From Pseudomonas sp. Teo4 (GTDB lineage Bacteria > Pseudomonadota > Gammaproteobacteria > Pseudomonadales > Pseudomonadaceae): a stretch of DNA of 64,000 nt. Each line of letters starts with the position of its first letter. Positions within the stretch are counted from its first letter, which is position 1. Of the stretch, positions 1 to 64,000 are shown piece after piece. The stretch lies in NCBI RefSeq assembly GCF_034387475.1, contig NZ_JAXCIL010000001.1, forward strand, positions 2,728,001 through 2,792,000, read 5' to 3'. The notes under the pieces were generated by a model. That model did no database searches, was not told the DNA's origin, and saw only the letters and a program-made list of their open reading frames with translations. Position numbers and translations under genes: made by a program.

Positions 1-29
1 AACCGACAGCGTCCCTACCCCCCGCCGCT

Positions 30-88
30 CCGTGGAAGCTGGCGAGGTCTGCGATCGATGTCATCGCAGGCTTCGCCAGCTCCCACGG
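30..88. repeat. REP-like palindrome upstream of alg8
   Basis: Positions 30-45 and 73-88 are inverted repeats of 16 nt with one mismatch (right arm TCGCCAGCTCCCACGG). A second nested inverted repeat, CTGCGAT/ATCGCAG, lies between them. The right arm resembles the GCTCCCAC core of pseudomonad REP sequences. Bases 1-159 hold no gene. The expected partner gene algD is therefore either beyond the window edge or absent. Confidence 0.6.
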
Positions 89-98
89 CGTCCGGCCG

Positions 99-125
99 AA
101 CCGATGAAACAGCGTTTCGTCGGTT
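99..125 (+). promoter_or_regulatory. Hairpin in the alg8 leader
   Basis: AACCGATGAAAC, AGC, GTTTCGTCGGTT forms a 12-bp stem (one G-T pair) with a 3-nt loop, 34 nt upstream of the alg8 start. No T-run follows, so it is not a textbook terminator. It could be an mRNA processing or attenuation site between an upstream algD-like gene and alg8. The role is inferred; the structure is seen. Confidence 0.4.
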
Positions 126-159
126 CGACGCGGCACCCGAATACAGGAGTTGAAGCTAC

Positions 160-1689
160 ATGGATCGACAGCAACAGCGCCCCTTCGAGGCACCAGGCTA
201 TTTGCGCGCAGGCGCCAGCTTCTTTGCCTGGGCGTGCCTGGCCGGCCTGATCGCGCTGGCGTCGGAGATGGTCGCGCCGCAGTACCTGGACCCGAACCAT
301 CACCTGTTCATCTTCATCATCGGCACGTTGGGCATGTGGCGCTACGGCAATGCCATCGTGCACTACGTGCGCGGCATGTACTTCCTGCACCTGAAGTTCC
401 CGCGCCTGCGCCGCCAGGTCGAGCGCATGGGCGATGCCGCCCTGCCCTCGCACATGTTCATGGTGGTGACCAGCTTTCGCATCCCGACCCTGACCACCTT
501 CAAGGTCTACCAGTCGGTGTTCCAGGAGGTGCAACGGCTCAAGGTGCCTTGCACGGTGATCGCTTCGATCGTCGAGAAAGGCGACGAGACGTTCATCAAG
601 GACATCATGCGCAACGAGGTCAAAGGCCGCGACGACATCAAGCTGGTGATCGTCCGCGCCCGTGGCACCGGCAAGCGTGATGGCCTGGCCCACGCCTTCC
701 GTGCGCTTTCGCGGCAGATGCCCATGGAAGATGCCGTGGTCGGCGTGGTCGATGGCGACACCATGATGCTGCCTGGCTGCGTGGAGCGGGCGGTCAAGCT
801 GTTCGCCGTGTTGCCGAATGTCGGCGGCCTCACCACCAACGAGTTCTGCGAAGTCGAAGGCAGCCGCTGGATGCGCCAATGGCACTCGATGCGTTTCGTG
901 CAGCGGCACATCAACATGTGCTCCATGGCCCTGTCGCACCGGGTACTGACCCTCACCGGGCGGCTGTCGTTCTTCCGCGCCAGCGTCATGACCGACCCCG
1001 AGTTCATCCGCGACGTCGAGGCCGACTTCCTCGAACACTGGCGCCTGGGCCGCTTCCAGTTCCTCACCGGTGACGACAAGTCGAGCTGGCTGAGCCTGAT
1101 GCGTGCGGGCTGGGACACCTTCTACGTGCCCGACAGCCACACCCTCACCGTCGAGCACCCACCCAGCGACAGCTTCTGGGTCGCTACCCGCCAGCTGATG
1201 TTCCGCTGGTATGGCAACTCGCTGCGCCAGAACTTCCGCGCCACCGCCCTGCTCGGCCGCGCCCGCCTGGGGCTGTTCACCCTGTATGTGCTGCTGGACC
1301 AGCGGGTGTCGATGTGGACCTGCCTGATGGGCCTGACCGCCTCGGTGATGGCCGGCCTGATCTTCGGTATCCAGTACCTGCTGGTGTACCTGTTTTGGGT
1401 GCTGATTTCGCGCAGCCTGGTGACGGTGATGTTCGTCTTCGCCGGCCACCCGGTCAGCCCGATGTACCCCTTCGTTCTTTATTACAACCAGATCGTCGGT
1501 TCGCTGATGAAGGTCTACGCGATGTTCCACATGGACCAGCAAAGCTGGACGCGGCAGAAGACCACCCTGACCACCGGCAGCGTCGACTTCGACGCCACCC
1601 TCAACCGCTGGTCCTCGAAGGCGATGCTGTGCTCCTCGATCGCCATCTTCTTCGGGGTCATCACCGTTCTTCTCGAACTCTCCAGATAA
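160..1689 (+). CDS. alg8: Alg8-like glycosyltransferase (polymannuronate polymerase)
   Basis: 509-aa family 2 glycosyltransferase of the inner membrane that would polymerise GDP-mannuronate into the nascent chain. Two N-terminal membrane segments (about residues 16-37 and 48-65) precede the cytosolic catalytic domain. That domain has D198-G-D200 for UDP/GDP-sugar and metal binding, D305-D306-K307, and Q345-LMF-R349-W350, the processive-synthase QxxRW-like motif. C-terminal membrane helices follow from about residue 368. The start is set by AGGAG about 12 nt upstream. It is the first gene of a ten-gene operon and should work with the Alg44 homologue next door. Length is close to the family (about 490-500 aa). 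The cluster is not canonical alginate (see findings), so the exact polymer is inferred. Confidence 0.9.
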   Translation: MDRQQQRPFEAPGYLRAGASFFAWACLAGLIALASEMVAPQYLDPNHHLFIFIIGTLGMWRYGNAIVHYVRGMYFLHLKFPRLRRQVERMGDAALPSHMFMVVTSFRIPTLTTFKVYQSVFQEVQRLKVPCTVIASIVEKGDETFIKDIMRNEVKGRDDIKLVIVRARGTGKRDGLAHAFRALSRQMPMEDAVVGVVDGDTMMLPGCVERAVKLFAVLPNVGGLTTNEFCEVEGSRWMRQWHSMRFVQRHINMCSMALSHRVLTLTGRLSFFRASVMTDPEFIRDVEADFLEHWRLGRFQFLTGDDKSSWLSLMRAGWDTFYVPDSHTLTVEHPPSDSFWVATRQLMFRWYGNSLRQNFRATALLGRARLGLFTLYVLLDQRVSMWTCLMGLTASVMAGLIFGIQYLLVYLFWVLISRSLVTVMFVFAGHPVSPMYPFVLYYNQIVGSLMKVYAMFHMDQQSWTRQKTTLTTGSVDFDATLNRWSSKAMLCSSIAIFFGVITVLLELSR

Positions 1690-1721
1690 CTCAACGCAAC
1701 GTTAAGGAAAGGCGCCTGCAC

Positions 1722-2885
1722 ATGAGTAGCTCGAACATTCCCGTGGCCCCGGGCAAGACAGCGGCCAACATCGTTCACGAGGCGATCGACGAACGCCAAC
1801 ACGTACGCACCCGCATGAACGCCCGCGTGCGCTTGTCCGCCAGCGGCCAGGCGCCGTTCGAGACGGCTCTGCAGGATATCTCCCTGGGCGGCCTGGGCCT
1901 GCGCCATGAAGCGCCGCTGAAGATCGGCGCGCTGTATGACGCCTCGATCCGCCTGCGCCTGAACCAGGTCGACCTGAGCATCGACAGCAAGATCCGCATC
2001 GTTTCGCAGCGCGGCAGCGAAGTGGGTGCGCAGTTCGTTGAACTCGACGCGCAGAAGCGCGACATCCTGCGTTACCTGATCAGCGCCTACATGTCGGGTG
2101 AAATTGCCGACATCAACGGCCTGTTCAACGTCATGCAACGGGAAAACTACATCAAGGAACGCAAGCAGAAGTACGCCACCGCGCGCACGCCGGGCGCCCG
2201 CCTCAAGGCATTCACCGGAACCCTTTTGTACACCGCAGCAGGCCTGGCAGCCCTGGCTTTCGTTGGCTACAAGGGCTACCTGCTGTTCTTCCGCGTACCG
2301 GCGGTACAGGCGCAGGTGGCCACCAACGCCCAGGTCATCAGCATGCCCGACAATGGCTATGTGAAGTATCTGCTGCCTGCCGGTGCCACCGAGGTGCAGG
2401 CTGGCCAGCCGTTGGCCAGTGTGTCCACGCAACTGGCCACCAGCTTCACCAGCCCGGCCGACATGAAGGCGGTGGCCGACCTCTCCCCCGGCGACCTGCA
2501 GACCTTGCTTGGCCGAGCCACCATCGAAACGGTGATCAACAGCCCGTGCGACTGCCAGGTCTACTACCCGACCCAACGTCTGGATGGCTACGGCTACAAG
2601 GACGCGCCGCTACTACACCTGCTGCCCAAGGACCAAGGCCTGTTCGTGCGTGCCAACGTGCCGTTCGACAAGCTCGCCGATGTCGACCGCGTGCGCTCGG
2701 TGGACATGCAGGTGTTCGGCCTCGACCAGCACTACAGCGGCAAGGTAGTCGATGCCCGCGTCGATGAACTCAACCACAACCTGGCCCTGACCATCCAGCC
2801 GGACAGCCCGCTGCCGGCCTCGGCCTACCAGAAGGCGGTGGCGGTCGACCTGTACCTGGGCCTGCCATTCGGCCGCGCCAACTGA
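1722..2885 (+). CDS. alg44: Alg44-like c-di-GMP-binding co-polymerase
   Basis: 387 aa. An N-terminal PilZ domain carries R31-x3-R35 and D52-x-S54-x2-G57, the residues that bind cyclic di-GMP. It is followed by one membrane helix (about residues 170-192) and a periplasmic HlyD-like domain reaching the C terminus. In alginate systems this protein switches on the Alg8 polymerase when c-di-GMP is high, and the intact motif predicts the same control here. I chose ATG 1722, which follows AAGGAAAGGCG; the longer upstream reading runs into alg8 in another frame. The next gene starts 19 nt after its stop. Confidence 0.9.
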   Translation: MSSSNIPVAPGKTAANIVHEAIDERQHVRTRMNARVRLSASGQAPFETALQDISLGGLGLRHEAPLKIGALYDASIRLRLNQVDLSIDSKIRIVSQRGSEVGAQFVELDAQKRDILRYLISAYMSGEIADINGLFNVMQRENYIKERKQKYATARTPGARLKAFTGTLLYTAAGLAALAFVGYKGYLLFFRVPAVQAQVATNAQVISMPDNGYVKYLLPAGATEVQAGQPLASVSTQLATSFTSPADMKAVADLSPGDLQTLLGRATIETVINSPCDCQVYYPTQRLDGYGYKDAPLLHLLPKDQGLFVRANVPFDKLADVDRVRSVDMQVFGLDQHYSGKVVDARVDELNHNLALTIQPDSPLPASAYQKAVAVDLYLGLPFGRAN

Positions 2886-2904
2886 GCCCGTCGAGGACAA
2901 TGCC

Positions 2905-4356
2905 ATGACCTTGATGACACCCACGCGCTTGCTGCTGGCCAGCCTGACCCTGGCCTGTGCGGGCAGCGCAACTGCCGGCCAGAGCCTGGAGCAGGTTCGC
3001 TATGCCCTGTTCAAGGACCCCAGTGCCGATGTGAGCGCCGACCTGCGCGAACTGGCCCGGCGCGGCGACCTGGCCAGCACGCTGCTGCTGGGTGATGTGC
3101 TGGCCAGCCGCGACGATGTCAGCCGCCAGGAGGTGGTTGCGCTGTACCACACCGCTTTCGCCGATGGCCAAGGCATGATCCCGGCACTGGCGTCTCTGGC
3201 CCGCCTGATCGACCGCACACCGAGCCTGCGCGAAGCACAGCGCCCTTGGCTCGAACAGGCGCTGACCCGTTACCCGAGCACGCTCGACCCGCGTAACGCC
3301 AGCACTACCCTGGAGGTGTTCCTCACCTACCCGGAGCTGGTCAGTGCCGATCAGGCCTCGGAGCTGCTGGGCCTGTACGAGCGCTCCTGCCTGCTCAACT
3401 GCCGCCCGCAGTTGTACCGCGCGGTGCTTGCCGAACGCCAGGGTGATCGCGCTGCAGCCGAGCGCTGGTACCGCGAGGCAGCACGTTTCGACGTGCGCGC
3501 CATCGACCGCTATTACGCCTTCCTCGGCGAACGGCAAGACCAACTGTTCCCGACCTTCGCCACCACGCTTGAACCGCAGCGCGCCCAGTTGCCGGTCGAG
3601 ATCGTGCACCGTATCGCCTCACTGCTGGACAACATTGCCAGCGTGCAGCGCGCCGAGCAGGAAGCGGACCGCTTCGAGCAACAAAGCCGCGCGCCCGGCA
3701 CCGTGCCCGCGCCCCCCACGCCGGAGCAGCAAGCCCGCGAAAAGGCCCAGGCCGACGCCCTGGCGGCCGCCACCGCGCAGGTTCAGCGCTGGCGTGACGA
3801 TGCCGTGGCCCGTGGCTTTGTGCCGGCCATGGTGTCCAAGGCCAACTTCATGATCTCCAACCCCACCGAGCACAACGCCGAAGAAACCCAGGCGCTGATC
3901 GACCAGGTCCGCCAGCGCGAGCCGATGCGCGCCAAGGCGCTGCAGGCCTCGTTCTACATGGTCAACAACTGGCTGACCCTGGACCCGGACAAGGCCCGCG
4001 GCCTGATCGAAGAACTGCGCACCAGCCAGTACCCAGGTGCCGGCCTGCTGCTGGCCGAGTACTACAGCAAGGGCGTGGAAGACCAGCCCGATCAGGAAAA
4101 GGCCCTGGCGCTGTTCCAGGAAGAAGCGACCAAGGGCTCCACCGCCGCCTGGTACCGCATGGCCACGCTGCATGCCTATGGCCGCGCCATCTGCCATGAC
4201 CCGGTCAAGGCCTACACCTACGCCCGGGTCGCATTGGACCTTGGCGAGCGCGGTGCGCGCAGCCTGGTCCGCCGCCTGGAAAAGACACTACCCAAGGATG
4301 ACATCGAGCGTGCCCTGGCCGCACGCAACGATCTGTTGAAGGAGGCAACGCTGTGA
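2905..4356 (+). CDS. algK: AlgK-like TPR/Sel1 scaffold protein
   Basis: 483 aa, exported. It is rich in helical repeats; the clearest Sel1-type units lie near residues 375-460 (AGLLLAEYYSKGV, AAWYRMATLHAYG). AlgK is normally an outer-membrane lipoprotein that holds the secretin-like porin AlgE and the AlgX modification enzyme together. The N terminus ends in SLTLAC-AG, with Cys18. The -3 residue is Thr rather than Leu, so the lipobox is weak and a normal signal peptide ending ATA-G is the alternative. It sits between alg44 and algE as in canonical alginate operons, which supports the assignment more than similarity alone. Confidence 0.8.
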   Translation: MTLMTPTRLLLASLTLACAGSATAGQSLEQVRYALFKDPSADVSADLRELARRGDLASTLLLGDVLASRDDVSRQEVVALYHTAFADGQGMIPALASLARLIDRTPSLREAQRPWLEQALTRYPSTLDPRNASTTLEVFLTYPELVSADQASELLGLYERSCLLNCRPQLYRAVLAERQGDRAAAERWYREAARFDVRAIDRYYAFLGERQDQLFPTFATTLEPQRAQLPVEIVHRIASLLDNIASVQRAEQEADRFEQQSRAPGTVPAPPTPEQQAREKAQADALAAATAQVQRWRDDAVARGFVPAMVSKANFMISNPTEHNAEETQALIDQVRQREPMRAKALQASFYMVNNWLTLDPDKARGLIEELRTSQYPGAGLLLAEYYSKGVEDQPDQEKALALFQEEATKGSTAAWYRMATLHAYGRAICHDPVKAYTYARVALDLGERGARSLVRRLEKTLPKDDIERALAARNDLLKEATL

Positions 4357-5807
4357 AAGCACACCATTCCTTGTTCGGCGCCCTGCTGGCCCTGGCCCCT
4401 TTGCCAGTGGCCCTGGCCGCCGAAGAAATCACCGGCCCCGAAGCCGACAGCAATGAGCCGGTCCGTGTGGCCGCAGCCGATGGCAGCGAGCCGGTGATCA
4501 CCTCGGAGTTTTTCAACAAGCTCACCGTGCAGACCGGCTACGGCCCTGAAGACTCGCAGGTCGGCAGCGACCGCGAAATGTTCTACAGCCTGCGCTACGA
4601 GCCATCGTTTGCCTGGTACTCGCCTGAAAAGCGCTGGGCCAAGTGGATGGTCTACGGCCGCCTGTGGCTCAACTACGACACCAGCCAGTCGAGCAACCTG
4701 ACCAACGAGTCGACCAACAGCAGCGAGCGCGAGCAGCCCGAGGGCTGGTACGCCGAGCTGCGCGAGCTGTACGTCAAACGCAACCTGATCGGCGACGACC
4801 CGCGTTTTTCCGCCTCCCTTGGCCGCCAGCGCTTTTACGACGACTACGGCATCTGGTGGGACGACAGCCTCGAATCGCTGCGCTTCAACTACCAGGACAC
4901 CTTCTCCGACGCGTTCATCGCCGTTGGCCAGAAGTTCCACAACTACAACACCGACGTGAACAGCCTGGCCGATAGCGAATCGCGCACCACCTACGTGATG
5001 GGCCAGTACGCCTACCGCTGGAGCCAGAACAACCAGGCCGGTGTGCGCCTGATGCACGAGAACGACCACAGCGGCCATGACGCGGACGACCGCTACGACT
5101 TCAAGGGCCTGCGCTACGGGCTGTTCTTCAAGGGCGACAACCTGGGCCTGCCGGTGCTCAGCGACTACCACCTGGAGCTGGCCGCACTGGACGGCAAGAT
5201 GGACAACACCGATGGCAACGGGGTGACCACCACCGGCCACGACAGCAAGGGCTGGGCTGCCCTTGGCGAGCTGGGCAAGCGTTTCGACACGCTGCCCTGG
5301 ACCCCGCGCCTTGCGCTGCGTGGCGGCCTCACCGACAAACCGAGCGACGAAAACGACGGCTTCCGCCTCAACGCCATCCAGTCCGACCGCATCACCCGCA
5401 GCGGCTCCTACAGCACACGCCTGACCAGCTCGTTCGTCGCCCTCGACCTGCGCAACCTCAGCTACTACGGCATCGCCGTGGAGACCCGGCCCACCCCACG
5501 CAGCGCCCTGGACCTGCGCGTGACCCAACTGAACCTGCGCGACGAGGACGGCACCCTGCCGATTCGCATGAACGGCGACCAGCGCGCCGAACGCAACCGG
5601 GCGATCACCCAGGGCAGCAATGGCAACGGTCGCAATGTCGGGCAGATGGTCGACCTCAATTACTACTGGAAGATGTTTCCGCTGGCACTCGACGGCAAGC
5701 ACCTGGATGTCAACGCGCTGGTCAGCGCCAGTTACCTCAATGCCGGCAGCGCATTGGCAACCGGCGACGACTACCAGCTGAGCGTCGGCGTGGTCATCAG
5801 TTACTAA
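4353..5807 (+). CDS. algE: AlgE-like outer-membrane polysaccharide porin
   Basis: 484 aa, close to the 490 aa of AlgE. A signal peptide (about residues 1-22, ending ALA-AE) is followed by a beta-rich chain with alternating aromatic residues, ending VGVVISY with the C-terminal aromatic typical of Omp barrels. AlgE is the 18-stranded barrel through which alginate leaves the cell. The start is GTG 4353, sharing GTGA with the algK stop (4-nt overlap), and GGAGG lies 8 nt upstream. The overlap implies translational coupling with its partner AlgK. Next gene: 15 nt downstream. Confidence 0.88.
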   Translation: MKAHHSLFGALLALAPLPVALAAEEITGPEADSNEPVRVAAADGSEPVITSEFFNKLTVQTGYGPEDSQVGSDREMFYSLRYEPSFAWYSPEKRWAKWMVYGRLWLNYDTSQSSNLTNESTNSSEREQPEGWYAELRELYVKRNLIGDDPRFSASLGRQRFYDDYGIWWDDSLESLRFNYQDTFSDAFIAVGQKFHNYNTDVNSLADSESRTTYVMGQYAYRWSQNNQAGVRLMHENDHSGHDADDRYDFKGLRYGLFFKGDNLGLPVLSDYHLELAALDGKMDNTDGNGVTTTGHDSKGWAALGELGKRFDTLPWTPRLALRGGLTDKPSDENDGFRLNAIQSDRITRSGSYSTRLTSSFVALDLRNLSYYGIAVETRPTPRSALDLRVTQLNLRDEDGTLPIRMNGDQRAERNRAITQGSNGNGRNVGQMVDLNYYWKMFPLALDGKHLDVNALVSASYLNAGSALATGDDYQLSVGVVISY

Positions 5808-5821
5808 GGACGGGCAGCGCC

Positions 5822-7249
5822 ATGATCTTCGCCTCCAACGTGTTCCTGTTTCTCTACCTGCCGCTGTTTTTGGCCGTGTACTTCCTGGCCAAGGCGCAGT
5901 GGCGCTCGACGGTGATCGTCGCCGCCAGCTACATCTTCTACGCCTGGTGGCGCCCGGACTTCCTGTTGTTGTTCGTGGGCATCACCTACTGGAACTACTG
6001 GTTCGGCCTGCGCATCAAGGCCCGCCTTGACGCTGGCGACAAACGTTGGGCGCTGCGCCTGCTGTGGATCGGGGTGGCGGGCAACCTGTCGACCCTGGGC
6101 TACTTCAAGTACGCCAACTTCGGTGCCGAAGTACTGGCCATGCTGTTGGCGCCGCTGGGCATCAACACCTGGACCCTGGAGAACATCTTCCTGCCCCTGG
6201 GCATTTCGTTCTACGTGTTCCACGCCTTGAGCTACATCGTCGACATCTACCGCAAGGACGCCACGCCGACACGCAACTTCATCGACTTCGCCGCCTTCGT
6301 CGCACTGTTCCCGCATCTGGTGGCCGGGCCGATTTTGCGCTACAGCCAGCTGGCGCCGCAGCTGCGCGAACGCACCCATTCGTTGGAGCTGTTCTCGCTG
6401 GGCGTGTGCCGCTTCATGCTCGGCTTCGTCATGAAGGTGCTGATCGCCGACCGCCTGGCGCCGATCAACGTGCTGTTCGTCAGCGAGGGCACCCTGCAGT
6501 TCAGCGACGCCTGGTTCGGCCTGGTGGTCTCGACCCTGCAGCTGTATTTCGACTTCGCCGGCTACAGCCACATGGCCTTGGGCCTGGCATTGATGATGGG
6601 CTTCCGCTTCCCGGAAAACTTCAACCAGCCTTATGTGTCGCAGAGCATCACCGAATTCTGGTCGCGCTGGCACATGACCTTGGCGCACTTCCTGCGCGAC
6701 TACGTGTACATGCCGCTGGTGCGCAAGCGCGTGGCCGGTGCCCTGCCCGCGCTGGTCTGGACCATGCTGCTGTCGGGCCTGTGGCACGGCGCAAGCTTCG
6801 CCTTCATCTGCTGGGGGCTGTTCTTCGGCGTGGGCATGGTGCTGGAGCGCAAGTTCAACCTGGCGACCAAGGTCACCACCCCCTACCACCTGGGCCGCAA
6901 CCTGCGCACCGGCTTGCTGATCGTGTTGAGCATGCCGCTGTTCTTCACCATGGACCTGCGCCACAGCATCGACATCTACCAGGCGCTGTTCGGCTTCAAC
7001 GGTTTCGGCTCACTGGAGCTGTACGTGCTCGGCGCCTCGAAAATGGCCATGGCTTTCGCTCTGGTGGCCATCGCTTGGCTGGTGCTGGCCGGCATCAACA
7101 ATGTGCGTTTCTACGCCGGCAACAAAGAGGGCTACTTCATGCGCCATGTCGGCGTGCTGCACAGCGTGCTGCTGTGGGGCGGCTTCCTGCTGGCGCTGAG
7201 CAGCCTGGCGGCCAACTCGTTCTCGCCCTTCTTGTATTTCCAGTTCTAG
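5822..7249 (+). CDS. algI: AlgI-like membrane-bound O-acetyltransferase (MBOAT)
   Basis: 475 aa polytopic inner-membrane protein with the MBOAT signature. The segment SITEFWSRWHMTLAHFLRDY is followed by SGLWHGASF, whose histidine is residue 322, the same number as the essential histidine reported for P. aeruginosa AlgI. It would pass acetyl groups from a cytosolic donor across the membrane to AlgJ/AlgX. It is about 45 aa shorter than AlgI. In canonical alginate operons algI follows algL; here it directly follows algE, so the acetylation module has moved forward. Confidence 0.9.
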   Translation: MIFASNVFLFLYLPLFLAVYFLAKAQWRSTVIVAASYIFYAWWRPDFLLLFVGITYWNYWFGLRIKARLDAGDKRWALRLLWIGVAGNLSTLGYFKYANFGAEVLAMLLAPLGINTWTLENIFLPLGISFYVFHALSYIVDIYRKDATPTRNFIDFAAFVALFPHLVAGPILRYSQLAPQLRERTHSLELFSLGVCRFMLGFVMKVLIADRLAPINVLFVSEGTLQFSDAWFGLVVSTLQLYFDFAGYSHMALGLALMMGFRFPENFNQPYVSQSITEFWSRWHMTLAHFLRDYVYMPLVRKRVAGALPALVWTMLLSGLWHGASFAFICWGLFFGVGMVLERKFNLATKVTTPYHLGRNLRTGLLIVLSMPLFFTMDLRHSIDIYQALFGFNGFGSLELYVLGASKMAMAFALVAIAWLVLAGINNVRFYAGNKEGYFMRHVGVLHSVLLWGGFLLALSSLAANSFSPFLYFQF

Positions 7250-7258
7250 GAGACGGCC

Positions 7259-8353
7259 ATGTACCCGGTGATGAATTCGGCCAGCAAGGCCAATGGCATT
7301 CTGTTTGCGCTGGTGTTGGGGGCGATGTTCGTCTATTCGTTGCCACCGGTGTTCAGCTTTGCCCGCACCCAGAGCGATGTGTGGAACCTGTTCGTCGACG
7401 GCAAGCTGCTGCGCAAGTTCGAGCAGGTGTACGACAAGCGTTTCTTCCTGCGTGACCCGTCGGTGGAGCTGTGGGCCGACGCCCAGTTCCACCTGTTCGG
7501 CGAAGGCACCAAGGGCGTGGTGCTGGGCAAGGATGGCTGGCTCTACACCAACCAGGAATACCGCGTGCCCAATGACCTGGACGCCAACCTGGCCAGCCAG
7601 GTCGAGCAGATCGCCCAGGTGCAGGCGAAGCTGGCCGAGCACGGCAAACAATTGGTGGTGCTGCCACTGCCGATGAAGCTGGACGTCTATGCCGCCCACG
7701 CCGCGCATGCCTTCGACCCCAGGGTGGCCAGCCTGTATGACCGCTTCGTGGGCGAACTGCAAAGCCGCCAGCTGGACGTGGTCCCGCTGCGCAGCGCGTT
7801 TCTCGCCAACCTCAACGGCCCGCAGTTGTTCTTGAAATCCGACACCCACTGGAGCCCGGAAGGCGCACGCTTATCGGCTTACGAACTTGCCCGGCAACGG
7901 CCGCAGCTGTTGGGCGACCAGGTGTACCAATCACACAAGGCGGGCGAGAAAAGCATCAAGGGCGACCTAATGAACTACATCCAGTTCGACCACGCCCGGC
8001 TGGCGCCGCAGTTCGGTCCGAACCCGATCGCCTTGTATGAAACCCTCAAGGCCCAGCAGAGCAGCGATGACCTGTTCGCCGAGCAAGACCAGAGCCTGCT
8101 GTTGGTGGGTACCAGCTACAGCAAGATCGACGACTGGAACTTCATCGGCTTTCTCAAGGAAGCCCTGAACCGCGACTTGCTGAGCATTGCCGTGGAAGCC
8201 CGCGGCCCGTTCGAAGCCATGAACCAGTTCCTGGCCAGCGACCAGTTGACCAGCCCGCAGATCGAGACGGTGGTGTGGGAGTTTCCCCTGCGCACCGTGC
8301 TTGCCCACCGCCCCGGCTCGCTTAGCCGCAGCGCGCAGCCCCAGCATTTCTGA
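7259..8353 (+). CDS. algJ: AlgJ-like periplasmic O-acetyltransferase
   Basis: 364 aa. An N-terminal membrane anchor or signal (about residues 11-33) precedes an SGNH-like (AlgX N-terminal family) domain with D195-T-H197-W and S286 in GTSYS, the expected catalytic triad. It takes acetyl groups relayed by AlgI and probably hands them on or puts them on the polymer. The start ATG 7259 has AGGAGA upstream. It is followed by the algF homologue after 18 nt, keeping the canonical I-J-F module together. Confidence 0.9.
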   Translation: MYPVMNSASKANGILFALVLGAMFVYSLPPVFSFARTQSDVWNLFVDGKLLRKFEQVYDKRFFLRDPSVELWADAQFHLFGEGTKGVVLGKDGWLYTNQEYRVPNDLDANLASQVEQIAQVQAKLAEHGKQLVVLPLPMKLDVYAAHAAHAFDPRVASLYDRFVGELQSRQLDVVPLRSAFLANLNGPQLFLKSDTHWSPEGARLSAYELARQRPQLLGDQVYQSHKAGEKSIKGDLMNYIQFDHARLAPQFGPNPIALYETLKAQQSSDDLFAEQDQSLLLVGTSYSKIDDWNFIGFLKEALNRDLLSIAVEARGPFEAMNQFLASDQLTSPQIETVVWEFPLRTVLAHRPGSLSRSAQPQHF

Positions 8354-8371
8354 AGAATCAAGGAGAACCTG

Positions 8372-9010
8372 ATGAAACTTGCCCACCTGTTTACCGCCAT
8401 GGCCCTGGCCGCCGCCAGCCACGCCAGCTTCGCCGCCGAAGGCAACGCCGACCTGTACGACGCTGTGGCGCCGGCCGACTCCGCATTCGTGCGGGTGCTG
8501 AACCTGTCCGACAGCAGCATCGACGTCACCCTTAGCGGCAAGGTCAACCCGCAGAAGGTCGCCGCCGGCCAGCTCAGTGGTTACCGCTTCACCCCGGCTG
8601 GGGCACACAAGATCGCCGTCGGCGGCAAGGCCATCGAACCCCAGCTCAAGGCCAACGCCGCCAGCACCGTGGTCTACGACGGCAAGCAACTGACGCTGAT
8701 CGCCGACAAGTACGTGAACGAACCGAAAAAGGCGCAGATCGCCTTCTACAACCTCACCCCGGCCCAGGCGGCGCTGAAGACCGAAGACGGCAAGCACGTG
8801 GTGGTCGACCCGTTGGCCAACGGCCAGACCGGCAGCCGCATGGTCAACGAAATCAAGATCGGTTTCGCCGCTTACGTGGCCGAGCAGAAAGTGGCCGAGT
8901 TCGACGACCAGTTCCTCAAGAAAGGCCGCTCGTACAGCTACGTGCTGCTGCCCCAGGGCACCGGTTACCGCAGCATGACCCTGGCCAACAGCATCGACCC
9001 GACCGAGTGA
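8372..9010 (+). CDS. algF: AlgF-like alginate acetylation adaptor
   Basis: 212 aa with a signal peptide (cleavage probably after SFA-AE near residue 22). AlgF (216 aa) is a periplasmic, non-catalytic partner of the AlgI/AlgJ acetylation complex. The fold is beta-rich with repeated short strands, and no catalytic motif is visible, as expected. AAGGAG lies 8 nt before the start. Third gene of the intact I-J-F module. Confidence 0.85.
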   Translation: MKLAHLFTAMALAAASHASFAAEGNADLYDAVAPADSAFVRVLNLSDSSIDVTLSGKVNPQKVAAGQLSGYRFTPAGAHKIAVGGKAIEPQLKANAASTVVYDGKQLTLIADKYVNEPKKAQIAFYNLTPAQAALKTEDGKHVVVDPLANGQTGSRMVNEIKIGFAAYVAEQKVAEFDDQFLKKGRSYSYVLLPQGTGYRSMTLANSIDPTE

Positions 9011-9037
9011 CAGCCACGCTGCAAGGATGATTGGCAC

Positions 9038-10453
9038 ATGAAGACCTTAGTAAGCGTGTCCCTGAGCGCAGCCCTGGCCCTGTTGAGCCTGCCAGGCCAG
9101 GCTGCCCAGCAGGCCGCTGAGCAAAACGCCAAGGCTGGCTGTGAAAACCTGCAGTGCATGGTCTGCCCAGCACTCAGCGACCCGCAGCGTTATACCGAGG
9201 GGCGCATGAAGTTGATGCGCGAAATCGTGCCCGGCAAGGACCGCTGGCTGTTCCGCTCGGCCGTGGACCTGACCAACGACTTCGGCATCCCCGCCCCCAT
9301 GCGCCCGGAGTTCGCCCGGCTGATGCAGGCGTTCAAGCGCCAGGGCATCCATGTGGCCATGGCGATCCAGCCGACCCGGGGCCTGATGCACCGGGACAAA
9401 CTGCAGGCCGACCAATTGCACGGCTTCGACTACGCCCGCGCCAGCAACAACCTCAGCGCCTACCTCGGCCAGTTGCGCCAGGGCGGCGCGGTGGTGGCGC
9501 CGATGATGCAGCTGGTACAGCAACCGCCCCAGGGCGAGTACTTCTTCCGCCGCGACCACCACTGGACCCCGGCAGGCGCAGAAGCCACCGCCAAACTGAT
9601 GGCCGAAGAAATCCGCCGCCAGCCGTTCTATGCCGAACTGACCAAAAAGCAGTACCGCACCGAGCCAGGTGTGATGGTGCCCAAGGACGGCACCTTGAAC
9701 CTGGCCCTGAGCTACATCTGCGGCAACAACTATGGTTTCCAGTACGTGCGTGGTTTCCAGACCATCCCGGCGGACAACGGCGCCGATGCACTGTTCGACG
9801 AAGCGCCGGACCCGGAGGTGATCCTGGTGGGCGACAGTAACGCCGCCGCCCGTGAAGACGAGAGCAAGCAGTTCAACTTCGACGGCTACCTCAAGCAGTA
9901 CCTGGACGTCGACGTGCTGAACTACGCCCTGCCCGGTGTCGGCGAGGACGGCTCGTTGCTGGAGTACCTGCTGTCGACTGACTACAAGCCCAAGGCGCCG
10001 CCCAAGCTGATCGTCTGGGAATTGCCGGCCAACTACCGGCTCGATTCACCGTTGATGTATCGCCAGCTGGTGCCGGCGGTTCAGGGCGGCTGCTCGGCGT
10101 CGAAGGAGGTGTTGGGCTCGAAGCTGCAACGCCCGGCGCTGAAGGTTGGCGAGCGTATCGAGCTGTTGAGTAATGCCGGCAGTGCGCGCCAGTCGTTGAG
10201 CGGGTCGAACGGGTTTCTCGACATTCGCCTGAGCGACAAGAACATCAAGGACTTCTACATCATCGTCTATTACGACAACGGCGCCCGCGACAAGGTGTGG
10301 TTCCGCCGCGAGGCGGCCGTGAGCGGTGGGCAGTATTACCTGGAGCTGAGCAAGGCCAAGGAGTTTGCCGGTGCCAACCTGCTGTCGGTGTTCATGGAGC
10401 CGACCAAGGCGGGTACTGCAACCACTGATGTGGAGACGCGCCTGTGCCTGTGA
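9038..10453 (+). CDS. algX: AlgX-like terminal alginate O-acetyltransferase
   Basis: 471 aa (AlgX: 474). Signal peptide to about residue 22, then an SGNH-like domain with D173-H-H175-W and S267 in GDSN, and a C-terminal carbohydrate-binding region from about residue 340. Cysteines C35, C228, C352 and C470 match the two-disulphide pattern of AlgX. It acetylates the exported polymer in the periplasm. It directly follows algF, whereas canonical operons have algX between algG and algL. Its stop overlaps the next gene. Confidence 0.9.
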   Translation: MKTLVSVSLSAALALLSLPGQAAQQAAEQNAKAGCENLQCMVCPALSDPQRYTEGRMKLMREIVPGKDRWLFRSAVDLTNDFGIPAPMRPEFARLMQAFKRQGIHVAMAIQPTRGLMHRDKLQADQLHGFDYARASNNLSAYLGQLRQGGAVVAPMMQLVQQPPQGEYFFRRDHHWTPAGAEATAKLMAEEIRRQPFYAELTKKQYRTEPGVMVPKDGTLNLALSYICGNNYGFQYVRGFQTIPADNGADALFDEAPDPEVILVGDSNAAAREDESKQFNFDGYLKQYLDVDVLNYALPGVGEDGSLLEYLLSTDYKPKAPPKLIVWELPANYRLDSPLMYRQLVPAVQGGCSASKEVLGSKLQRPALKVGERIELLSNAGSARQSLSGSNGFLDIRLSDKNIKDFYIIVYYDNGARDKVWFRREAAVSGGQYYLELSKAKEFAGANLLSVFMEPTKAGTATTDVETRLCL

Positions 10454-11568
10454 CGACGCTGATCGGCCCCGCTCTGCTCACCCTTGCCCTGCTCGCCCCG
10501 GCAGCACAGGCCGCCCAATCGATCTGGCCGGCCCACGCCACACCCCAGGCCGCGATGATCGCCGACTACCACACCCTGGCCTGCAGTAAGGAACCACCAC
10601 CGCCCTACACCGGCTCCCTGCAGTTGCAAAGCAAGTACGACCAGCGCGACGCCAGCAAGTCGACCCTGCGCAGCAGCCCCGACGCGGACAGCGAACGCAT
10701 CGGCAAGCAGGTCAAGCAGTTCGTCGGCGGGTTGATCTACGCCAGCAAGCGCTTCCAGCGTGCCAAGAAGCCGCAGGACGCCAACATGGCCCTGGCCTGC
10801 CAGGACCAGTGGCTGCAGCACTGGGCGCAAGCCGGAGCCCTGCTCAACCCCGATGCCAGCAGCACCGGCATGGCCGCCCGCAAGTGGGCACTGGCTGCCA
10901 TGGCCGGCGCCGTGCTGCTGACCCAATCGGCCAGCGACGGCAAGCTGCTGCTCAACGACACCCAGAAAGCCTGGTTCACTCGGCTCGGCGAACTGGTGAT
11001 GCGCGAGTACGACCCTCGTCGCGACGCCCCCGGCGTGTACTTCAACAACCACGACTACTGGGCCGCCTGGGCCGTGGCCGCCACCGGCATGCTGGTGGGG
11101 CGCGACGACTTCATCCGGTGGGCCGACGGCAACCTGCGCCGTGGCCTGGCCCAGGCGGTGCGCAGCAGCGACGGCAGCTATGCCTACCTGCCGCTGGAAG
11201 TGGCGCGCGCCAAACTGGCCGCCAGCTACAGCCAGTACGCTCTGGTGCCGCTGGTGCTGCTGGCCGAGTCGGCGCGGGCCAATGGCCTGCCATGGAGCGA
11301 CGGCGACCAGCAGACCCTCGACCTGCTGGCCAATTTCGCCGCCCGCAGCGTACTCGACCCGGACGCCCTGCCAGAGCTCAAAGGCCAGTCGCAACAAGAC
11401 GTGGCGCCTTACAAGCTGGCCTGGCTGATCCCCTTCCTGCAGCGCAACCCAGGCCACGTCCTGGCGCGCAAGCTGTACGACAGCGAAGACGGCGAGGTCG
11501 ACAACTACAGCCAGCTTGGCGGCCCACTCAAACCGTTCTACCCCCCACTGCCCGGATCAAGGACCTGA
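10444..11568 (+). CDS. algL: AlgL-like alginate lyase
   Basis: 374 aa, exported (signal peptide ending AQA-AQ near residue 24), alpha/alpha-barrel PL5-type lyase. It retains SK64-Y (candidate Lys), NN-H203-DYW (candidate catalytic His) and YSQ-Y265-AL (candidate Tyr), the positions used by AlgL to cleave mannuronate bonds. In alginate producers it clears polymer trapped in the periplasm. I chose GTG 10444 because GGAG lies 8 nt upstream; GTG 10450, which gives a GTGA overlap with the algX stop, is the alternative. Around Y265, an arginine I recall in AlgL seems not to be conserved, so activity is not certain. Confidence 0.85.
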   Translation: MPVTTLIGPALLTLALLAPAAQAAQSIWPAHATPQAAMIADYHTLACSKEPPPPYTGSLQLQSKYDQRDASKSTLRSSPDADSERIGKQVKQFVGGLIYASKRFQRAKKPQDANMALACQDQWLQHWAQAGALLNPDASSTGMAARKWALAAMAGAVLLTQSASDGKLLLNDTQKAWFTRLGELVMREYDPRRDAPGVYFNNHDYWAAWAVAATGMLVGRDDFIRWADGNLRRGLAQAVRSSDGSYAYLPLEVARAKLAASYSQYALVPLVLLAESARANGLPWSDGDQQTLDLLANFAARSVLDPDALPELKGQSQQDVAPYKLAWLIPFLQRNPGHVLARKLYDSEDGEVDNYSQLGGPLKPFYPPLPGSRT

Positions 11569-11570
11569 CC

Positions 11571-13022
11571 ATGGCTCGCCTCAAACGCTTTTCCCTGACT
11601 TGCCTGGCGGCACTGTGCCTGGCGGGTAACGCCCAGGCGGCCAGCCAGTCGCTGCCCACCAACCAGGCGGTGGATACGCTTTCGCAGCAAGAGCACCAGC
11701 ACAAGGTCGACCAGCTGCGCCAGCAGGTGCGCCAGGCGGTAGCTTTCAACCAGACCGAGCGGCAACGCCCCGGTGGCCGCGCAAGTGTGAGCCTGCAACC
11801 GATGTTCTCGTCCCAGGCCGGCAGTTGGCCGTTCGAGCCCTTCGTAAACAATGGCCTGTTCCGCGCCATCGCCGGTTATCAGTCACGCCACCCGCAGGTG
11901 GTGACGCTGCGCAGCGGCAGCATCACCCTCGCGCAGCTGCACGATGCGCTCAACGACCCCCGCGTGCTCAAGCGTTACAAAGACGGCTACCTGCTCAGCT
12001 ATCCCCTGCTGATCGGCCCGGATGCAGGCCTGGTGCTGGAGGGCACCAGCCTGTACCTGTCCAGTTTCTCGGGCACGGCATTGATCAACCAGGGCTGGCT
12101 GGGGCTGAACCAGTCGAACCTGGAGAGCATGGCCGGCGACCAGCCGGGCAACACCGACCGCGCCTGGCGGCCGTTCGTGGTGGCCTGGGCCGGCAGCCAC
12201 ACCCAGGTGCTGCATTCCACCCTCAAGCGCCTGGGCTACAACGCCAACCTGTCCCGCGGGCTGACCACCGCCCTCAGCCCGCAACAAGCTGCCTCGACCC
12301 GGCGGGCCACTGTAGTGATCAAGGACAGTCAGTTCAGCGATATGTCCAGCGCGGTGGAGCTGCAGCACAGCCAGGCGACCATCACCGGCAGCCAGTTCGA
12401 GCAGTCCCAGCAATACGCCATCGACGTGCGCGACAGCCAGCTGAACCTGCAAGGCAACCAGGTGCGCGGCGTCGACAACAACAGTGGCCTGCGCCTGCGT
12501 GGTCAAACCCAGGCCCGGGTCGAGGGCAACCTGATTCTCGGTACGGCAAAAGCGGCCATCGAAGTCAGTGAACAACAAGGCCCGGTGCTGCTGGCCGGCA
12601 ACCGCATGGGCGACAGCCGCGGCAATGGCATCCAACTGCGTAACCTCGCCCCCACCGCCACCGCACCGCTGGTGATCGACGACAACCTGCTCGCCAGCAG
12701 CCAGGGCACTGCCGTGGATGCCAGCGAAGTCAGTGGTGTGGCACTGCTCGACAACCGTATCGGCAACACGCCGGAATATGCCATCAGCCTGCGCAATGCA
12801 ACGCCACTGCCCGGGCCGTTGCTGGTCAGCGGCAATCGCCTGGGCCAGGTCGGCAAGGCACTGGTGCGGGTCGAGGGGGTGCGGGATGTGGTGTTGGGGG
12901 GCAATACCTATGATGGCAAGCCACTGCTGCAGAACTTGCTGATTGGTGACTTGCTGCCGTTGCAGGGACAATTGCTGGAGGCGACGGTTCGCCAGGGCGG
13001 GACGGTTCGGGTGCGGCAGTGA
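11571..13022 (+). CDS. algG: AlgG-like parallel beta-helix protein with altered catalytic motif
   Basis: 483 aa, signal peptide ending QA-AS near residue 23. The C-terminal two thirds is a run of short beta-helix turns (for example VIKDSQFSDMSSAVELQHS, LLDNRIGNTPEYAISLRNA), the CASH architecture of mannuronan C5-epimerases. RPFVVAWAGSHT and LKRLGYNANLSRG also resemble AlgG. Where epimerases have the invariant DPHD, this protein has D285-V-R-D288, so the motif histidine is replaced. I infer loss of epimerase activity and a structural or guiding role, or a different specificity. Starts 2 nt after the algL stop and is the last gene of the operon. AlgG is normally fifth or sixth. Confidence 0.75.
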   Translation: MARLKRFSLTCLAALCLAGNAQAASQSLPTNQAVDTLSQQEHQHKVDQLRQQVRQAVAFNQTERQRPGGRASVSLQPMFSSQAGSWPFEPFVNNGLFRAIAGYQSRHPQVVTLRSGSITLAQLHDALNDPRVLKRYKDGYLLSYPLLIGPDAGLVLEGTSLYLSSFSGTALINQGWLGLNQSNLESMAGDQPGNTDRAWRPFVVAWAGSHTQVLHSTLKRLGYNANLSRGLTTALSPQQAASTRRATVVIKDSQFSDMSSAVELQHSQATITGSQFEQSQQYAIDVRDSQLNLQGNQVRGVDNNSGLRLRGQTQARVEGNLILGTAKAAIEVSEQQGPVLLAGNRMGDSRGNGIQLRNLAPTATAPLVIDDNLLASSQGTAVDASEVSGVALLDNRIGNTPEYAISLRNATPLPGPLLVSGNRLGQVGKALVRVEGVRDVVLGGNTYDGKPLLQNLLIGDLLPLQGQLLEATVRQGGTVRVRQ

Positions 13023-13079
13023 TTGGGAATGGCGTCGGGGCTGTTGGATGCTTGGCGCGAGCAGTGCAGCGCCTGTCAG

Positions 13080-13300
13080 ATCGAGCGCCGCCCGCGCGGC
13101 GCATCGCGAGCAAGGCTCGCTCCTACGTTTGTTTCGGGCCAATGATTCCTGCGGGAAATGCGCGCGAACGCTTTGGCGCACGACTCCATATCGCGTCGTG
13201 AAAACAAGGCGGTCGCGCGCGTCTGCCACAGGCGATATTGGCCGTAAACAAACGTAGGAGCGAGCCTTGCTCGCGATGCGCCGCGCGGGCGGCGCTCGAT
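13080..13300. repeat. 221-bp palindromic intergenic element, copy 1
   Basis: 61-bp terminal arms (13080-13140 and 13240-13300) are inverted repeats with only two mismatches. They flank a less conserved 99-bp centre. Copy 2 is at 30387-30607 and has the same length. The arms contain nested short palindromes such as GCGAGCAAGGCTCGC. No convincing gene is present; reading frames in it are by-products of the repeat. It fills most of the 356-bp gap after the exopolysaccharide operon and could stop transcription. It looks like a non-autonomous mobile element or large REPIN. Confidence 0.85.
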
Positions 13301-13378
13301 TTACGCATCACCTCAATACTCAAGTCAGGCCCTCTGTTCCGAATTCCAGGAAGGCCTTTCTAGGTGACCTTACCGGCC

Positions 13379-13804
13379 TCACCCCACTTCACGCTGCATC
13401 CGCACAAAACACTCATCCTCCCCCATCTCGACAAACCCATGGCGCAAATACAACTGCCGCGCCGGGTTGCTCTTGAACACCATCAACCGCAACAACGGCA
13501 GTCGCCGCCGCGCCGCCCATTCGGCCAATTCCTCCAGCACTTCACCGCCGACACCCCGCCCCCGGTACTCGGGCAACAGGTGCAGCTCACGAATGAACAG
13601 CGCCTGACGGTCCTGGCTCAGGCTGCAGAAACCCAGCACCTGTTCCCCTTCGACCACCAGCCATTGCTCGCGCCAGCCCCAGGCTTCGTCGAAGGCTTCT
13701 TCAATCCACAGCAGGTCGAATTCGCGGTAATAGGGGAGCATGGCCCGACGGGTCAGGTCGCGGGCGAAGGTGCAGTGTGCATCGGTAGCGGGTACGAGTT
13801 TCAT
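13379..13804 (-). CDS. GNAT-family N-acetyltransferase
   Basis: 141 aa, one GNAT domain. The acetyl-CoA binding motif A is visible as LHLLPEYRGRGVGGEVL (R/QxxGxG/A form, about residues 76-92), followed by the motif-B-like ARQLYLRHGFVEMG near the end. The substrate is not recognisable; such single-domain enzymes acetylate amino acids, antibiotics or protein N termini. I chose the ATG at 13804 (MKLVPATD) because the longer frame runs into the next gene. It lies 19 nt downstream of the DUF488 gene, probably in the same transcript. Confidence 0.85.
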   Translation of the reverse strand: MKLVPATDAHCTFARDLTRRAMLPYYREFDLLWIEEAFDEAWGWREQWLVVEGEQVLGFCSLSQDRQALFIRELHLLPEYRGRGVGGEVLEELAEWAARRRLPLLRLMVFKSNPARQLYLRHGFVEMGEDECFVRMQREVG

Positions 13805-13823
13805 GGCTTTTATTCTGCGCGTT

Positions 13824-14210
13824 TCAAGGGGCATAGCACACGGGGGAACTGCCCGGCCCACGTCGTTCAAGCTCATCCTCAAGCCATTGAGCCAACACCT
13901 GGGCATTGTTCTGCGCCGTGTTCTTGCCGGCGTACAGCAACGTGAGGTTGCCTTTGGCCGCCAGGTCCAGCAGCGGGTACCAATGTTCAGGATGCGCCGC
14001 CAACTCCTGCTGGTAGCGCTGGGTGAAACCGGCAAAATCCAGCTCGCCCTGGTGGAATGCCTTGCGCAGTTCATCCGAGGGTGCCACCTCACGCAACCAG
14101 CTGGCCTGGAGGTCATCCTTGCGTTTGTTGCGCGGCCACAGGCGGTCGACCAACACGCGCTGGCCATCTTGCGCCTCAACCTCGTCGTAGACGCGCTTGC
14201 AGCGAATCAT
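13824..14210 (-). CDS. DUF488 family protein (YeaO-like)
   Basis: 128 aa. Family features are visible: KRVYDEVEAQDGQRVLVDRLWPRN at the N terminus (the DRLWPRG-type motif) and LLYAGKNTAQNNA near residue 100. Its function is unknown; family members are small cytosolic proteins. I take ATG 14210, with AGGAG 6 nt upstream, rather than the ATG five codons earlier, which overlaps that ribosome binding site. Divergent from the phosphate transporter gene across about 130 bp. Confidence 0.85.
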   Translation of the reverse strand: MIRCKRVYDEVEAQDGQRVLVDRLWPRNKRKDDLQASWLREVAPSDELRKAFHQGELDFAGFTQRYQQELAAHPEHWYPLLDLAAKGNLTLLYAGKNTAQNNAQVLAQWLEDELERRGPGSSPVCYAP

Positions 14211-14338
14211 GGGGTTCTCCTGCATTGACCGTTCGTCTTGAGCCTAGTGAATTCATTGACCGAGGTCACGGTGTGGTCACGGATTGTTTCTATCCTCAGT
14301 GGCCACGGCAACTTCGCCCGAAGCCATTCGGAGCCATC

Positions 14339-15955
14339 ATGGCAACCCCGTCACTGGCCAGCCAGCAGCGGCTGGCCCAACCTGACTCACGCCCGCAACT
14401 GTCGCACAAACCCGGGCGCGCCACCCTTACCCTGTTTTTCGGCCTGCTGCTGGCCGGTATCGCCTACACCGCCTGGAGCCTCAAGCAAGACGTCAGCGCC
14501 AGCGGCACGGTCATCACCACGGTTACCCCCTTTCTGTTGTTGGGCCTGGCGTTGTTGATCGCCCTGGGCTTCGAATTCGTCAACGGTTTCCACGACACCG
14601 CCAATGCCGTGGCGACAGTGATCTACACCCACTCGTTGCCAGCGCCCGTAGCGGTGGTCTGGTCCGGGCTGTGCAACTTCCTCGGCGTGCTGCTTTCCAG
14701 CGGCGCGGTGGCATTCGGCATCATCGCGTTGTTACCGGTGGAGCTGATTCTGCAGGTGGGCTCGTCGGCGGGCTTCGCCATGGTGTTCGCTTTGTTGCTC
14801 GCGGCGATCATCTGGAACCTCGGCACCTGGTGGCTGGGTTTGCCCGCGTCGTCCTCACACACCTTGATTGGCTCGATCATCGGCGTGGGCGTGGCCAATG
14901 CGCTGATGCACGGGCGTGACGGCACCAGCGGAGTGGACTGGTCCCAGGCCAGCAAGGTCGGCTACGCCCTGCTCTTCTCCCCTCTGATCGGCTTCGCCTG
15001 CGCAGCGCTGTTGTTGCTCGCCTTGCGGGCACTGGTCAAACGACGTGAGCTCTACCAGGCACCCGAGGGCAAGACACCACCGCCATGGTGGATTCGCGGG
15101 GTGCTGATCCTGACCTGCACTGGGGTGTCCTTCGCCCACGGCTCCAACGACGGCCAGAAAGGCATGGGGCTGATCATGCTGATTCTGGTCGGCACACTGC
15201 CTATGGCCTATGCCCTGAACAAGACCATGCCCAGCGAACAGGCCCTGCAGTTTTCCGCCATTGCAGAGGTGACCCGTCAGGCATTGGTGAGCAGCGACCC
15301 GCGACCTGCACCCGCCGACCCGCGCCAGGTACTGACCGCCTTCATCGCCGAACCCAAGGCCAACCCACAACTCGTGCCGGCCCTGGCCGAACTGACCGGG
15401 ATGATCGGTGCAGAGGTCAAAGGTTACGGCTCGCTCAAGCGCGTCCCGGCCGAGGCCATGGCCAACGTGCGCAACGACATGTACCTGACCAGCGAAGCCA
15501 TTCGCCTGCTCGACAAACACCAGCTGGCAGCGTTCGATGACGACACCCGCAGCCATGTGCAGCTGTTCAAGACCCAACTGGACGATGCCACCCGCTACAT
15601 CCCGCTGTGGGTCAAGGTGGCCGTCGCCATCGCTCTGGGTTTGGGCACCATGGTGGGCTGGCGGCGAATCGTGGTGACGGTGGGCGAGAAGATCGGCAAG
15701 ACCCACCTGAGCTATGCCCAGGGCGCCTCGGCGGAAGTGGTTGCGATGTGCACGATAGGCGCGGCGGACATGTTCGGGCTGCCGGTTTCGACCACCCATG
15801 TGCTGAGTTCGGGTGTGGCCGGCACCATGGTCGCCAATGGCTCAGGCATCCAGAAACGCACCCTGATAAACCTGCTGATGGCCTGGGTGCTGACCCTGCC
15901 GGCAGCCATGGTGCTGGCAGGGTCGCTGTACTGGTTGCTGAACCAGGTCTTCTAG
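14339..15955 (+). CDS. pitA: Low-affinity inorganic phosphate transporter, PiT family
   Basis: 538-aa integral membrane protein with both PiT signature repeats: GFEFVNGFHDTANAVATVIY near residue 80 and GVSFAHGSNDGQKGMGLIM near residue 260. A large loop between about residues 300 and 430 separates the two halves, and a third motif, GLPVSTTHVLSSGVAG, lies near residue 480. It imports phosphate (as metal-phosphate) with protons. The start ATG 14339 follows GGAG by 5 nt; the upstream in-frame extension has no support. It ends 5 bp from the convergent GST gene. Confidence 0.9.
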   Translation: MATPSLASQQRLAQPDSRPQLSHKPGRATLTLFFGLLLAGIAYTAWSLKQDVSASGTVITTVTPFLLLGLALLIALGFEFVNGFHDTANAVATVIYTHSLPAPVAVVWSGLCNFLGVLLSSGAVAFGIIALLPVELILQVGSSAGFAMVFALLLAAIIWNLGTWWLGLPASSSHTLIGSIIGVGVANALMHGRDGTSGVDWSQASKVGYALLFSPLIGFACAALLLLALRALVKRRELYQAPEGKTPPPWWIRGVLILTCTGVSFAHGSNDGQKGMGLIMLILVGTLPMAYALNKTMPSEQALQFSAIAEVTRQALVSSDPRPAPADPRQVLTAFIAEPKANPQLVPALAELTGMIGAEVKGYGSLKRVPAEAMANVRNDMYLTSEAIRLLDKHQLAAFDDDTRSHVQLFKTQLDDATRYIPLWVKVAVAIALGLGTMVGWRRIVVTVGEKIGKTHLSYAQGASAEVVAMCTIGAADMFGLPVSTTHVLSSGVAGTMVANGSGIQKRTLINLLMAWVLTLPAAMVLAGSLYWLLNQVF

Positions 15956-15960
15956 GTCGC

Positions 15961-16656
15961 TCAGGCCGGAATCTTCAAACCACGCTGCACGGCTGGCCGT
16001 TCCAGGAAGACGGCCAGCACGCGCTGCACTTCCTTGAAGTCATCGAAACCAATCAACTCGCGTGCGTTGTAACGCTCCACCAGGTTGCGTACCCAAGGGA
16101 AAATGGCGATATCGGCGATGCTGTAATCGTCCACCATCCACTGCCGCCCTTTCAGGTGCCGATCCAGCACGCCCAGCAGGCGCTTCGACTCGTTGACGTA
16201 ACGGTCGCGCGGGCGCTTGTCTTCGTATTCCTTGCCGGCAAAGAAATGGAAGAACCCCACCTGGCCGAACATCGGGCCGATGCCGCCCATCTGGAACATC
16301 AACCATTGCAAGGTCTGGTAGCGGGTGGCCGGGTCGTGGCTGAGCAGTTGGCCGCTCTTTTCCGCCAGGTATTGCAGGATCGCCCCCGATTCGAACAACG
16401 GCAGCGGCTGGCCGCCGGGGCCGTTCGGGTCGAGAATCGCAGGAATCTTGTTGTTGGCGCTCAGGGAGATGAACGCCGGGGTGAGCTGGTCGTTGCTGTC
16501 GAAACTGACTTTGTGCGCCTCGTACGGCAGGCCGATCTCTTCCAGCATGATCGATACCTTGACGCCGTTGGGTGTCGGCAACGAGTACAGCTGCAGCCGC
16601 TCGGGGTGTTGCGCGGGCCATTTATGGGTGATGGGAAATGCGCTCAGATCAGTCAT
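15961..16656 (-). CDS. Glutathione S-transferase (YfcG/YghU type)
   Basis: 231 aa. The thioredoxin-like N-terminal domain has LYSLPTPNGVKVSIMLEE and the glutathione-binding NKIPAILDP and PLFESGAILQYLAEKSG. The all-helical C-terminal domain has the N-capping motif YSIADIAIFPWV. This pattern matches bacterial Nu-class enzymes, which often reduce disulphides or hydroperoxides. The start ATG 16656 gives the family's usual N terminus. The region upstream to 16753 holds the terminator of the next gene. Substrate is not predictable. Confidence 0.9.
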   Translation of the reverse strand: MTDLSAFPITHKWPAQHPERLQLYSLPTPNGVKVSIMLEEIGLPYEAHKVSFDSNDQLTPAFISLSANNKIPAILDPNGPGGQPLPLFESGAILQYLAEKSGQLLSHDPATRYQTLQWLMFQMGGIGPMFGQVGFFHFFAGKEYEDKRPRDRYVNESKRLLGVLDRHLKGRQWMVDDYSIADIAIFPWVRNLVERYNARELIGFDDFKEVQRVLAVFLERPAVQRGLKIPA

Positions 16657-16712
16657 GGTCGGTCCCTGGGTACAGTGAAGTGAACACTCTAGGGACAGCG
16701 TCGGACTTTGAC

Positions 16713-16743
16713 CATAAAAAGTGGCGCGGCAGCAGGCCGCGCC
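16713..16743 (-). terminator. Rho-independent terminator of the OmpA-like gene
   Basis: On the minus strand GGCGCGGC, CTGCT, GCCGCGCC gives a perfect 8-bp GC stem, followed by ACTTTTTA. It lies just downstream of the OmpA-like stop codon (16754). Confidence 0.75.
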
Positions 16744-16753
16744 GGGTTTGCCC

Positions 16754-17527
16754 TCAGAAACGGGGCGCGACCGCCTCGTCGGCATGGGAGATGATGACCT
16801 CCACGCGGCGATTCAGCTGGCGGGACTGCGCATCGGCATTGCTCGCTACCGGGTATTGCTTGCCATAACCGGCCACGACCACACGATCGGCGGCAATGCC
16901 CTGGCGGCGCAGGGCGTTGGCCACCGCTGCCGCACGCTGCTCAGACAACTGCTGGTTGAACGCCGCACTGCCGGTGGCGTCGGTAAAGCCCTCCACCAGC
17001 ACTTTGCGCTCTGGGTTGTCCTTCAGGTACTGAGCCAGTTGCTGGATATTGCGCTGGCTGCCGTGGCGCAGCTCGGCGCGGCCGACATCGAACAATACGT
17101 CGCCAAAGGTCACGACCATGCCACGCTCGGTCTGCTTGGCCTTGAGTGCCTGCAATGCCTTGAGCTGAGCGGTACGCACCTCCAGGCGCGCAAGGTTGCG
17201 CTGCGCCTCTATGCTTTGCAGGCCAACCTGAGCCTGGCGCAAGAGAATGGTCTGCTGGGCCAGCTCGATCCGACGATTGGCCAGGTAGGCCAGATGCTCC
17301 ACATCGTCCCCTGTACGACTCTTGAGCGAAGCCTGCTCGGCTTTGCCCAGGGCCGTGGCGGCTTCCTGGGTTTCCAATGCGGCAAGACGGCTTGCCTCAG
17401 GTTTGCCTTGCAATACGGTATAGGCCTCCCGTGCTTCAAGCAGCGCTGGGTTTTCCGGGGTGGTGCCACACCCGGAGATCAGGGCGGCCAACATCGAAAG
17501 GGCTGGCAGAACGTACATCTTGGTCAT
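16754..17527 (-). CDS. OmpA-domain outer-membrane lipoprotein
   Basis: 257 aa. Lipoprotein signal with lipobox LISG-C20. A long helical region (about 25-135, DUF4398-like with many Ala, Gln and Glu) is followed by a C-terminal OmpA domain (about 140-250). The latter carries the peptidoglycan-binding LVEGFTDATGS and NRRVEVII motifs (conserved Asp and Arg). It should tether the outer membrane to the cell wall. It lies 11 nt downstream of a second helical lipoprotein gene, and the two are probably one operon. Confidence 0.88.
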   Translation of the reverse strand: MTKMYVLPALSMLAALISGCGTTPENPALLEAREAYTVLQGKPEASRLAALETQEAATALGKAEQASLKSRTGDDVEHLAYLANRRIELAQQTILLRQAQVGLQSIEAQRNLARLEVRTAQLKALQALKAKQTERGMVVTFGDVLFDVGRAELRHGSQRNIQQLAQYLKDNPERKVLVEGFTDATGSAAFNQQLSEQRAAAVANALRRQGIAADRVVVAGYGKQYPVASNADAQSRQLNRRVEVIISHADEAVAPRF

Positions 17528-17538
17528 GATCGGCTCCT

Positions 17539-17934
17539 TCAGCGGGCAGATTGGGTGGGTACGGCGTCCGGCGCTTCAAGCAGTTCCTGCCTGAGTACCT
17601 CGATGCCTTTGCGCGCATCTTCGAGCTGTTCCTGCGTCTTGCTGGCCAACGCCTTGCGCTCGGCCAGGCGAGCGTCAGCCTCGGATTGCTCGGCCAACAG
17701 ACGCGCCTTGCCGACGTTCAGCTCGCCCAGTGCACGTTCCATGGTGTTGAGCTTGTCCTGGGCGGCCCGCATCTCGACCGGGGCATACTGGGTGGCATCG
17801 GCAGACACCGCACGGTTGACCGCGTTGCGGGTCAACTCGACCTGTTCGCTGGGAATTATCACGCTGGAGCACCCACCTAGAACCAGCAACAAACTTGCAA
17901 GGGTGAGCGTTGTAGGGATGGATCTGGCACGCAT
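17539..17934 (-). CDS. DUF4398-type lipoprotein
   Basis: 131 aa. Lipobox VLGG-C22, then an almost entirely helical chain rich in Ala, Glu, Gln and Arg (EMRAAQDKLNTMERALGELN; LLAEQSEADARLAERKALA) that looks like a coiled coil. It resembles the N-terminal part of the downstream OmpA-like lipoprotein, suggesting duplication and possible pairing. Function is unknown. The 282-bp gap upstream (17935-18216) shows no further gene. Confidence 0.85.
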   Translation of the reverse strand: MRARSIPTTLTLASLLLVLGGCSSVIIPSEQVELTRNAVNRAVSADATQYAPVEMRAAQDKLNTMERALGELNVGKARLLAEQSEADARLAERKALASKTQEQLEDARKGIEVLRQELLEAPDAVPTQSAR

Positions 17935-18216
17935 GGAACATCTCCGAAAATGCGTTCACGAACCTTCAGGCTCGCCGTACAAGCAGTGGCCTGGAGGGGT
18001 TGGCATCAGGGGGAAGAGATCCGCGATGTTCACAGCCTGCGTGATGGAGCAAGCGACGCTCGCAACCAGCAGAGAATAGAAATAAACATCTCGGAAAGCC
18101 TGAAGCAGAAGCGCGGCCAGACTATTCCGAGAGTTGAAGGAATCCCTATCAGGGTCGTTGAACAGGGCTTGTAGGAGTTTTCAGTAGGGTAGGTTCAGAC
18201 CAGAGGAACGTTACCC

Positions 18217-18714
18217 CTACAGGGTGCCATGCGCCTTGAGCTTGAGCTTCTCGGTATCGACGCGCACGAACACCGAGTCCGCCGTGACGGTTAGTACTTC
18301 ACCTGCCCAGACCTCACAGATCACCCGACTCTTGCGCCCCACCTCGCCTTCCACCCGCGCCTTGAGCAACAACTCGACGCCCATTGGCGTCGGCTTCAGG
18401 TAGGTGAGGTTGAGCGTGCCGGTGACGCAGTCGATGCGCGGCAAGCTGCCCGGCTCACGCCCTTCGGCGCGGTAGTGATAGGCCATGGCGGTCCAGTTGG
18501 AATGGCAGTCGACCAGCATGGCCAGCAGGCCACCGTAGACCAGGCCGGGCCAGCCGATGAACGTGCTGTCGGGCGAATGCCGGCATACCAGGTGAACGCC
18601 ATCAGCGTCCCAATGGCTTTGCACGTGCAGGCCGCTGGGGTGGGAACAGCCGCAGCCAAAGCAGGTGCCGTCCGGCGCGGCCAGCATCTGCAGGGAAAGA
18701 GCTTGATCGTTCAT
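18217..18714 (-). CDS. PaaI/hotdog-fold thioesterase-like protein
   Basis: 165 aa with a hotdog-fold layout: GLVYGGLLAMLVDCHSNWTA carries the central helix with the usual acidic residue, followed by beta strands LNLTYLKPTPMGVELLLKA and SRVICEVWAGEVLTVTADSVFV. An N-terminal CFGCG motif (about residue 20) is found in a subset of the family and may bind a metal. Probably hydrolyses an acyl-CoA; substrate unknown. The start ATG 18714 has AGGAAG upstream. Lies downstream of gabP in the same direction but behind a terminator. Confidence 0.8.
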   Translation of the reverse strand: MNDQALSLQMLAAPDGTCFGCGCSHPSGLHVQSHWDADGVHLVCRHSPDSTFIGWPGLVYGGLLAMLVDCHSNWTAMAYHYRAEGREPGSLPRIDCVTGTLNLTYLKPTPMGVELLLKARVEGEVGRKSRVICEVWAGEVLTVTADSVFVRVDTEKLKLKAHGTL

Positions 18715-18787
18715 ACGCTTCCTGTGCTTGTTGGAATGGGAAGGGATGTCAGCCCCGATGGTAGCGCCGGGCGTTGCCAGCGCCAAC

Positions 18788-18812
18788 GAGAAAGGGGCGC
18801 CATGCGCCCCTT
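18788..18812 (-). terminator. Terminator downstream of gabP
   Basis: Minus strand: AAGGGGCGC, ATG, GCGCCCCTT then TCTCG. The perfect 9-bp stem has a 3-nt loop and a short T-rich tail, starting about 20 nt after the gabP stop. Confidence 0.75.
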
Positions 18813-18829
18813 GATGATTCACTGCTCGA

Positions 18830-20212
18830 TCAGGCTGTCTGCGCAACCACGTTGCTGCGACGCTGGGTCAGCGACACCAGCAGAATGAACAGAGTCACCC
18901 CAGCTGTCATCAGCGTCTCGTAGCGGTAGGCATCACTGAACAGCATGTAACCCAGCACCATGACGATGGTGCCGATCACCAGCCAGGTCAGCCACGGGAA
19001 CAACCACATCTTCAGCTCCAGCGGGCGGCCTTCGCGTTCGGCACGGGCACGCATGCGCAGTTGCGAAACGGCGATCACCAGGTACACCAGCAAGGCGATG
19101 GCGCCCGTGGTGGACAACAGGAAACCGAACACCTTGCCGGGGAACACATAGTTGACGAAGCAACCAGCGAAGCCCGCCAAGGTCGAGAGGATGACCGCCA
19201 CGGTCGGCACGCCAGCGCCGGAGATACGTTTGGTCATGCTCAGCGCCTGGCCACGGGCACCCAGGGAGTACAGCATCCGCGACGCGGTGTAGAGGCCAGA
19301 GTTCATGCAGCTGGTCACGGCCACCAACACCACCAGGTCGACCAGCAACTTGGCGCCGGGCACGTTGAGCACTTCCAGCACGCGCTGGAACGAGCCCACC
19401 GCTTTCAGGGCCGGGTCGTTCCATGCCACCAGCGACACCACCAGGAAGATCGACGCCAGGTAGAAGATCGCGATGCGGTACACCACCAGGTTGGTGGCGC
19501 GGCGGATCTTGTCTTTCGGGTTGGCCGTCTCGTCAGCAGCAATGGTGACGATCTCGGCACCGAAGAACGAGAAGATGGTGATCAGCACACCACCGAGCAC
19601 GGTGCCGAAGCCGTTGGGCATGAAGCCGCCGTTGTCCCACAACCGGCTCACACCAGACACCTCGGCCAACGGCCAGAAGCCGAACACCGCCAGGCTGCAG
19701 ACCACGATGAAGGCAATGATGGCAAGCACCTTGACCAGCGCGAACCAGTATTCGAAGGCACCGAAGTTCTTCACGCTGATCAGGTTGGTGCCCGACAGCA
19801 CGACCATGATCAGGAACGCGAACAACCATGACGGCACGGCCGGGAAGTAGGCGTGGAGAATATCCGCACCGGCGATGGCCTCGACCGGGATGATCAGCAC
19901 CCAGAACCACCAGTACAACCAGCCGATGGTGAAGCCCGCCCAAGGGCCGATGGCCTCGGAGGCGTAGGTGGAGAACGAGCCGCTGTTGGGGTTGGCGATG
20001 GCCATTTCGCCCAACATGCGCATCACCAGCAGTACCAGCAGGCCGGTCATGGCGTAGGAGATGAGAATCGCCGGGCCAGCGGTGGCGATGGCGTTGGAGG
20101 AACCGATGAACAGGCCAGCGCCGATGATGCCGGCAATGGAAATCATGGACACCTGACGGGAAGTCAGGCCGTGCTGCAAGGAACGCTGTTTGTTGTTGTG
20201 TAGCGAAGCCAT
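18830..20212 (-). CDS. gabP: GABA permease-type amino acid transporter (APC superfamily)
   Basis: 460 aa with 12 predicted membrane helices. Typical AAT-family features: GLTSRQVSMISIAGIIGAGL at the first helix, GEMAIANPNSGSFSTYASEA near residue 70, and FSFFGAEIVTIAADETANPK near residue 220. The match to GabP and its position beside a LysR regulator and a GABA-transaminase-like gene point to uptake of 4-aminobutyrate or a related omega-amino acid. Divergent from the LysR gene over 255 bp. The substrate is inferred from family and context. Confidence 0.85.
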   Translation of the reverse strand: MASLHNNKQRSLQHGLTSRQVSMISIAGIIGAGLFIGSSNAIATAGPAILISYAMTGLLVLLVMRMLGEMAIANPNSGSFSTYASEAIGPWAGFTIGWLYWWFWVLIIPVEAIAGADILHAYFPAVPSWLFAFLIMVVLSGTNLISVKNFGAFEYWFALVKVLAIIAFIVVCSLAVFGFWPLAEVSGVSRLWDNGGFMPNGFGTVLGGVLITIFSFFGAEIVTIAADETANPKDKIRRATNLVVYRIAIFYLASIFLVVSLVAWNDPALKAVGSFQRVLEVLNVPGAKLLVDLVVLVAVTSCMNSGLYTASRMLYSLGARGQALSMTKRISGAGVPTVAVILSTLAGFAGCFVNYVFPGKVFGFLLSTTGAIALLVYLVIAVSQLRMRARAEREGRPLELKMWLFPWLTWLVIGTIVMVLGYMLFSDAYRYETLMTAGVTLFILLVSLTQRRSNVVAQTA

Positions 20213-20417
20213 GGAGAACCCTCGAATGGGTCGGCCGCCGCAGGGACGGCTGAAAGTTGGAGCAGAATTCTTGTAAGTCCGTAGTGCTGTTTTTCTTGTT
20301 GTGAAGACGCCGGTAGCGGGTATTTCCCTCCTCTTCGCACGACCGGTTGTAATCGTTGATCCAGGTCAGTATTAATCTATAGGCGTGGGTCAACAAACGA
20401 CCTTTTTGAAGCACATG

Positions 20418-20432
20418 ATTCCACTTTGGAAT
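20418..20432. promoter_or_regulatory. LysR-type operator candidate upstream of the regulator gene
   Basis: ATTCCACTTTGGAAT is a palindrome of the form ATTC-N7-GAAT (T-N11-A), 36 nt before the LysR gene and inside the gabP/lysR divergent region. The same ATTC-N7-GAAT arrangement occurs upstream of the transaminase gene (21507-21521). Confidence 0.5.
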
Positions 20433-20467
20433 GAACTCCTCACTTTTTTGCTCGGTATGCGCCCGCC

Positions 20468-21364
20468 ATGTCCAAACGCCTGATGCCCTCCACCACCGCC
20501 TTGCAGTGCTTTGAAGCGGCTGCCCGGCACCTGAGCTTCACCCGTGCGGCGCAGGAACTGCACCTGACCCAGAGCGCCGTCAGCAAGCAGGTGGCGCAGC
20601 TCGAGGACATGCTTTCGCATTCGCTGTTCCAGCGCATTCGCCGACGCCTGCACCTGACCCCGGCCGGCGCGCTGTACCTCACCGAAGTGAACAAGATCCT
20701 CACCCAGATCGACATCTCCAGCCGTTACATCCTCAGCTACGGCGACGAGACCGAAGTGCTGCGCATCGCCACCCAGCCGACCTTCGGTGCCCGTTGGCTG
20801 GTGCCCAGGCTCAAGGGCTTCGGTGACCGCTACCCGCGCATCCACCTGGACATCCGCAACGAACTGGAACCTTTCGACCTGGTGCAGGCCAAGGCCGACA
20901 TTGCGTTCTTCTTCGGCCAAGGCACCTGGCCGGGCGCAACCTGCATCGAACTGTTCAGCGAGGAAGTGGTGCCGGTGTGCGCACCGCAATTGCTGGAAAG
21001 GCACCGCTTCGACAGCGCCGAGGCGTTGACCGAGCACCGCCTGCTGCAGTGCGCATCGCGCCCGGAGGCTTGGCACGAGTGGTTTCTGGGGCTTGGGCTG
21101 CACAGCCAGAACAGCTACCACGGGCCGCGCTTCGACACGTTCTACCTGTGTATCCGGGCCGCCATCGCTGGCTGTGGCATTGCCCTGATTCCCAGGTATC
21201 TGGTGGCCGAGGAACTGGGTGAAGGCAAGCTGGTGGTGGCCTGGGACCACCCGGTGCCGAGCAATGGCCGACACTTCATCGCCCATGCCGAGCATGCTGC
21301 GGAGGTGCCCAAGATCAGGGCCTTCGTGCAGTGGATTCGTGAGCGAGTGGCGCAAGGGGATTGA
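20468..21364 (+). CDS. LysR-family transcriptional regulator (GcvA-like)
   Basis: 298 aa. N-terminal winged helix-turn-helix (about residues 9-66; FTRAAQELHLTQSAVSKQVAQ), then a two-lobed periplasmic-binding-like effector domain (about 92-295). It is placed between a divergent GABA permease gene and a downstream transaminase gene, so it is the likely local regulator of both. Two matching palindromes in the flanking promoters support this. The effector is probably the amino acid or a breakdown product. ATG 20468 gives the usual family N terminus. Confidence 0.88.
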   Translation: MSKRLMPSTTALQCFEAAARHLSFTRAAQELHLTQSAVSKQVAQLEDMLSHSLFQRIRRRLHLTPAGALYLTEVNKILTQIDISSRYILSYGDETEVLRIATQPTFGARWLVPRLKGFGDRYPRIHLDIRNELEPFDLVQAKADIAFFFGQGTWPGATCIELFSEEVVPVCAPQLLERHRFDSAEALTEHRLLQCASRPEAWHEWFLGLGLHSQNSYHGPRFDTFYLCIRAAIAGCGIALIPRYLVAEELGEGKLVVAWDHPVPSNGRHFIAHAEHAAEVPKIRAFVQWIRERVAQGD

Positions 21365-21377
21365 GGGTGCCAGTGCC

Positions 21378-21471
21378 GGCCCTTTCGCGGGTAAACCCGC
21401 TCCCACAGGTACTGCACAGAGCCTGAATCCAACGGTGAACCTGTGGGAGCGGGTTTACCCGCGAAAGGGCC
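21378..21471. repeat. REP pair (REPIN) A
   Basis: 33-nt arms 21378-21410 and 21439-21471 are perfect inverted repeats around a 28-nt spacer. The core is CGCGGGTAAACCCGCTCCCACAG. Located between the LysR and transaminase genes. Confidence 0.9.
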
Positions 21472-21506
21472 AATTCATGAATCTGAGGAATGACCGCAAT
21501 CCAATA

Positions 21507-21521
21507 ATTCGTTTGCGGAAT
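21507..21521. promoter_or_regulatory. LysR-type operator candidate upstream of the transaminase
   Basis: ATTCGTTTGCGGAAT has the same ATTC-N7-GAAT form as the site at 20418-20432 and lies 54 nt before the transaminase start. It is a plausible binding site for the neighbouring LysR protein. Confidence 0.5.
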
Positions 21522-21574
21522 AATACCTTTGCACGCTTGGATAATAAGAAACTCGAACAAAGGTTTGCGTGCCC

Positions 21575-22825
21575 ATGCATCAGGAAAGTATCAGCCAATC
21601 CATTGCCATCGTTCACCCGATCACACTTTCCCATGGCCGCAATGCCGAAGTTTGGGACACTGACGGCAAACGTTATATCGACTTCGTCGGCGGTATCGGC
21701 GTGCTCAACCTGGGCCATTGCAACCCGGCAGTGGTCAAGGCGATCCAGGACCAGGCCACACGCCTCACCCACTACGCGTTCAACGCCGCGCCCCATGGCC
21801 CGTACCTGGGCCTGATGGAGCGCCTGAGCCAGTTCGTGCCGGTCAGCTACCCCTTGGCCGGCATGCTCACCAACAGCGGTGCGGAGGCTGCCGAAAACGC
21901 CCTCAAGGTTGCCCGTGGCGCAACCGGCAAACGCGCCGTCATCGCCTTCGACGGCGGCTTCCACGGCCGCACCCTGGCAACCCTGAACCTCAACGGTAAA
22001 GTCGCCCCGTACAAGCAACGGGTGGGCGAGTTGCCTGGCCCGGTCTATCACCTGCCCTACCCCAGCGCCGACACCGGCGTCACCTGTGAGCAGGCACTCA
22101 AGGCCATGGACCGCCTGTTCAGTGTCGAACTGGCGGTGGAAGACGTGGCGGCATTCATATTCGAACCGGTTCAGGGCGAAGGCGGCTTCCTCGCCCTAGA
22201 CCCTGCATTCGCCCAGGCCCTGCGCAGGTTCTGCGACGAACGGGGGATTCTGATCATCATCGACGAGATTCAGTCAGGCTTTGGCCGCACCGGCCAGCGC
22301 TTCGCCTTCCCACGCTTGGGGATAGAGCCAGACCTGTTGCTGCTGGCCAAGAGCATCGCCGGCGGCATGCCACTGGGCGCGGTGGTCGGGCGTCAGGAAC
22401 TGATGGCGGCCTTGCCCAAGGGTGGCCTGGGCGGTACCTACTCCGGCAACCCGATCGCCTGCGCGGCGGCACTGGCCAGTCTGGAGCAGATGACCGACGA
22501 AAATGTCGCCACCTGGGGCGAGCGGCAGGAACAAGCTATCGTCCGCCGCTTTGAACAGTGGAAGGCCACAGGCTTGAGTGCGTACATCGGCCGACTGACC
22601 GGCGTGGGCGCGATGCGTGGGATCGAATTCGTTAACAGCGATGGCAGCCCGGCACCAGCCCAACTGGCGAAGGTCATGGAAGCAGCACGGGCCAAAGGCC
22701 TGCTGCTGATGCCCAGCGGCAAAGCGCGGCACATCATCCGCCTGCTGGCACCGCTGACCATCGAGGCCGACGTGCTCGAGGAAGGGCTGGATATCCTCGA
22801 GCAGTGCCTGGCGGAACTGGGCTGA
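21575..22825 (+). CDS. gabT: 4-Aminobutyrate transaminase-like class III aminotransferase
   Basis: 416 aa, PLP-dependent. D230 in IIIDEIQSGFGRTG contacts the PLP ring nitrogen, and K259 in LLAKSIAGG forms the Schiff base; TNSGAEAAENALKVAR near residue 100 is also typical. It converts GABA or a related omega-amino acid to the semialdehyde using 2-oxoglutarate. No gabD lies alongside. I chose ATG 21575; GTG 21569, two codons earlier and closer to AAAGG, is possible. Lies downstream of the LysR gene, with its own leader and a REP pair in between. Confidence 0.85.
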   Translation: MHQESISQSIAIVHPITLSHGRNAEVWDTDGKRYIDFVGGIGVLNLGHCNPAVVKAIQDQATRLTHYAFNAAPHGPYLGLMERLSQFVPVSYPLAGMLTNSGAEAAENALKVARGATGKRAVIAFDGGFHGRTLATLNLNGKVAPYKQRVGELPGPVYHLPYPSADTGVTCEQALKAMDRLFSVELAVEDVAAFIFEPVQGEGGFLALDPAFAQALRRFCDERGILIIIDEIQSGFGRTGQRFAFPRLGIEPDLLLLAKSIAGGMPLGAVVGRQELMAALPKGGLGGTYSGNPIACAAALASLEQMTDENVATWGERQEQAIVRRFEQWKATGLSAYIGRLTGVGAMRGIEFVNSDGSPAPAQLAKVMEAARAKGLLLMPSGKARHIIRLLAPLTIEADVLEEGLDILEQCLAELG

Positions 22826-22828
22826 GGC

Positions 22829-23131
22829 TTACAGGCCCAGTTCAGCAGGCGTCAACATGTCGGATTCGAAGGCAATCCAGCCGCCTTCGAGTTCGGCATG
22901 GCCGTTGACGATCGGGCCGTAGTAGGTCAGGCCGTTTTCCAGGGTCACGCAAATGTGCGTGGCCGATTTTTCCGGTGCCGCGAGCGTACCGACGAAATGC
23001 ACCTTCTTCAGCGTTTCGGTCACTGCCTCAAGGCCAACACGCATGTTGGCGTTTTCCGATGCCTCGACATCGCCTCCGCGATCTTCGGCGCTGATGGTGA
23101 TGGTGGCGGTGTACGGGTACTTGTTGCTCAA
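22829..23131 (-). CDS. Conserved hypothetical protein, 100 aa
   Basis: I do not recognise a named family. Soluble, no signal or membrane segment, acidic, with alternating strands (TATITISAEDRGGDVEASE; THICVTLENGLTYYGPIVNG). The stop lies 3 nt from the convergent transaminase stop. G+C and codon usage match the neighbours, so it looks like a genuine Pseudomonas gene. Confidence 0.7.
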   Translation of the reverse strand: MSNKYPYTATITISAEDRGGDVEASENANMRVGLEAVTETLKKVHFVGTLAAPEKSATHICVTLENGLTYYGPIVNGHAELEGGWIAFESDMLTPAELGL

Positions 23132-23202
23132 GCGGGGTTACCTCGGTTGATGGATGTAGGCAGGCGCGTAGAGTACGGCAGCCGTTACCGGTTGTCTCTA
23201 CT

Positions 23203-23296
23203 GGCCTTATCGCCGGCAAGCCGGCTCCCACATGGGCTGCGCAGATTTTGAGATCACTGCCGTACCTGTGGGAGCCGGCTTGCCGGCGATGAGGCC
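23203..23296. repeat. REP pair (REPIN) B
   Basis: 30-nt arms 23203-23232 and 23267-23296 are inverted with one mismatch. The core is GCCGGCAAGCCGGCTCCCACA. Located between divergently transcribed small genes. Confidence 0.9.
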
Positions 23297-23375
23297 GGGC
23301 CTGCAAAAGGTGATCTGACTGCCCTGATCTGTTAGGGTGCCCGCCGATACACGCCACACCACACGAGGATTTAGC

Positions 23376-23801
23376 GTGAGCGCCGAACAACCCCTGATCG
23401 CCGACCTGTTCGAGGTCGACAAACGCCTGACCCTCAAGCCCGTCGTGGACTTCAACAACTACCTGCGCAATGCCTTCGGCGAAGGCCCGTGCCGCTGCTA
23501 CCGCTGCGCCGAGGGTAGCGACCCGAGCACCTACAGCCACGCGCACACCTTCACCCTCGAAGGCCGTCAACTGCACCGCCGCTTCGCCAGCACCGCTGGC
23601 AGTGACGTGCTGCAAGTGCTGAAAAAGGCCTGGTTGTCCTACACCAAGGCCGACCTGACCCCAATCGGTGTGCTGGACCTGACCACGCTCAAGACCTTCA
23701 CCGAGCCAAGCCTGCACGAACGCCTGCTGGCCCTGCTGCCTGCCAGCGGCCTGGCCCGTGAAGTGGATGGCCAGTGGATGCTGCAAGCCCAGGCCGACTG
23801 A
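23376..23801 (+). CDS. Conserved hypothetical protein with a Cys cluster
   Basis: 141 aa, unknown function. GPCRCYRCAEG (C-x-C-x2-C) near residue 39 suggests a metal site or redox role. The rest is soluble and mixed helix/strand. I chose GTG 23376, which follows GAGG by 7 nt; an earlier in-frame ATG lies before that site. It sits 73 nt upstream of the EF-G gene in the same direction, possibly co-transcribed. Confidence 0.65.
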   Translation: MSAEQPLIADLFEVDKRLTLKPVVDFNNYLRNAFGEGPCRCYRCAEGSDPSTYSHAHTFTLEGRQLHRRFASTAGSDVLQVLKKAWLSYTKADLTPIGVLDLTTLKTFTEPSLHERLLALLPASGLAREVDGQWMLQAQAD

Positions 23802-23874
23802 CGGCCCGGCGGTAAAGCAGGATTCTTCCGGTCTGCTACCTTGGGAGAATCCGCTCATCCGCAGGTAGTCCGTC

Positions 23875-25986
23875 ATGGCCCGTACAACGCCCATCGAGCT
23901 GTACCGCAATATCGGCATCGTCGCCCACGTGGATGCCGGCAAGACCACCACCACGGAACGCATCCTGTTCTACACCGGGGTCAACCACAAGATGGGCGAG
24001 GTGCATGACGGCGCCGCCACCATGGACTGGATGGCCCAGGAGCAGGAGCGCGGCATCACCATCACCTCGGCCGCCACCACCGCCTTCTGGCAGGGTTCGA
24101 CCAAGCAGTTCGCCCACAAGTACCGCTTCAACATCATCGACACCCCCGGCCACGTCGACTTCACCATCGAGGTGGAGCGTTCGTTGCGCGTGCTCGATGG
24201 TGCGGTGGTGGTGTTCAGCGGCGCCGATGGGGTCGAGCCACAATCCGAGACGGTGTGGCGCCAGGCCAACAAGTACCACGTGCCGCGCCTGGCCTACATC
24301 AACAAGATGGACCGCCAGGGCGCCGACTTCCTGCGCGTGGTCAAACAGATCGACCAGCGCCTGGGCCACCACCCGGTGCCCATCCAGCTGGCGATTGGCA
24401 GCGAGGAAAACTTCGTTGGGCAGATCGACCTGGTGAAGATGAAGGCCATCTACTGGAACGACACCGACCAGGGCACCAGCTACCGCGAAGAAGACATCCC
24501 CGCAGAGCTCCAAGCGCTGGCGGATGAATGGCGTGCGCACATGATCGAAGCGGCGGCCGAAGCCAATGACGAACTGACCATGAAGTTTCTCGAAGGCGAA
24601 GAGCTGACCACCGACGAAATCAAGGCAGCGCTGCGCCAACGCACCATCGCCAACGAGATCGTACCGACCATCCTCGGTTCATCGTTCAAGAACAAAGGCG
24701 TGCCGCTGATGCTCGACGCGGTCATCGACTACCTGCCCGCCCCCTCGGAAATCCCGGCGATCAGGGGCACCGACCCGGATGACGAAGAGAAGCACCTGGA
24801 GCGCCATGCCGACGACAACGAACCGTTCTCGGCCCTGGCGTTCAAGATCGCCACTGACCCGTTCGTTGGCACCCTGACCTTCGCCCGGGTGTATTCCGGC
24901 GTGCTCAGCTCCGGCAATGCGGTGCTCAACTCGGTCAAGGGCAAGAAAGAACGGATCGGCCGCATGGTGCAGATGCACGCCAACCAGCGCGCCGAGATCA
25001 AGGACGTCTGCGCCGGCGACATCGCCGCGCTGATCGGCATGAAGGACGTCACCACCGGCGACACCCTGTGCGACATGGACAAGCCGATCATCCTCGAGCG
25101 CATGGACTTCCCCGACCCGGTGATTTCGGTGGCCGTCGAGCCGAAAACCAAGGCCGACCAGGAAAAGATGGGCATCGCCCTTGGCAAGCTGGCCCAGGAA
25201 GACCCCTCATTCCGGGTGAAAACCGACGAGGAAACGGGCCAGACCATCATCTCCGGCATGGGTGAACTGCACCTGGACATCATCGTCGACCGCATGCGCC
25301 GCGAGTTCAACGTCGAGGCCAACATCGGCAAGCCGCAGGTGGCCTACCGCGAGAAAATCCGCAACACCTGCGAAATCGAAGGCCGCTTCGTGCGTCAGTC
25401 TGGCGGGCGTGGCCAGTACGGTCACTGCTGGATCCGCTTCGCCCCTGGTGACGAGGGCAAGGAAGGCCTGGAGTTCGTCAACGAGATCGTCGGCGGCGTG
25501 GTACCACGCGAATACATTCCGGCCATCCAGAAAGGCATCGAAGAGCAGATGAAGAACGGCGTTCTGGCCGGGTACCCGCTGATCAACCTCAAGGCCGCAG
25601 TGTTTGACGGTTCCTATCACGACGTCGACTCCAACGAGATGGCCTACAAGATCGCCGCCTCCATGGCCACCAAGCAGCTGTCGCAGAAAGGCGGCGCGGT
25701 GCTGCTGGAGCCGGTGATGAAAGTCGAGGTGGTCACACCCGAGGAGTACCAGGGTGACATTCTGGGCGACTTGAGCCGACGCCGCGGGATGATTCAGGAT
25801 GGCGACGAGACGCCTGCAGGCAAGGTGATCCGGGCCGAGGTGCCACTGGGCGAGATGTTCGGCTATGCCACGTCGATGCGCTCGATGACCCAGGGGCGGG
25901 CCAGTTTCTCGATGGAGTTCACCAAGTATGCCGAGGCTCCGGCGAGCATTGCCGATGGCATTGTGAAGAAGAGTCGCGGGGAATAG
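23875..25986 (+). CDS. fusB: Elongation factor G (second, stand-alone copy)
   Basis: 703 aa, full length, domains I-V. GTP-binding motifs: [10 protein letters not shown] (17-26), the RGITI switch, DTPGH and NKMD. Catalyses ribosomal translocation or takes part in recycling. It is not next to rpsL, rpsG and tuf, so it is not the str-operon fusA. Pseudomonads often carry a second copy, which I name fusB with moderate certainty. Whether it works in translocation, recycling or fusidic-acid tolerance cannot be told from sequence alone. Confidence 0.9.
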
Positions 25987-26012
25987 CCCGGCTGCTATGA
26001 ACCTAAGCTATT

Positions 26013-26100
26013 GCATTCGCGGGTAAACCCGCTCCCACAGGCACAGCGCTGGCCTCAAGGGCAGTGGCGCAACTGTGGGAGCGGGTTTACCCGCGAATGC
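26013..26100. repeat. REP pair (REPIN) C
   Basis: 28-nt arms 26013-26040 and 26073-26100 form a perfect inverted repeat in the gap between the convergent EF-G and SulP genes. It may also end transcription from both sides. Confidence 0.9.
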
Positions 26101-26122
26101 GTTCGTTAGGCAATAGCCTCAT

Positions 26123-27565
26123 TCAAGGCTGCTCACCGGCCCGCTTCAGCAGCTTCTTGCAGCGCTCGGAAAGATGCACCACGCGCAATTGCTTGCCCGC
26201 CTTGGCATAGCGCTCGCGCAAGGTCTTCAACGCCGCAACCGCCGAGTAGTCAACAAAGCTCAGGTGCTGGCAATCCAAGGTCACCTTGGCCGGGTCATTG
26301 GCCGGGTCGAACTGGTTGAGAAACGGCGTGGTCGAGGCGAAGAACAACGTGCCGTGCACCTGGTAACGCTTGCCGCCCTCGCCATCGTCATGGCTGTCGG
26401 CATACAGCTCCCGCGCATGCTGCCAGGCAAAATTGACCGCCGCGATGACGATGCCGAACAGCACCGCCGTGGCCAGGTCGGTAAACACGGTGACCACCGT
26501 CACCGCGATGATGGCCAGCACATCGCTCACCGGTACCTTGTTCAGCACACGCAAGGACGCCCAGGCGAAGGTCTGCTGGGCCACCACGAACATCACCCCG
26601 ACCAGCGCCGCCAACGGAATCCGCTCGATCAGGGGTGACAGGAACAGCACGAACAACAGAATCATCACGCCGGCCACCACACCGGACAAACGACCACGGC
26701 CATTGGAACTCAGGTTGATCACGGTCTGCCCGATCATCGCGCAGCCGCCCATGCCACCGCACAGGCCAGACACCATGTTGGCAGCGCCCAGCGCCACACA
26801 TTCGCGGTCCGGGAAACCACGGCTCTCGGTGATTTCATCGGTCAGGTTGAGGGTGAGCAAGGTTTCCAGCAGGCCGACCATGGCCATCAGCAGGGCGTAG
26901 GGGGCGATGATCTTGAGCGTTTCAAGGTTCCACGGCACATCCGGCAAGGCGAGCTGCGGCAGCCCACCGGCAATGTGCGCCATATCGCCGAGAGTGCGGG
27001 TTGGCAGATCCAGCAGGTACACCAGCAAACCAACGCCAAGGATGGCGACCAGTGCAGGGGGAACAGCACGCGTCAGCTTGGGCAATACGTAAACCACCAG
27101 CATGGTCAACGCCACCAGCCCGACCATAAGGTACAGCGGCGAGCCACTGAGCCATTGCTCGCCCTGCTTGAAGTGCTCCAGTTGCGCCAGGGCAATGACG
27201 ATCGCCAGACCGTTCACAAAGCCCAGCATGACCGGGTACGGCACCAGGCGCACCAGTTTGCCCAGGCGCAACACCCCGAACAGGATCATCACCACCCCGC
27301 CCAGCAGCACAGTGGCCAGCAGGTACTGCACACCGTGCTGCACCACCAAAGCGACGATCACCACCGCCATGGAGCCTGCGGCGCCGGAGATCATGCCGGG
27401 ACGACCACCGAACAAGGCAGTCAGGGTGCAGATGATGAATGCGCCATACAGACCCATGAGCGGGTTTAGATGAGCCACCAGGGCAAAGGCGATGCATTCG
27501 GGCACCAAAGCAAACGAGGTGGTGAGGCCGGCAAGCACATCGGCGCGAAGTCGTGCGGGTTTCAT
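26123..27565 (-). CDS. SulP-family anion transporter with STAS domain
   Basis: 480 aa. Ten or more membrane helices (residues about 10-385) with the SulP-type segment GGRPGMISGAAGSMAVVIVA and GLCGGMGGCAMIGQTVINLS. A C-terminal cytosolic STAS domain (about 398-478, TLDCQHLSFVDYSAVAALKTL) follows. Family members move sulphate, bicarbonate or dicarboxylates; the substrate is not evident here. No carbonic anhydrase gene lies next to it. Codon usage is normal for the region. Confidence 0.88.
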   Translation of the reverse strand: MKPARLRADVLAGLTTSFALVPECIAFALVAHLNPLMGLYGAFIICTLTALFGGRPGMISGAAGSMAVVIVALVVQHGVQYLLATVLLGGVVMILFGVLRLGKLVRLVPYPVMLGFVNGLAIVIALAQLEHFKQGEQWLSGSPLYLMVGLVALTMLVVYVLPKLTRAVPPALVAILGVGLLVYLLDLPTRTLGDMAHIAGGLPQLALPDVPWNLETLKIIAPYALLMAMVGLLETLLTLNLTDEITESRGFPDRECVALGAANMVSGLCGGMGGCAMIGQTVINLSSNGRGRLSGVVAGVMILLFVLFLSPLIERIPLAALVGVMFVVAQQTFAWASLRVLNKVPVSDVLAIIAVTVVTVFTDLATAVLFGIVIAAVNFAWQHARELYADSHDDGEGGKRYQVHGTLFFASTTPFLNQFDPANDPAKVTLDCQHLSFVDYSAVAALKTLRERYAKAGKQLRVVHLSERCKKLLKRAGEQP

Positions 27566-27730
27566 AAAAATCCTGTGGGGTTCCCCGAGGGGGCGATGCA
27601 GAAAACAAGGGCCGCGATGTTACGGAATTTGCCCTGCAGCAGCCACCACTGCGCATATCCTGTGACCCAGACCCGGCACAATCCGAACAAATTTGCCATC
27701 ATGATCATTCCACCCGCGGAGATCATGGAC

Positions 27731-28465
27731 ATGCCGCTACGCCCCCTCATCGCCTCCTTGCTGATGGCTGCCAGCCTCACCGCCCAGGCCGCCACCGAAG
27801 TGCTGCCGCTGCAGCATCGCAGCAGCGCCGAACTGCTACCCACCGCCCAGTCGTTTCTCGGCAGGGACGGCACCGTCAGCGCGTTCGAGAACAAGCTGAT
27901 CGTCAATGCCAGCCCCGAGCGCATCAATGACCTGCGCTCGCTGCTGCAACAGCTGGACACGGCGCCCAAGCGCCTGCTCATCAGCGTCGACAACACCGAC
28001 CACAACTTCCAGGACAACCGCGGCAACGCGCGCATCATCCAGTACGGCACCAGCAACCGTGACGGCGGCATGCAGCAAATCCAGGCCAGCGAAGGCAAGG
28101 CCGCGCTGATCCAGATTGGCCAGAGCATTCCGGTCACCAGCACCAGCACCGATGGTTATGGCGGCTTCCAGAGCAACACCGAATACCGCAATGTGACCCA
28201 AGGTTTCTACGTCACCCCGAGCCTGAGCGGCGACACGGTTCGTCTGCAAATCAGCACCAATAATGACCGCATCAGCCAGGAACGTGCCGATGTAGTGAAA
28301 GTGCAAAGTACCGACACGACGGTCACCGGAAAGCTCGGCGAGTGGATCACTGTGGCGGGTTTCAATCAGGACAGTCAGTCCGAGCGCAACCCGTCAACCC
28401 TCACCTACAGTACCCAGCGCGGGGAAAACATGACTTTGCGCGTCAAAGTCGACCTTCTTGACTGA
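27731..28465 (+). CDS. Lone secretin-domain protein
   Basis: 244 aa. The signal peptide (residues 1-19, ending AQA-A) is followed by a secretin N1-like domain (VLPLQHRSSAELLPTAQSFLG, LIVNASPERINDLRSLLQQLD) and a short stretch of the secretin core (NVTQGFYVTPSLSGDTVRLQI). Full secretins have 600 or more residues, so this is a short stand-alone form, possibly a pilotin-like or cell-envelope partner. I chose ATG 27731, 9 nt after GGAG; ATG 27725 is only 3 nt from it. No other secretion genes are adjacent. Divergent from sulP. Confidence 0.7.
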   Translation: MPLRPLIASLLMAASLTAQAATEVLPLQHRSSAELLPTAQSFLGRDGTVSAFENKLIVNASPERINDLRSLLQQLDTAPKRLLISVDNTDHNFQDNRGNARIIQYGTSNRDGGMQQIQASEGKAALIQIGQSIPVTSTSTDGYGGFQSNTEYRNVTQGFYVTPSLSGDTVRLQISTNNDRISQERADVVKVQSTDTTVTGKLGEWITVAGFNQDSQSERNPSTLTYSTQRGENMTLRVKVDLLD

Positions 28466-28959
28466 TCCCAGGCAAATCAAGGCCTCGACCAAAGGCCTTG
28501 AAACTGACCAGCAAGTCGCATTAGACCAAAGATGTAGTAAGTAGAAAAAAGCACTACAAAACATTTGACAGGCACTTTTTCCCAAGGGCATGATGGCCTC
28601 GCTCCCGCTAATCAGAGGCCCTGGCAAGGGTCTTCGAAGCGTGCTCCTCCCACCCCTGGAGGCGCTTCGTGTCCATACGGCCCACAAGGCGGTTCGACGG
28701 GATTGCGACTGCAACGAAGAAGTTGTCCCGAGGGACGGAAGCGCATCACCGCAGTCACCAGGCAAGCCATGTCGCACCGCAGCAAGGCATCCACGAGCCA
28801 ACCTGCCGCCACATCTTGTCCATGCTGCAGCCCCCTTCCCCTTCGAGCCTTCCTCGTCAGCCGCGCAATCCCCGCCGAGCAGGACCGCCGTCAGGCTTCT
28901 GATCGCTGCCCGAGCATCAGCACAATTACCCCAAGATCGATGCGACGAGGTTTATTTCC
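28466..28959 (+). other. 494-bp gap and long leader before aceA
   Basis: No gene is convincing here. A short palindrome, AAGGCC...GGCCTT (28479-28499), follows the secretin-like gene and could be a weak terminator. A promoter candidate lies at 28565-28594. If that promoter is used, the aceA mRNA carries a leader of about 350 nt. Open frames through it (for example 28590-29228) have no ribosome binding site and overlap aceA. Confidence 0.6.
28565..28594 (+). promoter_or_regulatory. Sigma-70-type promoter candidate for aceA
   Basis: A perfect -35 box TTGACA (28565-28570) and a 4-of-6 -10 box CATGAT (28589-28594) are separated by 18 bp. No other good promoter is seen nearer to aceA. Confidence 0.45.
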
Positions 28960-30285
28960 ATGGCACTGACACGCGAACAGCAAATTGCAGCCCTCGAGAA
29001 AGACTGGGCCGAGAACCCGCGCTGGAAAGGCGTGACCCGTACCTACACCGCCGCCGATGTCGTTCGCCTGCGTGGCTCGCTGCAGCCAGAGCACACCTTT
29101 GCTCGCCAAGGCGCAGAAAAACTGTGGAAGCTGGTCACCGAAGGTGCCCACCCGTCCTTCCGCCCAGAAAAAGATTTCGTCAACTGCATGGGCGCCCTGA
29201 CCGGCGGCCAGGCAGTGCAGCAGGTTAAAGCCGGCATCCAGGCCATCTACCTGTCCGGCTGGCAGGTTGCTGCCGACAACAACTCGGCCGAGTCGATGTA
29301 CCCCGACCAGTCGCTGTACCCGGTCGACTCGGTACCGACCGTGGTCAAGCGCATCAACAACGCCTTCCGCCGCGCCGACCAGATCCAGTGGAAAGCCGGC
29401 AAGAACCCAGGCGACGATGGCTACATCGACTACTTCGCGCCAATCGTGGCTGACGCCGAAGCCGGTTTCGGCGGCGTACTGAACGCCTACGAGCTGATGA
29501 AGAACATGATCGAAGCGGGCGCTGCCGGCGTGCACTTCGAAGACCAGCTGGCCTCGGTTAAAAAATGCGGCCACATGGGTGGCAAGGTACTGGTACCGAC
29601 CCAGGAAGCCGTGCAGAAACTGGTTGCCGCGCGACTGGCTGCCGACGTGTCGGGTGTACCGACCATCATCCTGGCCCGTACCGACGCCAACGCCGCCGAC
29701 CTGCTGACCAGCGACTGCGACCCGTACGACCAGCCGTTCGTGATCGGCGAGCGCACCCGTGAAGGCTTCTACAAGGTACGCGCCGGCCTCGACCAGGCCA
29801 TCGCTCGCGGCCTGGCCTACGCGCCGTACGCCGACCTGATCTGGTGCGAAACCGCCAAGCCGGACCTGGACGAAGCACGTCGTTTCGCCGAAGCGATCAA
29901 GAAGGAATACCCAGACCAGATCCTGTCGTACAACTGCTCGCCTTCCTTCAACTGGAAGAAGAACCTGGACGACGCGACCATCGCCAAGTTCCAGCGCGAG
30001 CTGTCGGCCATGGGCTACAAGCACCAGTTCATCACCCTGGCCGGTATCCACAACATGTGGCACGGCATGTTCAACCTGGCGCACGACTACGCCCGCAACG
30101 ACATGACCGCCTACGTGAAGCTGCAGGAACAAGAGTTCGCCGATGCCAGCAAGGGCTACACCTTCGTTGCGCACCAGCAGGAAGTCGGCACCGGCTACTT
30201 CGACGACATGACCACCGTGATTCAGGGTGGCGCTTCGTCGGTGACCGCACTGACTGGCTCGACCGAGGAAGAGCAGTTCCACTGA
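28960..30285 (+). CDS. aceA: Isocitrate lyase
   Basis: 441 aa, the classical length. Splits isocitrate into glyoxylate and succinate, the first step of the glyoxylate shunt used on acetate and fatty acids. The active-site signature KKCGHMGGK is present with catalytic C203. Metal- and substrate-binding parts include [11 protein letters not shown] (near residue 95) and YNCSPSFNW (near 325). GAGG lies 9 nt before the start. Monocistronic: long leader upstream, strong terminator downstream. The malate synthase gene is not in the window. Confidence 0.97.
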
Positions 30286-30304
30286 TAGTGGGTTGCTGAC
30301 AGAG

Positions 30305-30335
30305 GCCTGGGATTCGAGAGGATTCCAGGCTTTTT
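30305..30335 (+). terminator. Rho-independent terminator of aceA
   Basis: GCCTGGGATTC, GAGAG, GATTCCAGGC followed by TTTTT, about 20 nt after the aceA stop. Confidence 0.85.
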
Positions 30336-30386
30336 AATGTGTAACGGCGGTTAGACTTCCGGCGGTGGATCTATAGCGTCCGTGAG

Positions 30387-30607
30387 ACCGAGCGCCGCCC
30401 GCGCGGCGCATCGCGAGCAAGGCTCGCTCCTACGTTTGTTTCGGGCCAGTTATACCTGTGGAATTTGCGCGCGCACGCCTTGGCGCATGGCTGGATATCG
30501 AGCCGTACACACATGGCGGTCGCGCGCGCCTTTCACAGGCGTTATTGGCCGTAAACAAACGTAGGAGCGAGCCTTGCTCGCGATGCGCCGCGCGGGCGGC
30601 GCTCGAT
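30387..30607. repeat. 221-bp palindromic intergenic element, copy 2
   Basis: Same length and arms as copy 1 (13080-13300). Arms 30390-30447 and 30547-30604 are near-perfect inverted repeats. The central 99 bp is clearly related to copy 1 but diverged, although parts such as GGCGGTCGCGCGCG and CACAGGCG are kept. It occupies about half of the 444-bp gap between aceA and the YhhN-like gene; the rest holds the aceA terminator and a short leader. Confidence 0.85.
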
Positions 30608-30729
30608 CCCACAGACATTGAATCGCTATCGCCATACCCATAGCAGCCGTCACACATTCCCAGGCGCATCACCAACAACCCGCTAAATCAGGTCTATGCT
30701 TGAGGACAGCCCAGCAGCAAGGACCGCCC

Positions 30730-31392
30730 ATGCCTCGTCCAAGCCACCTGACCATCGCCGCCCTGGCCGCCGCTGCCCTCTATATATATGCACTGGCAAG
30801 CGACAACACCCTGCTCGCCCTGCTGGCCAAACCCATTCCGGTGCTGGCCCTGATCGCCTGGCTACGCAGCGCCCCCGCCACCCCCTACCGCAACTGGATC
30901 AGCATCGGCCTGGCCTTTTCAGTCATCGGCGACATCCTGCTGGCCATCCCGGCCGACCTGTTCGTCTTCGGCCTGGTCGCCTTCCTCTGCGCCCACCTGG
31001 CCTACCTGCGCGCCTACTGCAGCAGCACACTGCAACCCGCCCTGCCAGCCCTGCTGCTGAGCGCCATCACCGGCATCATCTTGTTCGCAGTCCTCGCCAG
31101 CCATGGCCTCGGCCCGCTGCTGATCCCTGTCGCAGTGTATGCCCTGGCCATCAGCGCCATGCTCTGGCGCGCACTGGCCTGCGGCGGTGCCGCCGCGCTG
31201 GGTGCCTGCCTGTTCGTGTTCTCCGACAGCCTGATCGGCATCGACCGCTTCGTCAGCCCGTTCGCGGCAGCACCGTACCTGATCATCCTCGCCTATTGGC
31301 TCGGTCAGTGGGCGATCGCTTCGTCAGCACGTCACGGCGCAACCGATAAAGTATTGATCCAGAGCGGTGCACGCGGCGCGGGAAGCTGCTAG
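30730..31392 (+). CDS. YhhN-family membrane protein (lysoplasmalogenase-like)
   Basis: 220 aa with about eight membrane helices. The YhhN/TMEM86 hallmarks are present: LAFSVIGDILLAIP near residue 62, FLCAHLAYLRAY near residue 86, and LFVFSDSLIGIDRF near residue 168, with conserved Asp residues. Eukaryotic members hydrolyse lysoplasmalogens; the bacterial role is unclear. I chose ATG 30730, preceded by AAGGA at 6 nt, rather than the upstream ATG at 30700. Confidence 0.85.
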   Translation: MPRPSHLTIAALAAAALYIYALASDNTLLALLAKPIPVLALIAWLRSAPATPYRNWISIGLAFSVIGDILLAIPADLFVFGLVAFLCAHLAYLRAYCSSTLQPALPALLLSAITGIILFAVLASHGLGPLLIPVAVYALAISAMLWRALACGGAAALGACLFVFSDSLIGIDRFVSPFAAAPYLIILAYWLGQWAIASSARHGATDKVLIQSGARGAGSC

Positions 31393-31776
31393 AACAAGAG
31401 TCTTTCGCATTTGCAAGTAGGGGGAATCGCCAGATGAACTTTACAAGACTCAGAACAGAGCAAATTACAGGTATCAGGTTAAATGATATTAATTATCATT
31501 ACGAAGTTTGTAATTCGTTACCACTCGCAAGAAACATAATTAACAAAACCGTACGCAATCCCCGAATCTCAAGGCTTTCAGCCAGTTACGCACGCTTTTT
31601 GTTCTTAATCCTACGAATAAATTTGCAACGGAAATTTTACTTGCACCGGGTTTACCCATAAAATCAGCCCGATTGATTCAGCTGCGACATTTGGTCACTG
31701 CACCTGCGACACCAAGTCGCCGCTCTACTTAATTTCAGACTGCAGAGCTAGGTCTCTGTTTATAAGGATTTCTAGC
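31393..31776 (+). other. AT-rich 384-bp gap upstream of nuoA
   Basis: Clearly richer in A and T than anything else in the window, the kind of DNA that MvaT/H-NS proteins bind. It holds a Fur-box-like palindrome (31484-31498) and presumably the nuo promoter, which I could not place. A 75-codon frame at 31434-31661 has a fair ribosome binding site (GGGGGA 8 nt before the ATG), but its composition is unlike that of a protein gene here, and I do not call it. Confidence 0.55.
31484..31498. promoter_or_regulatory. Fur-box-like palindrome
   Basis: TGATATT-A-ATTATCA matches the 7-1-7 Fur consensus TGATAAT-N-ATTATCA at 13 of 14 positions; flanking bases extend the symmetry (AATGATA...TATCATT). It lies 279 nt upstream of nuoA. 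The controlled transcript could be the nuo operon or an unannotated small RNA starting here. Confidence 0.5.
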
Positions 31777-32190
31777 ATGTCCGATTCGGCAGGACTCATC
31801 GCCCACAACTGGGGCTTTGCCATCTTCCTTCTGGGTGTCGTCGGCCTGTGTGCCTTCATGCTCGGCCTGTCCAGCCTGCTCGGTAGCAAGGCCTGGGGCC
31901 GCGCCAAGAACGAACCCTTCGAATCCGGCATGCTGCCCGTCGGTAGCGCCCGCCTGCGCCTGTCCGCCAAATTCTATCTGGTCGCGATGCTGTTCGTGAT
32001 CTTCGATATCGAAGCCCTATTCCTGTATGCATGGTCTGTGTCCGTCCGCGAAAGCGGCTGGACCGGATTCGTCGAAGCACTCGTTTTCATAGCAATTCTG
32101 TTGGCTGGTCTTGTCTACCTATGGCGCGTCGGGGCACTTGATTGGGCTCCCGAAGGTCGCCGCAAGCGGCAAGCGAAGCTGAAACAATGA
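31777..32190 (+). CDS. nuoA: NADH-quinone oxidoreductase subunit A
   Basis: 137 aa with three membrane helices. The loop after helix 1 holds the conserved [20 protein letters not shown]. Part of the membrane arm of complex I at the quinone-site junction. First gene of a complete nuo operon; AAGGA lies 8 nt before the ATG. nuoB follows after 10 nt. Confidence 0.96.
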
Positions 32191-32200
32191 GGCTTTGGCA

Positions 32201-32878
32201 ATGCAATACAATCTCACCAGAATCGATCCGGATGCGCCCAACGAGCAGTACCCGGTAGGTGATCGGGAAACCGTCACCGACCAGCTGCTCGAGGACCAGG
32301 TCCACAAGAACATCTTCATGGGCAAGCTTGAAGATGTAATGCGTGGCGCGGTCAACTGGGGTCGCAAGAACTCCCTCTGGCCGTACAACTTCGGCCTGTC
32401 CTGCTGCTACGTGGAAATGACCACGGCCTTCACGGCACCCCACGACATCGCCCGCTTCGGCGCCGAAGTCATCCGGGCCTCGCCGCGTCAGGCCGACTTC
32501 ATGGTCATTGCCGGTACCTGCTTCGTGAAGATGGCGCCGATCATCCAGCGTCTGTACGAGCAGATGCTCGAGCCTAAGTGGGTCATCTCCATGGGTTCGT
32601 GCGCCAACTCCGGCGGCATGTACGACATCTACTCGGTCGTTCAGGGGGTCGACAAGTTCCTCCCCGTGGACGTCTATGTGCCTGGCTGCCCGCCACGCCC
32701 TGAGGCTTTCCTGCAAGGCTTGATGCTGCTGCAGGAGTCGATCGGCCAAGAACGACGCCCGCTTTCCTGGGTCGTTGGTGATCAAGGTATTTACCGTGCC
32801 GAGATGCCAGCCCAGAAAGACCTGCGTCGTGAACAGCGCATTGCGGTAACCAACCTGCGCAGCCCCGACGAAGTCTGA
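32201..32878 (+). CDS. nuoB: NADH-quinone oxidoreductase subunit B
   Basis: 225 aa. Carries the terminal [4Fe-4S] cluster N2 through the tandem Cys in GLSCCYVEM, the Cys in [10 protein letters not shown] and the Cys in PGCPPRPEA. Passes electrons to quinone at the interface with NuoCD. I chose ATG 32201, with GAGG 8 nt upstream; a TTG two codons earlier is in frame but unlikely. The 79-bp gap after it contains a strong hairpin. Confidence 0.96.
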
Positions 32879-32889
32879 TCCAGCGACCT

Positions 32890-32917
32890 GCCGCCCGCTC
32901 CCGAAGGAGCCGGCGGC
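32890..32917 (+). promoter_or_regulatory. Strong hairpin between nuoB and nuoCD
   Basis: GCCGCC-C-GCTCC, CGAA, GGAGC-C-GGCGGC: 11 paired bases, one C-C mismatch and a 4-nt loop. No T-run follows, so it is more likely an mRNA stability or processing element than a terminator. Confidence 0.6.
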
Positions 32918-32939
32918 CTGGCTTCATTCTTAACGTTGA

Positions 32940-34739
<1,800 letters not shown>

Positions 34740-34741
34740 GC

Positions 34742-35239
34742 ATGAACAGCACGCTTATCCAAACCGACCGTTTCGCCCTGAGCGAAACCGAGCGCTCGGC
34801 CATCGAGCACGAGATGCATCACTACGAGGACCCGCGCGCGGCGTCCATCGAAGCCCTGAAAATCGTCCAGAAGGAGCGTGGCTGGGTGCCGGACGGCGCC
34901 ATCCACGCCATCGGCGAAGTACTGGGCATCCCGGCAAGCGACGTCGAGGGTGTGGCTACGTTCTATAGCCAGATCTTCCGTCAGCCAGTCGGCCGCCACA
35001 TCATCCGCGTTTGCGACAGCATGGTCTGCTACATCGGTGGCCACGAGTCCGTGGTCAGCCAGATCCAGAGCGAACTGGGCATCGGCCTGGGTCAGACCAC
35101 CGCCGACGGCCGCTTCACCCTGCTGCCGGTGTGCTGCCTGGGCAACTGCGACAAGGCCCCGGCACTGATGATCGACGACGACACCTTCGGCGACGTGCAG
35201 CCGGCTGGCGTTTCCAAACTGCTGGAGGGTTACGTATGA
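34742..35239 (+). CDS. nuoE: NADH-quinone oxidoreductase subunit E
   Basis: 165 aa thioredoxin-like subunit with a [2Fe-2S] cluster bound by cysteines in [10 protein letters not shown] and [10 protein letters not shown]. Part of the NADH-oxidising module with NuoF and NuoG. Its stop overlaps the nuoF start (ATGA). Confidence 0.96.
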
Positions 35240-36600
35240 CCATTACTTCCTTCGGCCCGGCCAACCGCATCGCGCGTTCGGCCGAAACCCACCCGCTGAC
35301 CTGGCGCCTGCGTGACGATGGCGAGCCGGTCTGGCTGGCCGAGTACGAATCGAAGAACGGCTACGCTGCCGCGCGCAAGGCGCTGGCGCAGATGTCCGCC
35401 GACGACATCGTGCAGAGCGTCAAGGACTCCGGCCTCAAGGGCCGTGGTGGCGCGGGCTTCCCCACTGGCGTGAAGTGGGGCCTGATGCCCAAAGACGAAT
35501 CCATGAACATCCGCTACCTGCTGTGCAACGCGGACGAAATGGAGCCGAACACCTGGAAGGACCGCATGCTGATGGAGCAACAGCCCCATCTGCTGGTCGA
35601 GGGCATGCTGATCAGCGCCCGCGCCCTGAAGGCCTACCGCGGCTACATCTTCCTGCGTGGCGAATACACCACCGCGGCGAAAAACCTCAACCGCGCCATC
35701 GACGAAGCCAAGGCCGCAGGCCTGCTGGGCAAGAACATCCTCGGGTCGGGCTTCGACTTCGAGCTGTTCGTGCACACCGGTGCCGGTCGCTACATCTGCG
35801 GTGAAGAAACCGCACTGATCAACTCGCTGGAAGGCCGTCGCGCCAACCCGCGCTCCAAGCCGCCCTTCCCTGCCGCCGTTGGCGTATGGGGCAAGCCGAC
35901 TTGCGTGAACAACGTCGAGACCCTGTGCAACGTCCCGGCCATCGTCGCCAACGGCAACGACTGGTACAAGTCGCTGGCCCGCGAAGGCAGCGAAGACCAC
36001 GGCACCAAGCTGATGGGCTTCTCCGGCAAGGTGAAGAACCCGGGCCTGTGGGAACTGCCGTTCGGCGTCACCGCCCGCGAGCTGTTCGAAGACTACGCCG
36101 GTGGCATGCGCGACGGCTTCAAGCTCAAGTGCTGGCAGCCTGGCGGCGCCGGTACCGGCTTCCTGCTGCCCGAGCACCTCGATGCGCAAATGTACGCCGG
36201 TGGCATCGCCAAGGTTGGCACCCGTATGGGTACTGGCCTGGCCATGGCGGTCGACGACAGCATCAACATGGTCTCGCTGCTGCGCAACATGGAAGAGTTC
36301 TTCGCCCGCGAGTCGTGCGGCTGGTGCACCCCGTGCCGTGACGGCCTGCCGTGGAGCGTGAAAATGCTGCGCGCACTGGAGAAAGGCCAGGGCCGCGCCG
36401 AAGACATCGAGACCCTGCTGGGTCTGGTCAACTTCCTCGGCCCAGGCCGCACCTTCTGTGCTCACGCACCGGGTGCCGTCGAGCCTTTGGGCAGTGCCAT
36501 CAAATACTTCCGCTCGGAATTCGAGGCCGGTGTCGCACCAGCAAGTGCTGCCGACGCCCTGCGCCCGAATCTGGCGAAGCCGATTGTGGTCGGCGCATAA
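35236..36600 (+). CDS. nuoF: NADH-quinone oxidoreductase subunit F
   Basis: 454 aa. Binds NADH and FMN ([13 protein letters not shown] near residue 65; [19 protein letters not shown] near 182) and a [4Fe-4S] cluster ([12 protein letters not shown] near 357 plus the Cys in TFCAHAPGA). ATG 35236 overlaps the nuoE stop by 4 nt. The 130-bp gap to nuoG carries two hairpins. Confidence 0.97.
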
Positions 36601-36611
36601 CAAGATGAAAC

Positions 36612-36711
36612 GCGGGTGGTCCGTGCCACCCGCCGGCCTCGCAGGCACGCGCATGTTTGACGCGAGCCGCAGGCCCACCGATTTCCATTAGCCACGCCCG
36701 CTCACGCGGGC
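36612..36711 (+). promoter_or_regulatory. Two hairpins between nuoF and nuoG
   Basis: Hairpin 1: GCGGGTGG, TCCGTG, CCACCCGC (36612-36633), perfect 8-bp stem. Hairpin 2: GCCCGC, TCAC, GCGGGC (36696-36711), perfect 6-bp stem. Neither is followed by a T-run. They may adjust NuoE/F against NuoG levels through RNA processing or stability. Confidence 0.55.
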
Positions 36712-36730
36712 CAACGAAGAACTTTGAACC

Positions 36731-39445
36731 ATGGCCACTATCCACGTAGACGGCAAAGCGCTCGAAGTCAACGGTGCGGACAACCTGTTACAGGCCTGTC
36801 TGTCGCTCGGCCTCGACATCCCTTATTTCTGCTGGCACCCGGCGCTCGGTAGCGTCGGCGCCTGCCGGCAATGTGCGGTCAAGCAGTACACCGACGAGAA
36901 CGACACCCGTGGTCGTATCGTCATGTCCTGCATGACCCCTGCCTCCGACGGCACCTGGATCTCCATCGACGATGACGAGTCCAAGGCGTTTCGCGCCAGC
37001 GTCGTCGAGTGGCTGATGACCAACCACCCGCACGACTGCCCGGTGTGCGAGGAAGGCGGTCACTGCCACCTGCAGGACATGACGGTAATGACCGGCCACA
37101 ATGAGCGCCGCTACCGTTTCACCAAGCGTACCCACCAGAACCAGGACCTCGGCCCGTTCATCGCCCACGAGATGAACCGCTGCATCGCCTGCTACCGCTG
37201 CGTGCGCTACTACAAGGACTACGCTGGCGGCACCGACCTGGGTGTCTACGGCGCCCACGACAACGTGTACTTCGGTCGCGTTGAAGACGGCGTGCTGGAA
37301 AGCGAGTTCTCCGGCAACCTGACCGAGGTCTGCCCGACCGGTGTGTTCACCGACAAGACCCACTCCGAGCGCTACAACCGCAAGTGGGATATGCAGTTCG
37401 CCCCGAGCATCTGCCACGGTTGCTCCAGCGGCTGCAACATCAGCCCGGGCGAGCGCTACGGCGAACTGCGTCGGATCGAGAACCGTTTCAACGGTTCGGT
37501 GAACCAGTACTTCCTGTGCGACCGCGGCCGATTCGGCTACGGCTACGTCAACCGCAAGGACCGTCCACGTCAGCCACTGCTGGCCGATGGCACCAAGCTG
37601 AGCCTGGACGCCGCCCTGGACAAGGCCGCCGACCTGCTGCGCGGCCGCACCATCGTCGGTATCGGCTCGCCACGCGCCAGCCTGGAAAGCAACTACGGCC
37701 TGCGTGAGCTGGTCGGCGCCGACTACTTCTACTCGGGTATGGAAGCCGGTGAGCTGGCTCGCGTACGCCTGGCCCTGAACGTGCTGAACAACAGCCCGCT
37801 GCCAGTACCGACCCTGCGCGACATCGAAGACCACGACGCCGTGTTCGTGCTCGGTGAAGACCTGACCCAGACCGCTGCCCGCGTCGCCCTGGCTGTACGC
37901 CAGGCCACCAAAGGCAAGGCCGAAGCCATGGCCGAGGCCATGAAAGTGCAGCCTTGGCTGGACGCTGCGGTGAAGAACATCGGCCAGCACGCGCTGTACC
38001 CGCTGTTCATTGCTTCGCTGGCTGAAACCAAGCTGGACGACGTTGCCGAAGAGTGCGTGCACGCCGCCCCGGCGGACCTGGCCCGCATCGGTTTCGCCGT
38101 GGCCCACGCCATCGACCCGAGCGCCCCTGCCGTAGCTGGCCTGGATCAGGAAGCACAAGCCCTGGCCCAGCGCATCGCCGACGCCCTGGTCGCTGCCAAG
38201 CGCCCGCTGGTGGTCGCCGGTACCTCGCTGGCCGACCCGGCGCTGATCGAAGCCGCCGCCAACATCGCCAAGGCCCTGAAACTGCGCGAGAAGAACGGTT
38301 CGCTGAGCCTGGTCGTGCCTGAGGCCAACAGCCTGGGCATGGCGATGATGGGTGGTGAATCCGTCGACGCAGCGCTGGACGCAGTCATCAGCGGCAAGGC
38401 CGACGCCATCGTGGTCCTGGAAAACGACCTGTACGCCCGCGTACCGGCCGCCAAGGTCGACGCAGCCCTGGCCGCCGCCAAGGTAGTGATCGTCGCCGAC
38501 CACTCCAAGACCGCCACGCTCGACCGCGCCCACCTGGTGCTGCCGGCCGCCTCCTTCGCCGAAGGCGACGGTACCCTGGTCAGCCAGGAAGGCCGTGCCC
38601 AGCGCTTCTTCCAGGTGTTCGACCCGCAATACCTGGACAGCAGCATCCAGATCCACGAAGGCTGGCGCTGGATGCACGCCCTGCGTGCCACCCTGCTGAA
38701 CAAGCCGGTCGACTGGACCCAGCTGGACCACGTCACCAGCGCCTGCGCCGAAGCCGCGCCGCAACTGTCCGGTATCGTCAACGCCGCACCAAGCGCTGCG
38801 TTCCGCATCAAGGGCATGAAGCTGGCCCGTGAGCCGCTGCGCTACTCCGGCCGTACCGCCATGCGCGCCAACATCAGCGTGCACGAGCCGCGTACTCCAC
38901 AAGACAAGGACACCGCGTTCGCCTTCTCGATGGAAGGTTACTCGGGTTCGGCCGAACCGCGTCAGCAGGTGCCGTTCGCCTGGTCGCCGGGCTGGAACTC
39001 GCCGCAAGCCTGGAACAAGTTTCAGGACGAGGTCGGTGGCCACCTGCGCGCTGGCGACCCAGGCGTTCGCCTGATCGAGTCGCAAGGCGACAAGCTCAAC
39101 TGGTTCACCGCCATTCCGGGTGCCTTCAGCCCGGCCCGTGGCACCTGGACCGCGGTACCGTTCTTCCACCTGTTCGGCAGCGAGGAAAGCTCGTCGCGCG
39201 CCGCTCCGGTGCAGGAACGCATCCCGGCTGCCTACGTGGCCCTGGCCAAGTCCGAAGCCGACCGCCTGGGTGTCAACGACGGCGCGCTGCTGAGCCTGAA
39301 CGTCGCCGGTGTGTCGCTGCGCCTGCCGCTGCGTATCAATGAAGAACTGGGCGCTGGCCTGGTTGCCCTGCCCAAAGGCCTGGCCGGCATTCCGCCTGCC
39401 ATCTTCGGTGCATCCGTCGAAGGTCTGCAGGAGGCAGCACAATGA
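36731..39445 (+). CDS. nuoG: NADH-quinone oxidoreductase subunit G
   Basis: 904 aa, the largest subunit. The N-terminal ferredoxin-like part binds a [2Fe-2S] cluster ([15 protein letters not shown]). Next come a His/Cys cluster ([12 protein letters not shown]), a [4Fe-4S] site ([11 protein letters not shown]...CPTGVF) and the extra cluster site [10 protein letters not shown]. The rest is a molybdopterin-oxidoreductase-like fold without cofactor function. Its stop shares ATGA with the nuoH start. Confidence 0.97.
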
Positions 39446-40449
39446 GCTGGTTCACCCCCGAAGTGATCGATGTGATCCTCACCGTGGTCCGGGCCGTCGT
39501 GGTCCTGCTCGCGGTGGTGGTCTGCGGCGCGCTGCTCAGCTTCGTCGAGCGTCGTCTGCTGGGCTGGTGGCAGGACCGTTACGGTCCGAACCGTGTCGGC
39601 CCGTTCGGCATGTTCCAGATCGCCGCCGACATGCTGAAGATGTTCTTCAAGGAAGACTGGAACCCGCCCTTCGTCGATCGCATGATCTTCACCCTGGCGC
39701 CGGTCGTGGCCATGAGCGCCCTGCTGATCGCCTTCTGCGTGATCCCGATCACCCCGCTGTGGGGCGTGGCGGACCTGAACATCGGCCTGCTGTTCTTCTT
39801 CGCCATGGCGGGTCTTTCGGTCTACGCGGTGCTGTTCGCCGGCTGGTCGTCGAACAACAAGTACGCCCTGCTGGGCAGCTTGCGTGCTTCGGCTCAGACC
39901 GTGTCGTACGAAGTGTTCCTGGGTCTGGCGCTGATGGGCGTGGTGGTTCAGGTGGGTTCGTTCAACATGCGCGACATCGTTGAATACCAGGCCCAGAACC
40001 TGTGGTTCATCATTCCGCAGTTCTTCGGCTTCTGCACCTTCTTCATCGCTGGCGTCGCCGTGACTCACCGTCACCCGTTCGACCAGCCGGAAGCGGAACA
40101 GGAACTGGCCGACGGTTACCACATTGAATATGCCGGCATGAAATGGGGCATGTTCTTCGTCGGTGAGTACATCGGCATCATCCTGATCTCGGCACTGCTG
40201 GTGACCCTGTTCTTCGGCGGCTGGCACGGCCCGTTCGGCCTGCTGCCACAGGTTCCGTTCCTGTGGTTCGCCCTGAAGACCGCGTTCTTCATCATGCTGT
40301 TCATTCTGCTGCGCGCCTCGATTCCGCGCCCACGCTATGACCAGGTGATGGACTTCAGCTGGAAGTTCTGCCTGCCGCTGACCCTGATCAATTTGCTGGT
40401 GACCGCTGCGATCGTGCTCTACAACACGCCAGCCGTCGCGGCCCAGTGA
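39442..40449 (+). CDS. nuoH: NADH-quinone oxidoreductase subunit H
   Basis: 335 aa, eight membrane helices; joins the membrane and peripheral arms and forms part of the quinone channel. Signatures [20 protein letters not shown] near residue 36 and [20 protein letters not shown] near 205. Overlaps nuoG by 4 nt; nuoI follows after 11 nt. Confidence 0.97.
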
Positions 40450-40460
40450 GGATTTGACCC

Positions 40461-41009
40461 ATGTTCAAGTATATCGGCGACATCGTTAAGGGCACCGGCA
40501 CCCAGCTGCGCAGCCTGGCAATGGTGTTCTCCCACGGGTTCCGCAAGCGCGACACCCTGCAATACCCGGAAGAACCCGTGTACCTGCCGCCGCGCTACCG
40601 CGGCCGCATCGTCCTGACCCGCGACCCCGATGGCGAGGAGCGCTGCGTAGCGTGCAACCTCTGCGCGGTGGCTTGCCCGGTTGGCTGCATCTCGCTGCAG
40701 AAAGCCGAGACCGAGGACGGGCGTTGGTACCCTGAGTTCTTCCGCATCAACTTCTCGCGCTGCATTTTCTGCGGCCTGTGCGAAGAGGCGTGCCCGACCA
40801 CCGCGATCCAGCTGACTCCGGATTTCGAAATGGCCGAGTTCAAGCGTCAGGACCTGGTGTACGAGAAGGAAGATCTGCTGATCTCCGGCCCCGGCAAGAA
40901 CCCTGACTACAACTTCTACCGTGTTGCGGGTATGGCCATCGCTGGCAAGCCGAAAGGCTCTGCGCAGAACGAAGCCGAGCCGATCAACGTGAAGAGCTTG
41001 CTCCCATAA
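40461..41009 (+). CDS. nuoI: NADH-quinone oxidoreductase subunit I
   Basis: 182 aa ferredoxin-type protein with two [4Fe-4S] motifs, [15 protein letters not shown] and [15 protein letters not shown], which carry clusters N6a and N6b between NuoG and NuoB. The next gene is 10 nt downstream. Confidence 0.97.
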
Positions 41010-41019
41010 GGACAGAAAG

Positions 41020-41520
41020 ATGGAATTCGCTTTCTACTTCGCATCCGGGATCGCCGTGGTCTCCACCCTCCGGGTGGTGACCGGCACCAACCCCGTGCAC
41101 GCCCTGCTCTACCTGATCATTTCGCTGATTTCCGTGGCAATGATCTTCTTCGCCCTGGGTGCGCCATTCGCTGGCGCCCTGGAAGTGATCGCCTACGCCG
41201 GCGCCATCATGGTGCTGTTCGTGTTCGTGGTGATGATGCTCAACCTGGGGCCGGCCTCGGTCGCCCAGGAAAGGGGTTGGCTCAAGCCCGGTATCTGGGC
41301 AGGGCCGGTGATCCTCGCCGCGCTGCTGCTGCTGGAGCTGCTGTACGTGCTGTTCGTCGCCCCGAGCGGCGCAGCCATCAGCGGTACCACCGTGGACGCC
41401 AAGGCCGTGGGCATCAGCCTGTTCGGGCCTTACCTGCTGGTGGTCGAACTGGCCTCGATGCTGCTGCTCGCCGCAGCCGTCACCGCCTTCCACCTGGGCC
41501 GCAACGAGGCGAAGGAGTAA
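41020..41520 (+). CDS. nuoJ: NADH-quinone oxidoreductase subunit J
   Basis: 166 aa, five membrane helices, with the conserved [19 protein letters not shown] segment (third helix, pi-bulge region). Membrane arm proton path. nuoK starts 3 nt after its stop. Confidence 0.96.
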
Positions 41521-41523
41521 ATC

Positions 41524-41832
41524 ATGGGTGCTATCCCTCTCGAACATGGCCTGGCGGTCGCCGGGATCCTGTTCTGCTTAGGTCTGGTTGGCCTGATGGT
41601 CCGCCGCAACATCCTCTTCGTGCTCATGAGCCTGGAAGTCATGATGAACGCCTCTGCCCTGGCGTTCATCGTCGCCGGTGCCCGTTGGGTCCAACCCGAC
41701 GGCCAGGTGATGTTTATTCTGGTGATCAGCCTGGCAGCCGCCGAGGCCAGCATTGGCCTGGCCATCCTGCTGCAGCTGTATCGCCGCTTCCACACTCTCG
41801 ACATCGATGCTGCCAGTGAGATGCGCGGATGA
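41524..41832 (+). CDS. nuoK: NADH-quinone oxidoreductase subunit K
   Basis: 102 aa, three membrane helices. Acidic residues in [13 protein letters not shown] and [13 protein letters not shown] are the conserved intramembrane glutamates of the proton channel. The stop overlaps the nuoL start (ATGA). Confidence 0.96.
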
Positions 41833-43682
41833 ACCTTATCTTCCTGACGTTCGTATTCCCCCTGATCGGCTTCCTGCTGCTGTCGTTCTCCCGTGGACGG
41901 TTCTCGGAGAACCTGTCCGCGCTGATCGGCGTCGGTTCGGTGGGCCTCTCGGCCGCCGTGGCCGCCTACGTGATCTGGCAGTTCAACGTTGCCCCGCCTG
42001 AGGGCGGCGCGTACAGCCAGCTGCTGTGGCAGTGGATGTCGGTGGACGGCTTCGCGCCGAACTTCACCCTGTACGTGGACGGCCTGTCGGTCACCATGCT
42101 GGGCGTGGTCACCGGTGTCGGCTTCCTGATCCACCTGTTCGCCTCGTGGTACATGCGTGGTGAAGCCGGTTACTCGCGCTTCTTCTCGTACACCAACCTG
42201 TTCATCGCCAGCATGCTGTTCCTGGTGCTGGGCGACAACCTGCTGTTCATCTACTTCGGCTGGGAAGGCGTGGGCCTGTGCTCGTACCTGTTGATCGGTT
42301 TCTACTACAGCAACCGCAACAACGGTAACGCGGCACTGAAGGCCTTCATCGTCACCCGTATCGGCGACGTGTTCATGGCCATCGGCCTGTTCATCCTGTT
42401 CGCCCAGCTGGGTACCCTGAACGTGCAGGAACTGCTGGTGCTGGCACCGCAGAAGTTCCAGGCGGGCGACACCTGGATGGTCCTGGCCACCCTGATGCTG
42501 CTGGGCGGTGCGGTCGGTAAATCGGCCCAGCTGCCACTGCAGACCTGGCTGGCGGACGCGATGGCCGGCCCTACCCCGGTCTCGGCACTGATCCACGCGG
42601 CAACCATGGTGACCGCGGGCGTGTACCTGATCGCCCGTACCAACGGCCTGTTCCTGCTGGCGCCGGACATCCTGCACCTGGTCGGTGTGGTCGGTGGCGT
42701 AACGCTGGTCCTGGCTGGCTTCGCCGCCCTGGTTCAAACCGACATCAAGCGTATCCTCGCCTACTCGACCATGAGCCAGATCGGCTACATGTTCCTGGCC
42801 CTGGGCGTTGGCGCCTGGGACGCGGCGATCTTCCACCTGATGACCCACGCCTTCTTCAAGGCCCTGCTGTTCCTTGCTTCCGGTGCGGTGATCGTTGCCT
42901 GCCACCACGAGCAGAACATCTTCAAGATGGGCGGCCTGTGGAAGAAACTGCCGTTGGCCTACGCCAGCTTCGTGGTGGGTGGCGCTGCCCTGGCAGCCCT
43001 GCCGATCCTGACCGTGGGCTTCTACTCCAAGGACGAGATCCTCTGGGAAGCCTTCGCCAGCGGCAACACCGGCCTGCTGTACGCCGGCCTGGTCGGTGCC
43101 TTCATGACCTCGCTGTACACCTTCCGCCTGATCTTCATCGCCTTCCACGGCGAAGCCAAGACCGAAGCCCACGCCGGCCACGGCATCAGCCACTGGCTGC
43201 CACTGGGCGTGCTGATCGTGCTGTCGACCTTCATCGGCGCCTGGATCCACCCGCCGCTGGCAGGCGTGCTGCCTGAAAGCGCCGGCCACGCCGGTGGCGA
43301 AGCCAAGCACGCACTGGAAATCACCTCGGGCGCCATCGCCATTGCCGGTATCCTGCTGGCTGCGGTGCTGTTCCTGGGCAAGCGTCGCCTGGTCTCGGCC
43401 ATCGCCAACAGCGGCATCGGCCGCGTCCTGTCGGCCTGGTGGTTCGCCGCCTGGGGCTTCGACTGGATCTACGACAAGCTCTTCGTCAAACCTTACCTGC
43501 TGATCAGCCACATCCTGCGCAAGGACCCGGTTGACCGCAGCATCGGCCTGATTCCTCGGATGGCCCGTGGCGGCAACGTCGCCATGAGCAAGACCGAGAC
43601 CGGCCAGCTGCGCTGGTACACCGCCTCGATCGCCGTCGGTGCCGTACTGGTCATCGGCGCCGTGGTAGTGGCCGCGGTATGA
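41829..43682 (+). CDS. nuoL: NADH-quinone oxidoreductase subunit L
   Basis: 617 aa antiporter-like proton pump at the far end of the membrane arm, with about 16 helices including the long lateral helix near the C terminus. Typical segments: [40 protein letters not shown] and [17 protein letters not shown] 40-nt gap precedes nuoM. Confidence 0.97.
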
Positions 43683-43722
43683 CTATGAATCTTGCGACTT
43701 TGCCAAAGGAAACCAACCCGTC

Positions 43723-45255
43723 ATGATTTTGCCTTGGCTGATCCTGATCCCCTTCATCGGCGGCTTCCTGTGCTGGCTGGGTGAACGCTTCGGCGCCACC
43801 CTGCCGCGCTGGATCGCGCTGCTGACCATGTCCCTGCTGCTCGGCATCGGCCTGTGGCTGTGGGGCACCGGCGACTACACCCTGGCCCCCGCTCCGGGCG
43901 CCGAACCTGCTTGGGCACTCGAATACAAAGTCGAGTGGATCAAGCGCTTCGGCATCAGCATCCACCTGGCCCTGGACGGCCTGTCGCTGCTGATGATCCT
44001 GCTCACCGGCCTGCTCGGTGTGCTGTCGGTACTGTGCTCCTGGAAAGAGATCCAGCGCCACGTCGGCTTCTTCCACCTCAACCTGATGTGGATCCTGGGC
44101 GGCGTGGTCGGTGTGTTCCTGGCCCTGGACCTGTTCCTGTTCTTCTTCTTCTGGGAAATGATGCTGGTGCCGATGTACTTCCTCATCGCGCTCTGGGGTC
44201 ACAGCTCGTCAGACGGCAAGAAGACCCGGATCTACGCGGCGACCAAGTTCTTCATCTTCACTCAGGCCAGCGGCCTGATCATGCTGGTGGCGATCCTGGG
44301 TCTGGTGCTGGTCAACTACAACACCACAGGCGTTCTCACCTTCAACTACAGCGACCTGCTCAAGGCCGAGCTGCCAGCTGGCGTCGAATATGTGCTGATG
44401 CTGGGCTTCTTCATCGCCTTCGCGGTGAAGCTGCCGGTGGTGCCGTTCCACTCCTGGCTGCCTGACGCCCACGCCCAGGCACCGACCGCAGGTTCCGTTG
44501 ACCTGGCCGGTATCTTGCTGAAGACCGCGGCCTACGGCCTGCTGCGCTTCGCCCTGCCACTGTTCCCGAACGCGTCGGCCGAGTTCGCGCCAATCGCCAT
44601 GACCCTGGGCCTGATCGGTATCTTCTACGGTGCCTTCCTGGCCTTCGCGCAAACCGACATCAAGCGCCTGGTCGCCTTCTCCAGCGTCTCGCACATGGGC
44701 TTCGTGCTGATCGGTATCTACTCCGGCAGCCAGCAGGCCCTGCAAGGCGCGGTGATCCAGATGCTGGCCCACGGCCTGTCGGCTGCCGCGCTCTTTATCC
44801 TGGCCGGCCAGCTGTACGAGCGCCTGCACACCCGTGACATGCGTGAAATGGGTGGCCTGTGGCACCGCATCGCCTACCTGCCAGCCATCAGCCTGTTCTT
44901 CGCCGCCGCCTCCCTGGGCCTGCCAGGTACCGGTAACTTCGTCGGCGAATTCCTGATTCTGATCGGCAGCTTCGCCAGCGTGCCGTGGATCACCGTGATC
45001 GCCACCACCGGTCTGGTGTTCGGTTCGGTCTACTCGCTGATCATGATCCACCGCGCCTACTTCGGCCCGGCCAAGACCGACACCGTGCTGGCCGGCATGG
45101 ACGGTCGCGAACTGATCATGGTCCTGGGTCTGGCGGTATTGCTGATCCTGCTGGGCGTGTATCCACAGCCGTTCCTCGACACCTCTGCCGCCACCATGAG
45201 CGGTGTGCAGCAGTGGCTCGGTTCCGCTTTCACTCAACTCGCTTCGGCCCGGTAA
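43723..45255 (+). CDS. nuoM: NADH-quinone oxidoreductase subunit M
   Basis: 510 aa antiporter-like proton pump, about 14 helices. Key residues lie in [19 protein letters not shown] (proton-channel Glu) and [20 protein letters not shown] (channel Lys). nuoN starts 7 nt after the stop. Confidence 0.97.
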
Positions 45256-45262
45256 GAGCGCT

Positions 45263-46732
45263 ATGGAATTCACCACTCAACACTTCATCGCATTGGCGCC
45301 GATGCTGATCACCACCATCACCACGGTGGTGGTGATGCTGGCGATCGCCTGGAAGCGCAACCACTCGCAGACCTTCCTGCTGTCCACCGTGGGCCTGAAC
45401 CTGGCCCTGCTGTCGATCCTGCCGGCGCTGAAGGTCGCGCCGCTGGCGGTCACCTCGTTGGTGACCATCGACAAGTTCGCCTGCCTGTACATGGCGATCA
45501 TCCTGGTGGCGACGCTGGCTTGCGTCACCCTCGCCCACGCCTACCTGGGCGAAGGCTCCAAGGGCTTCCCGGGCAACCGTGAAGAACTGTACCTGCTGCT
45601 GCTGATGTCGGCCCTCGGTGGCCTGGTGCTGGTCAGTGCCAACCACCTGGCTGGCCTGTTCATCGGCCTGGAGCTGCTGTCGGTACCGGTCTACGGCCTG
45701 GTGGCGTATGCCTTCTTCAACAAGCGTTCGCTGGAAGCCGGCATCAAGTACATGGTGCTGTCGGCCGCAGGCTCGGCCTTCCTGCTGTTCGGTATGGCCC
45801 TGCTGTACGCCGATGCTGGCAGCCTGACCTTCGACCTGATCGGCAAGGCCCTGGCCGCTACCGGCAAGCCAAGCCTGCTGGCCCAGCTGGGCCTGGGCAT
45901 GATGCTGGTCGGCCTGGCCTTCAAGCTGTCGCTGGTTCCATTCCACCTGTGGACCCCGGACGTGTACGAAGGCGCCCCGGCACCGGTCGCAGCCTTCCTG
46001 GCCACCGCCAGCAAGGTCGCAGTATTTGCCGTGGTCGTGCGCCTGTTCATGCTCTCCCCTGCTGCCAGCAGCGGCGTGCTGAGCACCGTACTGGCCGTAA
46101 TCGCTGTGGCATCGATCCTGATCGGTAACCTGCTGGCGCTGACCCAGAGCAACCTCAAGCGTCTGCTGGGTTACTCGTCCATCGCCCACTTCGGTTACCT
46201 GGTGATCGCCCTGGTCGCCAGCAAGGGCCTGGCCCTGGAAGCCATGGGCGTTTACCTGGTCACCTACGTCATCACCAGCCTGGGCGCTTTCGGGGTCATC
46301 ACCCTGATGTCCTCGCCTTACGGCGGCCGTGACGCCGACGCCCTGTACGAGTACCGCGGCCTGTTCTGGCGCCGTCCGTACCTGACCGCAGTACTGACCG
46401 TGATGATGCTGTCGCTGGCGGGTATTCCGCTGACCGCCGGCTTCATCGGCAAGTTCTACATCATTGCCACCGGCGTCGAGTCGCAGCTGTGGTGGCTGGT
46501 CGGTGCCCTGGTCCTGGGCAGCGCCATCGGCGTGTACTACTACCTGCGCGTGATGGTCACCCTGTACCTGGTCGAACCGAACCTGCGTCGCCACGACGCC
46601 CCGCTGAAGTGGGAGCAACGTACCGGCGGCGTCATGTTGCTGGCCATCGCTATCCTTGCCTTCGTGCTTGGCGTGTACCCGCAGCCACTGCTGGAAATGG
46701 TCCAGCAGGCCGGCCTGCAACTGATCGGCTGA
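45263..46732 (+). CDS. nuoN: NADH-quinone oxidoreductase subunit N
   Basis: 489 aa, the third antiporter-like proton pump, with [20 protein letters not shown] and [21 protein letters not shown] chose ATG 45263 (MEFTTQHF); upstream in-frame codons lie inside nuoM. Last gene of the operon, followed by a strong terminator. Confidence 0.97.
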
Positions 46733-46749
46733 CCAAACCGGTAAAACAA

Positions 46750-46778
46750 ACACCCCGCTCATGCGGGGTGTTTTTTTA
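46750..46778. terminator. Bidirectional terminator after nuoN
   Basis: ACACCCCGC, TCAT, GCGGGGTGT then TTTTTT on the + strand. On the minus strand the same stem is followed by TTGTTTT, so it can also stop the convergent ogr-like gene, whose stop codon lies within it. Confidence 0.93.
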
Positions 46779-47096
46779 TCTGCGCTTTGTAGCTACCTGG
46801 ACACGCCTGGCCGGCTGAAGGTTATCGGGTGAAGCTGGATTGCCATCCTTGAGCGCCGACCTGCGCAATTCACTGCTCGCCGATGGCAGGTGAACCTCAG
46901 GGTTGGGCATTCCACTGGGTGACAGTTCATGGGTCATTTCGAACTCGGCCCTCACCGACCAGCCACACGCCTCGGTGGTGCACTGCAGATACGCAATACG
47001 CAAAAAAATGTGACGCCCTTCGCTGGTACGGATGCGCATTCGACTGTTGCAGTGAGGACAGACCAGCTTATAAGTACTCACGGCAAATACCTGCAT
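46776..47096 (-). CDS. Ogr/Delta-type phage zinc-finger protein
   Basis: 106 aa. C-P-H-C, 22 residues, then C-x4-C (LQCTTEACGWS) is the zinc-finger pattern of P2 Ogr and P4 Delta, which switch on phage late genes. The C-terminal 45 residues are polar and probably disordered. I use ATG 47096; ATG 47111 is possible, and neither has a clear ribosome binding site. Part of a small P2-like relic; it may still act on late promoters of an intact prophage or tailocin elsewhere. Confidence 0.7.
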   Translation of the reverse strand: MQVFAVSTYKLVCPHCNSRMRIRTSEGRHIFLRIAYLQCTTEACGWSVRAEFEMTHELSPSGMPNPEVHLPSASSELRRSALKDGNPASPDNLQPARRVQVATKRR

Positions 47097-47282
47097 GTGC
47101 CGAATACACATATATGCTGTAAGAATGCTTCCCCAGCTGCATCAGTATTGACTGCTATTAAGGAAGGGTTTTTCATCATGCTGCTCCTCATGTCAGGATA
47201 TCTCATCAAAATGCAGGGCTACTATTCGTTATAAGTAGTTTAAGCCCAAGGAATGTCGTTAAACCAGTCATGGATATTTGTT

Positions 47283-47675
47283 ATGAGTAGCCCCTTGTTT
47301 GCATCAGTGCTGGCACGTCTCAAGCTGATTACTGGCTCAGAGACAGATGTACAGCTGGCCAGAGCCCTAGCGGTCAGCCCACAGACCTTGAGCAGCTGGA
47401 AGGTGCGCGACAGCATTCCATACGCATTATGCATAGACATTGCACGGCAGCGCGGCTGCTCGTTGGATTGGCTACTGCTCGGTGAGCACGACAGTGGCCA
47501 GCCGACCTGGGCAAGCGACGGCTGGGAAAGCGACATGCTCGAGCGCCTGCGCACGCTTTCACAGGCTGATCGCCAGGCCGTCCAGTTGCAGATCGAGGAC
47601 AAGCAACGCATCCATCAACTGGAGCGCCAGGTGCGCGAACTGGCCATCCGCACGACCACGCCATTAGAGGGCTAG
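47283..47675 (+). CDS. Phage CI-type repressor (helix-turn-helix)
   Basis: 130 aa. An N-terminal DNA-binding domain of the Bacteriophage CI family (ARLKLITGSETDVQLARALA then VSPQTLSSWKVRDSIPYALC) with the following RGCSLDWLLLGE typical of it. A short, polar C-terminal helix (about residues 90-125) probably dimerises. It lacks the LexA-like peptidase domain, as in P2-type repressors. ATG 47283 chosen; an in-frame ATG at 47253 is only 1 nt from AAGGA. Convergent with the holin-like gene (4-bp overlap of ends). Confidence 0.75.
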   Translation: MSSPLFASVLARLKLITGSETDVQLARALAVSPQTLSSWKVRDSIPYALCIDIARQRGCSLDWLLLGEHDSGQPTWASDGWESDMLERLRTLSQADRQAVQLQIEDKQRIHQLERQVRELAIRTTTPLEG

Positions 47676-48034
47676 CCCCGGCGACGCCAACGCTGAAGGA
47701 GCTCGCGCAAGTCCACCGAGTCCAGCCAGACCATGACCTTGAGACTGATTGGAATCACCACTACCGCTGCCACGAAGGCCGCCATGCCGCGGGACAACAT
47801 CGGTGCCATTGAATGCAACAGTGGCTCGAACAGGTAGCCCACACCTAACGTCAGGAACACCAGCATCAGCTGTTTGCGTCGCGAAAGGCGCTTGCGTGAG
47901 ACGATGATCAAGCGGTCGCGCGCGGCACTCACCAGCAAAGCTCCCAGCAACGCCCCGAATATCGCCCTGCCCTCGGTATTGAGCAGTTCGCGAAAAGCGG
48001 AGCTGGCGGCTTCCAGCAAATATTGTTCACTCAT
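47672..48034 (-). CDS. Phage holin-like membrane protein
   Basis: 120 aa with two to three membrane helices (around residues 27-45, 55-78 and 80-105) and a basic tail (LLQRWRRRG). This small size and layout, and FRELLNTEGRAIFGALLGALL near the N terminus, match holins of P2-like Pseudomonas phages, which make holes in the inner membrane. GAGGA lies 6 nt before the chosen ATG 48034. The upstream gpL gene overlaps it by 4 nt, so they are co-transcribed. Confidence 0.65.
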   Translation of the reverse strand: MSEQYLLEAASSAFRELLNTEGRAIFGALLGALLVSAARDRLIIVSRKRLSRRKQLMLVFLTLGVGYLFEPLLHSMAPMLSRGMAAFVAAVVVIPISLKVMVWLDSVDLRELLQRWRRRG

Positions 48035-48408
48035 GACAGTGTCCTCCGCACGACCTGCCCGCATGAATCGGTATACAAGGTGCGCATCACGGCGGCCTCG
48101 ACGAAACGCCGATAGCAGACCGACAACGCCCTTCCATGGTGATGCCCTGCCACGTCCTCCAGGCGCTTGTAACCGCGCCCTCGCAACACTGCGCGCCAGC
48201 GCGCGAATTCACTCGCTGCCGTGACCGCGGCGCAGCGAGCAGCGAGAGCCAGGCGTACATCACTGACCTGATCGCCAAGCCGCAGGCGTTCACGCAACAC
48301 GCTCAGTTCGATGCGCGGCCAAAAAGGATCATGACCATCGGGAAAGCGTGCGCCGTAGACAGTCAACTCAGCTGGCGGCTGTAAAGGCTCCATACATTCT
48401 GGTGACAT
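48031..48408 (-). CDS. P2 gpL-like head completion protein (short)
   Basis: 125 aa. The core FWPRIELSVLRERLRLGDQV, followed by ALAARCAAVTAASEF and RGRGYKRLEDVAG, matches P2 gpL (from memory FFPDIDPKRVRERMRLEQTV and AAGFTRLADVP). gpL is about 169 aa; here the last 40 or so residues are missing, so the protein is truncated or diverged. GAGGG precedes the ATG. No terminase, portal or capsid genes are present, so this is a relic or a reused fragment. Confidence 0.7.
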   Translation of the reverse strand: MSPECMEPLQPPAELTVYGARFPDGHDPFWPRIELSVLRERLRLGDQVSDVRLALAARCAAVTAASEFARWRAVLRGRGYKRLEDVAGHHHGRALSVCYRRFVEAAVMRTLYTDSCGQVVRRTLS

Positions 48409-48417
48409 GCTCTGCCC

Positions 48418-48666
48418 TCACTGCTCAGACAAGATTCCGTAGCGTATGGCCTTGATCACAGCCGCTACGCGTGTGGGTACATCGAACTTGCGCAGGATGT
48501 TGGACACATGAAAATTCACCGTCGACTCCTTGCACTGCAGAATCCGCCCGATTTCCCACGAACTCTTGCCATAGGCACACCACAGCAACACCTGATGCTC
48601 GCGGGGCGTCAGGCGGATCGGGGTGTCCGCGGGTTTGTCCGGTATCTGTCGTACGTTGGTATTCAT
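48418..48666 (-). CDS. Single-domain LuxR-type regulator
   Basis: 82 aa. Almost only a LuxR/GerE helix-turn-helix: LTPREHQVLLWCAYGKSSWE then IGRILQCKESTVNFHVSNIL. There is no signal-binding or receiver domain. I chose ATG 48666 with GGAG 7 nt upstream; ATG 48669 is adjacent. It lies 9 nt upstream of the gpL-like gene in the same direction, and is divergent from the TonB receptor gene. It may regulate either. Confidence 0.8.
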   Translation of the reverse strand: MNTNVRQIPDKPADTPIRLTPREHQVLLWCAYGKSSWEIGRILQCKESTVNFHVSNILRKFDVPTRVAAVIKAIRYGILSEQ

Positions 48667-48896
48667 CATCGAACTCCACAAGTAATCGCCAGTTGCGACA
48701 GCCGGTTGTGCTGCCGCCATGCGGACCACCTTACGAAGGCCGTCCTACAGGCTCCACTCATGGAATTTGTAAAAAAGCGCCCTACACAACCGTTTCCCAG
48801 TGGCGCTATGCAATTAACTGTTATTCCCCGTGCTCTGGAGAGCATTTCGCTCGTCACAACGCGGTTGCCTGTTTGCCTTTCGCCTGGAGTTGTAGG

Positions 48897-50957
48897 ATGC
48901 GCCCCGTTTTGCCCCTTTCGTCTTGCCTTGGCCTGATGGCCGTTTTCACTGTCGGCCAGCAAGCCACTGCCGCACCGGCAGTGGAGCTGGGCCAGGTGCT
49001 GATCAGTGATGAGCAGCAAAGCGAGCTGGACGACGCCCGCGAACGCCTGCAGGCAGTGCCTGGGGCCAACAACCTGGTGGACATGCAACGTGTCGGGCAA
49101 GGCCGGGTTGCCAGCAACCAGGATGTACTGGCCTATCAGCCTGGGGTGTTCGCCCAATCGGCGGGCAATGACGGCATCAAGCTGTCGATTCGCGGTTCAG
49201 GCATCAACCGCGCGCCCGGGGCACATGGCTCCGGGGTATACACGATGTTCGACGGCCTGCCGTTGACCGGCCCCGGCGGCACGCCTTATGAACTGTTCGA
49301 GCCCCTGTGGCTGAGCCGTGCCGAAGTGCTGCGCGGCGCCAATGGCTTTGACCAGGGCGCCTTGGCACTGGGCGGCGCGGTCAACTATGTGACCCACACC
49401 GGCTACGATGCCGCGCCGCTGCAAGTACGTTATGAGGTCGGCAGCCGTGGCTACCAGCACCGGCATATCAGCTCGGGCCAGGTGCTGGGCAACCTCGACT
49501 ACTACGTGGCCCTGACCGACTCGGAATACGACGGTTACCAGGAGCACAGCAGCGGAAGCGCCAAGGGCATCGCCGCCAATGTCGGTTACCGTTTCAACCC
49601 GAACCTGGAAACGCGCTTCTACCTGCGGTACCGGGAAACCGAGAACGAGCTGGCCGGCCGCTTGACCAAGGAGCAGATCAAGCACGACCCGCGTGCTGCC
49701 AACCCAGGCTACCTGTCCCGCAACGACAGCCGCCCGCAACCGGGAAGTACCTGGGTGGGCAACAAGACCACCTTTTTCCTGGATGACGATTCGCGCCTGG
49801 AGGCAGGGCTGGTCTACCACGACTACCCAATGGACCTGCGTGAAGGCACAATGCGCCTGAAGGTTGCCTACACCGATGTCAGTGGCACGCTGAATTACTT
49901 CCGTCGAGACACCCTTTTCGGTCACGAGAGCAAGACGACCGTGGGCTGGCGCACCACCAAGCACTTGCCAAACAGCGGGGCCTCGCAGTTTTCGCGGGTC
50001 AACGATGTGGTCGGTGAACGCACGCGCGACTTCAGCTATCAGGGGTCGGACACTGTGTTGCATGTGGGCAACGACCTGGAGTTGATCCCGGACCTGTGGC
50101 TGACCACCGGCTTGGCAATGATCTACACCCGGCGCGAGAGTGATGTGACCTATCCAGCCGAAGGCGGAAAAGTCAGCCAACATGATTGGGACTACGCCCC
50201 GCGAGTGGGCCTGCGCTACGACATTCGCCCGGACTTGCAGGTCTATGGCAACCTCAGCCGCTCGGTCGAGCCGCCCCACCCTTGGTCGCTGATCTGGAGC
50301 GCACCGACCAAGACCCAGCCGATCGAGATGCAAAACCAGACAGCCACCACCTTCGAACTGGGCGCTCGCGGCGACTCGCTGCTCGGTCGCTGGGACCTGG
50401 CCTGGTACTACGCCCAGGTGCGTCACGAATTGCTGGCGGTGGAACTGGCCCCTGGTATCACAGGTGAGTACAACGCCAGCCCCACCGTTCACCAGGGTGT
50501 CGAAGCCGGCCTGGAGAGCATCCTCTGGGAGCAACCCGGCACCGGCAAGCTGAGCCTGCGCCAGGCCTACACCTTCAGCGACTTCCACTACCGCGACGAC
50601 GACCAGTTCGGTGACAACCGTCTGCCTGGCATCCCCATGCACTATTACCAGGCTGAACTGCGTTACGACTGGCCGGGCGGGTTCTACGCCGGTGTGAACA
50701 CGCAGATGGCCTCGAAAGTGCAAACCGACTACGCCAACAGCTACCACGCTGATGCATACGCCCTGCTCGGCGCACGCCTGGGTTGGGATTCGCCCAAGCA
50801 GGACTGGCAGACCTGGCTGGACCTGCGCAACCTGACCAACAAGCGCTACGCGGCCACGGTGACGCCTGGGTACGACGATACAGGCCTGGACAAAGCCCGA
50901 TCGACACCTGGGGAAAGCTTCGGGGTTTATGCCGGGGTTTCGTACAGCTTCCGATAG
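48897..50957 (+). CDS. TonB-dependent outer-membrane receptor
   Basis: 686 aa. A signal peptide (about 1-26, ending ATA-AP) is followed by a plug domain (about 35-165, with IRGSGINRAPGAHGSGVYTM and VLRGANGFDQGALALGGAVN) and a 22-strand barrel ending YAGVSYSFR. It imports a scarce ligand, usually a siderophore or other metal complex; the ligand is not evident. GGAG is 7 nt before ATG 48897. I saw no Fur box upstream, so it may not be iron-controlled. No TonB, ExbB or ABC genes are adjacent. Confidence 0.88.
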   Translation: MRPVLPLSSCLGLMAVFTVGQQATAAPAVELGQVLISDEQQSELDDARERLQAVPGANNLVDMQRVGQGRVASNQDVLAYQPGVFAQSAGNDGIKLSIRGSGINRAPGAHGSGVYTMFDGLPLTGPGGTPYELFEPLWLSRAEVLRGANGFDQGALALGGAVNYVTHTGYDAAPLQVRYEVGSRGYQHRHISSGQVLGNLDYYVALTDSEYDGYQEHSSGSAKGIAANVGYRFNPNLETRFYLRYRETENELAGRLTKEQIKHDPRAANPGYLSRNDSRPQPGSTWVGNKTTFFLDDDSRLEAGLVYHDYPMDLREGTMRLKVAYTDVSGTLNYFRRDTLFGHESKTTVGWRTTKHLPNSGASQFSRVNDVVGERTRDFSYQGSDTVLHVGNDLELIPDLWLTTGLAMIYTRRESDVTYPAEGGKVSQHDWDYAPRVGLRYDIRPDLQVYGNLSRSVEPPHPWSLIWSAPTKTQPIEMQNQTATTFELGARGDSLLGRWDLAWYYAQVRHELLAVELAPGITGEYNASPTVHQGVEAGLESILWEQPGTGKLSLRQAYTFSDFHYRDDDQFGDNRLPGIPMHYYQAELRYDWPGGFYAGVNTQMASKVQTDYANSYHADAYALLGARLGWDSPKQDWQTWLDLRNLTNKRYAATVTPGYDDTGLDKARSTPGESFGVYAGVSYSFR

Positions 50958-50990
50958 TTCTGTCGACGCCCAATCGCCGCGGTTCGTCGC

Positions 50991-51052
50991 CACGGCAAGC
51001 CGGCTCCCACAAAGACACTGCTGCACCTGTGGGAGCCGGCTTGCCTGCGATT
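50991..51052. repeat. REP pair (REPIN) D
   Basis: Left copy GGCAAGCCGGCTCCCACA and right copy TGTGGGAGCCGGCTTGCC are inverted around a short spacer between the convergent TonB receptor and AI-2E transporter genes. It probably also ends transcription. Confidence 0.85.
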
Positions 51053-51068
51053 GGCCTGCACCGCAGCC

Positions 51069-52133
51069 CTACTGAGGCAACTGCACCCGAGGCTTGCTGG
51101 AAGCAAAAATCGCCCAACTGGAGACGAACAACGCCGCAATCAGCGGCCCGATGACGAACCCGTTGAGCCCGAACACCGCCAGCCCGCCCAAGGTGGAGAC
51201 CAGAATCAGGTAATCGGGCATCCGCGTATCCTTGCCCACCAGGATCGGCCGCAGCAGGTTGTCCACCAGGCCGATCACCAGCACCCCGAACGCTGTCAGT
51301 ATCGCGCCCTGCAGAATTGCCCCGGTGAGCAGGAAATACGCCGCCACCGGCGCCCAGACGATGCCCGCCCCCACCGCTGGCAACAACGACAGAAACGCCA
51401 TCAACACCGCCCACACCAGCGCACTGGGAATATCCAGCACCCAGAAGATGAACCCGCCCAACGCGCCTTGGGTGATGGCCACCAGCACATTGCCCTTGAC
51501 CGTCGCCCGCACCACCCGATTGAACTTCAGTTGCAGACGGCGCTTCTGGTGCTCGGGCAACGGCACGGCAAGCCGTACCTGACGCGCCACCTCAGGCCCC
51601 TCACGCAGGAAAAAGAACAACAGGTACATCATGATGCCGAAGCTGACCAGGAACTCGAAAGTGCCCTGGCCGAGGTTGAACGCCTGACTGGCTAGCACCT
51701 GACTGCCCTGGGTGGCCCATTTGGTGATTTTCTCGCGCAGGCCATCGAAGTTGCCCATGCCCATCTTGTCCAGCCCGTGCTGGGCGAACGCTGGCAGCAT
51801 GTCCTTGCCACGCTCGACATAGCCGGCGATGTCCAGCTGCCCGCTCTCGATGCGCTGGTACAACGCCGCGCCTTCCTGCACCAGCAAGGCACTGGTGATG
51901 ATCACCGGCAAGATGGCCACCATCAGGCACACGAGCAAGGTGGCGGCCGCGGCCAGGTTACGACGCCGGCCAAAGCGAATCAGCAGGTGACGCTGCAAGG
52001 GCGCGAACAGGATGCCAAGAATCACCGCCCAGAAGATGGCGCCGTAATACGGCAGCAATATCCACGCGAAAGCGACCGTCACCAATGTCAGGAGTACGGC
52101 CAGGGCTCGGTTCTGGAGGGCGGCTTCGTTCAT
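51069..52133 (-). CDS. AI-2E family transporter (YdiK/TqsA-like permease)
   Basis: 354 aa, seven to eight membrane helices in the family arrangement, with the signature GFIFWVLDIPSALVWAVLMA and GIVWAPVAAYFLLTGAILQG, and near the end GLVDNLLRPILVGKDTRMPD. E. coli TqsA exports autoinducer-2, but most members have no proven substrate. ATG 52133, with GGAG 5 nt upstream, replaces the longer frame that begins in the intergenic region. Confidence 0.85.
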   Translation of the reverse strand: MNEAALQNRALAVLLTLVTVAFAWILLPYYGAIFWAVILGILFAPLQRHLLIRFGRRRNLAAAATLLVCLMVAILPVIITSALLVQEGAALYQRIESGQLDIAGYVERGKDMLPAFAQHGLDKMGMGNFDGLREKITKWATQGSQVLASQAFNLGQGTFEFLVSFGIMMYLLFFFLREGPEVARQVRLAVPLPEHQKRRLQLKFNRVVRATVKGNVLVAITQGALGGFIFWVLDIPSALVWAVLMAFLSLLPAVGAGIVWAPVAAYFLLTGAILQGAILTAFGVLVIGLVDNLLRPILVGKDTRMPDYLILVSTLGGLAVFGLNGFVIGPLIAALFVSSWAIFASSKPRVQLPQ

Positions 52134-52263
52134 GGTGACTCCTTGAGTGTCCTGGATATTAGTGCACGCCATCACAGGAAAAGTGCCACCCAGGCGTTGA
52201 TTCAAATCAATACGCGACCGCGACCTGCGCTTTAGCATCCGCCGCTTTTGCCCCGGTGCGCCC

Positions 52264-53598
52264 ATGACCTCCCTCGCCAAGCCCGAATTGCTGGCCCCAG
52301 CCGGCTCCCTCAAGTCCATGCGCTACGCCTTCGCCTATGGTGCCGATGCGGTCTACGCCGGCCAGCCGCGCTACAGCCTGCGGGTGCGCAACAACGAGTT
52401 CGACCACGCCAACCTGGCGCTGGGCATCCAGGAGGCGCACGCCCTGGGAAAACACTTCTATGTGGTGGTCAACATTGCTCCGCACAACGCCAAGCTCAAG
52501 ACCTTCCTCAAAGACCTGGCGCCGGTGATCGACATGGCGCCCGATGCGCTGATCATGTCCGACCCGGGCCTGATCATGCTGGTGCGCCAGCACTTCCCGC
52601 ACATGCCGGTGCACCTGTCGGTGCAAGCCAACACGGTCAACTGGGCCAGCGTGCAGTTCTGGCAGCAATTGGGCTTGAGCCGGGTCATCCTGTCCCGCGA
52701 ACTGTCACTGGAAGAAATCGAGGAAATCCGCCAGCAGGTGCCGGGCATGGAACTGGAGGTGTTCGTCCACGGCGCCTTGTGCATGGCGTACTCCGGCCGC
52801 TGCCTGCTGTCGGGCTACCTCAACAAGCGCGATGCCAACCAGGGCACCTGCACCAATGCCTGCCGCTGGAAATACGACGCCCAGCCGGCCAGCGAGAACG
52901 CCACCGGCGACATCGTGCACGTCGTCGAACCGACCCTGGGCCTTGGCGCCCCCACCGAGCAGGTGTTCCTGCTGCAGGAGAGCAACCGCCCAGGCGAAGC
53001 GATGCCGGCCTTCGAGGACGAGCACGGCACCTACATCATGAACGCCAAGGACCTGCGCGCCATCCAGCACGTCGAGCGACTGGCCCGCATGGGCGTGCAC
53101 TCACTCAAGATCGAAGGCCGCACCAAGTCGCACTTCTACTGCGCCCGTGCGGTGCAATCCTATCGCCAGGCCATCGACGACGCGGTGGCCGGCCGCCCCT
53201 TCGACCGCAGCCTGATGGGTAACCTCGAATCGCTGGCGCAGCGTGGCTACACCGAAGGCTTCCTGCGCCGCCATGTGCACGACGAGTACCAGAACTACCT
53301 GCGCGGTAACTCCGTCTCCGAGCGCCAGCAGTTCGTCGGCGAACTGACCGGCGCAAGGGTTGATGGGTTGGCCGAGGTCAAGGTGAAGAACCGCTTTGCC
53401 GTGGGCGATCACCTGGAGTTGATGACTCCTCGCGGCAATTTCCACTTCGACCTGCATCGCCTGAACAACCGCCAGCAACAGGCCATCGATGTGGCACCGG
53501 GCGATGGCCATGTCGTCTATCTGCCCATCCCAGAGCAGGTTTCCTTGCAGTACGGCCTGTTGATGCGCGACCTTGGCCATGGCGAGTCGGCTGCCTGA
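52264..53598 (+). CDS. trhP: tRNA 5-hydroxyuridine modification protein TrhP (U32 family)
   Basis: 444 aa, formerly YegQ. Family U32 features: ELLAPAGSLKSMRYAFAYGA at the N terminus; the Cys signature EVFVHGALCMAYSGRC near residue 161 followed by GTCTNACRWKY (an Fe-S site). TrhP uses prephenate to hydroxylate U34 of several tRNAs, the first step to the cmo5U/mo5U family. Annotated as peptidase in older work. The start ATG 52264 gives the usual N terminus. Confidence 0.88.
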   Translation: MTSLAKPELLAPAGSLKSMRYAFAYGADAVYAGQPRYSLRVRNNEFDHANLALGIQEAHALGKHFYVVVNIAPHNAKLKTFLKDLAPVIDMAPDALIMSDPGLIMLVRQHFPHMPVHLSVQANTVNWASVQFWQQLGLSRVILSRELSLEEIEEIRQQVPGMELEVFVHGALCMAYSGRCLLSGYLNKRDANQGTCTNACRWKYDAQPASENATGDIVHVVEPTLGLGAPTEQVFLLQESNRPGEAMPAFEDEHGTYIMNAKDLRAIQHVERLARMGVHSLKIEGRTKSHFYCARAVQSYRQAIDDAVAGRPFDRSLMGNLESLAQRGYTEGFLRRHVHDEYQNYLRGNSVSERQQFVGELTGARVDGLAEVKVKNRFAVGDHLELMTPRGNFHFDLHRLNNRQQQAIDVAPGDGHVVYLPIPEQVSLQYGLLMRDLGHGESAA

Positions 53599-53765
53599 CA
53601 AAGTTGTAATGTGGGCCTCAACTGGCTGACAGGTGCCAACGGCTACAATCGTGGTTTAACCCCAGAAGCCAAGGCATTCAACGGGCCGGGCTGCGCCTGA
53701 AGGCGGCCTGCGCTATGCTGCCGACCAACCGCTGGGGTCTGCGTTTTCAAAGGAGTTGCTACACC

Positions 53766-54194
53766 ATGCTGCGTAAACATCTGCTCACCCTCGGCCTGCT
53801 GGCCATCACCGGCCTGGCCCAGGCCGCCGAGACCATCGACGTCTACCGCGACCCCAACTGCGGCTGCTGCAAGGCCTGGATCAGCCACCTTCGCGACAAC
53901 GGTTTCACCGTCAATGACCACGTCGAGCCGAACATGAGCGAGGTCAAACAGCGTCTGGGCGTCGCACCACGCCTGGCCTCGTGCCACACCGGGGTGATCA
54001 ACGGCAAGTTCGTCGAAGGCCATGTGCCAGCCGAGCAGGTGCGCCTGCTGGCCAAGCGCAGCGACCTCAAGGGCCTGGCAGTACCCGGCATGCCCATGGG
54101 CTCGCCGGGCATGGAAATGGGTGATCACAAAGACCCCTACCAGGTCATCGGGGTTACCCAGGATGGCAAGGACACCGTGGTCGCCAACTACTGA
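53766..54194 (+). CDS. DUF411 metal-binding protein
   Basis: 142 aa. A signal peptide (ending AQA-AE near residue 20) is followed by the DUF411 hallmark VYRDPNCGCCKAWISHLRDN and a later LASCHTGVINGKFVEGHVPA. A Met/Gly-rich segment (GMPMGSPGMEMGDH, near residue 112) can bind copper, and family members often sit with copper-resistance genes. None is adjacent here. ATG 53766 is 10 nt after AAGGAG. TGATG overlap with the next gene suggests coupling. Confidence 0.82.
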   Translation: MLRKHLLTLGLLAITGLAQAAETIDVYRDPNCGCCKAWISHLRDNGFTVNDHVEPNMSEVKQRLGVAPRLASCHTGVINGKFVEGHVPAEQVRLLAKRSDLKGLAVPGMPMGSPGMEMGDHKDPYQVIGVTQDGKDTVVANY

Positions 54195-54631
54195 TGCTCA
54201 GCCTCTGGGCGCTGTTTCTCAGCGCCTTTGGCGCCGCGACCCTGCTGCCTCTGCAGTCGGAGGCCGTGCTCGTTGGGTTGCTGCTGCGCCAGCCCGAAAC
54301 CTGGGCGACCCTGCTGCTGGTGGCGACCCTCGGCAACGTGCTGGGCTCGGTGGTCAACTGGTTGCTGGGCCGGGCCATCGAGCACCTGCGTGACAAGCGT
54401 TGGTTCCCCTTCAGCGCCGCGCAGCTGGAGCGTGCCCAATCGCGTTACCAGCGCTGGGGGCAGTGGTCGCTGCTGCTGAGCTGGATGCCGGTGATCGGCG
54501 ACCCGCTCACCTTGATCGCCGGCATCATGCGCGAGCCGTTCTGGCGCTTCCTGCTGCTGGTGACCCTGGCCAAGGCCGGGCGCTATGCCGTGTTAACCAT
54601 GTTCACCCTGGGCTGGTTTCATGCCTGGTAA
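54194..54631 (+). CDS. YqaA/DedA-type VTT-domain membrane protein
   Basis: 145 aa, about four membrane segments, with the VTT (SNARE-associated) core ATLGNVLGSVVNWLLGR and SWMPVIGDPLTLIAGIMREP. DedA-superfamily proteins flip lipid carriers or phospholipids; YqaA has no defined substrate. The ATG shares one base with the stop of the DUF411 gene. Confidence 0.85.
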   Translation: MLSLWALFLSAFGAATLLPLQSEAVLVGLLLRQPETWATLLLVATLGNVLGSVVNWLLGRAIEHLRDKRWFPFSAAQLERAQSRYQRWGQWSLLLSWMPVIGDPLTLIAGIMREPFWRFLLLVTLAKAGRYAVLTMFTLGWFHAW

Positions 54632-54705
54632 CACCTTTAACGTTTAATCAGCGCAATCGGCTGTTACAGTCGCCAATTCCTACATGGCCCTACACGGAGT
54701 GCCCC

Positions 54706-55704
54706 ATGCTGCGCGCAACCGCCCTGGCCCTGGCCTGCCTGATGACCGGCCCGGCCCTCGCTGCCGAAACGCCCACCTACGGTAAACAGCTCGAAGGCTT
54801 CCAGTACCCCTACCCGCTCAAGCATTTCGACTTCAACTCCCAGGGGCAGCGCCTGCAGATGGGCTACATGGACGTGCCCGCAAAAGGCCAAGCCAATGGC
54901 CGCAGCGTGGTGCTGATGCACGGCAAGAACTTCTGCGCCGCCACTTGGGAAACCACCATCGATGCCCTGAGCCAGGCGGGTTACCGGGTCATTGCCCCCG
55001 ACCAGGTCGGTTTCTGCACTTCCAGCAAGCCGGCTCACTACCAGTACAGCTTCCAGCAATTGGCCGACAACACCCACGCTCTGCTTGATCAACTGGGCGT
55101 TAAGCAAGCCGTCATCCTTGGCCACTCCACTGGCGGCATGCTCGCCACCCGTTATGCGTTGATGTATCCGCAACAGGTCGAGCGCCTGGCGATGGTCAAC
55201 CCCATTGGCCTCGAGGACTGGAAAGCCCTGGGTGTGCCTTACCGGACGGTCGACCAGTGGTACCAACGTGAGCTCAAGCTCGATGCCGAAGGCGTGCGTA
55301 ATTACGAGCGCAAGACCTACTACGCCGGGCGCTGGAAGCCCGAGTACGAGCGCTGGGTGCAGATGCTGGTGGGCCTGAACAAAGGGCCGGGGCATGAAGT
55401 GGTTGCGTGGAACTCGGCGCTGATCTACGACATGATCTTCACCCAGCCGGTGTATCACGAGTTCAAGGACCTGAAGATGCCGACGTTGCTGCTGATCGGC
55501 GATCAGGACACCACGGCCATCGGCAGCGATATCGCACCGCCGGATGTGAAAGCGAAACTGGGCCACTACAAGGTGCTGGGGCCGCAGGTGGCCAAGATGA
55601 TCCCGCAGGGTGAACTGGTGACGTTCGCCGGGCTTGGGCATGCGCCGCAGATCGAGGAGCCAGAGCAGTTTCACAAGGCGCTGATCGGCTGGCTGGGGCG
55701 TTGA
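54706..55704 (+). CDS. Exported alpha/beta hydrolase
   Basis: 332 aa. A signal peptide (about 1-20, ending ALA-AE) is followed by an alpha/beta-hydrolase fold: oxyanion region VLMHGKNFCAATWE, nucleophile GHSTGG, and catalytic His in LGHAPQIEEPE near the end; GDQDTTAIG supplies the acid. A periplasmic esterase or epoxide-hydrolase-like enzyme of unknown substrate. I chose ATG 54706 with GGAG 7 nt upstream; the longer frame overlaps the previous gene. Confidence 0.87.
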   Translation: MLRATALALACLMTGPALAAETPTYGKQLEGFQYPYPLKHFDFNSQGQRLQMGYMDVPAKGQANGRSVVLMHGKNFCAATWETTIDALSQAGYRVIAPDQVGFCTSSKPAHYQYSFQQLADNTHALLDQLGVKQAVILGHSTGGMLATRYALMYPQQVERLAMVNPIGLEDWKALGVPYRTVDQWYQRELKLDAEGVRNYERKTYYAGRWKPEYERWVQMLVGLNKGPGHEVVAWNSALIYDMIFTQPVYHEFKDLKMPTLLLIGDQDTTAIGSDIAPPDVKAKLGHYKVLGPQVAKMIPQGELVTFAGLGHAPQIEEPEQFHKALIGWLGR

Positions 55705-55738
55705 TCCGGAAGCTCCAGCGATCTCAAGGCGGCGCAAT

Positions 55739-55820
55739 ACCTGTGGGAGCCGGCTTGCCGGCGATGAGGGCGACTCGGTGCATGGCACCGGCTGCGCCGG
55801 TAATCGCTGGCAAGCCAGCT
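55739..55820. repeat. REP pair E, second copy split by an insertion
   Basis: The left REP (55739-55769, CCTGTGGGAGCCGGCTTGCC) is intact. The inverted right REP runs TAATCGCTGGCAAGCCAGCT to 55820, where it breaks off; its remainder CTCCCACAGGG reappears at 56990-57000. The IS110 element lies between the two halves. Confidence 0.85.
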
Positions 55821-55832
55821 TGTATGGTAGGA

Positions 55833-55994
55833 CTTGAAGGGGTGGTGGGACGACATGCCGGCTTCTGACTGTGACAGCAGTACAGACCGTGGGAGACATC
55901 GCCCCACCCCTTCCACCAAAGCGCCGATAAAGAATGCATCGTTTGCAAGCGACGATAGAAGCAAGCCAGCGCCTCTTGGTGAAACCCCTTCAAG
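55833..55994 (+). ncRNA. Candidate bridge RNA of the IS110 element
   Basis: Stem-loop 1: GAAGGGGTGG (55836-55845) pairs perfectly with CCACCCCTTC (55904-55913). Its loop has GCCGGCT (55857-55863), identical to the left part of the REP core with CT, and 25 nt later GTGGGAG (55889-55895), the reverse complement of CTCCCAC. These fit left and right target guides. Stem-loop 2: CACCAA (55914-55919) pairs with TTGGTG (55976-55981); inside, AAGAAT and GCAAG partly match the element's own joined ends, as donor guides would. CTTGAAGGGG (55833-55842) can instead pair with CCCCTTCAAG (55985-55994), closing the whole RNA. Confidence 0.65.
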
Positions 55995-56023
55995 CCGAAA
56001 AACCATAACGTGGAGAACCGCCC

Positions 56024-56977
56024 ATGGCAATGCAGGTAAGCAAGTTGATCGTGGGTGTGGATGTTGCGAAAGCGGAACTGGTTATTCATCACGACGGTAG
56101 TGATGAACTGAGCAAACTGAAAAACGCAAAACCCGAGATCAAGCGGTGGCTCAAGCAACAGCCCCGCAATACTGCCATCGCCGTTGAGGCGACAAATGTC
56201 TACCACTTGGACTTGGTCGAGCTAGCCCATGGTGCGGGTCTTGAAGTCTACGTAATTGATGGTTTTCAACTGAGTAATTACCGGAAAAGTGTTGGGGGGC
56301 GAGTCAAAACCGACCCTTCCGATGCCAGGCTGTTGTCTCGTTTTCTAAGAAATGAAGGCGAGGATCTTCGTCCGTGGAGTCCGCCACCCGCTGTCTACGG
56401 CAAGGTTCAGAGCCTACTTCGACGTCGGGCTGCCTTGGTGGCCGCCCGGACCGCAATGACTCAGAGCTGGGCTAACGAAAGTCTGCTGAAAAGCGCCTTC
56501 GAGGCGTTCGTCAAATCGATAGACCGTTTGGATCTGTTGATACAAAAAAAACTTAAAGAAGTGCTCCGCGAAGCCGGACTGCAAGAACAAGTTGCCCGTT
56601 GCCAAGCAGTGGAAGGTATTGGCTTTCTTACCGCCACGGCATTGGTCATGGCCTTTGTTCGAGGCGAGTTCAGAAGCAGCGACGCTTACATCGCATTTCT
56701 GGGAATGGACTTGCGAGTGAACGACTCGGGACAGACGAACGGACGTCGTCGCCTGACCAAGCGGGGATGCTCTGAGATCCGTCGCTTGCTGCACAACGCG
56801 GCAATGGCTGCGAGCAGGTCATCGGCTTGGAAAGATGTTTACGAGCATCATCGAAACAGCGGCAAAGCAACCACTCAAGCCCTGGTCATCCTGGCCCGTA
56901 AACTCGCTCGTGTAGCATTCGCCCTGATGAAAAATCAGGACGAATACGTCACTAAAGGCGGGAAACTGGCTTGCTGA
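56024..56977 (+). CDS. IS110-family transposase/recombinase
   Basis: 317 aa. An N-terminal RuvC-like DEDD domain: D in VGVDVAKAEL, E in AVEATNVYHL, and the D-x-x-D pair in KTDPSDARLLS. The C-terminal transposase_20 domain has VEGIGFLTATALV and the conserved serine region (GRRRLTKRGCSEIRRLLHN). Full length and uninterrupted, so the element is probably active. Codon use is less GC-rich than its neighbours, which fits recent acquisition. Starts ATG 56024, GGAG upstream. Confidence 0.93.
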   Translation: MAMQVSKLIVGVDVAKAELVIHHDGSDELSKLKNAKPEIKRWLKQQPRNTAIAVEATNVYHLDLVELAHGAGLEVYVIDGFQLSNYRKSVGGRVKTDPSDARLLSRFLRNEGEDLRPWSPPPAVYGKVQSLLRRRAALVAARTAMTQSWANESLLKSAFEAFVKSIDRLDLLIQKKLKEVLREAGLQEQVARCQAVEGIGFLTATALVMAFVRGEFRSSDAYIAFLGMDLRVNDSGQTNGRRRLTKRGCSEIRRLLHNAAMAASRSSAWKDVYEHHRNSGKATTQALVILARKLARVAFALMKNQDEYVTKGGKLAC

Positions 56978-57035
56978 GAACCATAGAATCTCCCACAGGG
57001 TGCAAGCTTTCAGACCTGGGGCGAGACAGTTGCTC

Positions 57036-57617
57036 CTAACGCGACCAGACTTGCGCTTCAGTCCAGCCAAGCTCGGCAAAATCCACCGCCCGCAACCCAG
57101 CTTCTTCCTCCAGGAAGAACTCATCCAGCTGCGGTGGCCGCACCGCCGTATCGCTAAGCATCGCGTGCACCTGACCACGATGATGAATCTGATGTTCGAA
57201 CAGGTGTGACAACAGGCGTAACCGCGGTTCGCGCTGCATTCGCTCGGGGCGGGCAATATTCACGTAACGGCCCAGCTGATCATCGCGCAACCCTTGGCAG
57301 TAGCTGATCAGTCGATGGTCGGCCTGGGCCTGTTCGGCGTGCAGGTCGGCGCAGGTGGCGAAGGGTTGTTCCGGCTCGAAAAAGCGCTCTGCATCCAGGA
57401 CCGGTGTTTCACCGCGCTGCTCGCATTCGAGCATGTGCAAATAGAACCAGTCCACCGTCAACAGGTGGTTGAGGGTGGCCTTGATCGACGGGAAGAAGCT
57501 GCAACGGGGGGCGACGAATTCGTCCTGGGTCAGTTGCAGGCAAGCCTTGTACAGGCGGTGGTTGGCCCAACCATTGTTGTAGGCCTGGGTCAGCAGATGA
57601 TGCGACAACGGCTCCAT
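57036..57617 (-). CDS. DinB-family putative metal-dependent protein
   Basis: 193 aa, helical-bundle DinB/YfiT type: AYNNGWANHRLY at the N terminus, TLNHLLTVDWFYLHML with the first metal-binding His, and SHLFEHQIHHRGQVHAML with the later pair. Often thiol-transferase-like; substrate unknown. Its stop is 45 nt from the right end of the IS element. The next gene upstream, zapE, is 14 nt away. Confidence 0.88.
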   Translation of the reverse strand: MEPLSHHLLTQAYNNGWANHRLYKACLQLTQDEFVAPRCSFFPSIKATLNHLLTVDWFYLHMLECEQRGETPVLDAERFFEPEQPFATCADLHAEQAQADHRLISYCQGLRDDQLGRYVNIARPERMQREPRLRLLSHLFEHQIHHRGQVHAMLSDTAVRPPQLDEFFLEEEAGLRAVDFAELGWTEAQVWSR

Positions 57618-57631
57618 GATTCGGCTCCTTT

Positions 57632-58738
57632 TCAGGCGAAGCGTTGCAGTTGCATCTCCCGTAGCCGGCTAAGGGTCCGTTGGTACGGGAACGCCAGATA
57701 CCCTTGAGTGTAGAGCGCTTCGAGCGGAACCTGCGCTTCCAGGTACAAGGCCACCCTGCGGTCATAGCACTCATCGACCAACGCGATGAAGCGGCGCACC
57801 GCGTCGTCCTTGGGCGACAACATCGGCAGCTCGCGATCACCGGCCTCGACCCGTGCCGCGCCATCCTCGGTACCTCGGGCAATACGCCCCGCCCGCTGCT
57901 CGCCACCCAGAGCCGGAATGCCCTCCACAAGAATGGCTGAAAAGCGGTCACACAAGGCCATGAAGTCCATGGCGGCCAAGGGTTGCTCGCAAAGGTCGGC
58001 AAAGCGGCACCAGATCGCCCGGTCGCTGCGCCGTACCACAGCAATTTGGCGGCTGCCCAGGGTCAGAGGTTGGTCCGTGCCCGGGTCGTCCGGGCTGAGC
58101 TGATCAAAAACCTGCACAAGGGCACTGCTGCCGCCTGCCTCGGCGACCCAATAACGTTGCCGCGCAGCCCCGGGATGCAAACGGTGGTCCTGCTCGCCGG
58201 CCACCGACAGCACCTGCATGTGCCGCTGGATGGCGGCAATCGCCGGCAGGAAGCGCTCGCGGTTGAAGCCATCGCGGTAGAGCTGATCCGGTGGCTGGTT
58301 GGAGGTGGCGACGATGACCACGCCCTGATCGAACAACACCTGGAACAGACGACCCAGGATGATCGCATCGCCTATGTCGCTGACGAACAGTTCGTCAAAG
58401 CACAGCACGCGGATCTGCGTGGCCAGTTCACGGGCCAGGGCGTGCAGCGGGTCGGCGGTGCCATTGAGCTGGAACAGGCGCTGGTGCACCCAGGCCATGA
58501 AATGGTGAAAGTGCTGCCGCCGGGCGGGTACCTGCAGGCAGCGGTGGAACAGGTCCATCAGCCAGGTCTTGCCGCGCCCGACCGGGCCCCAGAGGTAGAT
58601 GCCCTGGGCGCGCTGGCCTTGCCGCAGGCTTTCGAAACACGCCTGCAGGGCGACGGCAGCCTGGGCCTGGGCAGGGTCCGGAACATAGCCGTGGTCGTTG
58701 AGGGCCTGCTGGTAGAGGGTTTGCGGATCTGGGTGCAT
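57632..58738 (-). CDS. zapE: Cell division protein ZapE (AFG1-like ATPase)
   Basis: 368 aa. The Walker A motif GPVGRGKT (51-58) and Walker B VLCFDELF (about residue 112), with the sensor ATSNQPP, match ZapE, a peripheral ATPase that acts on FtsZ rings late in division. Some pseudomonads carry two copies; this one is next to a DinB gene rather than rplM/rpsI, so it may be the second. The DinB gene follows 14 nt downstream. Confidence 0.88.
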   Translation of the reverse strand: MHPDPQTLYQQALNDHGYVPDPAQAQAAVALQACFESLRQGQRAQGIYLWGPVGRGKTWLMDLFHRCLQVPARRQHFHHFMAWVHQRLFQLNGTADPLHALARELATQIRVLCFDELFVSDIGDAIILGRLFQVLFDQGVVIVATSNQPPDQLYRDGFNRERFLPAIAAIQRHMQVLSVAGEQDHRLHPGAARQRYWVAEAGGSSALVQVFDQLSPDDPGTDQPLTLGSRQIAVVRRSDRAIWCRFADLCEQPLAAMDFMALCDRFSAILVEGIPALGGEQRAGRIARGTEDGAARVEAGDRELPMLSPKDDAVRRFIALVDECYDRRVALYLEAQVPLEALYTQGYLAFPYQRTLSRLREMQLQRFA

Positions 58739-58775
58739 GGTTCATCGCGCCGGACGGTCAGGCTGCATTGTCTGT

Positions 58776-58811
58776 GCCGGCCCTTTCGCGGGCAAGCCCG
58801 CTCCCACAGGG
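58776..58811. repeat. Single REP F
   Basis: GCCGGCCCTTTCGCGGGCAA continued by GCCCGCTCCCACAGGG, the same type as REPIN A but without an inverted partner. Located between zapE and rbsD. Confidence 0.8.
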
Positions 58812-58856
58812 ATCGCGCCAGCTTTTAGAAGTTGAGCAAGACAGTTGCTCCTACAG

Positions 58857-59249
58857 TCAGAAGGTAACGCCGGCTACCAGGGCGATGTTGCTGTACGGCT
58901 TGCACTCCCCGGTACGCACCACGGCCTTAGCCTGGCGGCTGAGCACCTTGAATTCGTCGTGAGACACCAACTGACGCCGATCCAGCGGCAGCTTTGCCAC
59001 TTCGGCCAGCGCAGGTGGGGCCACATCCAGCATTTCCTCGGCCAGCACATAGCGCTCAAGCTGCATCTCGCTCAGCACGGTGCGCAGCACACTGGCAAAA
59101 TCCGGAATACCCGGCGTCAGCGCCAGGTCGATGAGCTCGACGCCCGGCGGCACAGGTAATCCAGCATCGCCGATCACCAGAATGTCGCCATGCCCCAACC
59201 CTGCAATGGTGCGCGACAGGGCAACGTTGAGCAATGCGGTCTTCTTCAT
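58857..59249 (-). CDS. rbsD: D-ribose pyranase
   Basis: 130 aa. Interconverts beta-pyranose and furanose forms of ribose, supplying the kinase. The conserved [18 protein letters not shown] (catalytic His20, Asp) and C-terminal [16 protein letters not shown] are visible. Last gene of the rbs operon; its start shares one base with the rbsK stop. A small stem GAGCAA...TTGCTC downstream (58834-58850) could be a weak terminator. Confidence 0.95.
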
Positions 59250-60151
59250 TACAGCTCCTTGAGATACGGGATGGACGGCTGCGCCCCCGCACGGGTGACG
59301 GACAACGCCGCCGCGCGCTGACCGAAGGCAATCGCCTCGTCTTCCTTGAGGCCTCGCACCAGCCCGGCGGCAAAGCCACCGATGAAGGTATCGCCGGCCG
59401 CAGTGGTATCCAACGCCTTGACCTTGGGCGCCGGAAAATGCCGGCTGCCTTGCGAGGTGACCAACAAGGCGCCCTGCGCGCCCAGCGTCACGATCACCTT
59501 GCCAGCACCCAGCTGCAGCAGCCGCTCACCGGCACGCCGGGCGCTGTCGAGGTCACTGACCGGCTCGCCCGTCAGGGCCTCGGCCTCGCTTTCATTCGGC
59601 GCCAGGTAGTCGATGTGGGGCAACCACGCCGCTGGCAATGGGCCGGTGGCCGGGGCGGGGTTGAGAATTACGCATTTGCCCAGCTCACGCCCGCGGGCAA
59701 GGGTCCAGGCCACAGTGTCAGCCGGTACCTCGAGCTGGCAGATGATCACTTCGGCGGCCTGCAGCAACGCATCGAACTGCTGCACCGCCTGCGGCGTCAG
59801 CAGGCCGTTGCCGCCGGGAATGATGACGATGCAGTTCTGGCTGGCGGCATCCACGGTAATCAGCGCCACGCCGCTGGAAACGCCGTCGCAGACCTTGACT
59901 GCCTGGCAATCGATACCTTCGACCTCCAGCGCCTGGCGCAACTGCTGGCCATAGGCGTCATCGCCGACGTTGCCGACCATGGCCACACTGCCGCCCAGTC
60001 GCGCCACGGCCACGGCCTGGTTGGCACCCTTACCCCCAGGCACGGTGAAAAAGGACTCGCCGGCCAGCGTTTCGCCGGGGCGTGGCAAACGCTCGGCACG
60101 AGCAACCAGGTCCATGTTGAGGCTTCCGACCACCACTACCTTGGCCTGCAT
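59249..60151 (-). CDS. rbsK: Ribokinase
   Basis: 300 aa PfkB-family kinase; phosphorylates ribose at O5. N-terminal signature [16 protein letters not shown] (40-55) and the C-terminal anion hole with catalytic base [12 protein letters not shown] (near residue 250). Follows rbsR after 9 nt. Confidence 0.96.
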
Positions 60152-60160
60152 GGGAGCTCC

Positions 60161-61183
60161 TTAGCGGTAATCATTGAACAGGTCCGGGCGTGGCCCGGTC
60201 GACTCGCGGGCCACGATGCGCGGCGCCACGATGCGCTGCTCCGAGGCGCCCTGGCGTGGCGTGGCAATGCGCGACAGCAGCAGCGCCGCGGCGTTTTCAC
60301 CCAGCTCGCGGATCGACTGGCCGACAGTGGTCAACGCCGGATACACGTAACGGCTCAGCTCGATGTCATCGAACCCGATCACCGAAAGCTCTCCCGGCAC
60401 GTTGATATTGCGCTCGGCTGCGGCACGTAGCACACCGAAGCCAATCATGTCGTTGCCGGCAAAGATCGCCGTGGGGCGGGTGCCGTCGAGCAGCGCTGCC
60501 GCCGCCGCATGGCCGCCAGGGCTGGTGAAGTCGCAGTGCAGGACACGGCCAGGCTCGACCTGCGCCTGCACTTGCGCCATGGCACGGCGGAAACCAGCCA
60601 GACGCAATTGGCTGACACCGGTTTCTGCCGGGCCACCAATGTAGGCAATATCGCGATGGCCAAGCTCGAGCAGGTGCACGGTCGCCAGGTACGCACCTTG
60701 TTCGTGGTCGATGCGCACCAGGTCGGCATCGACGCCCTCCAGCTCGCGGTCGACGATGACCATTGGCGTGCGCACACCGGCGAGGCTCTGCAGCAGGTCG
60801 CTGTCCTCGCCCACCGACGCCACCACCAGGCCATCGACGCGTTTTTCCAGCAGCACGCGCAAGTAGCTGCGCTGCTTCTGCGGGTCGTCGTCGGAGTTAC
60901 ACAGGATCACGCAGTAACCATTGCGCTCGCAGGCGTCCTCGATACCCCGCGCCAACTCGGCGAAATAAGGGTTGACGCTGTTGGGCACGAGCAGCCCGAT
61001 GGTCGCCGTGCTGCGCGCCTTGAGCGAACGCGCCACTGCACTGGGCACATAGTCGAGTTCGGCGATCGCCGCCTCGACCTTCAGCCGCACCTGCTCACTG
61101 ACAGGTCGGGTCTTGTTCAGTACATGGGACACCGTGGTGTAGGAAATACCTGCGAGTGCCGCGACGTCTTTGATGGTTGCCAT
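60161..61183 (-). CDS. rbsR: LacI-family ribose operon repressor
   Basis: 340 aa. The N-terminal LacI helix-turn-helix (IKDVAALAGISYTTVSHVLN, residues 3-22) is followed by a hinge helix and a periplasmic-binding-like ligand domain (about 62-335). It should repress the rbs genes until ribose binds. It lies inside the operon between rbsC (4 nt) and rbsK, so it is autoregulated; the operator is upstream of rbsB, outside the window. Confidence 0.93.
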   Translation of the reverse strand: MATIKDVAALAGISYTTVSHVLNKTRPVSEQVRLKVEAAIAELDYVPSAVARSLKARSTATIGLLVPNSVNPYFAELARGIEDACERNGYCVILCNSDDDPQKQRSYLRVLLEKRVDGLVVASVGEDSDLLQSLAGVRTPMVIVDRELEGVDADLVRIDHEQGAYLATVHLLELGHRDIAYIGGPAETGVSQLRLAGFRRAMAQVQAQVEPGRVLHCDFTSPGGHAAAAALLDGTRPTAIFAGNDMIGFGVLRAAAERNINVPGELSVIGFDDIELSRYVYPALTTVGQSIRELGENAAALLLSRIATPRQGASEQRIVAPRIVARESTGPRPDLFNDYR

Positions 61184-61187
61184 GATT

Positions 61188-62183
61188 TCAGTTCCGCCGA
61201 CTTGCGCGTCGGCTGCGGTAGGTGTCGAGCACCACGGCGATGACGATGACCGCCCCGGTGATAATACGTTTGGTGGGTTCCGAAGCGCCGATCTGCGCCA
61301 GCCCCGCGGCCAGCACCGAGATGATCAGCACACCGAAGAAGGTACTGATGACCGAACCGCGCCCGCCCATCAGGCTGGTGCCACCGATGACCACGGCGGC
61401 AATCACCTGCAACTCAAGGCCCGAGCCTGCATTGGGGTCGGCAGCCTCAAGGCGCGAGATCTGGAACAACGCAGCCAGCCCGGCCAGCAGCCCCATCAGG
61501 GCAAACACCAGAACCTTGTAGGGACGCGGGTCGATACCGGCCAAGCGCACGGCTTCTTCATTGGTGCCGATGCCGATCAGGTAGCGTCCGAACACGGTGC
61601 GGGTCAGCACCAGCTGGGCCGCCACGATCACCAGCAGGGCGATGATGAAGGCCGGCGAAATGCCAAAGGCCATCGGGTTGGAGAACCAGGCGTAGGCGTC
61701 GCCGATGTAGGCGGTGCGCGAATCGGTGAACTGGTAGGCCAAACCCCGAGCCATCTCCAGCACGCCGAGGGAGACGATGAAGGACGGAATGCGCCAGGCC
61801 ACGGTGACAGCGCCGGTGATGCTGCCCGCCAGTGCCGCGATGGCCATGCCGAGCAAGGCGGCGGGTAGCACGGACCAGCCCCAGCCGAGAATCGCCACAC
61901 TGACCGTCGAGGCCGCCAGCGCCAGCACCGAGCCCACCGACAGGTCGATGCCGCCGATGATCAGCACGAAGGTCATGCCCACTGCCAGCACCATCAGGTC
62001 GGGAATCTGGTTGGCCAGGGTGCTGAAGGTGGCGTAGGACCAGAAGTGGCTGCTGAGTAACGAGAACAGCACGATCATCGCCAGCAAGGCGCCGGCCAGG
62101 CCCAGGTAGCTGCCCAGGCCGAAATAGTTGCCGCCGCGACGCACAGGTGTGCTGCCCGAGGTTTCGAGGGGTGTGGTTTTCAT
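61188..62183 (-). CDS. rbsC: Ribose ABC transporter permease
   Basis: 331 aa, eight to ten membrane helices. BPD_transp_2 type with FVLIIGGIDLSVGSVLALAA near residue 73 and GGTSLMGGRGSVISTFFGVL near 272. Forms the channel for ribose entry with RbsA and RbsB. Start overlaps the rbsA stop by 4 nt. Confidence 0.95.
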   Translation of the reverse strand: MKTTPLETSGSTPVRRGGNYFGLGSYLGLAGALLAMIVLFSLLSSHFWSYATFSTLANQIPDLMVLAVGMTFVLIIGGIDLSVGSVLALAASTVSVAILGWGWSVLPAALLGMAIAALAGSITGAVTVAWRIPSFIVSLGVLEMARGLAYQFTDSRTAYIGDAYAWFSNPMAFGISPAFIIALLVIVAAQLVLTRTVFGRYLIGIGTNEEAVRLAGIDPRPYKVLVFALMGLLAGLAALFQISRLEAADPNAGSGLELQVIAAVVIGGTSLMGGRGSVISTFFGVLIISVLAAGLAQIGASEPTKRIITGAVIVIAVVLDTYRSRRASRRN

Positions 62184-63733
62184 GCATCCGTCCTGGGAGC
62201 TGCATCGTGCAGCATTGCGTCACGTTTCTGGTAGCCGGAGAAGGCCGCGCCAAGGAGCTGGTCCTGACGCCAATGGTCGCGCTCGAAGGTGTCGATCAGC
62301 CGCCCGGCGGACAGCACGGCGATCCGGTCGCAGATCAGCATCAGCTCGCGCAGGTCGCTGGACACCACCACCAAGGCCTTGCCCTGGCGCGCCAGCTCGG
62401 CCAGCAGGCCATAGATGTCGAACTTGGCGCCGACGTCGATACCGCGGGTTGGCTCGTCGAACAGCAGCACCTGGCAGTCACGCTCCAGCCAGCGGCCGAT
62501 CACCACTTTCTGCTGGTTGCCACCGGACAGTTCGCCGACTGCCTGGGCCGGGCCGGCACTGCGGATACGCATGGCGTTGATCTGCCGCTCGGCCAGGGCA
62601 TTTTCGGCGTCGCCGTCGAGTACCCCGGCACGGGAAACCACGCCGTAGTTGCCCAAAGCGACGTTGGCGCTGATCGACTGCGACAGCAGCAGGCCTTCCC
62701 CCTTGCGGTCTTCGGTAATCAGCGCGATGCCCGCCTGCACGGCGGCCTTGGGCGAATCGATGGTCACCACCTTGAGCGGCTGGCCGATGGCAATGCTGCC
62801 ACTGTCGGCCCGGTCGGCACCGAAGATCAGGCGCAGCAGTTCGGTACGACCCGCACCGATCAACCCGGAGATACCGAAGATCTCCCCTGCCCTGACCTGG
62901 AACGACACGTCCTGCACCTTGTCGCCCCGACACAGCTTGTCGACTTTAAGCAACGGCGCGCCCAGGGTGCGGCGCCCAAGGTCGATGTGCTCGCCCAGCT
63001 CCCGCCCCACCATCAGGTTGACCAGCTCGGCACTGCTGTAGCGCTGGATGGGCTCATCGCACACCAGCTTGCCATCGCGCAGCACGACAATGCGCTGTGC
63101 CACGCGCTGCAGCTCTTCGAGGCGGTGGGAGATGTAGACGATGGCCACGCCGCGCTGACGCAGGCGTTCGATCTGCACGAACAACAGCTCTACTTCGCGC
63201 GCGGTGAGCATGGCGGTAGGTTCGTCGAAGATCAGCACACGGCAATCGCCGATCAGGTTGCGTGCGATTTCAACCATCTGCTGGTGGCCGATGCCCAGTT
63301 CCCCGACCGGGGTATCTGGATCGATGGCGTCCAGCCCCACCTGGGCCATGGCCGCCGTGGCCAGTTGGCGCAGGCGTTTCTGGCTGACCCAGCCGAAACG
63401 ACTGGGCAGGTTGTCGAGGAACAGGTTCTCGGCCACGGTCAGGGTCGGCAGCAAGTTGAGTTCCTGCATGACCATGCGCACGCCCAGACGCTCGGCCTCG
63501 TTGCGGCTGCCAGGCGCATAGGCCTGGCCACGGTAGGTCATCTGCCCGGTGGTGGGCACCTCCAGGCCGCTGATGAGCTTGGACAGGGTGCTCTTGCCCG
63601 CGCCGTTTTCACCAGTCAGGGCCAGCACTTCCCCCCCACGCAGGCTCAGGCAGACATCGCCGAGCACTGGCTGGGCATAGGTCTTGCCCAGCCCCCTGGC
63701 AACGAGCACCACTTCATGGGCCGATGCTGACAT
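62180..63733 (-). CDS. rbsA: Ribose ABC transporter ATP-binding protein
   Basis: 517 aa with two ABC domains. The first has an intact Walker A (GENGAGKST) and signature LGIGHQQMVEI; the second, as in all RbsA-type proteins, has a degenerate Walker A (GLIGAGRTE) but keeps LSGGNQQK. I chose ATG 63733 with AGGAG 8 nt upstream; GTG 63739 is only 2 nt from that site. Confidence 0.95.
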   Translation of the reverse strand: MSASAHEVVLVARGLGKTYAQPVLGDVCLSLRGGEVLALTGENGAGKSTLSKLISGLEVPTTGQMTYRGQAYAPGSRNEAERLGVRMVMQELNLLPTLTVAENLFLDNLPSRFGWVSQKRLRQLATAAMAQVGLDAIDPDTPVGELGIGHQQMVEIARNLIGDCRVLIFDEPTAMLTAREVELLFVQIERLRQRGVAIVYISHRLEELQRVAQRIVVLRDGKLVCDEPIQRYSSAELVNLMVGRELGEHIDLGRRTLGAPLLKVDKLCRGDKVQDVSFQVRAGEIFGISGLIGAGRTELLRLIFGADRADSGSIAIGQPLKVVTIDSPKAAVQAGIALITEDRKGEGLLLSQSISANVALGNYGVVSRAGVLDGDAENALAERQINAMRIRSAGPAQAVGELSGGNQQKVVIGRWLERDCQVLLFDEPTRGIDVGAKFDIYGLLAELARQGKALVVVSSDLRELMLICDRIAVLSAGRLIDTFERDHWRQDQLLGAAFSGYQKRDAMLHDAAPRTDA

Positions 63734-63754
63734 GGCCACTTCTCCTGCTGGGGA

Positions 63755-64000
63755 TCAAGGCTGGGTGATCAGTTCAACCGGGGTCTGGATGACGTTGTCG
63801 GCATCCACATCCGGCTTCTCGCCCTTGAGCATTTTCAGCGCCGCCTGGATGCCGTACACCGCTTGCTGGCTGGCGGCCTGGTCGAGGGTGGCGAGTACGC
63901 GGCCATCTTTTAGCATCGGTTTGATTGCATTGATGTTGTCGTAGCCGACCACTTGCACCTGGCCGGTCTTGCCGGCGGCACGCACCGCCGACACTGCGCC
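63755..64000 (-). CDS. rbsB: Ribose-binding protein RbsB, C-terminal part
   Basis: Only the last 81 residues lie in the window; the gene continues beyond base 64000. Visible: VQVVGYDNINAIKPMLKDGR and LATLDQAASQQAVYGIQAAL, typical of the C-terminal lobe of periplasmic sugar-binding proteins. First gene of the rbs operon by position, 21 nt upstream of rbsA. Confidence 0.9.
   Translation of the reverse strand, partial: GAVSAVRAAGKTGQVQVVGYDNINAIKPMLKDGRVLATLDQAASQQAVYGIQAALKMLKGEKPDVDADNVIQTPVELITQP

Follow-up and report, generated by a model that had tools for sequence, protein, structure and literature searches.

A stretch of 64,000 nucleotides from Pseudomonas sp. Teo4 (here called the window) carries what is, with high probability, an autonomous IS110-group element whose left end specifies a two-loop bridge RNA that guides insertion at the CT of REP repeats. 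Here, the left end would encode the RNA, which would bind the transposase. In the first loop of that RNA, two guides would pair with GCCRG-CT-CCCAC, the left one on the bottom strand and the right one on the top; this target would be the conserved edge of the REP repeats of the host. The second loop would pair with the junction of right and left ends in an excised circle, and recombination at the CT would then put the circle into the REP, with no target bases lost. The circle, the expression of the RNA, the complex, and the strand exchange would be those expected from homology with IS621. The original prediction, which spoke of a natural RNA-guided recombinase programmed for REPs, draws its support from the protein family, the CT cores, and the covariation between guides and targets; the ends, the REP target, the fold, and the guide-target match are likewise established from sequence.

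The element and its insertion sites

The insertion sequence occupies positions 55819-56989 of the window (plus strand), 1171 bp with one CT core counted. Its ends were placed by comparing the three copies in the genome and those in relatives. The left end is about 200 nt long, the right end only 12 nt. Between them lies tnp (56024-56977, plus strand), encoding an IS110 transposase/recombinase of 317 amino acids that scores above the cut-offs of PF01548, PF02371, and NF033542 ("IS110 family RNA-guided transposase") and matches the PDB chains of IS621 (8wt6) and ISCro4 (9t56). In the ISCro4 alignment, residues D13, E55, D97, D100, and S235 fall on the DEDD and serine positions, whose catalytic roles are as named for IS621 (PMC11208158; for this and every other paper cited, statements refer to the part of the text that was available). 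The protein thus has the DEDD RuvC-like domain and the Transposase_20 domain with its catalytic serine that mark the IS110 group. The layout is also that of this group, with a long left end, a short right end, and a predicted RNA upstream of tnp. The IS1111-group layout, where the RNA lies downstream of tnp and the right end is long, is not seen here, the right end being 12 nt.

Judged by the edges of the copies in this genome and in relatives, the CT core lies at 55819-55820 and 56990-56991. The left core (plus strand) follows the left half of an interrupted REP (55806-55818); the right core and the right half of that REP (CTCCCACAGG) lie at 56990-56999 (plus strand), as comparison of the copies indicates. 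An intact, inverted partner REP, recognized by a 12-mer match, adjoins the interrupted one at 55743-55754 (minus strand). When the flanks are rejoined at the CT without the element, they read GCCRG-CT-CCCAC over the copies in this genome, with the REP letters GCTGGCAAGCCAG-CT-CCCACAGG. The genome (G000) holds three element copies in all, the other two 99% identical to the window copy, and all three are inserted in REPs at the same CT.

Just inside the ends lies a subterminal inverted repeat, TATGGT at 55823-55828 (plus strand) and ACCATA at 56980-56985. Its perfect arms are 6-7 nt long in 44 of 49 genomes and 4-5 nt in the other 5. The fifth pair (-9/+8) is C-G in 27, A-T in 19, and C-C in 3, a change from C-G to A-T at one pair among relatives. 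The joined ends show no strong circle-junction promoter; the best candidate has 8 of 12 consensus letters, a count made without a shuffle control. No relative was found in plasmid records at E 1e-40.

The REP core that had been noticed elsewhere in the window is indeed there: exact GCCGGCTCCCAC occurs at 23220-23231 (+), 23268-23279 (-), 50999-51010 (+), 51029-51040 (-), and 55743-55754 (-). With at most one mismatch allowed, the window has 8 matches to the REP 12-mer, where 1.17 are expected. The genome has 476 exact sites for the predicted 12-mer, against 2 for a control with reversed letters. The element had been said to be inserted at just such a CT. As to the core CT and the flanks that rejoin to a REP, this stands; the site used by the window copy, however, is GCCAG-CT-CCCAC, not GCCGG. 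Here, base 6 of the guide (G) makes an rG:dT wobble. Because base 6 is G, GCCAG sites would be reached by such pairing, and the genome has 259 of these sites with CTCCYAC (control 12). The other two copies occupy GCCGG sites.

The predicted bridge RNA and its guides

The two-loop bridge RNA is predicted at 55833-55994 (plus strand), from its fold, two alignments (A1 and A2), and a model (R1). An outer helix, P1, pairs 55833-55843 with 55984-55994; the span that was originally proposed for the RNA coincides exactly with the stretch that this helix closes. P1 encloses a first loop, which holds both target guides, and a second loop, which holds the candidate donor guides. The fold of 55819-55995 has an energy of -65.7 kcal/mol, against -51.8 for shuffled sequences (z -3.84), and none of 200 shuffles was as good. 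In the minimum-energy fold of the RNA alone, four base pairs form between the two target guides.

Model R1, for which 19 of these left ends were used, matches all 20 carrier genomes searched, with 84 matches; the match in G091 is partial. The single copy there (L022) has a left end that lacks most of the second (donor) loop, and its guide matches poorly. The register that RNAalifold gave to the first-loop stem on alignment A1 fitted two classes of stem poorly, and the stem was omitted from R1 for that reason. A search for solitary bridge RNAs in this genome returned three RNAs for three tnp genes. At the gathering threshold, Rfam places no bridge-RNA family on the window, which means that no curated family reaches that threshold and nothing more. 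Rfam does place, above its gathering score, an SrbA small RNA (a regulator of biofilms) at 28611-28844 (plus strand).

The left target guide, AUGCCGGCU (55855-55863, plus strand), is recognized by its sequence and its covariation with targets. It equals the top strand of the GCCGG target, CT included, save for a mismatch at its second base. The right target guide, GUGGGAG (55889-55895, plus strand), is complementary to CTCCCAC. The two were expected in one loop, and GCCGGCT (55857-55863) and GTGGGAG (55889-55895) do lie 25 nt apart in the first internal loop. The reading of these guides by the rules of IS621, as specifying GCCGG-CT-CCCAC, also holds, with exceptions: the target guides fit insertion sites in the geometry of IS621.

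The donor guides are candidates. The left one, AAAGAAU (55929-55935, plus strand), is placed by alignment and, on the model of IS621, by its location in the second loop; it matches ATAGAAT of the right end (56983-56989) at 6 of 7 letters, with no match at the core. The right one, AAGCAAG (55959-55965, plus strand), comes from the alignment and pairs with CTTGT of the left end through one G:T wobble. On fold and alignment, it replaces the hairpin sequence GCAAG, which had been considered for the same role. The fit of the donor guides to the joined ends is thus partial, and donor sequences are too constant for a covariation test. Positions for handshake pairs of the IS621 style could also be accommodated in the predicted RNA: A55896, next to the right target guide, could pair with donor T56989, and C55966, next to the right donor guide, with a target G. 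Over 166 copies, the handshake base and target base 7 are C-G in 155, G-C in 6 (all in G080), U-C in 4, and U-G in 1. In five copies from G004 and G214 (L028, L092, L136-L138), the handshake base is U, not C, and the guide AAGCCCG stands in GCCCC-type sites in four.

A promoter-like site on the minus strand (56030-56002) overlaps the ribosome-binding region of tnp, placed like the Asr9 promoter of ISPpu9. It has 9 of 12 letters, and it is the one such site found in 55700-57060, where shuffles of the region give a mean of 0.3. A transcript from it would begin near the predicted 3' terminus of the bridge RNA and would run antisense to that RNA. Were ISPpu9 of similar build, its Asr9 would be antisense to a bridge RNA.

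Guides and targets among relatives

At E <= 1e-80, the transposase finds matches in 49 of 398 genomes of the genus, the present one included; at E <= 1e-60, a second search found them in 19 of 194 genomes, again with the present one included, and in 1 of 61 genera. The named loci found with the protein number 12, all from Pseudomonas. From 176 loci, a motif parser extracted 170 unique copies, spread over 51 genomes or named contigs and including the three of this genome; L010, L013, L039, L135, and L168 have no parsed left end. One locus pair (L024/L042, G066:C45:124220-126700) consists of two element copies in tandem, about 1350 bp apart. A listing of insertion sites across relatives, which had been suggested as a check, gives CT as the left core in 170 of 170 unique copies, where the search motif itself demanded the T and not the C, and a right flank that starts with CT in 165 of 165. 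That flank is CTCCCAC in 150 copies, CTCCTAC in 14, and CTCTCAC in 1, and is not available in 5.

Left guides match the sites of their own elements better than those of others. Over the 51 genomes, with one unit per genome in the shuffles, the mean match is 5.77 of 7 against 4.78 when shuffled, and 0 of 10000 shuffles reach it. The same is true with G:T and U:G wobbles accepted (6.18 against 5.50; 0 of 10000), with small offsets allowed for both the data and the shuffles (0 of 10000), and with shuffling confined within element classes (5.80 against 5.00; 0 of 20000, for 49 genomes and 153 of 161 copies usable). Copy by copy, the left guide in register has no exact mismatch in 75 of 170, one in 59, and two or more in 36. 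For guide positions 2, 3, 5, and 6, mutual information between guide and target peaks on the diagonal; position 4 shows a tie, and at positions 1 and 7 the diagonal is not the highest. In only 27 of the 51 genomes does the in-register guide outscore every other 7-mer of the left end.

The right guide could be scored in 146 copies, the other 24 of the 170 being excluded because the parse lacked the right guide, the right flank, or both. It is fully complementary in 132, has one wobble in 8, and has one mismatch in 6, all from G080. In G094, all seven copies have both guides suited to an unusual site, GTTCG-CT-CCTAC (UAGUUCG with AAGTTCG, and GUAGGAG with CTCCTAC); outside G094, GUGGGAG meets CTCCTAC through a wobble in seven copies. 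The poor fits are in G214 and G004 (a mismatch at base 7), G439 (two positions), and G261 and G091, which are bad.

These genomes, of course, are related by descent. A tree of the transposases from 50 genomes requires 22 or more changes of the guide 5-mer. Among 14 phylogenetically independent pairs, chosen greedily and scored exactly in register, 7 had the better match to their own site, 2 to the site of the partner, and 5 were equal (p 0.18). Three looser scorings gave 6-2, 6-2, and 5-2 (p 0.29-0.45), and per-position covariation tests that correct for relatedness were not significant. We therefore regard the matching of guides to sites as firm, but repeated re-aiming within lineages as likely and not proved.

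An alternative holds that the transposase itself recognizes the REP, and that the guide-like letters of the left end arose by chance or were captured from a REP. REP-like letters are, after all, common in this genome, in 24 of the 51 genomes some other 7-mer does at least as well as the left-guide window, and the tests corrected for relatedness are weak. Such a view is nevertheless very improbable, given a guide-target match that beats all shuffles, even within element classes, two guides that jointly fit the unusual site of G094 in seven copies, and the requirement of IS621 for its RNA in recombination in vitro (PMC11208160).

It is also unlikely that the left-end structure serves mainly to regulate the translation of tnp, where it would be met by an antisense RNA. 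This is what is reported for ISPpu9, which has a structured 5'-UTR of 244 nt and an antisense RNA of about 180 nt, Asr9, that lies over that 5'-UTR and whose overproduction raises transposition (PMC8450116), and the minus-strand site at 56030-56002 would suit such a role. Regulation would, however, leave both the matching of targets and the partial match of the second loop to the element ends unexplained; it can, of course, coexist with a guide role. Finally, the window copy is decidedly unlikely to be a dead relic, as the three copies have open frames, conserved ends, and proteins 99-100% identical. The preferred reading is still that of an element guided by its bridge RNA.

Host REP types and known systems

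The guides also vary with the REPs of their hosts. A census counted seven 12-mer REP types in 16 genomes, chosen from the 49 carriers to span the guide types; the REP types were selected after the targets had been seen, and, in their right halves, two of the patterns accept either C or T. In 12 of the 16 hosts, the REP type nearest to the guide is the commonest of the seven (permuted mean 2.9; 0 of 20000). The 5-mer is perfect in 10 of these 12; G320 matches 4 of 5 letters, and G439 3 of 5. The mean share of the guide's nearest type is 0.586, against 0.182 when permuted (0 of 20000). The four exceptions are G066 (a fit by wobble only), G070 (where the guide's type is second commonest, 30 against 54), G214 (27 GCCCG against 260 GCCCC), and G458 (a fit only with a shift); G039 is a near-tie (656 against 643).

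The closest relatives are instructive here. G292 and G320 have transposases about 88% identical to that of the window, and left guides that differ by two or three bases: AUGCCCGAU in G292 and AUACCCGAU in G320, with AUGCCCGAU also in G096. The left ends of these three and the window have a mean column identity of 91%. Their differences cluster at the left guide, though the stretch close to the start and the loop of the first hairpin also vary. In G000, there are 476 GCCGG and 35 GCCCG sites; the respective numbers are 11 and 525 in G292, and 8 and 315 in G320. This comparison across species suggests that the guide drifts toward the version of the REP that is most abundant in the host. Lineages would then persist when point changes keep the left guide matched to an abundant REP type. 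We lean, with some reserve, to the view that natural re-aiming of the lineage across Pseudomonas, through one base change or a few in the left guide, has let it follow whichever REP type dominates in each host while REPs come and go. If true, the RNA address of a mobile element would be keeping pace with host repeats that form a mobile family themselves.

The relatives also form a natural series in which guides vary while the proteins stay related, with tens to more than 1000 candidate targets in each host counted. Such a series is useful for learning which mismatches a bridge RNA can tolerate and how the targets of RNA-guided elements shift during evolution. Further, because REPs are abundant and extragenic, these guides provide landing addresses at many sites outside genes.

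The novelty implied for a recombinase programmed for REPs is smaller than first supposed, the principle having been published already. Tobes and Pareja (2006) found that 7 of 7 copies of ISPpu9 and 7 of 7 of ISPpu10 had entered putida REPs at a single position and with a repeat of 2 bp (PMC1525189). Bridge RNAs followed in 2024. Durrant (2024) has ISPpu10 among six elements with predicted guides, drawn in Extended Data Fig. 10c, and covariation over thousands of elements (PMC11208160). Siddiquee (2024) describes a seekRNA of ISPa11 for REPs and one case of natural re-direction (PMC11187229). The point added here is the tracking of the host by the guide; among the literature matches listed, as judged by title and start of abstract and in a scope mostly outside subscription journals and preprints, none concerned guides that follow host REP types.

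With IS621 and ISCro4, the element shares its protein family and catalytic residues. With IS621 it also shares a long left end, a CT core, a two-loop RNA upstream of tnp, the guide logic, and ATA/TAT subterminal repeats (PMC11208160, PMC11208158). It differs from both in its target sequence and in an outer helix that closes its RNA, a feature not described in the available text of those two papers. The right target guide of IS621 has 4 nt, against 7 nt here, with longer ones reported in some relatives; subterminal repeats of 2-3 nt are reported for the IS110 group, against the 6-7 nt of most genomes here (44 of 49). ISPpu9 and ISPpu10 of P. putida KT2440, compared by published description only, are alike in belonging to the IS110 family and inserting into REPs (PMC1525189). 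ISPa11, of the IS1111 group, likewise has RNA-guided insertion into Pseudomonas REPs, but its RNA lies downstream of tnp, and its guides come in the reverse order (PMC11187229).
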